Source: a virus
DNA: 26,139 nt
Reading direction: 5' to 3' (one strand)
IMG/VR virus record: IMGVR_UViG_3300021414_000011
Span: 1 to 26,139 of that record
Shown here: piece by piece, positions 1 through 26,139 of the stretch
How the letters are laid out: each line of letters starts with the position of its first letter
Numbering within the stretch: position 1 is the stretch's first letter
Notes under the pieces: model-generated
Database searches by the model: none
Told to the model about the DNA's origin: nothing
What the model saw: only the letters and a program-made list of their open reading frames with translations
Translations under genes and position numbers: made by a program

Positions 1-2315
1 CCGAAGCCGCCGAGGTTCGCCGTCGCTTCCTTCGATGCGGCGGCAAGGTTGTTGACCTGCTCGACGGCAGCGTTGCCGCCTGCGCCTTGGCCAATGCCTT
101 CCCACTTGCTGATGCCAACCCGATCAGCGCCGTACCAAGCGCCCCAACCATTTTTCTTTGCATGGTCGAGTGCGAAATCAACTCCGGCCGGTCCGCTGGA
201 TGCAAGAGCCGGGTCCATGCCGGTTTGCTTCATGAAGTCGTTGCCAAGCCCACCGCCCTTGTAGAGCTGGAACGGGCCGAACGATGGCTCCTGAACGCCG
301 TTCTTCACGTACTGCGACTGAAGGTTCCAGCTTTTCAGACCGCCTTCAGACTTGGCGACGTTCAGCGCGACGTTTGGGTCGATCCCACGTTTCAGGGCGG
401 CATTGCTGATGTAGGAGGCGATGTCACCGGTGGGATTGATGTCTGGAAGAGACCCGCGAGTAACAGAGCCTGCACCCAGCCCCGGGAAGCCGCCAGCGGT
501 GTTGTCATTCGCGTTCATCCCGCCGCCCGCGCCGAGGATCTGGCCAAGCGTCGTGTTCGCGCCGGTGAAGCCGATACCCTTGTTCATCAGTCCCGCGCTA
601 GGCTGACCAAGGACAGCGTTCACGAGCATGTTGGCGCCGAGGTTGGCGAACTTCTCGAACGCCTGCGAGGCAGCATTCATAGCCGCGCTGCTGAGTCCTT
701 CCATGAGGGCTTTGCCGAGATCGCCGGAGTTGTTGCGCAGCGCATCGCCGAAATCGGTAATGAAGCCCTTGAACAGACCGCCAAGCGCCGCGCGCCGCTG
801 CTCTTCGTCGAGGACTTCGCGCGACCAGTAAGGCGTGCGACCTGACCCCATGCCGGTGGCAGACTTAGGCAGGCTGTTCTCGCGGTCGAAATAGTTTGGC
901 TTCTGGCCGGGGACAGGAACGGAAACGAGACGACCATCGGAGTTGACGATCGTCGGCGCTTCGCCGCCGCCTGGCATGCCCTCAAGCTCGATCTTCGGCC
1001 GGCTGGTCGGAACGACAGGATTCGTCGGCGTGAACTGCTCGGGGAAGAACAGTTGGCCATTCTCAGACCACGGGCCCTGAAGCGTGCCGAGATCCGGCAT
1101 CTGCATGCGGAACTGTTCGGCCTGCCGGGTTGCCTCACCCATCTTGCCGGCGAGGACGTCGAACTGCTCACCATACTTGCGCAGCGATTCATTGCCGCTC
1201 TGCTCGATGATGGTCGAAAGGGCCTGTGTGGCGCGGCCGAAGGCTTCTGATGGGTCTTTCCCGCCTTCAAGCGCCTTCCGCATGTCGGAGATCGCCTGCT
1301 CGTAGGCAATCGCGGCCTGCGCGCCTTCGGGTGAGGTGATGTCTCGCAGGCTTTTCGATACCTGCGGAGCGATCGAGACGAGGCCGTTCAGCGCTTCGCC
1401 CATCTGCTTGTAACGCAGTTCGACGGCGGCGTTCTGTCCAGCGACGAGTTCGGCTTGATCGGCAGTGGTCTGCAGCTGGTCGGAATAGGCTTTGAGCGCC
1501 GGATAGGCGTCACCCCAGCGGGCCGCAACGGTTGCGATGAGTTCTGCCTGCTTGGCGAACTTCTGCTCGAACTTCTCCGAGCCTTCGTCTGCCGAGGTGA
1601 AGTACTGGATCAGCGCGGCAACGCCGGCGGTCAGGCCGATGGTGATGAGAGATACAGGGCTGACGATGGACATGAAAGCCGAAGCAAGCCCAGCCACCGG
1701 CTTCTCCATCGAAGAGACGACCGAGGCAAGCTGAGTGCCCTGCTGCAGGCCGATCATCAGCGGGTTCATGCCCATCGCTGCGGTTACAGCGATGTCCTGA
1801 AACTGGTAACCGGCGTTCGCGGCGTTGAAGTTCTGGCCTCCCCCGCGCGGCTGGTTCTGGTTGGCAGCCTGGACCGCCTGCCCAGCACTCTGCGCAGACT
1901 GCTTCAGCCGATCATAGGCCATGCGTTCGGAATCAAGAGCCTTCTGCATCTGCTGGGCGCTGATGATGCCGAGCTGATGCGCGCGGTTGATCTCGCCTAC
2001 CGATGTCTCGTACTGGCGCGTGGCTTGGGAAAGCGGCTGATACTTTGCCGTCAAGCGTTCCAGCTCCATGCGGAAAGACTGGACGTGCTGATCCTGCTGC
2101 TGCATCACGCGGCCGATCTGCTCGACCGGCTGCGTTACCCTTTGCGCTCCCTGCCCCGTCTGCGACAGAGCTGTATTGAGACCCCGCGCCGACGTCTCTA
2201 GATTATCGACTGCACCCTCGATTTTGACGGCAGCCGCATACAGCTTTTCGAGATCAACCGCAGCCGCGGGAGCCTGGGAGCTGTCGATTTTAAAGCCCAG
2301 AGCGGCAGTGGTCAT
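1..2315 (-). CDS. Tail tape measure protein with C-terminal lysozyme-like domain (3' end off window)
   Basis: Open from ATG at 2315 to the window edge, giving about 771 residues without a stop. It sets tail length and forms the inner rod of the siphovirus tail. The N-terminus (LGFKIDSSQ) is followed by Gln-rich helices. Around residue 168 is YQFQDIAVTAAMGMNPLMIG, typical of lambda-H/TMP_2-like proteins, then a hydrophobic stretch to about residue 245. Near the visible end is a lysozyme/transglycosylase-like region: ALNVAKSEGGL with a candidate catalytic Glu at residue 657, then SFGPFQLY about 25 residues on, resembling goose-type lysozyme/SLT folds. That domain would locally cut peptidoglycan during DNA entry. 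It lies directly downstream of the tail chaperone pair, the usual place. Family call is strong; the enzymatic role is inferred from motifs. Confidence 0.93.
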   Translation of the reverse strand, partial: MTTAALGFKIDSSQAPAAAVDLEKLYAAAVKIEGAVDNLETSARGLNTALSQTGQGAQRVTQPVEQIGRVMQQQDQHVQSFRMELERLTAKYQPLSQATRQYETSVGEINRAHQLGIISAQQMQKALDSERMAYDRLKQSAQSAGQAVQAANQNQPRGGGQNFNAANAGYQFQDIAVTAAMGMNPLMIGLQQGTQLASVVSSMEKPVAGLASAFMSIVSPVSLITIGLTAGVAALIQYFTSADEGSEKFEQKFAKQAELIATVAARWGDAYPALKAYSDQLQTTADQAELVAGQNAAVELRYKQMGEALNGLVSIAPQVSKSLRDITSPEGAQAAIAYEQAISDMRKALEGGKDPSEAFGRATQALSTIIEQSGNESLRKYGEQFDVLAGKMGEATRQAEQFRMQMPDLGTLQGPWSENGQLFFPEQFTPTNPVVPTSRPKIELEGMPGGGEAPTIVNSDGRLVSVPVPGQKPNYFDRENSLPKSATGMGSGRTPYWSREVLDEEQRRAALGGLFKGFITDFGDALRNNSGDLGKALMEGLSSAAMNAASQAFEKFANLGANMLVNAVLGQPSAGLMNKGIGFTGANTTLGQILGAGGGMNANDNTAGGFPGLGAGSVTRGSLPDINPTGDIASYISNAALKRGIDPNVALNVAKSEGGLKSWNLQSQYVKNGVQEPSFGPFQLYKGGGLGNDFMKQTGMDPALASSGPAGVDFALDHAKKNGWGAWYGADRVGISKWEGIGQGAGGNAAVEQVNNLAAASKEATANLGGF

Positions 2316-2318
2316 AGA

Positions 2319-2684
2319 TCAAGTCCTTCCGGGGAAAAGCGCATCGAAGAGGCGGGAAGACAGCGGGCGGATAGAAACGTCTTCCTTCGGCTTGTCGTCC
2401 TTGGACGTTGCCGCGACGGCGCGCCGCTTCAGGTCGAGAGCAATCAACCCATCGAGCTGCCACGGAAGGAGTTTTATCTCGCGCAAGTCGGCCCAGGCTT
2501 TGATCTCGCGAAAGCTGAGAGCGTTCAGTCCGTACCCGTTGCCCTGCCGTTGAGTGTCCAGTTCCCTGAACCAGTACCAAAGCTGCGCCCCGGCTGGCGG
2601 GACCCTTATCTTGTTGCCGGCTTGTTGTTCTTCGATCAGCTCGCAGAGCCGCTCGACGAGCTTGACGCGAAAGGGGCGCGCCAT
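2319..2684 (-). CDS. Tail assembly chaperone T-like part, probably made as a -1 frameshift extension
   Basis: This 121-codon frame lies between the G-like gene and the tape measure gene, the fixed position of lambda gpT-type sequence. It overlaps the end of the G-like gene in the -1 frame. The ATG at 2684 has no clear ribosome binding site, so most of it is probably translated by frameshifting at 2669-2675 rather than independently. It is charged, helical and soluble and ends LFDALFPGRT. The fused G-T product would bind the tape measure and recruit tail tube subunits and is absent from the finished virion (known for the family). Sequence similarity to lambda T cannot be judged by eye; the call rests on position and frame. 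Confidence 0.75.
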   Translation of the reverse strand: MARPFRVKLVERLCELIEEQQAGNKIRVPPAGAQLWYWFRELDTQRQGNGYGLNALSFREIKAWADLREIKLLPWQLDGLIALDLKRRAVAATSKDDKPKEDVSIRPLSSRLFDALFPGRT

Positions 2685-3073
2685 ACCGCCCGCGCCTCCA
2701 TCTGCTCACGGAAGATGCGGAACTTGACGAAGAAGTTGCGGACGTTCTCTTCCGTGAATGGGACAGCCTGACCGCCGAACGATGGTTCGGGCGTCCAGTG
2801 AGTGGCGACCTTCGCAAGATAGGCAGCCATGCGCTGGTGCTCCTCGTCCTTTGGCGCGGCTTCCCCCGCCATCGCCCGATCTTCGGCGCGCTTGGAGAAC
2901 TCCTCCGCCACCGAGCGCTGCGCATCCTGCGACCGCTGGCTGTCGGGGCCGACAAGCCCGATTTTCATGCCAATAGGCTTGCCGTTCTCGTCGACGAGCT
3001 CGAACTCCTTGCCGGCTTCCTGTGCTTCGATCAGGGCTTCGAACCGGTCGAGGTTGATGGTGTTCTCGCTCAT
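2636..3073 (-). CDS. Tail assembly chaperone G-like protein
   Basis: Starts at ATG 3073 (MSENTINLDRF), overlapping the tail tube stop as TGATG; a TTG three bases earlier is less likely. It encodes 145 residues, acidic at the N-terminus. The last residues (APFASSSSSGSAS) are a low-complexity tail of the sort seen when a ribosome fails to shift. It sits between tail tube and tape measure genes, where siphoviruses carry the tail assembly chaperone pair. A slippery heptamer CCCTTTC is in the correct phase near its 3' end and leads into the next frame. The unshifted protein would be the more abundant chaperone. Confidence 0.82.
   Translation of the reverse strand: MSENTINLDRFEALIEAQEAGKEFELVDENGKPIGMKIGLVGPDSQRSQDAQRSVAEEFSKRAEDRAMAGEAAPKDEEHQRMAAYLAKVATHWTPEPSFGGQAVPFTEENVRNFFVKFRIFREQMEARAVWRAPFASSSSSGSAS
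2669..2675 (-). other. -1 programmed ribosomal frameshift site (C CCT TTC)
   Basis: On the minus strand the heptamer CCCTTTC is read C CCT TTC in the G-like frame, the canonical X XXY YYZ pattern. After a -1 slip both tRNAs re-pair on CCC and TTT, and reading continues with CGC GTC AAG in the T-like frame. The last stop in the T frame before this point is the TGA within CGTGAG about 50 bases upstream, so the site lies in the open overlap. The predicted fusion is about 251 residues (135 from G plus 116 from T). Such frameshifts are widely conserved in tailed-phage chaperone pairs. Confidence 0.85.
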
Positions 3074-3573
3074 CAAGCACCCGTCGTTGCTGCAACGGTG
3101 ATGACCGCGCTGTTGATTTCGACCGTGCCATTGAGCCGGCGAGCCGTATTCGCGCCGCCGCCCTGCTCCTGCGACGACATCACGATGCCGTAGAAGAACT
3201 TGGTGGTCGGGCTGGGATCGGAACCGGTCGGCGGGGTATCGTCGAACTCGATCTTGAATGGGAAGTTGTAGGGGCTATTCTCGGCAGCCAGGAGCGCCAG
3301 CTGGCCTACATCATTCGGGAGAACGATAAAGCTATTCTGCATCGAGCCTGCGTTGCGGGTGCCCTTTGCCTTCAGTGTACGGCCCGAAGAGATGATGTCT
3401 TCGGAGATCAGCGTAGCGCTGTCACCGATGGCGCCCATCGTCTGCCAGCCTTTCACTTCCGTCCAGGTAACGGACGCGAAGTCGGTCGCATCAAGATCGG
3501 CATCGTCGGGAACGGTCGTGACAGCCGGACCGATGAAGATCTTGGCACCGGCGACGGGGAAGAGTTGGGCCAT
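3073..3573 (-). CDS. Major tail tube protein
   Basis: 166 residues from ATG 3573, with AAAGGA as ribosome binding site. It would form the stacked hexameric rings of the tail tube. The protein is rich in beta-strand-like segments and Thr/Ser, has no Cys, and contains GWQTMGAIGDSATLISEDII and a C-terminal LNGTVEINSAVITVAA strand, typical of lambda gpV-like tail tube folds. It is followed at once by the chaperone pair and preceded by the tail terminator gene, the standard order. Family assignment rests on order and overall character. Confidence 0.85.
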   Translation of the reverse strand: MAQLFPVAGAKIFIGPAVTTVPDDADLDATDFASVTWTEVKGWQTMGAIGDSATLISEDIISSGRTLKAKGTRNAGSMQNSFIVLPNDVGQLALLAAENSPYNFPFKIEFDDTPPTGSDPSPTTKFFYGIVMSSQEQGGGANTARRLNGTVEINSAVITVAATTGA

Positions 3574-3626
3574 GATGGCATCCTTTCACGGAAGCGCTTG
3601 CCGAAGGCGCGATGAACGGCAGGCCA

Positions 3627-4058
3627 TTAGGCCGGAACTGATGGATAACTGCGCCAGAAAGCGGTCACCGGGATCTGATGGTGGGTGTCCGGTGTCATGA
3701 GATTTGCAAGCGCGGGGTCCTGATCGAACCGAACCTGCACAGGGTCCTTGTAAAGCTTGGTGCCGCGCTTGAAGGCTGCTCGGACGAGACCGGCGATCTC
3801 GTAACCGTCGACGACCGCCCTGCCCTTTGGCAACATGACATTGCCGCGGACGAAGCCTTGCCTGATCGGGTCCATCTCAAGCGAGAGATCCGTCTCGATC
3901 GAGGTGTTGAAGTGGATCTCGAAAGATACGAAGCGGCTTGTCGCGGTCGGAGTGTAGCTCACCCCTGGCAGTGCCTTCTCCCAGCCTGTCGGCAAGGCAA
4001 TTGCCTGAACACCTGCAAGAAGCGCCTGATAGATGGTTTTCTCCGGCGTATCGGCCAT
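3627..4058 (-). CDS. Tail terminator protein (lambda gpU-like, DUF4128-type)
   Basis: The likely start is ATG 4058, because GGAG lies nine bases upstream; an in-frame TTG at 4073 would add five residues but has no such site. The 143-residue product begins MADTPEKTIYQALLAGVQAI. Its middle (SFEIHFNTSIETDLSLEMDPIR) fits small tail terminator/DUF4128 proteins, which cap the tail tube to stop polymerisation and join it to the head. It lies between the HK97 gp10-like gene and the tail tube gene. A 168-base gap separates it from the next leftward gene upstream and contains a rightward ORF. Confidence 0.7.
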   Translation of the reverse strand: MADTPEKTIYQALLAGVQAIALPTGWEKALPGVSYTPTATSRFVSFEIHFNTSIETDLSLEMDPIRQGFVRGNVMLPKGRAVVDGYEIAGLVRAAFKRGTKLYKDPVQVRFDQDPALANLMTPDTHHQIPVTAFWRSYPSVPA

Positions 4059-4072
4059 GCTATGCGTCTCCA

Positions 4073-4288
4073 ATGGCCGATAAACCGCTCAGCGATATCG
4101 AGGTCTACGACCTCCTCCACGCTGCAATGACATCGCTGTTGAACAAGACAGTCGCGACCGTGAACGGTAAGGCTGTGCTTGGCGCGGCCATCCAAGACCT
4201 TGAAGTCCTGCAAAAGGCCTTGCTGATTATGACTGAGGGGCAGAACCAGCTTCAGAACGACCGTGAACCTTCGCCTCGGCTTCAGTGA
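4073..4288 (+). CDS. Small antisense-oriented ORF, unknown
   Basis: This 71-codon ORF (ATG 4073) runs against the late operon and fills the only gap of more than 100 bases in this part of it. It starts just upstream of the tail terminator start and overlaps the 3' end of the gp10-like gene by 62 bases. The product begins MADKPLSDIEVYDLLHAAMT, then LNKTVATVNGKAVLGAAI, and looks like a genuine soluble helical protein rather than the Arg/Ser/Pro-rich text of shadow frames. There is no recognisable Shine-Dalgarno sequence. It could be a small regulatory protein or a false ORF over spacer DNA; I do not recognise it. Confidence 0.4.
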   Translation: MADKPLSDIEVYDLLHAAMTSLLNKTVATVNGKAVLGAAIQDLEVLQKALLIMTEGQNQLQNDREPSPRLQ

Positions 4289-4688
4289 CGAACTGCGGCC
4301 ACCGCTGGGCCACCGCCTCGACGAAGCCGAACCCGGCTTGATTGTAGGTCCGGCCTAGACTGTCCTCTCCGACGAACCCGTAATTCATGCGAGCCGCGTA
4401 AGCAGCCTGGAACCCGAGATAGACGGTCGATCCCAGCTGCGCCCCGGCGATCACCAATTCAATACCGCCGTCAGAAAACGTCGTCTTCTCCGGCTTCACT
4501 GTCGGCATATCCGACGTCGAGGCCATGAGAGAGCGGCGAAGGTTGCTGGTGTCGACCGGCATCCGACCACCGTCCGCTACGGGCCTTCGAACCTCGTTCG
4601 CAACGGTCTTGGCTGCCTCCTGAAAGATAGCCTCCGCGCGTTCAAGTTCGGCCCTGCCCCATTCGCTGATGGTTCCGGCAAAGCTCAT
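4227..4688 (-). CDS. HK97 gp10-like tail completion/neck protein
   Basis: 153 residues from ATG 4688, which overlaps the upstream stop as ATGA. Motifs fit HK97 gp10/lambda gpZ-like proteins: an N-terminal helix, then RRPVADGGRMPVDTSNLRRS, then YLGFQAAYAARMNYGF and a C-terminal helix AQRWPQFVTEAEAK. These proteins act at the head-tail junction or complete the tail. Translational coupling to the head protein gene and proximity to the tail terminator agree with this role. Confidence 0.82.
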   Translation of the reverse strand: MSFAGTISEWGRAELERAEAIFQEAAKTVANEVRRPVADGGRMPVDTSNLRRSLMASTSDMPTVKPEKTTFSDGGIELVIAGAQLGSTVYLGFQAAYAARMNYGFVGEDSLGRTYNQAGFGFVEAVAQRWPQFVTEAEAKVHGRSEAGSAPQS

Positions 4689-5740
4689 TACAGCCCCCGT
4701 GAGCGAGCGTAGGCCTCAGCGAAGTCGAAGTTGTACTCGACGTCGCAGCGGCAATTGATGATCTCACCCGCGCCGGCGCCTAGAGACGTGTCGCCGGGAT
4801 AGCGGAGCATCGCGCCCGTTGGCGACTGAAATGCCAGATCCATCCCACGGACCTCCTGATTGTTCAGGATCATGTGAGTGTGACGAACGCGGCCGTCGCC
4901 GGCCGACCGCCATTTGCGCGTGACCAGGCTGGCATCCCGTCCGGCAGCATCGAGTCCCTGCTGATATGCTTCGTGCTTGGCCGACATGACTGACGTGGCA
5001 GTCTCTGTCCGAGCGATGATCTCGCCGCGCAGCTTCAGGTTCTTATCCCGCAAGCGCATGAGGATCTTCTCAGCCGTCGCCTTGTCCAGCGGCTTGCCGG
5101 CGGCGATGGCTTTGCGAACCGTCCCGTCGAATCGCTTGTCGCGGGTCTTCAGGTCGAGATACTTCTTCATCAGCGCCGGGTCGCCCGACATCAGGTTGAT
5201 CCGTGTGCGAGCCATCAGTTCGGCTTGTGGCCCGTTCAGGCCGATCACGCCGCCTTCACGCTGGCCGGTGATGGCCGACCTCCGTCCGACGAGGTCGAGA
5301 GCAATGCTGTTCGGGCCCTGCCCCTGCGCGTAGCCGGAGACGATGGTCGTGCGAGCAGCCTCGATGATGCCTTCGCTGACGTTCGTGATCAGCTTCGACG
5401 ACAGATCCCGAATGTTTGCCTCGGCACGCTGATTGCCGACGTCCCAGCGCCACACGACGCGGGCGCCGATGAAATCCGCTAGCTTGGGCATCGCCTTGGC
5501 CACGAGAGAGCCGCCGGCGCTGAAAGCCTGCCTGACAGCCTCACCGAGAGACCGGAACGCGCTTGGCTGCACGTGGAGCGCCTGGATGGCACCCTCGATG
5601 TCTTGCCGCTCCAGCCTCTCCACGACTTCTTTCAGCACGATCTCGGATTTCACTTCCGACACGGCCTCAAGGAACGCTTTCTCCATGTCTGGCGACAGCT
5701 TGTCGATCAAGTCAAGGAGTTGCTGGCGGAGAGTGGCCAT
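4688..5740 (-). CDS. SPP1 gp7 / Mu gpF-like minor head (head morphogenesis) protein
   Basis: 350 residues from ATG 5740, overlapping the upstream stop as TAATG. The C-terminal third has the family signature: ARTETATSVMSAKHEAYQQG (about 243-262), KWRSAGDGRVRHTHM (277-290), LRYPGDTSLGAGAGEIINCR (312-331) with CRCDVEY. The N-terminal half is helical. Proteins of this family are made in a few copies and associate with portal and capsid interior, sometimes travelling with DNA. It normally lies next to the portal gene; here it lies after the capsid and connector genes, which is odd. The family call is strong. Confidence 0.93.
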   Translation of the reverse strand: MATLRQQLLDLIDKLSPDMEKAFLEAVSEVKSEIVLKEVVERLERQDIEGAIQALHVQPSAFRSLGEAVRQAFSAGGSLVAKAMPKLADFIGARVVWRWDVGNQRAEANIRDLSSKLITNVSEGIIEAARTTIVSGYAQGQGPNSIALDLVGRRSAITGQREGGVIGLNGPQAELMARTRINLMSGDPALMKKYLDLKTRDKRFDGTVRKAIAAGKPLDKATAEKILMRLRDKNLKLRGEIIARTETATSVMSAKHEAYQQGLDAAGRDASLVTRKWRSAGDGRVRHTHMILNNQEVRGMDLAFQSPTGAMLRYPGDTSLGAGAGEIINCRCDVEYNFDFAEAYARSRGL

Positions 5741-5913
5741 TACTCAGGCTTGCCCACCTTATCGACAGCCTTGGCCGCAGTCTGGTTGGCCGGATCGACT
5801 AGGCCAATGGCCGCAAGCGCCGCAGCCTTTTTCGTAGACGAGACCGGATAGCTCTCGCCCACTTTCTTGCCATTGTGCGGCAGCTTCACTCTGACGGATA
5901 TTTCTTTGGTCAT
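5740..5913 (-). CDS. Small basic hypothetical protein in the connector cluster
   Basis: A 57-residue protein from ATG 5913 with GGAAGGACC upstream as ribosome binding site. Its stop overlaps the start of the minor head gene (TAATG), so it is coupled to it. Sequence: MTKEISVRVKLPHNGKKVGE, then a Lys/Ala-rich helix (STKKAAALAAIGLVDPANQ). Good spacing, ribosome site and coupling support a real gene. The function is not recognisable; structural accessory or scaffold-like roles are possible. Confidence 0.75.
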   Translation of the reverse strand: MTKEISVRVKLPHNGKKVGESYPVSSTKKAAALAAIGLVDPANQTAAKAVDKVGKPE

Positions 5914-5931
5914 GATGGTGGTCCTTCCAGC

Positions 5932-6132
5932 CTACGCGGCGATAGAGGTGACTTCGACTTTGGCGACATGCCCGACAACCGCGATATTGATGCGGTCGAA
6001 CTGCTTGCCGTTCAACTCGTCCAGCGCCTTGTTGACGCGCTCGACGGCGATAGCCAACGTGGTCAGGGCAGCGATGCCTTGGGAGGCATCTACCTTGATG
6101 CCGAGCGTGGCAATTTTCGTTTCCGTGCTCAT
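5932..6132 (-). CDS. Small protein with a tape-measure-like N-terminus, unknown
   Basis: 66 residues from ATG 6132, overlapping the upstream stop by four bases. The N-terminus (IATLGIKVDASQGIAAL) closely matches the N-terminus of the tape measure protein in this window (TAALGFKIDSSQAPAAA): alternating strand residues, then Asp-x-Ser-Gln and a long helix. The C-terminal half is strand-rich (RINIAVVGHVAKVEVTSI). It lies in the head-connector genes, far from the tape measure gene. This could be a duplication of a short tape measure N-terminal module or a small partner that mimics it. Confidence 0.75.
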   Translation of the reverse strand: MSTETKIATLGIKVDASQGIAALTTLAIAVERVNKALDELNGKQFDRINIAVVGHVAKVEVTSIAA

Positions 6133-6491
6133 GCTATTCTCCCTTGGACGATGTGAACGACCGGCGTCTGGCCGTCGTAGAGGTTTGGATCGGAATTGAT
6201 GATGCGGTATGTCTTGCCGTTCGCCGTCGCGTAGTCGCCGGGACCGGGCGTGATCACCAGCCCAACGGCCGAAATATAGATTTGCATGTCGCCGGTCTTG
6301 ATGACCGTACCGTCGATCTCGCGGGCGTTGTACGCCATCGGCACGAGGGTGGCCGCGTACGCGGTTTCCGTAAGATCGCCGCCGACACTGGGATCGGGCT
6401 CGACGATGCGCGTCACGGTGCCCTGCTGTCCGAACTCGGTGACAAGCTCGTCGGCAACCGCCTGCATCTCTGCATATTCGAAGGTTGCCAT
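6129..6491 (-). CDS. Probable head-closure (stopper) protein
   Basis: 120 residues from ATG 6491, overlapping the upstream stop as TGATG. The N-terminal helix (MATFEYAEMQAVADELVTEF) is followed by a beta-rich domain with VPMAYNAREIDGTVIKTGDM, VITPGPGDYATANGKTYRII and a final strand. Small beta-barrel proteins of this size directly after an adaptor gene are usually head-closure/stopper proteins (lambda FII, SPP1 gp16-like). The assignment is from gene order and fold-like character, not from a clear signature. Confidence 0.6.
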   Translation of the reverse strand: MATFEYAEMQAVADELVTEFGQQGTVTRIVEPDPSVGGDLTETAYAATLVPMAYNAREIDGTVIKTGDMQIYISAVGLVITPGPGDYATANGKTYRIINSDPNLYDGQTPVVHIVQGRIA

Positions 6492-7003
6492 CAGAACCGA
6501 TCCAGCATCGTGACATACGTGTTCCCACGTAAGGGGATCAGTAGACTGGAGAGAATGCCATCGATCGACGCGAACGTAGGCTTCAAAGACGCGGATGTTG
6601 CATCCTGATATTCGATCTCTTTCTCAAGCTGGCCTACCTTCTTTCTCTCCGACTTAATGCCGGGTGAACTGTCGGAGTCGGGGGAGAGGCTGCCGGGCTT
6701 GATAAGTTCGCGGAGAGCGGCCTCATAGGATGCAGAAACGACCTCTTCAGGAACATCGCCTTCGTCGATCGCTTCGGCGGAGGCATCTGTCGCCCCGATG
6801 CGCGGCCATTCGCGTTCTTGCGTTCTACCCGTTGCCTTCCGGCCGGAGAACCGCGCTCGGTATGTGAAATCAACCCAACGCGAGCCACGGAGAAGTGCCG
6901 CCCCTCGCTGAGGATCTGTTACGTTCACCGCAGACCACTGCGGATTGCCATTCGAGCTGTGGTAAGCCAGAGCCCCGCTCAAGGTGCCGTAGGTCAAAGC
7001 CAT
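6491..7003 (-). CDS. Head-tail adaptor of the 'DnaT-like' (DnaT_2) family
   Basis: 170 residues from ATG 7003 with GGGAAGG upstream. The central part, LLRGSRWVDFTYRARFSGRK then REWPRIGATDASAEAIDEGD and VPEEVVSASYEAALRELIKP, matches the phage family labelled putative DnaT-like. In phage operons these proteins lie between capsid and tail genes and act as connectors below the portal. The C-terminus (KKVGQLEKEIEY) is helical. Recognition of the family is good; the adaptor role follows from position. Confidence 0.8.
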   Translation of the reverse strand: MALTYGTLSGALAYHSSNGNPQWSAVNVTDPQRGAALLRGSRWVDFTYRARFSGRKATGRTQEREWPRIGATDASAEAIDEGDVPEEVVSASYEAALRELIKPGSLSPDSDSSPGIKSERKKVGQLEKEIEYQDATSASLKPTFASIDGILSSLLIPLRGNTYVTMLDRF

Positions 7004-7395
7004 TTTCTGCCCTTCCCTTGCGAAGACGTGTAGGCGTCGATCAATTTCTCGGTGATGTACTGGATGCCGTAGGCTTCCATCTCAATGCCAGGATCAGCCT
7101 CACCGATGTGCCGGCACAGGAACTGCCAAACGTGGACGGCCTCATGCACGATGGTGGAGATGACCTCGAAGGCGTCTCGCTCCCCACCGTCACTGATCAC
7201 CACATAGATACGGCCTTCGCCTGTTTTGCGGTCTTCGATCCACTGAGTATGGCCCGCTGAGTAGGGCTTGGAGGGCCATGGATCGCTCAAGCCCAAGGTC
7301 TTCATTTCTTGGTCCCACGCCTTCTCGGATGGGACAAAGCCGATCGCGACCGGTTGCCAGCCGCGATCGATCCATATCACACGGTTCTTCTTCAA
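6994..7395 (-). CDS. HExxH putative zinc metalloprotease in the connector cluster
   Basis: The reading frame opens at TTG 7395, overlapping the upstream stop, or at GTG 7380, preceded by AAGAAG; no ATG fits. The 128-133 residue protein has STIVHEAVHVWQF with HEAVH at residues 84-88, and ExExAYGIQYI about 17-20 residues later, where E107 is a likely third zinc ligand. This is a gluzincin-like active site. Small predicted metallopeptidases of unknown role occur in phage structural operons. Targets could be a prohead component or a host factor; nothing in the sequence decides this. Confidence 0.7.
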   Translation of the reverse strand: MKKNRVIWIDRGWQPVAIGFVPSEKAWDQEMKTLGLSDPWPSKPYSAGHTQWIEDRKTGEGRIYVVISDGGERDAFEVISTIVHEAVHVWQFLCRHIGEADPGIEMEAYGIQYITEKLIDAYTSSQGKGRKWL

Positions 7396-7976
7396 CCGCG
7401 GCGCTTCAGCTCGGCTTCAATTGCAGCATTGGCTTCTTCACCGTTGCTGATCGGATGGCTGCTCACCTTGGAGGCCAGCGAGCGGCGCTCCTGCCAAGTG
7501 AGGTCGCGCCAGTTTGCTGGAATTTCCAGCTCGCTACCTGCGTTGCCTTGGTTGGTCGTGCCTCCGTCGGCCAGTTGATCGCCGATTATCTTCTGAGCAC
7601 CAGGCATCATCACCTCGCCGGCCTTCTCGATCGTCTGAGCAGGCTTGCCGGTGGACACGTCCGTATTGCTGGCCTTGATACCAACGCCGCCTACAGCAGA
7701 CACCTCGGCATTGGCGGCGAAGTTGCCCTCACTGTCAGCCAAAAGCCGAGCAGTGCCCTCCGGATCGGGCCGGATGGGCTCGATGCTGGACAGCGCGCTC
7801 GATGACTGACGAGACGCTTTCTCCGCCTGCTCCGCCATCTTCTCGAAGGCGTTCGCGAGACGCTCTGTAGCGTCTCCACCGGTGCGGTTCGCCCGCGAAC
7901 GAAGGATCTGTGCACGGCTTTCGTCACGGCGAGCGATCGCCTCCGCCAGAAGCGGATCGTTTTCATGATCGGTCAT
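7392..7976 (-). CDS. Hypothetical structural-region protein
   Basis: 194 residues from ATG 7976, with GGAGAAACATC upstream. The N-terminal third is charged and helical (LLAEAIARRDESRAQILRSR, then ERLANAFEKMAEQAEKAS); the middle is Gly/Asn/Ser-rich and probably disordered; the C-terminus (EIPANWRDLTWQERRSLASK) is short and helical. It follows the capsid gene, where decoration or head-linked proteins occur, but I see no diagnostic motif. The VSSHP...EEANAAIEAE end looks like a small C-terminal binding module. Confidence 0.72.
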   Translation of the reverse strand: MTDHENDPLLAEAIARRDESRAQILRSRANRTGGDATERLANAFEKMAEQAEKASRQSSSALSSIEPIRPDPEGTARLLADSEGNFAANAEVSAVGGVGIKASNTDVSTGKPAQTIEKAGEVMMPGAQKIIGDQLADGGTTNQGNAGSELEIPANWRDLTWQERRSLASKVSSHPISNGEEANAAIEAELKRRG

Positions 7977-8005
7977 GATGTTTCTCCAGATTGGGGGAAT
8001 TGGTG

Positions 8006-8021
8006 AGGGGCCGAAGCCCCT
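8006..8021 (-). other. UUCG hairpin after the major capsid gene
   Basis: On the minus strand AGGGGC-UUCG-GCCCCU forms a perfect six-pair stem with a UUCG loop closed by C-G, five bases after the capsid stop codon. No U-run follows, so it is not a good intrinsic terminator. It may protect the 3' end of capsid mRNA or lower downstream transcription relative to capsid. Confidence 0.6.
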
Positions 8022-8025
8022 GCAC

Positions 8026-9030
8026 TCAGCCGTTCGTGACGACGGCGACCATGCGAATGAGCTTCGGATCGTAGACCCGGGTCCAGTTCCCGCCCGTAGC
8101 GAGTTCGCCGTCGGTCACACCTGCTGCCGAAGCCGGCGTGCCACTGAACGAAACGCCGCGTGGATGCATGACCCAATGCCTGCGGTACCAGACAGTCTCG
8201 ACGCCTTCACCGTTGCCGGCTGCAGCAACGCTATCGACCTCGACTGGCTTCTTGGGCCCGCCCTCTCCGGTCGCCTCGGCGTAGCCGATGGCCCCATTGC
8301 CGAAGAGGTAGGAGGTGTATTTGAAGCCGGACGTCGTTCCGGCTTCGCGAGGGCACTGGTCGGAAACATATACGACCTTGTCGTCCCACATGTCGAAGTC
8401 GAGGCCGGTAGCCGGGTCCTTGAACTTCTCGATCGCTCGTGCTGCACGCAGGTTGTAGAAGACTCGCGAGTGCATGAGCACAGCCGAGAGCGTCTGGCCG
8501 TACTCGCCGAGCAGTGCGTAGGCATTGGCGGCGATCTCGGCGTCAAGATTGACCGGGGTCGTGGCGCCTGCTTCCGACGCGACGTTCAGGACGTTGCCCG
8601 CCATCGAGGCTGCAGCGAAGACACCCTTCATCTGCTGGCCTAGGATGCGCTGCTCTTCGCGCACCCAGTATTCGCCGATCAGCTGAGCGACAGCGTCGAG
8701 CGGATCTTCTGCGAGCATCGATGCAACCAGGTTGGCAGACTGCCAGCCGTTGTTGCGGCGGATCTTCCGGGCCATGTCCTGGCCCTGGGTCATCTTGTTG
8801 GGCGTGGCGCTCTGAGCCGGATCGTCCGTCGAGACGTTCGAGTTGCCGGTCAGGTCATTCCAGAACGGCATCTGGACCAGGTCGCCTGGACCATTGGCAA
8901 AGCGCTGAAGCTCGCCGTCGATGGAGACGATCGGCGAATTGCGGATGCGAGACAACTGCGCAATGCGCTGGATCGTGGTCGGGAGGAAGAGCGGGCCATA
9001 GATGACGTCGCTCAGACGGGTGGTTGCCAT
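8026..9030 (-). CDS. Major capsid protein
   Basis: 334 residues from ATG 9030, with AGGAG seven bases upstream. It directly follows the scaffold gene apart from a rightward insert. Features include RLSDVIYGPLFLPTTIQRIA at the start, IDGELQRFANGPGDLVQMPF, GQDMARKIRRNNGWQSANLV, VLMHSRVFYNLRAARAIEKF and a beta-rich C-terminal half (TVWYRRHWVMHPRGVSF). This is the pattern of HK97-fold coat proteins of the P22/Mu-E-like 'coat protein' groups with a separate scaffold. There is no obvious prohead protease in the window, so the coat protein is probably not cleaved. Confidence 0.9.
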   Translation of the reverse strand: MATTRLSDVIYGPLFLPTTIQRIAQLSRIRNSPIVSIDGELQRFANGPGDLVQMPFWNDLTGNSNVSTDDPAQSATPNKMTQGQDMARKIRRNNGWQSANLVASMLAEDPLDAVAQLIGEYWVREEQRILGQQMKGVFAAASMAGNVLNVASEAGATTPVNLDAEIAANAYALLGEYGQTLSAVLMHSRVFYNLRAARAIEKFKDPATGLDFDMWDDKVVYVSDQCPREAGTTSGFKYTSYLFGNGAIGYAEATGEGGPKKPVEVDSVAAAGNGEGVETVWYRRHWVMHPRGVSFSGTPASAAGVTDGELATGGNWTRVYDPKLIRMVAVVTNG

Positions 9031-9193
9031 TGCAAGGCTCCTGTCGTTTGGAGGATGTGGGGTGGATTAGTTCCGGTCACCCCACTGGGCATGACCACGT
9101 TTTTGTGAGGCGTCACTGACGCTCACGAAAGTCTTGGAGGACGCATCATCGCCATTACGGTTTCTTCAGGTCTCACCTCTATATCGTTGTTCA

Positions 9194-9772
9194 ATGACAG
9201 CGCAGAAGCAGGAAGAAGTAGTCTTGCCCAATATCGAATTTCTAATCGCAGCCGGCTCTCCACCAAACAGCTTCAACGAAGCAGTCTCTTCATTGCATGA
9301 TCGCTCGGTGCTTTTTACAGACGGCTGGACGAGTGGCCGTCTAGACCAGGTCAAACGGGCCAGCCGCGACGTGTCCCTGCTATTCGACCACATTGTTGGC
9401 GCGCTAATGCGAGCACGCGATGACATTAAAAATGGGCAGAGACCTGCGAACAACGACTTCTTACTGGCCATTCAGGCACCCGCCGGTCAGATAGTCACAC
9501 CCGTTACGTCAACCCATCAGTCACATGTATTGAGTACCGGGCATGGCAACGGGACCCTCCCTGCAGGTATGCCAGCAGCTACAGTTGCGCTTGAGCAGGC
9601 GCTAAACAAGATCAAGCACCAGAACGAGGCCCAAGCTAACTTCCGCATCGACGGTCGGCGCCACATGCTAGTTATCTGCGCTAACAAGCAGAATGGAAGC
9701 CCAGACTGCGTGATGGAGTTTGATGTGCAGGAGTTCTGTCGCCTTTGCCAAACTGCATGGGATACGCTGTAG
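9194..9772 (+). CDS. Rightward cargo gene (moron) between capsid and scaffold, unknown
   Basis: Runs against the late operon. Start chosen at ATG 9194 (MTAQKQEEVVLPNIEF), giving 192 residues; an in-frame TTG at 9134 sits in the spacer. The product is soluble and mixed alpha/beta, with LLFDHIVGALMRARDD, a Gly/Thr/Ser-rich middle, and an end containing HMLVICANKQNGSPDCVMEF and EFCRLCQTAWDTL. Codon use is less GC-rich than its neighbours. A weak TATATC -10-like hexamer lies about 16 bases upstream. The opposite strand and the isolated insertion suggest lysogenic cargo, perhaps anti-phage or fitness-related. I do not recognise the family. Confidence 0.75.
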   Translation: MTAQKQEEVVLPNIEFLIAAGSPPNSFNEAVSSLHDRSVLFTDGWTSGRLDQVKRASRDVSLLFDHIVGALMRARDDIKNGQRPANNDFLLAIQAPAGQIVTPVTSTHQSHVLSTGHGNGTLPAGMPAATVALEQALNKIKHQNEAQANFRIDGRRHMLVICANKQNGSPDCVMEFDVQEFCRLCQTAWDTL

Positions 9773-9781
9773 GGACAAGGC

Positions 9782-10573
9782 TCACCAACTGGGCGTGACG
9801 CCGGCGGCCTGCGCCATCTGGCGGGCCTTGGCTGCGTTCTCCTGAATAAGCTGCTGCTGCTTGGTCAGGTTCGGCTTCTTGCCGTTGCTGCTGTCCCAAG
9901 GGTTGTCGCCGAACTGCCGGCCTTCACCCCCCTTGGCATCGCCGCCGGTGGCTTTGGCAACGAAGGGCTTTCCTTCATCCAGGCTCGCCCAGGATCGTAC
10001 GTAATCAGAGAGAGGTGTCCGGTCGTTCACGCCGTCGTCGGCGAATACCTGGATCGCGTCGTCGTCCTCAACGAGTTTGATCTGCCCCTTCTCCTTTAGC
10101 AGCGCTTTGGCGGCCGGGAGGTATGTCTTGTCGATGCCCGCTTCGAGGAGTGCCTTGGTCAGACCATCGTCAACCATGACCCGGCGGAGGGTGCCGTCGA
10201 GCTTGTTGGTACGAGCTTCGAGCTTCTCTCGGTCTTTGGCGAACTTCGCCTCGAGTTGTGTCTTCTGGGCTGCAAGTCGCTCCTCGATCTTCGGAGGCTC
10301 TTTACCATCGGCTTGCTGCCGAAGGGTCTCGTAGGCCTCAATGTCGAAATCGTCCGGCAAGCCTTCAAGACGGCTCTCTGCCGCGGTCAGCTTGTCGCCG
10401 ATGGTTCGCTTCTCACCGCGGACGCGATCAAGCGCTGATTTGAGCGCAGCGGCGCCAGGATGAGACTCGATCCCATCTACGGCGAGGATGAACTTGCCGT
10501 CCCTCTCTTCGTAGAGCGAGCGCAAATGCTCCTCGACAGTTTCGAGGCTGTCGATGATTGCTTTAAGGGCCAC
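9782..10573 (-). CDS. Capsid scaffold protein
   Basis: The start is GTG 10573 (protein MALKAIIDSLETVEEHLRSL), because AAGGAG lies seven bases upstream; an upstream in-frame ATG at 10612 would include the terminator tail. The 263-residue protein is highly charged and coiled coil from about 55 to 145 (AAQKTQLEAKFAKDREKLEA), with a flexible Gly/Lys-rich region and a basic C-terminal helix (KKPNLTKQQQLIQENAAKAR), the usual scaffold-to-coat binding end. It guides coat assembly and then leaves. It lies just before the capsid gene. Confidence 0.87.
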   Translation of the reverse strand: MALKAIIDSLETVEEHLRSLYEERDGKFILAVDGIESHPGAAALKSALDRVRGEKRTIGDKLTAAESRLEGLPDDFDIEAYETLRQQADGKEPPKIEERLAAQKTQLEAKFAKDREKLEARTNKLDGTLRRVMVDDGLTKALLEAGIDKTYLPAAKALLKEKGQIKLVEDDDAIQVFADDGVNDRTPLSDYVRSWASLDEGKPFVAKATGGDAKGGEGRQFGDNPWDSSNGKKPNLTKQQQLIQENAAKARQMAQAAGVTPSW

Positions 10574-10612
10574 TGGCCTTCTCCTTGGTGAGACCCGGTC
10601 ACTGCCGGGCAT

Positions 10613-10634
10613 AAAAAAGCCGCCCCGTGGCGGC
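10613..10634 (-). terminator. Intrinsic terminator of the 238-aa cargo gene
   Basis: Minus-strand GCCGCC-ACGG-GGCGGC followed by six U residues is a classic intrinsic terminator. It is 66 bases after the cargo gene stop and before the scaffold start. It would end transcripts from the cargo promoter, so late transcripts from the terminase side must read through it, for example under antitermination. Confidence 0.87.
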
Positions 10635-10699
10635 CTGTATAGCTAATGAACCTGCAGTCTCGAAAACGAAGGCAATCAAGAAAGATTTCAGATTTTTCT

Positions 10700-11416
10700 C
10701 TAAGACTGTGCGGCTGGGGGGGCCGAGATGAAATCTATGAATTTCTCGCCGAACTTCGTGGAGCGCTTGAGGGACTCCGAAGGAGTCGACGCCGACGGGT
10801 TCAACGAAGAGTCTATCAAGCCTTCTCTCGAAAGGTCATTCAGAACACGAACAAGCACCAAGTCTTTATCAGCAGGCACTCTCGGTCCTCCAAGTATAGC
10901 TTCCCGGCTCTCGCGAAGTAGTTCAACAGCGCGGCTAGCGAAATCTAAGTCTTGTCGCGGATCGTGTAGAATCCGAAGCACACCTAAATGCATAGGAGAG
11001 AATTGGTCAATGTAACCGATGAACGCGCCTCGTAGGACTTCGTCCAACTCCAGACCTAAGGCAATGTTTGCGACGGCATTCGCCAATGCCTGACGCTTTT
11101 CGTCATGTTTGGTCCGGATCGCAGCGAAGGTAGCATCGATAATTGTACTTATAAAGTCTTCGTTATCCACAAGCTTAGCAGCGAGCTGACCATCATCTAA
11201 GTCTTGAAGCCTTTGAGATACTAATTGAAACCAGATGGTCCGCCTTTTATTCAGAGGAGCACCAATAAACCCGTCAACAAACTTCTGAAGACCTGCACCC
11301 AGCAGGGGAAAGGCGAGATTAGCAGCTCCCAACACCGTGTGGGCAACCTGATAAGCTCGTTCTCCATCAGCTCCCGATGGGAAATCCGGGAACCGACTGT
11401 CATCATCTTTGCTCAT
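10700..11416 (-). CDS. Cargo (moron) protein between portal and scaffold, unknown
   Basis: 238 residues from ATG 11416 with GGAGG eight bases upstream. The N-terminus is acidic; residues about 24-52 are hydrophobic (VLGAANLAFPLLGAGLQKFV); then comes a helical body (ANAVANIALGLELDEVLRGA) with PMHLGVLRILHDPRQDLDFA and a Ser-rich C-terminus. AT content is visibly higher than in neighbouring structural genes. Its own promoter-like sequence and terminator mark it as a moron, probably expressed in the lysogen. Superinfection exclusion or another defence role is possible but nothing in the sequence proves it. Confidence 0.8.
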   Translation of the reverse strand: MSKDDDSRFPDFPSGADGERAYQVAHTVLGAANLAFPLLGAGLQKFVDGFIGAPLNKRRTIWFQLVSQRLQDLDDGQLAAKLVDNEDFISTIIDATFAAIRTKHDEKRQALANAVANIALGLELDEVLRGAFIGYIDQFSPMHLGVLRILHDPRQDLDFASRAVELLRESREAILGGPRVPADKDLVLVRVLNDLSREGLIDSSLNPSASTPSESLKRSTKFGEKFIDFISAPPAAQS

Positions 11417-11439
11417 GCACTTCCTCCCTGTTTTCTCCC

Positions 11440-11467
11440 AAAGTAGCTAAAGGCGCCCCTAGGTCAA
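11440..11467 (-). promoter_or_regulatory. Candidate promoter of the cargo gene, inside the portal 3' end
   Basis: Minus-strand TTGACC (11467-11462), 16 bases, TACTTT (11445-11440). The -35 hexamer includes the last portal codons and stop. The predicted start near 11433 leaves a short leader with GGAGG before ATG 11416. The -35 is good and the -10 weak. Confidence 0.45.
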
Positions 11468-12829
11468 TGCCGCGTGCCTTTCCTCCTCGTTTCCAAATCG
11501 CTCCTCATCAATGATTTTCATCTCCGCCTCGTGATCACGTTCGGCACTTGCGATCTCGCCGCGCTGCAAGTTCTCGTAGAGCGTCTGATAGGCAATAGCG
11601 CCGTTCTGCCACAGCGAAACCAGCGAGGAGGCCTGATCCGGCGTGAGTGTTGTGTCGACGAACGAAAGGTTCGGCTTCACTGTCACAGCATCAGGAGTTT
11701 GGCCCATCATGATGGCTATCTGCCGGAGCGCTTTCTCCAGACCTTGCGCGCTCGATTGTGCGATTGACGTCAGCGTGGCGGTCTCCGCTGCGAACCTGAT
11801 CCGAAGAGCATCACCGCTCTCAACGCTCTTGCTTTCGCTGCTGTTGAACAGCCTGGCGCCGGACTGAGCGGCGTTCTGCCGTTCGTCCAGAATAGCTGTG
11901 CGGTGAGCGGCGATGCCGGTACCAGCTGGCCCGACGTATTTGACATCAGGCGTACCGGCGTTGTCGCCTTGCTTGATTGCGATAACCGCTCCAGCGCCGA
12001 CCGCCGATGGTGGGTCGCCATTGATAACGACGAGCGTTTCCTGCCCGGTCATGAAAAGCTGCCAGCGATAGTCTGCTGAGAGCTGGTAGAGCGCGATCGC
12101 CGAGCGCGACACGCCGAGGAGTGGCGGAAGCTCCGGCGACAGTGACAAGTCGCGAGCGCCAATGACTACAAACGGGATCTCGTTGAGCTTGGCATTGCCT
12201 CTGCCCGAGGGCGTCACCTCATCCCCTTGCGTACGTTGCGTACCGGTGTAGGTCTGGACCGTGTAGGTGCCTTCCTTCATCTCCAGCACTCGGAAGCGTT
12301 GTTCTGGCTCCCAGCGGAAGCCTTCCCGCTTCAGCCCGCTCTCGTCGAGGACGAACATTGATCGGTCGTCTGCCCAGTTGATCAACGCCTCGGCGGAATA
12401 GCCGGCCAGCCAGGGCAGGTCCGAGCCTTCTGGTGAGGCATCGGCGAGAAGAGCATACCGGCCTGTCGTTAGAAGCTCCGCGGTAATCCGGCGGTGCAGC
12501 GCTTCAAGGGGAAGTCCATCTTTTGTCGCCTTCTCCCACAGAGGCTGCATTGCGTCCGGCAGTTCGATCTGCGCTTCGGTGCGATGGATCACGCCTACCA
12601 TGCCGTGGATGGTCGGCAGGACGATCTCCGGGAACTGCGCCCGTGTCTGGTAAGCCGCGTAGAGTGCGCGGCCTCCGTCCGACTGGGCGGAGAAACCTGA
12701 AGGTTGGGGCAGATAGGTCGGACCTGCGCCTTTTACTTCCTTCTCCCCGCCAGCGGTATCTCGCATGAGCGACCATTCGTCGACGCGCTCGATATAGGAC
12801 GGATGCTTGGTGTCGACGGCGTTTGTCAT
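11459..12829 (-). CDS. Portal protein (DUF4055-type)
   Basis: 456 residues from ATG 12829, which overlaps the terminase stop as TGATG; AAGGAC lies seven bases upstream. The dodecameric portal forms the DNA entry vertex. Typical features: HPSYIERVDEWSLMRDTAGG at the N-terminus, LPTIHGMVGVIHRTEAQIEL, WLAGYSAEALINWADDR, LLGVSRSAIALYQLSADYRW and a helical C-terminal region ending in acidic helices. This matches the DUF4055 portal group, found with DUF2280 small terminases. Confidence 0.92.
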   Translation of the reverse strand: MTNAVDTKHPSYIERVDEWSLMRDTAGGEKEVKGAGPTYLPQPSGFSAQSDGGRALYAAYQTRAQFPEIVLPTIHGMVGVIHRTEAQIELPDAMQPLWEKATKDGLPLEALHRRITAELLTTGRYALLADASPEGSDLPWLAGYSAEALINWADDRSMFVLDESGLKREGFRWEPEQRFRVLEMKEGTYTVQTYTGTQRTQGDEVTPSGRGNAKLNEIPFVVIGARDLSLSPELPPLLGVSRSAIALYQLSADYRWQLFMTGQETLVVINGDPPSAVGAGAVIAIKQGDNAGTPDVKYVGPAGTGIAAHRTAILDERQNAAQSGARLFNSSESKSVESGDALRIRFAAETATLTSIAQSSAQGLEKALRQIAIMMGQTPDAVTVKPNLSFVDTTLTPDQASSLVSLWQNGAIAYQTLYENLQRGEIASAERDHEAEMKIIDEERFGNEEERHAALT

Positions 12830-14238
12830 CAATAGAGTCCTTGCACCGTCGTTGTGGTGGTCACTGGCGGTGAGGCTATGAGCGCATTGAAGGCTCGGCT
12901 CGTGCTGTCCGCATCGTCATCGTGCGTTGCTTCCGGGAAGCTCTCCAGTGCGGCGAACCAGTCCTCATTCCACCGACCGCGGATGACGAAGACATTGCCG
13001 GCCTCAGCTTGAGCCGAGAAGCCGCTGAACCGTGTGATCTTGTCGCCGCTCTCCGGTGATGACCGGACGGCAAAACCGACCAGCATTTTCGTCAACGTCG
13101 CGACCTGGCTCTTGCCGGCCTGCCCTGGATCCTGCGGCAACGAAATGGCGACTGCTTTACCGTCTCCATCAGCCGTGTTCTTGATCATTCGCTCGACGCC
13201 AGCTGGTGACGAACGGTCCCGCCTGTGGTCGCCAATGAAGTAGCGACCGTCCGGCGTCTTGCCTATCAGCGTTCCTGCGGTCCAGTCAGGGTCGTTGCTC
13301 TCGGTCTTCGGCGTTCCCGCCAAGTCCCAGCCACGCATCCAGCGAACGTCGTGCGGCGCAGCGTCTACGATCTGGCACCAAGCGCGCTGGAAGTAGAGCC
13401 CGGCTGCGGGCCTGATCTTCCAGTTGCCACCAAGCAGACGTTCTCGCTCGACCGTCGGCAATGCCATGAGGCTGGCGAGATAACTCGGATCGGCCGCCAT
13501 GAGCGCTCTGTTATCGCTCAGCTTGGCCGGGATGAACGTTACCGATTTCGGCGGGATCGGTGCGTCTAGGCCGTCTTCATTCGGCGCCGTGTAGTGTGCG
13601 AGGTCCTCGGGGCTGTTGCCCCAAATGATTGCATCGCCGATGCGGACGAACCAGCGAATGACGCCGGCGCGTTCCGGGACCGGAAGCCCGGTTTCCTGGT
13701 TGATCCACCAGGCAATGAAGTCCGCCACCCAGCTATCGGCATCTGGATTGCAGGTTGCTCGAATATATGGCCGAACGCCGCTCATCGAGCGGTTACGCGA
13801 GACCATGTACCAGAACTGCTTGGCGCTGAAGTGCGTGAGCTCATCAAAGCAGATCAGCGGGATCTGCGAGCCCTGCCAGTTCAGAACCGTCTTGTCATGC
13901 TCAAGGTGCGCGAAGGAGACAGACGCCCCGGAAGGGAAGCTCCATTGCAGCACATGCTCTTTGGGTGCCGCGCCAATCGCCGGATATAGCTTCTCGCTCT
14001 CGTCCCACAGACCGCCTTCGTTGCGCACCTGCACCGTGGAACGACGGAAAAATACCGCACCAAACTGCGGGTTCGATACATGGCGAAGCGGCTCCATGAG
14101 CAGCGCCCATGTCTTACCGCCTCCTGCCGACCCGCCGTAAATCGCAATGTCCGCCGGCGACCCGAGAAAGGCCATCTGAGGACCAGGTTGCGGCCGAATG
14201 ATCGTCTGCGGCGCTGCCGGCGCTTCAGCTCCTGCCAT
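12829..14238 (-). CDS. terL: Terminase large subunit
   Basis: 469 residues from ATG 14238, inside the end of the small subunit gene (14-base overlap). It is the ATP-driven DNA packaging motor and nuclease. Walker A is GGSAGGGKTW at 35-44; Walker B is PLICFDELTH at 127-136; RATCNPDADSW at 160-170 fits the coupling motif. In the nuclease half, RGWDLAGTPK (302-311) supplies the first acidic residue, and THDDDADSTSRAFNAL (438-453) the last. All key residues are present, so the enzyme looks intact. The sequence does not show whether packaging is cos or headful. Confidence 0.97.
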   Translation of the reverse strand: MAGAEAPAAPQTIIRPQPGPQMAFLGSPADIAIYGGSAGGGKTWALLMEPLRHVSNPQFGAVFFRRSTVQVRNEGGLWDESEKLYPAIGAAPKEHVLQWSFPSGASVSFAHLEHDKTVLNWQGSQIPLICFDELTHFSAKQFWYMVSRNRSMSGVRPYIRATCNPDADSWVADFIAWWINQETGLPVPERAGVIRWFVRIGDAIIWGNSPEDLAHYTAPNEDGLDAPIPPKSVTFIPAKLSDNRALMAADPSYLASLMALPTVERERLLGGNWKIRPAAGLYFQRAWCQIVDAAPHDVRWMRGWDLAGTPKTESNDPDWTAGTLIGKTPDGRYFIGDHRRDRSSPAGVERMIKNTADGDGKAVAISLPQDPGQAGKSQVATLTKMLVGFAVRSSPESGDKITRFSGFSAQAEAGNVFVIRGRWNEDWFAALESFPEATHDDDADSTSRAFNALIASPPVTTTTTVQGLY

Positions 14239-14689
14239 TGTCGGGCAACTGGAAGATCGTCACCGGAGACACTGGCACCGGCAAGTCCTTTCCATCCTTC
14301 CCTGTCAGCTCGCGCCGATTGGTGTAGCTTCCGCCGACTTCCTCAGCCGCTTGCTTGAGCAGCGAGGATGCGAGAACCATGTTGCCGCTCGTTTCGGCTT
14401 TGTCTGCCATGCGCTGCAGAGCGCGTAGACGAACGGCGCGGTGGCTGATGGCAATCGAGGCCGTGTCTTCGAGAAACGTCTTGCGGGTCTCTTCGTGGAG
14501 AGCTTTCCACTTGTCGGAGATGTTGGCGCCTGCCTTCTTGGTCGGGTCGTAGGTCTCAACCAGCTGCCGGCTGACATCGATCCCGAATTCCTTCTTGACC
14601 GAGGCGGCAACAATCGAAGGGCTGTCGAAACATGCGATCGCCTGCACGATGTAGGTCTTCACCTCATTGGTGAGCTTTGCTTTCGCCAT
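14225..14689 (-). CDS. terS: Terminase small subunit (DUF2280-type)
   Basis: 154 residues from ATG 14689. It starts MAKAKLTNEVKTYIVQAIAC and continues FDSPSIVAASVKKEFGIDVS, an N-terminal HTH-like DNA-recognition region of the DUF2280 family. A helical oligomerisation region (AVRLRALQRMADKAETSGNM) and a C-terminal tail follow, overlapping the large subunit gene. It selects phage DNA for packaging. No strong ribosome binding site is seen. Confidence 0.9.
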   Translation of the reverse strand: MAKAKLTNEVKTYIVQAIACFDSPSIVAASVKKEFGIDVSRQLVETYDPTKKAGANISDKWKALHEETRKTFLEDTASIAISHRAVRLRALQRMADKAETSGNMVLASSLLKQAAEEVGGSYTNRRELTGKDGKDLPVPVSPVTIFQLPDNGRS

Positions 14690-14714
14690 GGTCTGGTCAA
14701 GGCCCTGTCAATTG

Positions 14715-15332
14715 TCAGGCAACGCGCAGCTGGCACGTTCCGCATCCATGTTCGATACGAGCGCGGGCAATCTCGGGTGGACGGTTGGCTGCATCGACCA
14801 TCTCCCGAACGCCGGATGCATCTGCACCATAGCGACGGACGACGCCGACGAACTGTTCGACATCATGCCCGCGGATAGTGAACACCGGCTCCCCTGTGCT
14901 CTTGCTGAACTTAGGCTGGCCGAATGCATCGACGTCCTGGGCGGCATGGTAAAGCTCGTGCTCGACGAGCGCCATGAACTCGGCGTCACCACACTGCTGG
15001 CAGTAGGCAGCATCGAGCGTGATGATGAAGTCCGGTATAGAGCCGAACCATTCTTCGACCTGCATCACTGCACGAGCACGGGACCATTTACCCATCGCGC
15101 CCTGCGGTGATCCGGTCTCGCACTGGCCGATTACGCGCCGGCCCTTGCTGTTGTTCTCGATGGCTGTCCAGAGAAAGCCGATGCTGGCGTTGGCAAGGTG
15201 GGCGTGATCGGGGTTGGCGACCGGGGACACATCATCAAGGAATGTGGCCTCTACCCATGCTGCGACTTCCTGCGCGGGCTCGAATTGTTTTCCGCCGACC
15301 TCGCTCATGGATTCGGGTGGGTAAGGTCTCAT
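14715..15332 (-). CDS. Putative phage metallopeptidase (HELYH)
   Basis: 205 residues from ATG 15332 with AAGG upstream; a second ATG at 15308 lacks a site. The active-site region is EFMALVEHELYHAAQDVDAF with HELYH at 125-129, then GEPVFTIRGHDVEQFVGVVR, where H156 or E159 is a likely third zinc ligand. Cys pairs (CQQC, CGTC) may bind structural zinc. It matches the pattern of the 'putative phage metallopeptidase' family that lies next to terminase genes. The substrate is unknown; a role in head maturation or host takeover is conjecture. Confidence 0.82.
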   Translation of the reverse strand: MRPYPPESMSEVGGKQFEPAQEVAAWVEATFLDDVSPVANPDHAHLANASIGFLWTAIENNSKGRRVIGQCETGSPQGAMGKWSRARAVMQVEEWFGSIPDFIITLDAAYCQQCGDAEFMALVEHELYHAAQDVDAFGQPKFSKSTGEPVFTIRGHDVEQFVGVVRRYGADASGVREMVDAANRPPEIARARIEHGCGTCQLRVA

Positions 15333-15334
15333 GC

Positions 15335-15442
15335 TTATGCCGCCTTAGGCGAATGGTCCTGGAACGCGGGCTCACTCATCTCAACTTGCCTAATCCAGTT
15401 CTGCGGAGGAAGAGGCTCGGGAGATGAGATCACGACAACCAT
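15335..15442 (-). CDS. Small hypothetical protein upstream of the metallopeptidase
   Basis: 35 codons from ATG 15442, preceded by GAGG four bases away. It ends two bases before the metallopeptidase start, so translation could be coupled. The product begins MVVVISSPEPLPPQNWIRQV and ends FQDHSPKAA. Length and composition give no function. It may be a leader peptide or the first gene of the late operon. Confidence 0.45.
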   Translation of the reverse strand: MVVVISSPEPLPPQNWIRQVEMSEPAFQDHSPKAA

Positions 15443-15481
15443 TCGGCCTCACTCTCCCTATGAGAAGAAAGGAGGTGCTAG

Positions 15482-15559
15482 ATGGACCAAGCTCTAACTC
15501 TACTGACTATCGTCGTCATGCTGATACAGATCGTCAATGCAATCGAAGCGAAGCTGTAA
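15482..15559 (+). CDS. Tiny single-helix membrane peptide 1
   Basis: 25 codons from ATG 15482, preceded by AAAGGAGG seven bases upstream, one of the best ribosome sites in the window. The product begins MDQALTLLTIVVMLIQIVNA and ends with charged IEAKL, so it is one hydrophobic helix with a short charged tail. This is the layout of type I toxins and holin-like toxins. It runs opposite to the late genes. It could also be a small lysis or envelope peptide; no homologue can be claimed. Confidence 0.6.
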   Translation: MDQALTLLTIVVMLIQIVNAIEAKL

Positions 15560-15605
15560 TGCCGCCATCTCTGCCCTATGAGGGTACAGATTGAGGCACT
15601 GGAAT

Positions 15606-15672
15606 GGAGACGCCCGTTGTCGGCGGCGTCTCCTCTATGGTGTCAGCCTGCGCCCCGCACGATAAAGGGGCG
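15606..15672. other. Two hairpins between the tiny peptides
   Basis: GGAGACGCC at 15606-15614 pairs perfectly with GGCGTCTCC at 15625-15633 (nine pairs, ten-base loop). CGCCCC at 15651-15656 pairs with GGGGCG at 15667-15672. Neither has a U-run after it on either strand, so they are structured RNA or weak terminators. They could belong to the 3' end of the peptide 1 mRNA or to a small antisense RNA. Confidence 0.5.
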
Positions 15673-15728
15673 AGTTACGGAACAATTATATGTTGCATTT
15701 ATCGCCCGACATAACCAAAGGTCGCGCA

Positions 15729-15815
15729 ATGGATTACTCATATGCGCTCGCGATCGTCGGCTTCTTCGTTATCCTAGGTGTCGTAATGATGTGGATTGGC
15801 CTGCGCGGATGGTGA
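15729..15815 (+). CDS. Tiny single-helix membrane peptide 2
   Basis: 28 codons from ATG 15729 with AAAGG about eight bases upstream. The product begins MDYSYALAIVGFFVILGVVM and ends MWIGLRGW: one hydrophobic helix with a basic aromatic end. Same strand and general layout as peptide 1, about 170 bases downstream. It ends 28 bases before the 3' end of the oppositely oriented tRNA gene. Candidate small membrane-active phage peptide; function not recognised. Confidence 0.5.
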   Translation: MDYSYALAIVGFFVILGVVMMWIGLRGW

Positions 15816-15843
15816 GACCTGATCCCACGACGCGAGGAAAATT

Positions 15844-15920
15844 TGGTTGCGGGGGCAGGATTTGAACCTGCGGCCTTCAGGTTATGAGCCTGACGAGCTA
15901 CCGAGCTGCTCCACCCCACG
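15844..15920 (-). tRNA. Initiator tRNA-fMet (CAT anticodon)
   Basis: A full 77-base cloverleaf on the minus strand with encoded CCA. Initiator marks are present: unpaired C1 x A72 at the acceptor end, A11-U24 in the D stem, and G30-C40 and G31-C39 next to the anticodon loop CTCATAA. Position 29-41 is A-U instead of G-C, a variant seen in some alphaproteobacteria. T3-G70 is a wobble pair. The D stem GAGC/GCTC and T stem GCAGG/CCTGC are intact. Phage genes lie on both sides, so this copy is phage-borne. It could boost late or leaderless initiation. Confidence 0.96.
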
Positions 15921-16079
15921 TAAAGGATGCCGGGCTACCCTCCCGGCTTGGCTGTTGGCGATCGTCATGACGACCGAGATCTATAAGCGGGGCTCAGCGG
16001 CTTCCCCTCGGTATGGCTTGGAAGTGGGTGGTGAGCGCATCGCGCAAATCACCACCATAATCAATACATAGCCAACAGG
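15921..16079. promoter_or_regulatory. Structured noncoding region between candidate late regulator and tRNA
   Basis: No convincing gene. It holds GCCGGG/CCCGGC (15929-15947) and a longer hairpin with arms GGTGGTGA (16027-16034) and TCACCACC (16049-16056) around an inner GCGC/GCGC. Neither has a clear U-run on the minus strand. The place, between a possible late regulator and the leftward late genes, corresponds to the lambda Q-pR' region, so a late promoter or antitermination site may be here. I found no convincing -35/-10 pair. Confidence 0.4.
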
Positions 16080-16679
16080 TTATAGGTTGGCAAGGGGCTT
16101 ACGCGTTTTCGTCTTCATTCCCCACAGGTCAGAAAGGTCGTCGAGTGCATTGCGGAGATAGTCCGCAAGCGTTGTTTTCTCGCGGTGACTGTTGCCCAGC
16201 TTGGCAATCGGCACTCCCTCGCCCGCAACTTTCTCGACAATTCCAAAGCAGCGCGTGCCGATGTGCTTGCGGGCTTCCTCAAGCTTGAAGCCCGCATCAA
16301 TCTGCCGTTCGGTTATGGGTTCCTGTGGCCCTCCTCCATCGACTGGTTCGCGGGTATAGTCGAAAGACCCTGCACCGGAACCACCAAGCGACTCCCATAG
16401 GCGGCGAAACTTGATCGCTGCTTCGACCTGATGGGTTTCGAGATGCCCCTTTGCTGCCATCATGGCGATCGGGCTTTCTCGCAGGTTCAGCGCAGCGCTC
16501 ACGGTCTTCGGATTGCCCGAGGCCCCGGCATGCCTTTTGCTGTAATGCGGGTTGTCGATCTCAATAATTTTCATCTCTGAGTGCTGGTTGCCCAGGCCAA
16601 TGAACTCGAAGTCTGTGTTCGCAATCTCAAGCCCCTTGAATGATCGGACCGACTGCTTCCGTGTTTTCTTTACCGCCAT
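16080..16679 (-). CDS. DUF6456-like protein, candidate late gene regulator
   Basis: 199 residues from ATG 16679 with GAGGGAG upstream. The basic N-terminus (MAVKKTRKQSVRSFKGLEIA) is followed by NLRESPIAMMAAKGHLETHQ and AAIKFRRLWESLGGSGAGSF; then come ITERQIDAGFKLEEARKHIG and a helical end (LADYLRNALDDLSDLWGM). This looks like the DUF6456 proteins of rhizobial genomes, which often carry HTH-like regions. It is the last gene before the late module, as lambda Q is. A late activator or antiterminator role is inferred from position only. Confidence 0.7.
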   Translation of the reverse strand: MAVKKTRKQSVRSFKGLEIANTDFEFIGLGNQHSEMKIIEIDNPHYSKRHAGASGNPKTVSAALNLRESPIAMMAAKGHLETHQVEAAIKFRRLWESLGGSGAGSFDYTREPVDGGGPQEPITERQIDAGFKLEEARKHIGTRCFGIVEKVAGEGVPIAKLGNSHREKTTLADYLRNALDDLSDLWGMKTKTRKPLANL

Positions 16680-16694
16680 CTTCGCTCCCTCGCC

Positions 16695-16991
16695 TTAAGC
16701 CTGTTCGACCTGGATAGTTCTGCCCCCGCCGAGGAACAGCATTTCGGCTTTCATGCGGGCCGAGCTGGTCGGCTTCGCATCGAATGTCTCACCGCGGATC
16801 GGCCGGCCGTTCATGAACGCGACCAGATGCTTCAATGCTTCTTCCGCAGCCTCGCCCTTCGTGGCGAACACCTTCGGCCTGTCGGCTTCGGCCATGATGG
16901 GAGCTGGATGAGCGTCACGGCATAGGCGAAGCATTGCCCAGTATCCGAAGCCGCCGGGGATGCGATGGGGATAGGCGCTATATTTGTTCAT
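16695..16991 (-). CDS. Hypothetical protein
   Basis: 98 residues from ATG 16991, preceded by GAGG. It begins MNKYSAYPHRIPGGFGYWAM; the middle (ATKGEAAEEALKHLVAFMNG) is helical and the end (MLFLGGGRTIQVEQA) is strand-like. The pattern resembles small phage proteins of unknown function in early operons. A 19-codon ORF (ATG 17035) that overlaps the upstream stop lies between this gene and the next and may couple them; it is too short to call. Function not recognised. Confidence 0.7.
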   Translation of the reverse strand: MNKYSAYPHRIPGGFGYWAMLRLCRDAHPAPIMAEADRPKVFATKGEAAEEALKHLVAFMNGRPIRGETFDAKPTSSARMKAEMLFLGGGRTIQVEQA

Positions 16992-17030
16992 GCCGCGGTC
17001 CTCTGCTTTTCGATTTGGCGAACGGAATGA

Positions 17031-17636
17031 TCATGCTGCTTGCTCCTGGAAGTCCTGATCCTGCCGCAGGCGTGGCGCCCAGACCTCGTCGATCGCCCAA
17101 AGGTGGACAGCGCCGACCGGCAGTTCCCGCTTCTTCAGCAGGTTGGCGAACTTCTCGTGGCTCTTGCACTCGCGGATGAATACGAACCCGGACCGCTGAA
17201 GCTCTTCGGAACGAAGCCGGGCGGTGACGCGGAGATCTTTGAAGCCCTGAGCATGGCTGTGCCGCGGGGTAGCCTCGGATTTGGCGTTGAAGATGGCCCG
17301 GGCGCGGGCCAGATCATCGACCATCGGCGCATCCTCTGCCCGGGCGAGGATGGCGAACTCCGGCGCGTTGGGGATGAACGCCCGGTGGATCTCGTATTCC
17401 CCGCGGATGATCTTTGCCACGACGCGCTTCAGCGCCGATCCGGATATGCCTTTGAGGGCGAAGGCGTAGACTGCCGGCGCCATGTCGGGCGACAGAGCGG
17501 ATGGCAGGGACAGGCCGGATGACAGCAGAGACTTGATCGCCTCGGCTACATGCGCGTCTGTGCTCGGTGCCAGCTTGTCAGTGAGAACGGATATCTCGGC
17601 TTTCAAGGTCGAGAGTGTTGCCGGTAAATTCGTCAT
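17031..17636 (-). CDS. Hypothetical protein after the replication gene, possible replication partner
   Basis: 201 residues from ATG 17636 with AGGA ten bases upstream; it overlaps the end of the DUF1376 gene by 59 bases. The N-terminal half is helical (LPATLSTLKAEISVLTDKLA), then APAVYAFALKGISGSALKRV and VVAKIIRGEYEIHRAFIPNA. The C-terminal half is basic (LRSEELQRSGFVFIRECKSH). Phage replication genes are often followed by a helicase loader (lambda O-P), and the strong overlap fits a partner. There is no Walker motif, so an ATPase loader of the DnaC type is excluded. Confidence 0.7.
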   Translation of the reverse strand: MTNLPATLSTLKAEISVLTDKLAPSTDAHVAEAIKSLLSSGLSLPSALSPDMAPAVYAFALKGISGSALKRVVAKIIRGEYEIHRAFIPNAPEFAILARAEDAPMVDDLARARAIFNAKSEATPRHSHAQGFKDLRVTARLRSEELQRSGFVFIRECKSHEKFANLLKKRELPVGAVHLWAIDEVWAPRLRQDQDFQEQAA

Positions 17637-18423
17637 CGTTGATAATTCCTAGTTTCCGGTCGAATGCTTTGATGGCTGCTTGGTGGCGCTGCTGATGCGG
17701 CGTCAGGCTTTGATGCTGTCCGGGCGGCGGCTGGGCGCGCTCCCACGTTCCAGCAGACCTTCGGCGGTCGAAAGCGTCTTGAATGGCCGGCACGAAATAG
17801 GCCCAGGATCGCGCAGGACGCGTAAGTTTGCTCGCGGTGGAGCGGATGGCCGGGAGAACGTCGAGATCGACGTCAGCGCCCGCCAGGACTAATTCCATGA
17901 TGGGTCCGACGACAAACCCACCACTCGGCTGGATCTTGTCACCCGCAGCCTCGCGCATTTTGCTTTCGAGGATCGTCGGATCGAGCGCAGCGCCTGCTGA
18001 TGCTTTGTTAGAAGCAGAAGCAGTAAGGTTGTCGGTTAAAGGTGGCACGCGCGTGTATGTGCTTTTGCTTTGCACATGCATTGCATTTGCATCTGATGGC
18101 TGCTTTTTGCCCTTCGAATATCGGGACTCCGCGGCGGCACGGCGCTTCTCGATGATGTCATCGGCCTTCGAAAGCTCGGCGTCGATGCGCTTGTGCGTCC
18201 AGTTGGGGCCGAACAGCATGGCGATCACGTCGCGGCTCTCCTCCCACTGCTCGACCGTCATGCGCGCGACACGGGCGATGAGCTTCTCGTTCTGTGGAAG
18301 ATGGCCGTTCTGCCAATAGTGCATGATCAGCAGCAGGTAGGCGCCATGCTCTGCCGCGTTCAGGTGGCCGGTGTCTGACAGGTAATCCGCGATGTGAAGC
18401 GGCATCCAAGCGCGGTTACTCAT
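17578..18423 (-). CDS. DUF1376 domain replication initiation-like protein
   Basis: 281 residues from ATG 18423, overlapping the nuclease stop as ATGA; GAGG is seven bases upstream, which decides against GTG 18429. The N-terminus is diagnostic: WMPLHIADYLSDTGHLNAAE, HGAYLLLIMHYWQNGHLP and LIARVARMTVEQWEESRDVI, a winged-helix DUF1376 domain to about residue 95. A basic linker follows (KRRAAAESRYSKGKKQ) and then a C-terminal domain with SWAYFVPAIQDAFDRRR. DUF1376 proteins are typical phage replication proteins that bind the origin. An origin may lie within this gene, as in lambda O, but I see no clear iterons. Confidence 0.85.
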   Translation of the reverse strand: MSNRAWMPLHIADYLSDTGHLNAAEHGAYLLLIMHYWQNGHLPQNEKLIARVARMTVEQWEESRDVIAMLFGPNWTHKRIDAELSKADDIIEKRRAAAESRYSKGKKQPSDANAMHVQSKSTYTRVPPLTDNLTASASNKASAGAALDPTILESKMREAAGDKIQPSGGFVVGPIMELVLAGADVDLDVLPAIRSTASKLTRPARSWAYFVPAIQDAFDRRRSAGTWERAQPPPGQHQSLTPHQQRHQAAIKAFDRKLGIINDDEFTGNTLDLESRDIRSH

Positions 18424-18815
18424 TTCCACACCTCGACATCGATGTTGTAGGCGGCTTTGATGATCTTCTGGACGCGCCGGAAATCCTTGGTGACGAAACC
18501 CTTGACGTCGATCGTCCGAAACCTGCCGTCCTGGTCATGGTCGATGAAACAGAAGTCGGCGCGGTAGGTGCCGATGATCTGCCCATTGACGATCAGTTCG
18601 AATTTGCGCTGAAGCACGAGGCCGGAGATACGGCCGGCACGCTCGAGGATCTTGAGGTCGCTGTAGACCTCGCTCTCTCGCTTGCTGTCGAAGGTGATGC
18701 CGTCGGCGACCGTGCGCTTGGCGCCGAACTTGTTGCCCTTCTTCGCACGCCTCTTGCCGTGTTCGATCATGGCGAGCTCGGCGCGGTACTGGCGGCGGGA
18801 CAGGACCTCGGTCAT
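18420..18815 (-). CDS. DUF1064 nuclease (PD-(D/E)xK-like)
   Basis: 131 residues from ATG 18815 with GGGAGGGG upstream. The basic N-terminus contains KKGNKFGAKRTVADGITFDS, followed by KRESEVYSDLKILERAGRIS, the family signature with conserved Glu. The core YRADFCFIDHDQDGRFRTID (84-103) and VKGFVTKDFRR supply Asp87 and the Asp103-x-Lys105 pair of a PD-(D/E)xK nuclease. Phages carry such proteins in replication operons, where they probably resolve or trim DNA junctions. The family call is firm; the substrate is inferred. Confidence 0.88.
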   Translation of the reverse strand: MTEVLSRRQYRAELAMIEHGKRRAKKGNKFGAKRTVADGITFDSKRESEVYSDLKILERAGRISGLVLQRKFELIVNGQIIGTYRADFCFIDHDQDGRFRTIDVKGFVTKDFRRVQKIIKAAYNIDVEVWK

Positions 18816-19030
18816 GCGGAGCCCCTCCCGTCATATCCAGCGTAGCGGACGAGCTTCTTCGTCACTATCGGGGCTGGGCCGACGACCGCCGGCGCCGGAG
18901 CGCGTTCAAGGTATGCGGCGTTCATTGCAGCGTTGATGCGACGATCGACGTCAGGCGGGGCTATGCCCGTCTCTGAGGCGATGCGTTCGACGTCGTGGCC
19001 GTAGGTGGCGAAGGCTTGCTCGAAGGTCAT
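18812..19030 (-). CDS. Small hypothetical protein
   Basis: 72 residues from ATG 19030 with GGGGAG upstream, overlapping both neighbours by four bases. It begins MTFEQAFATYGHDVERIASE and continues TGIAPPDVDRRINAAMNAAY, two or three helices with an HTH-like look, then a Pro/Ala linker and a basic end (KKLVRYAGYDGRG). It may bind DNA. Rhizobial phages carry similar small proteins; I cannot assign a function. Confidence 0.7.
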   Translation of the reverse strand: MTFEQAFATYGHDVERIASETGIAPPDVDRRINAAMNAAYLERAPAPAVVGPAPIVTKKLVRYAGYDGRGSA

Positions 19031-19698
19031 AGAGCCATCTCCCCTTGCCTGGCGTCCTTACGATCGAGCATGCGGAGGACGGTCTCGCCCTTATGCTTCT
19101 TGTCCCAGATGAACCAGCCGTTGAGCATTGGCGGAGCGCCCTGCCCCGTGAAGTCGATCTTCCAGCGCATCAGGTAGACGCGGGCTGGTGGGAATTTTGC
19201 CCAGAACGGAGCGAGCCCACCTGCACCGGGAAAGCCCCAGTTCATGAGCAAGCCCATGTACTCCATGTCGAGCGTCTCAAGCGCGTGATAGAGCCATCTG
19301 GCCTTGCCATTGCCCCAGCCGCATTCTGCGAAGGGAGGGTTCTCCAGCATGGCGCGCGCCGGCGCTTCCTCGAAGTCGTAGAAGCTTTTGATCTCGGCGC
19401 CGCAGCCACGGTCGATCAGATCGCTGTCGATCGTTTGGAAGCCGTGAGCGCGCAGCTCGCGCCCAATCACGCCAGTACCGCAAGCAGGTCCCCATATGCT
19501 CGGGAACCGGCGGAGGTGCTGCAGCTCGGCGTGGATGATGGACCGAACAGGTTCGATAGGGGTCGGATAGAACTCGTTCGGCTCGCGCTCAAGCGCGTCA
19601 ATCTTCACGTAATTGCCTTCCAGATCGCGGATGGCGACTGGCTTCGACTTCTTGCCGGTGGCACGGAACAGCCCGCGTGCTGATACAGGTGCGTTCAC
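19027..19698 (-). CDS. DNA N6-adenine-type methyltransferase
   Basis: 223 residues from GTG 19698, which overlaps the upstream stop as GTGA. The SAM site is IWGPACGTGVIGREL (about 68-82), a variant of the DPxxGxG motif with Trp in place of Asp. The catalytic motif is MLENPPFAECGWGNGKARWL (NPPF at 120-123), the D/NPPY/F class of amino-methyltransferases. FYPTP near residue 43 is common in phage versions. No restriction enzyme gene is next to it, so it is an orphan that probably protects phage DNA from host restriction or affects its gene expression. Confidence 0.87.
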   Translation of the reverse strand: MNAPVSARGLFRATGKKSKPVAIRDLEGNYVKIDALEREPNEFYPTPIEPVRSIIHAELQHLRRFPSIWGPACGTGVIGRELRAHGFQTIDSDLIDRGCGAEIKSFYDFEEAPARAMLENPPFAECGWGNGKARWLYHALETLDMEYMGLLMNWGFPGAGGLAPFWAKFPPARVYLMRWKIDFTGQGAPPMLNGWFIWDKKHKGETVLRMLDRKDARQGEMAL

Positions 19699-19871
19699 GA
19701 CGCGCTCTCCCTACGCTGGAGAGCCGACCGGAGGCGTTGAAGCGTCCGGGTCACGCAAGCAAGCTTGATGTGCTGGTAGCCGTTGTCCTGCTTCGCCATG
19801 CGGGCCTTCAGGCCTTCGGCTATGTCGGTCTGGATGGTGATCTCTTGGGTGAGGAGCTCAATGTCGTTCAT
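19695..19871 (-). CDS. Small hypothetical protein between HNH and methyltransferase genes
   Basis: 58 residues from ATG 19871, overlapping the stop of the upstream HNH gene and the start of the methyltransferase gene by four bases each. It begins MNDIELLTQEITIQTDIAEG and ends LQRLRSALQRRESAS: an amphipathic helical protein with a basic end. Coupling on both sides supports a real gene. Function unknown. Confidence 0.78.
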   Translation of the reverse strand: MNDIELLTQEITIQTDIAEGLKARMAKQDNGYQHIKLACVTRTLQRLRSALQRRESAS

Positions 19872-20533
19872 TCGGCACCTCGACGCTCGCGCCGAAGCTC
19901 GCTAGCCTTTTGATCAACGCGGGCGATGGTCATCAGCACAGGCTTCAATACATCCGGTGCAGTGTCGTAAGCCATGACACGAGTTGCACGACCGCCGTTG
20001 AGGCGTGGGAGAACACCACGAGGGATGCAAATCCAGTTTGTCGGGTCAGTATTGAGACGATTCCCGTCGAGGCACTTCAGGCACATTCCATCTGGCGTCG
20101 GGCCATTGGCCTTCTCCCACTCGTGAACGTGCTTCAGCACGTAACGGCGTTCGAACCCGGTATGGGGGTTCACCTCATCGATGCTGACTTCGACGTAGCC
20201 GTCCTTGGAGACGCGCTCATGTCCCAAATAGTTTGTGTTGTGCGGCAGCTGCCCTTTGCGGAACTGCGTTTTCCGAGCGTTTGGGTGACGACCACCCTTC
20301 CCCGGCTCGCATGGAACGCCTTTGTTAACGGGCGCCTGGCCCTTGGTGAAAAAGCCGGTGCGTCCAGTCTTCCAACCTTTCCGCTTGCGTAGCGAGTGGA
20401 GATTGCCGGCGGATACGTCGGCGCGGCTGAACATCTCAGCAAACGCACGATGATAATCAGCGATCGGCAGAAGACGGTTCTCTTCTAGCCACGCCATTTC
20501 CTCTGCGCTGTACCGGATAGCACATCCCTTCAT
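19868..20533 (-). CDS. HNH endonuclease
   Basis: 221 residues from ATG 20533, overlapping the upstream gene as ATGA. Residues 1-100 contain an HTH-like region (MKGCAIRYSAEEMAWLEENR) and a basic NUMOD-like part (GWKTGRTGFFTKGQ). The HNH core is RRYVLKHVHEWEKANGPTPD (129-148), then CLDGNRLNTDPTNWICIP: H135/H137, N158/N161 and N166 fit the beta-beta-alpha metal site. It may be a free-standing homing-type nuclease or have a role in phage DNA processing. No split gene or intron is visible next to it. Confidence 0.87.
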   Translation of the reverse strand: MKGCAIRYSAEEMAWLEENRLLPIADYHRAFAEMFSRADVSAGNLHSLRKRKGWKTGRTGFFTKGQAPVNKGVPCEPGKGGRHPNARKTQFRKGQLPHNTNYLGHERVSKDGYVEVSIDEVNPHTGFERRYVLKHVHEWEKANGPTPDGMCLKCLDGNRLNTDPTNWICIPRGVLPRLNGGRATRVMAYDTAPDVLKPVLMTIARVDQKASELRRERRGAE

Positions 20534-20829
20534 GTGCCTGCCGCCTTGATCAGAGGACGCTGCGGGCGGGGCTGCGTGGTGTCCACCGCTGACAGTTCAG
20601 GCGGCGAAATCATCGGTAGCGCCGCCGCGAACCGGTCGCCGTGCGTTGCGACAAGGGCCACTGCTTTGAGAGACAGTTCCGCATTTCGGATGATCTGCTC
20701 GCTGACACCGACGATGGCATCCGTGCGCTTCACCTCGCTATCGATCTGCTCTGCCGTCAGGCCTTCCTCGCTCAACCGCTCAAGCTGAGAGAACAGGTGA
20801 TTGTTGAGGTCGATCAGGCGGTTCTTCAT
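20530..20829 (-). CDS. Hypothetical helical protein
   Basis: 99 residues from ATG 20829 with GAGGA nine bases upstream. Two to three helices (MKNRLIDLNNHLFSQLERLS, then AEQIDSEVKRTDAIVGVSEQ) followed by a Pro-rich tail. Small proteins of this look occur in early operons of many phages and are annotated as hypothetical. It overlaps both neighbours by four bases. Function unknown. Confidence 0.75.
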   Translation of the reverse strand: MKNRLIDLNNHLFSQLERLSEEGLTAEQIDSEVKRTDAIVGVSEQIIRNAELSLKAVALVATHGDRFAAALPMISPPELSAVDTTQPRPQRPLIKAAGT

Positions 20830-21209
20830 GATAAAGTCCTCGGGTTGTTTTTGATCGTTTCGACCGATTTCAGGATCATCGAGGCATCCTTCGCGCGGCG
20901 ATCGGTCAGCCGGCCTTCAAGCTCCTCGCAGGCGTAAAACAAGGCGTCTTCACGCGTTTCTGCGAACTTTCCCCACTTCGGACCGACGCGGTAACCCCCG
21001 CCCGAGTTGTCGGCGTGGTAGTTGGTCGACCACATCCACAGCCCGTCGATGTGGCGGTGAAGCTCGATCTCCGCATAGGCCCAAGCCATCCGCGGGTGCG
21101 GTAGCCGATAGGCAGCGTCAACATCGCCTTGGATCACACCGCCATCACGATCTACCGGCTGGCGGACTGGCGGCCTCCGGACGCTGTCGAAGAGATTGAG
21201 CTGCTGCAT
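20826..21209 (-). CDS. Hypothetical early protein
   Basis: 127 residues; start chosen at ATG 21209 because GGAGG lies seven bases upstream. In-frame GTG 21248 and ATG 21230 lack such a site. It begins MQQLNLFDSVRRPPVRQPVD and has LWMWSTNYHADNSGGGYRVG and EDALFYACEELEGRLTDRRA, a pattern of early phage proteins with a small aromatic beta domain plus helix. Function unknown. Confidence 0.75.
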   Translation of the reverse strand: MQQLNLFDSVRRPPVRQPVDRDGGVIQGDVDAAYRLPHPRMAWAYAEIELHRHIDGLWMWSTNYHADNSGGGYRVGPKWGKFAETREDALFYACEELEGRLTDRRAKDASMILKSVETIKNNPRTLS

Positions 21210-21248
21210 CTTCAGTCCTCCATGATCCATTCGGCGCGGGCGGCCCAC

Positions 21249-21578
21249 TTACTGGCGCGTTTCCGCCACTTCTTCGCGAGCTGTGACCGCGTCGAACGCG
21301 GCAATCTTCTCATCCAGCGCAGCCAGACGGGCACGCAGCTCTCGCTGCTCGATGCGGGCTTGTTCCCGCTCTGCTTCTCGTAGGGCATCCATTTCCTCGC
21401 TATCGATGCGCCTTGCCGTGCCCTCGTAGATCGAGCGGGCGCGACGGGCTGTGAACTGCTTGTTGACCCGCGGCGAAATGAACCGCACGGCTTCATAGAA
21501 AACGTTGTCGAGCTTGCCGTACCGGGTTAGCGGCCATGCTTCTCTGAATGTCTGTTGCGCTTCGAAAACTGCCGCCAT
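21249..21578 (-). CDS. Hypothetical protein with coiled-coil end
   Basis: 109 residues; start chosen at ATG 21578 because AGGAAGAAGG precedes it. An extension to TTG 21647 exists but has no ribosome site. It begins MAAVFEAQQTFREAWPLTRY and has ARRARSIYEGTARRIDSEEM followed by a long charged helix (EAEREQARIEQRELRARL) that is likely a coiled coil. Possible DNA-associated role from the basic helices; not recognised. Confidence 0.72.
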   Translation of the reverse strand: MAAVFEAQQTFREAWPLTRYGKLDNVFYEAVRFISPRVNKQFTARRARSIYEGTARRIDSEEMDALREAEREQARIEQRELRARLAALDEKIAAFDAVTAREEVAETRQ

Positions 21579-22016
21579 GGCCTTCTTCCTGCTGGTAAAA
21601 ATCTTCTTGGGACGCGATCCCAAATTCTGGTTGTCAGTTCCCAACACCTTGTCGAACTCCTGTGCGATTGGTCTCCTTGCAACGGGAGCATTCAGATGCG
21701 CAGAAGCGATGATGTAAGCGGCAGAGGAAAAGACCTTGCAGGGCCTTCGCCCTCTGCCGCCGGCTCAGACCGCCGCCTGGGTGCCGTTATTCAATTTCCA
21801 AACCCCAGAGCCGAAACGCCATCCGGCTTTGCCGCCGAAGCTTCTCCGCCGGAGGCTTCGGCACCTTTCGTAGCGCTGGGGCCGATCGTCCAAGCCGTTG
21901 TTCTCAGGCTCAAAGACGATCGGGTAAGGCTTCGGGTAGAACGAGCCCCGGCCGATCGGGAGGATGCAAACGGCCGGAGCTCGGATTGACGGGGACGCTG
22001 TATCTGCCCGTCAATT
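21579..22016. other. 438-base stretch without a convincing gene, with long hairpins
   Basis: The leftward early operon is interrupted here. Two strong hairpins stand out: arms 21718-21727 and 21751-21760 (ten perfect pairs, GCGGCAGAGG/CCTCTGCCGC, with an inner GGGC/GCCC), and 21834-21862 (GCCGAAGC/GCTTCGGC with inner CTCC/GGAG). A looser inverted repeat CGATCGTC/GACGATCG is at 21883-21922. A rightward 97-codon ORF (ATG 21696, GGGAG upstream) and a leftward frame without a start codon cross it. It could hold an origin, a small RNA or a decayed gene. Confidence 0.6.
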
Positions 22017-22157
22017 TCAGAGTGGCGGCCAGCGCCACAACTCGGTGATGTTGTCGATCTCGTCTTCGATCCGGCCTTCGCGCATCGCGTAGATGACAGC
22101 GCCAAGGACGACGATGATCGCCAAGAAGAAGGCCATTATCGTGAGAGCTACAGTCAT
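22017..22157 (-). CDS. Small single-TM membrane protein
   Basis: 46 residues from ATG 22157 with GAGGG five bases upstream; it overlaps the upstream stop as ATGA. It has an N-terminal membrane helix (LTIMAFFLAIIVVLGAVIYA) and an acidic cytoplasmic tail (REGRIEDEIDNITELWRW). Early phage operons often carry such small membrane proteins. Its role is unknown; host envelope modification or exclusion is possible. Confidence 0.75.
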   Translation of the reverse strand: MTVALTIMAFFLAIIVVLGAVIYAMREGRIEDEIDNITELWRWPPL

Positions 22158-22264
22158 GCTGCCCTCACAGGGCGTGGGACGGTTTTGCGATCGAGGCCAA
22201 CGCCGCGCTCAATCGCGCGCTGTGCCATTGCATCGATCGATGATGGGGCAAGGATCGGTGTCAT
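22154..22264 (-). CDS. Very small hypothetical protein
   Basis: 36 residues from ATG 22264 with GGGAGG ten bases upstream. It overlaps its neighbours on both sides as ATGA. It begins [20 protein letters not shown] and ends in a basic VPRPVRAA. Coupling and ribosome site favour a real gene. Function unknown. Confidence 0.65.
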
Positions 22265-22971
22265 GCCGTCTCGACCTCCCGCATCGCCGCCAAGCATTTC
22301 TGGCAATGGTTCTTTCCCGATCCGCCGCAGACTTCTTCACCAGGGTGCTGGCAGTGAGGTCGCAGGAGAAGGATCGGATGGTCGGCCGGGCGGCTGGTAC
22401 TGAACGGCGACCCGGCCTGCTGTGTTGTGGCGTACTGGGGTTGAGCTACTTCATCGTCGCCTCCTTCGAGAGGGTGCTCGGACTTGGAAGTGGTGGGGAG
22501 GTCGGACGATTTACTCGCTGCCTCCCCTGCGCTTTCGGCGCTGGTAGCCACGGTTACCGAAGGTTGCCCCTCTATCGTGGCCTCAGCCGGGGAATGATCC
22601 TCGACCTGAACTGCGGTCCTCTCGGATACCGCCTCCGCCGCCTTACGCGGGGATTGCAGTGCCATTGCTGGCGATCTTGTACGCTTGGGAGCGACCGGCG
22701 CCGGAGCAGAGTCGGCCTCAAACTCAGGGAGCATGCCCAACGCGGCAAGGTACGTGTCGCGGACCATGTCTTCTTCGGTCCGCTCCTGGTCGTCCTTCTT
22801 CCGAAGGGCGATCACCTGCTTCATAATCTTCGTGTCGTAGCCCATGCCCTTGGCCTCGCCGTAGACATCCTTGATGTCGTCAGCGATCGTCTTCTTCTCT
22901 TCCTCGAGACGTTCGATCCGCTCAATGAAGGCGCGGAGCTGGTCGCGGGCTACGCCGTGTGCGTCGGTCAT
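22261..22971 (-). CDS. GapR/DUF2312-like domain fused to a Cys/His-rich tail
   Basis: 236 residues; start at ATG 22971 ([20 protein letters not shown]), overlapping the Cro-like gene as ATGA, with AGGAAGG upstream. Residues 9-80 are a full GapR/DUF2312 domain: [20 protein letters not shown] then [20 protein letters not shown]. GapR of Caulobacter binds overtwisted DNA and aids replication. Residues about 85-200 are a low-complexity Ser/Ala/Glu/Pro linker. The C-terminus has C207, H209, C215, H222, C223 and C226 ([12 protein letters not shown] then HCQKC), a likely zinc knuckle. GapR relatives normally end after about 80-90 residues, so the extension is unusual. Confidence 0.85.
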
Positions 22972-23207
22972 GCTGATATCGCCTTCCTGGAAGATGTGTG
23001 CCGGGTAGCAAGCCACTGCCAATCGACGCCCGCGATGCTCTTCCGAGCAGCGGCCGCAATCACGCCATTCCAGTGCCGAGGCGAAATGCTGTCTCGCAGC
23101 CTCATCTGGCGGGCGGCTTCGTATCCGCAGCCGACGTCAGCGGCGAAATCACCGATGGTGTCCCAGATGTCGATGAGGCTCGAAATGGAAGTGGGTGTCT
23201 TGCTCAT
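22968..23207 (-). CDS. Cro-like early regulator
   Basis: 79 residues from ATG 23207, read away from the repressor gene. [20 protein letters not shown] then [20 protein letters not shown] form a short HTH, and the rest is helical ([20 protein letters not shown]). It resembles small Cro-type proteins common in rhizobial prophages. There is no Shine-Dalgarno sequence, and the best promoter places the RNA start next to the ATG, so its mRNA may be leaderless. It would repress the repressor promoter and tune early genes. Confidence 0.82.
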
Positions 23208-23213
23208 GATCTG

Positions 23214-23242
23214 AATCGTACAAAAGGTACTGCGACAACGCA
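23214..23242 (-). promoter_or_regulatory. Candidate leftward early promoter (for cro)
   Basis: Minus-strand TTGCGT, 17 bases, TACGAT. The operator-like site at 23215-23233 covers the -10 and much of the spacer, as expected for repressed early promoters. RNA would start about one base before the cro ATG. An alternative -35 (TTGTCT) lies just upstream. Confidence 0.45.
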
Positions 23243-23268
23243 AGACAAAATCGTACACATTGCACGAT
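23215..23268. promoter_or_regulatory. Operator pair in the repressor/cro intergenic region (OR-like)
   Basis: Two sites share the core ATCGTACA-N3. The one at 23250-23268 (ATCGTACACATTGCACGAT) is a 19-base palindrome with seven of eight paired positions. The one at 23215-23233 has a good left half and a degenerate right half (GTAC conserved). A lone half site TGTACGAA at 23284-23291 overlaps the repressor ATG. Centres are 35 bases apart. The same core recurs at 25887-25931. Binding by the repressor and the Cro-like protein is inferred. Confidence 0.72.
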
Positions 23269-23290
23269 AAATTTGAGCGATAATGTACGA

Positions 23291-24022
23291 ATGGAATTGC
23301 CGAAGGACAGATTGAAGCAAGTGCGCGCTGCGGCTGGGTATGAAAGCCCGACCGATGCAGCGAACGCGTTCCCGCGTGACATCAACAAGAACACCCTCAT
23401 CAGCCACGAGAACGGCAACCGTCCGATCTCACGCAAGGCCGCCGAGAAATATGGCGAACTGTTTGGCGCCAAAGCGGGGTGGATTCTTTTCGGTGATGGA
23501 CCGGGAGAGGATACCGGGACAGCGTTGAGTGATGTGACGCTCAGCCGCGTTGGTATGACGGTTGGGCGCGTTGCTGGCGTGGTCGAGGCCGGCGCTTTCC
23601 GCGAGGTCGACGAGTTCGATCAGTCGGAGCCGATCGAGATCATGCTGCCGCGTGACGAGAAGTTTCCGAACGCTCGGCAACTGGTGTTCGATTGTGCTGG
23701 CGATAGCATGAACGACCTGCGGCCACGGCCGATCTTTCCCGGCGATCGTCTCGTCTGCCTGGCATACGAGGATATTGGCCATATTGAGCTTCGGTCGGGA
23801 ATGGTCGTCATCGTCCAGCGATCGCGCGACGGTGGCCACTTCCGAGAATGGTCGGTGAAACAGATCGAGGTGTTCCCCGATCGAGCGGAGTTTCACCCGC
23901 GGTCCACCAACCCAAAACATAAGCCGATAATTGTCGAGCACGACGATGAGGCGGACGAAGGCGTTACGGTCGAGGTGATCGCGCTTGTTCGTCGCGTCAT
24001 GAACGATTTGCCGGGGTTCTGA
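23291..24022 (+). CDS. CI-like repressor with S24/LexA-type self-cleavage domain
   Basis: 243 residues from ATG 23291; an in-frame TTG at 23273 is less likely. The N-terminal HTH (DRLKQVRAAAGYESPTDAAN, NKNTLISHENGNRPISRKAA) binds operators. The C-terminal S24 domain has LVFDCAGDSMNDLRPRPIFP with Ser139 as nucleophile, and WSVKQIEV with Lys190 as likely general base. AG pairs in GRVAGVVEAG (about 93-101) are candidate cleavage sites. DNA damage and RecA would thus trigger self-cleavage and induction. No ribosome binding site precedes the ATG, so translation may be leaderless as for lambda cI. It heads a four-gene operon. Confidence 0.93.
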   Translation: MELPKDRLKQVRAAAGYESPTDAANAFPRDINKNTLISHENGNRPISRKAAEKYGELFGAKAGWILFGDGPGEDTGTALSDVTLSRVGMTVGRVAGVVEAGAFREVDEFDQSEPIEIMLPRDEKFPNARQLVFDCAGDSMNDLRPRPIFPGDRLVCLAYEDIGHIELRSGMVVIVQRSRDGGHFREWSVKQIEVFPDRAEFHPRSTNPKHKPIIVEHDDEADEGVTVEVIALVRRVMNDLPGF

Positions 24023-24024
24023 CA

Positions 24025-24243
24025 ATGACACCTGATCGCTTCAACGAATGCCTGCGAGTGATACGTTGGACGCCCATCAATATCGCGTCGGCCCTGCAGT
24101 GTGAGCTATCATGGATTGAGGCTCTTGAAGGCGGCAACGAGGAAGTGCCTCCTGGGCTCGCGGCTTGGCTAGAAATACTGGCGCAGGTGCATGAAACAGC
24201 GCCTCCACCACCAACTTACCGAGGCAAGAGGGCGATACTGTGA
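24025..24243 (+). CDS. Small HTH protein in the repressor operon
   Basis: 72 residues from ATG 24025, two bases after the repressor stop. RFNECLRVIRWTPINIASAL then QCELSWIEALEGGNEEVPPG and LAAWLEILAQVHE resemble small rhizobial XRE-like HTH proteins, where the second helix normally reads as a DNA-recognition helix. Pro-rich end. Probably regulatory or an antitoxin-like companion to the following genes. Confidence 0.78.
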   Translation: MTPDRFNECLRVIRWTPINIASALQCELSWIEALEGGNEEVPPGLAAWLEILAQVHETAPPPPTYRGKRAIL

Positions 24244-24737
24244 ACGGATGGCGGCTGTTTACGTTCGTGTGGCTACTGTCGCTATCGATCGTGGTTCTTA
24301 CTTTATTCAAAGACTACCACTTCGTAGATCCGGCGATTTATGACAGAGTTGTCGATACGGGCTCAAAGGATGCTCTGGACGTGGCGGCCCAACTAGGCCG
24401 CTTCGATCTCGTTTCGATGATACTCGGCATCATCGCTCTGCTGATTGGGATCATGGCTGTATCCGGGTTTTGGATGATCAGGGGTGCCGCAGTAAAGGCC
24501 GCTGAGGATGCTGCAGTTAGCGCGAGCCGATCGGTTGCCGACAAGCAGGCTACAACGGTCGCGGAGTTGGTCGCGCAAGGCTATCTAGCAGAAAATGTTC
24601 CAAAGCTCGTCGACTCCATGCTAAAATCGATCTTAGCAACGGCTCCTACAGTCGCGCCTGAAACAGGCTTAACACCTGAGGAAGTGCAAGAGGTTACGGC
24701 TAGAGCACAAGAGATAGGCCCGAATCACAATGGATAG
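24240..24737 (+). CDS. Two-TM membrane protein in the rex-like position
   Basis: 165 residues from GTG 24240, overlapping the HTH gene as GTGA. It has TM1 at about 5-24 (LFTFVWLLSLSIVVLTLF), a periplasmic-like loop with DYHFVDPAIYDRVVDTGSKD, TM2 at about 57-80 (LVSMILGIIALLIGIMAV), and a cytoplasmic helical tail (KAAEDAAVSASRSVADKQ). It lies between the HTH gene and the ImmA-like protease gene and is co-transcribed with the repressor, so it is made in the lysogen. It could be an exclusion protein or a membrane sensor for the protease. Confidence 0.82.
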   Translation: MNGWRLFTFVWLLSLSIVVLTLFKDYHFVDPAIYDRVVDTGSKDALDVAAQLGRFDLVSMILGIIALLIGIMAVSGFWMIRGAAVKAAEDAAVSASRSVADKQATTVAELVAQGYLAENVPKLVDSMLKSILATAPTVAPETGLTPEEVQEVTARAQEIGPNHNG

Positions 24738-25203
24738 GAACGAGAAGAAAACTCTCCTTGGGACATACCTTGGCTTTCGATCCGCTCCCATCGACGTAAT
24801 TTCGCTCGCCAATCTTTTCGGAGTAAAGGTTTATAATGCAGCCTGGCCCGCGCACATTTCTGGGAAGATCCAGAAAGACCAAGTCAAAGGCGGGGCGAGC
24901 GGCTTTGCTATTTTTGTGAACAAGGACCATCCGGAGACACGGAAGCGGTTCACTATTGCGCATGAGCTGGCTCATTATATCCTGCATGAGGATCAGATCG
25001 GCGACGGCATATTCGATGATGCCTTGTACAGGAGCGGGCTGCCAGAAAGCAAAGAGTTCGAGGCAAACCAACTCGCAGCAAACATATTGATGCCTTGGCA
25101 TTTGCTTCGGCCAATGATGATGCATAAAACACCCGATCAACTGGCGAAGGACTTCAATGTCTCGAAGGAAGCGATGGACATACGCCTCGGCATCTTCGCG
25201 TAA
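24730..25203 (+). CDS. ImmA/IrrE-family zinc protease
   Basis: 157 residues from ATG 24730, overlapping the TM protein gene by eight bases. RKRFTIAHELAHYILHEDQI (71-90) carries HELAH at 78-82, and KEFEANQLAANILMPWHLLR supplies the third ligand Glu111: the full ImmA/IrrE signature. These proteases cleave mobile-element repressors (ICEBs1 ImmA cuts ImmR). Here it is in the same operon as a self-cleaving repressor, so its target may be that repressor, the small HTH protein, or another regulator. Confidence 0.92.
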   Translation: MDRNEKKTLLGTYLGFRSAPIDVISLANLFGVKVYNAAWPAHISGKIQKDQVKGGASGFAIFVNKDHPETRKRFTIAHELAHYILHEDQIGDGIFDDALYRSGLPESKEFEANQLAANILMPWHLLRPMMMHKTPDQLAKDFNVSKEAMDIRLGIFA

Positions 25204-25230
25204 CAGGCGTGAGTGATACCGGCATATCCT

Positions 25231-25254
25231 AAGCCCGCTTTAAGCGGGCATTTT
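25231..25254 (+). terminator. Terminator of the repressor operon
   Basis: GCCCGCTT-T-AAGCGGGC followed by ATTTT lies 30 bases after the protease stop. The stem has six to eight perfect pairs. It lies between convergent genes; the minus-strand version has a weaker tail (TTAGG), so leftward termination is possible but less good. Confidence 0.85.
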
Positions 25255-25261
25255 CCTGCCG

Positions 25262-25573
25262 TTAATTACGCATCAAAATCCGCGTCCCTTTCAGGTCGAA
25301 CGATGCACATGCATCCGCGACATCCTGAACGAACCACCTTGTTGGCGGATCGCACATGTAGCTTTCGCCGTTCGGGCCGGGATAGTTCATGACCGGCAGC
25401 ACATAAAATTCACCTTCATCACCAACCGGGGCGAATGGGCCAACCGTAAAGTCGTAGCCAGGGAACCGGCGCGACAGGTAATCTTCGAACCGCTCTTTTG
25501 CCGCCGTGACCGCGGACCGCTGCGCGTACGGCGGCACGATGATGAAACTCAAAACTTCCCGCTCAATAGCCAT
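25262..25573 (-). CDS. Hypothetical protein, leftward in the immunity region
   Basis: 103 residues; start ATG 25573 chosen because GGAGG lies nine bases upstream (an upstream in-frame start extends into the neighbour). It begins MAIEREVLSFIIVPPYAQRS and has RFEDYLSRRFPGYDFTVGPF and EFYVLPVMNYPGPNGESYMC, a compact alpha/beta fold. Convergent with the protease gene. Function not recognised. Confidence 0.75.
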   Translation of the reverse strand: MAIEREVLSFIIVPPYAQRSAVTAAKERFEDYLSRRFPGYDFTVGPFAPVGDEGEFYVLPVMNYPGPNGESYMCDPPTRWFVQDVADACASFDLKGTRILMRN

Positions 25574-25796
25574 TGGATACACCTCCATCGATCCCGACAA
25601 GCCGGCCGATCACGCTTCCGCATGGCTGGCACCTGAATGGGATATTTTCCAGATAAACGCTTTCGGTCAGCTCATCCGCATCACGCGGGATTCCCTCACC
25701 TACCGGCATGGCGATAAACTTCTGACTGTGCCGTAAGCAGTTCTCGCACCGGATTTGGAGCGTAAACTCTGCTGATACGTGTAGTGCGGCCAACAT
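25563..25796 (-). CDS. Small zinc-ribbon protein
   Basis: 77 residues from ATG 25796, with AAGGAG six bases upstream. Cys pairs RCENC (17/20) and RCQPCG (56/59) form a two-CxxC zinc ribbon, 35 residues apart. It overlaps the next gene by 11 bases, so they form a two-gene operon. It lies next to the distal operators and may be controlled by them. Function unknown; nucleic-acid or protein binding is possible. Confidence 0.78.
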   Translation of the reverse strand: MLAALHVSAEFTLQIRCENCLRHSQKFIAMPVGEGIPRDADELTESVYLENIPFRCQPCGSVIGRLVGIDGGVSNGY

Positions 25797-25886
25797 TTCG
25801 TTCTCCTTCTGTTCTCATGAAATCAGAACCGCGATGGAGAGTCGAATCGATTTTTCGGGTTTCGCTAATTTTCAAAGATTCTCAGA

Positions 25887-25931
25887 ATCGTACAAAATGT
25901 ACTTGCACAGGCATCGTACATAAAGTACGTT
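25887..25931. promoter_or_regulatory. Distal operator pair (OL-like)
   Basis: Site 25887-25905 reads ATCGTACAAAATGTACTTG with a perfect GTACA-AAA-TGTAC core. Site 25913-25931 reads ATCGTACATAAAGTACGTT. Centres are 26 bases apart. Both match the core of the sites beside the repressor gene, about 2.65 kb away. They cover the rightward promoter candidate below and are near the leftward zinc-ribbon gene. Confidence 0.75.
25903..25931 (+). promoter_or_regulatory. Candidate rightward early promoter
   Basis: TTGCAC (25903-25908), 17 bases, TACGTT (25926-25931), on the plus strand. The -35 touches the end of one operator, and the other covers spacer and -10. RNA would start near 25938, 50 bases before ATG 25988. 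A weak divergent TTGTAC-17-AAAATT for the leftward genes overlaps the first operator. Confidence 0.5.
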
Positions 25932-25987
25932 TATCTCATCGAAGCCGCCCAAGAAAAGCGGGTTGGCGCCAATGATGAGACAAAGCC

Positions 25988-26139
25988 ATGCACACCTCAG
26001 CAGACATCACAGCCACCGCACTGAGAGAGAACCTCAAGACGGTTGACGCGAAGATCTTCCGGGTTCGTGCGCGTACCGCTGCCGGCCTCTGCTCTCCGAA
26101 TGCTGCTGCGTCCTACCTCGTCGCGCTCCGCGCCTGCCA
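25988..26139 (+). CDS. Rightward early gene, 3' end off window
   Basis: Open from ATG 25988 to the edge, 50 residues visible: MHTSADITATALRENLKTVD then AKIFRVRARTAAGLCSPNAA. The ribosome site is weak (GAGA). It is the first gene behind the rightward promoter candidate, the position of lambda N or other early control/recombination genes. Nothing recognisable yet. Confidence 0.55.
   Translation, partial: MHTSADITATALRENLKTVDAKIFRVRARTAAGLCSPNAAASYLVALRAC

Follow-up and report, generated by a model that had tools for sequence, protein, structure and literature searches.

The region bounded by two pairs of repeated sites in this viral DNA (the window, all 26,139 nucleotides of IMG/VR record IMGVR_UViG_3300021414_000011) is very probably the immunity region of a temperate rhizobial phage, in which a dual-operator switch is combined with a modular cargo slot. 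The window contains four related sites, one pair at 23215-23268 and the other at 25887-25931, and none was found elsewhere in it. Their distribution and sequence among relatives strongly support the prediction that the two clusters are the OR and OL operators of one repressor.

At the OR end, operator O1 (ATCGTACAAAAGGTACTGC, 23215-23233, plus strand) holds the −10 element of the predicted promoter PR, and O2 (ATCGTACACATTGCACGAT, 23250-23268, plus strand) is almost palindromic; both were assigned by motif comparison and a weight matrix. At the OL end, the 3′ TTG of OLa (ATCGTACAAAATGTACTTG, 25887-25905, plus strand) opens the PL −35, and the 3′ TACGTT of OLb (ATCGTACATAAAGTACGTT, 25913-25931, plus strand) is the PL −10. 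A previous sequence-only reading had placed four sites with the core ATCGTACA-N3-TGTACGAT at these positions, and all four are present there. All of them keep the left half ATCGTACA without mismatch, but none is the exact palindrome (four mismatches at 23215, one at 23250, three at 25887, and two at 25913). The right halves diverge, which is partly explained by their second role as promoter hexamers. Three sites with three or fewer mismatches were observed in the window, against 0.04 expected by chance. The weight matrix, trained on relatives with the window and its two closest kin excluded, ranked exactly O1, O2, OLa, and OLb highest (23.5-30.4 bits); the best other non-overlapping site in the window scored 3.7 bits, and the maximum across 60 Markov-shuffled windows was 14.7. 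A half operator (TGTACGAA) accompanies the putative repressor promoter −10 GATAAT at 23279-23290 (plus strand), adjoining the repressor ATG, and is conserved in relatives as a degenerate third site, O3. As a full operator in the window, O3 was ruled out by its full-matrix score of −5.7, leaving a half site only.

The same arrangement was found in the relatives. Eighteen whole or large phage records of 25-59 kb carry about four to five sites each, all within the same two clusters, so the scattering of the motif over unrelated places that the earlier reading had named as counter-evidence was not observed. The OR pair, on the repressor side, occurs in 74/74 non-Bartonella relatives with the same repressor DNA-binding (N-terminal) domain and the distal OL pair in 51 of these; in the other 23 loci, three of them truncated, no OL pair was seen within the available DNA. 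In the first scan, every relative with this N-terminal domain and sufficient flanking DNA had the motif pair at both ends, and the pair was absent from relatives sharing only the repressor C-terminal domain. Relatives with another DNA-binding domain have another motif (for example TATGCGATAATCGCACA in the class-B operators), yet it is one and the same motif at both ends. The OR-OL similarity within a phage averaged 15.2 versus 8.8 across specificities, and the best of 10,000 permutations reached 11.6. The OR-OL similarity score of phi3LM21 was not significant, and this phage was not counted as added confirmation. Short TGGA-N7-TCCA sites are visible in common at both ends of phi3LM21.

The repressor (23291-24022, plus strand) consists of an N-terminal HTH-type region and an S24/LexA-type C-terminal domain. 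It matches the phrog_4 transcriptional repressor (9.2e-13), with a Pfam Peptidase_S24 match below the cut-off, and A100-G101 (the cleavage site), S139, and K190 are invariant among relatives. A Foldseek search with its structure model, which is reliable for the C-terminal domain only, returned LexA and the lambda repressor (CI) bound to RecA. These residues and the model point to a CI/LexA-type repressor with self-cleavage residues. The earlier view that the layout matches lambda with no matching genes was therefore too strong. On the opposite strand, the gene of the Cro-like protein (22968-23207, minus strand) opens the leftward early operon; the protein shows a weak carph-isopro domain match (NCBIfam NF046037, E=0.0026, below the cut-off).

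A strict sigma-70 consensus scan of 22900-26139 returned no promoter, and hexamers conserved among relatives were used in its place. The predicted PR −10 TACGAT (23215-23220, minus strand) lies inside O1; it is TACGAT in 17 of 18 relatives and TACGTT in one, and all 18 have a TTGnnn box at a 17-nt spacing. The corresponding PR −35 is the conserved hexamer TTGCGT (23238-23243, minus strand), which is TTGACA in relative L010 and TTGTCA in L009. At the other end, the predicted PL −35 TTGCAC (25903-25908, plus strand), mostly TTGACN in relatives, is followed after 17 nt by the PL −10 TACGTT (25926-25931, plus strand). At both clusters, these conserved elements of PR and PL coincide in part with operator sequence. 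The proposal of a promoter candidate at each cluster thus holds for conserved hexamers but not for a strict sigma-70 match. Because the PR −10 stands 7 nt before the cro-like ATG, the cro-like mRNA is probably leaderless.

We propose that one SOS-cleavable CI/LexA-type repressor binds both operator clusters. At OR (O1, O2, and probably the half-site O3), it would cover the leftward PR, which would drive the Cro-like gene and GapR, as well as its own promoter. At OL (OLa and OLb), it would cover the rightward PL, which would drive the recombination operon; this operon starts at 25988-26139 (plus strand) with a gene that is RecT-like in annotated relatives and is cut by the window end. In the lysogen, both outward operons would be off and the repressor operon on.

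The binding of the repressor to both clusters is suggested by the co-switching of the motif with its N-terminal domain, and the earlier claim of paired operators of one repressor at both ends agrees with this and with the motif distribution in relatives. That the OL cluster is read not by the repressor but by a host factor or the Cro-like protein is quite improbable. Homologues of the Cro-like protein do track the motif, being present in 17/17 first-scan relatives with the N-terminal domain of the repressor and in 0 of those with the C-terminal domain only (L019-L080). However, both proteins read the same sites in lambda-type switches, so binding by one would not exclude the other, and the motif switches along with the DNA-binding domain of the repressor. 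Whether repressor oligomers act solely by looping the DNA between OR and OL, as in lambda, is another matter, and we consider this unlikely. A loop would suit the two to three sites per end, the 2.65 kb that separates the clusters, and the CI/LexA-like type of C-terminal domain. The OR-OL distance is not conserved among relatives (0.78-5.9 kb), although a varying distance is compatible with a loop all the same, and with a promoter of its own beneath each cluster, repression could be achieved locally.

Between the clusters, the repressor operon would extend through three further genes to a terminator-like hairpin (25233-25254, plus strand), and these genes would therefore be expressed during lysogeny. 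They correspond to the HTH protein, two-TM protein, and ImmA-like protease described earlier. The first encodes a small HTH-like protein (24025-24243, plus strand; Pfam HTH_31 only at E=0.097), and this gene also occurs upstream of BstA in the closest relative (L007) and alone in L023. Cargo gene 1 (24240-24737, plus strand) encodes a protein predicted to span the membrane once or twice, with a soluble tail; it had no PADLOC match, and its sub-threshold Pfam and NCBIfam matches (DUF2371, TadE-like) were not used. Cargo gene 2 (24730-25203, plus strand) encodes a CapP/ImmA-like M78 metallopeptidase with a HELAH motif at residues 78-82. It matches Pfam PF06114 (4.7e-21) and, as the best PADLOC match, capP (1.5e-25), and its domain is also related to PD-Lambda-2_B in PADLOC; a single-sequence AlphaFold model (pLDDT 45) was discarded. 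Two conserved opposite-strand genes at 25262-25796, missing from the earlier reading, also lie between the clusters. These are lw2 (25262-25573, minus strand, 103 aa), which forms the right border of the slot and has a homologue in 73 retrieved loci, and lw1 (25563-25796, minus strand, 77 aa), with a homologue in 90 retrieved loci and a weak CXXC zinc-ribbon match (Pfam E=0.036).

The slot between the repressor and lw2/lw1 is empty in 24 relatives and filled in 45. Compared with L007, the window is 86-91% identical in the flanks, and BstA, found only in this relative and absent from the window, stands in place of TM-M78. The TM and M78 genes are absent from all retrieved immunity-region relatives with the same switch; no homologues of either were found in IMG/VR phages, nor of TM in plasmids. 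In Rhizobiaceae, TM and M78 recur as a gene pair, with distant TM homologues directly upstream of M78 genes, and some pairs then carry a Beta protein gene, as in gop-beta-cII and PD-Lambda-2. TM and M78 therefore appear to be an exchangeable cassette, a candidate defence pair in the 'rex position', rather than part of an independent immunity system as proposed earlier. What stands of that proposal are the paired operators at both ends, with promoters under them, and the rex-like position of the cargo; the repressor is of CI/LexA type, and HTH, TM, and M78 do not appear to be immunity machinery. HTH-TM-M78 would sit in the modular slot before lw2/lw1, like rexAB and bstA behind other prophage repressors.

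A defence role for the cargo is suggested by other occupants of the slot in relatives, namely BstA (1.6e-115), a RelA/SpoT PDC-S33 protein (2.5e-111), and a PD-T4-6/mads_6-like kinase. That the slot genes are neutral passengers, the slot being a merely tolerated insertion site between convergent genes, is unlikely, though less so than the looping-only reading. Several occupants (Sel1, GNAT, DUF3800) have no defence match, but three defence-related genes share the slot, and BstA homologues are in many cases located downstream of prophage repressors (PMC8585504). About 6/15 cargo genes had PADLOC matches versus 1/10 control early-operon genes, an enrichment that is suggestive only. The sole control match (PDC-M41B) falls into the same candidate system as the cargo match of L031 (PDC-M41A). 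It is very unlikely that M78 is part of the switch, cleaving the phage repressor and inducing the prophage as ImmA does with ImmR in ICEBs1. Its M78 family membership and location in the repressor operon fit such a role. However, the S24-type cleavage site and the catalytic residues are preserved in the repressor itself, and M78 is missing in all retrieved relatives with the same switch, the closest of which carries BstA instead; on these grounds, ImmA-type induction was rejected as the main reading. Our preferred reading of TM and M78 is a prophage-encoded anti-phage or toxin-antitoxin-like cassette, with a membrane effector under a CapP-type protease; for this step by itself, we judge the chances to be slightly below even. 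More speculatively, TM and the CapP-like M78, with an optional Beta protein, might constitute an undescribed anti-phage module in which the protease restrains or triggers the membrane effector, docked behind the repressor and so expressed only in the lysogen.

For a large group of rhizobial phages, this analysis predicts operators and promoters together with several classes of heteroimmunity. When phiLM21-like prophages of Sinorhizobium meliloti were surveyed in 2025, no operator identical to one of lambda or of 16-3 turned up, and the question was left unsettled (PMC12429752). Defence genes, BstA among them, also occupy the 'rex position' downstream of the repressor in a group of rhizobial phages whose operators and repressor are their own. 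New defence systems may therefore be sought in this slot, with the TM-M78 pair as a specific candidate.

Several known systems share parts of this organization. Unlike ImmR-ImmA of ICEBs1, the window combines a repressor bearing S24-type residues with an M78 protein that is not conserved among the retrieved relatives. The CapP-like protease recalls CapH/CapP of CBASS, in which ssDNA-activated CapP cleaves CapH (PMC10904395), but it is shorter (157 aa, against 291 in the CapP chain 7t5t_A), the HTH protein is not recognisable as CapH, and neither a CD-NTase/effector operon nor CapH was found among the scanned window genes. The M78 domain is related to PD-Lambda-2_B, and a Beta protein, as in PD-Lambda-2 and gop-beta-cII, accompanies some Rhizobiaceae TM-M78 pairs, whereas the window has no Beta gene. 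In the BstA locus of prophage BTP1, a defence gene likewise lies directly behind the prophage repressor (PMC8585504), and BstA itself fills the slot in L007, whereas the window carries HTH-TM-M78. In the c region of Rhizobium phage 16-3, also a rhizobial temperate phage, annotated OL1/OL2 and OR1/OR2 flank the repressor; however, its C repressor is about 15% identical overall and 3% over the first 75 residues, its annotated 12-14 bp operators are dissimilar, about 0.85 kb separates its two clusters, and a cargo slot is lacking. Lambda (OL-rexB-rexA-cI-OR-cro) differs in operator sequence and repressor DNA-binding domain and in its rexAB genes, for which no Rex family match was obtained among the window genes (Pfam, PHROGs, NCBIfam, PADLOC), and the window has a conserved convergent gene pair inside the OL end. 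In both, one self-cleaving repressor has two operator clusters, all predicted as such in the window, which bracket the repressor and accessory genes, with outward early promoters at both ends, a divergent cro-like gene, and the accessory genes directly 3′ of the repressor.

Four candidate operator sites form two clusters, one upstream of the repressor gene at 23291..24022 (+) (OR; O1 23215-23233 and O2 23250-23268) and one distal (OL; OLa 25887-25905 and OLb 25913-25931). The sequence-only reading had placed four sites at these coordinates, which we confirmed; its palindrome is matched exactly by none of them, with 4 (23215), 1 (23250), 3 (25887), and 2 (25913) mismatches. The left half ATCGTACA is kept in all four, and the right halves depart from the palindrome partly because of their overlap with predicted promoter hexamers. 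With twelve relatives as its training set (the window and its two closest kin left out), a weight matrix gave its top four scores in the window to exactly these sites (23.5-30.4 bits); the best non-overlapping site thereafter reached 3.7 bits, and the maximum over 60 Markov-shuffled windows was 14.7. Across 18 records of relative phages (25-59 kb), there are about 4-5 copies of the motif per record, always within the two clusters, and the scatter at unrelated places that would speak against the earlier reading was not seen.

The whole analysis is a comparison of sequences, and the operators, promoters, and defence role are predicted. Toward the Cro-like gene, relatives conserve TTGnnn-N17-TACGAT with its -10 inside O1, and in most of them the ATG of the Cro-like gene (22968..23207, -) is 6-7 nt from this -10. 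The next gene directly downstream, at 22261-22971 (-), is present in most relatives and encodes a GapR/DUF2312 DNA-binding domain (Pfam 3.7e-33) and a tail that is long and variable. The relatives also conserve TTGnnn-N17-TACGTT on the OL side, the -35 mostly being TTGACN; in the window, this -35 begins with the three bases at the 3' end of OLa, and the final six of OLb form the -10. A strict sigma-70 scan found no promoter. A -10-like GATAAT and the half-site TGTACGAA abut the repressor ATG, suggesting that both divergent mRNAs may be leaderless.

The window is a whole IMG/VR record (26,139 bases) that probably represents part of a temperate phage. Among annotated relatives, the Rhizobium phages RHph_N28_2 and RHph_TM3_3_3 are closest to it. 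The fragment carries a tRNA-Met (CAT) gene at 15844-15920 (-). Relatives were collected with two queries, the repressor and its N-terminal domain alone. Outside Bartonella, 74 loci have the N-terminal domain, and every one has two or more sites upstream of the repressor. A second pair is present at a distance of 0.78-5.9 kb in 51 of them; the remaining 23 comprise three loci that end within 1.3 kb and others that are mostly from Mesorhizobium. The paired motif was not found at these places in loci sharing only the C-terminal domain, which carry a different motif at both ends, e.g., TATGCGATAATCGCACA, TGTACGATAA(N)CATACA, or GGATTTTAAATCC types. The Cro-like protein had a match in 17 of 17 relatives with the N-terminal domain and in none of the C-terminal-domain-only loci. 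Mean OR-OL similarity was 15.2 within a phage versus 8.8 across specificities (47 dereplicated phages), and the highest of 10,000 permutations was 11.6. Judged from this switching and similarity, the predicted operator and the DNA-binding domain of the repressor change together, the operator at both ends, as expected under heteroimmunity. This N-terminal family of the repressor also occurs in Bartonella prophages (L162-L178), in some of which the motif has weak matches near the repressor. Sinorhizobium phage phi3LM21 (L208) has candidate sites TGGATTTTAAATCCA (OR) and TGGAAAATAAATCCA (OL) and an empty slot.

This slot, from the repressor stop to the convergent genes lw2/lw1, is empty in 24 relatives (mostly 12-50 bp) and filled in 45. 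The two small lw genes (25262-25796, -) are conserved in 73-90 fetched loci, also where the slot is empty. Occupants include BstA (L007), a RelA/SpoT protein (PDC-S33; L014), a PD-T4-6/mads_6-like kinase (L009, L012), Schlafen AlbA_2, DUF3800, DUF1828, PIN, and PemK proteins, and many without assignment; these gene calls are mechanical ORFs, and some of the small or minus-strand ones may be erroneous. The window aligns with L007 at 86% over 22769-24228 and 91% over 25308-26139, and between these flanks L007 has BstA in place of TM-M78; in both, the small HTH gene is next to the repressor. Since one of ten early-operon control proteins also had a PADLOC match, the enrichment of defence matches in the slot is suggestive, short of proof.

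In the window, the repressor, HTH (24025..24243), TM (24240..24737), and M78 (24730..25203) genes follow each other with a 2-nt gap or overlaps and end in a hairpin (25233-25254), an order that suggests a single lysogenic transcript. The best PADLOC match of the M78 protein is capP (1.5e-25). No close relatives of either cargo gene were found among IMG/VR phage contigs. An M78 homologue (E below 1e-12) is present in 21 of 297 Rhizobiaceae-family genomes, in most of which a short protein with 1-3 TM segments is encoded directly upstream. The likeliest reading of the pair is a membrane effector under the control of a CapP-type protease; a defence or toxin-antitoxin role has slightly less than an even chance, and TM-M78 is possibly a passenger. 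Induction likely proceeds by SOS cleavage, as the Ala100-Gly101 cleavage site, Ser139, and Lys190 are kept across 20 sequences and the C-terminal domain model matches LexA and lambda repressor, RecA-bound forms included (the N-terminal half is modelled with low confidence). This route would need no M78 protease.

A Beta protein lies downstream of some Rhizobiaceae TM-M78 pairs, as in gop-beta-cII and PD-Lambda-2, and the triads (L181, L192, L193, L199, and others, on chromosomes and plasmids) resemble parts of both. Phage 16-3 was already known to have OL1/OL2 and OR1/OR2 around its repressor, and lambda carries rexAB in the position of the slot. BstA homologues are often downstream of prophage repressors, and the cI-to-n region of lambdoid phages is a diversity hotspot (PMC8585504); other prophage defence hotspots are known (Rousset et al.; PMC9122126). 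The layout of the window is thus a variant of one already known, to which the operator classes, their co-switching, the rhizobial variable slot, and the TM-M78 pair would be the new additions, as far as we searched.
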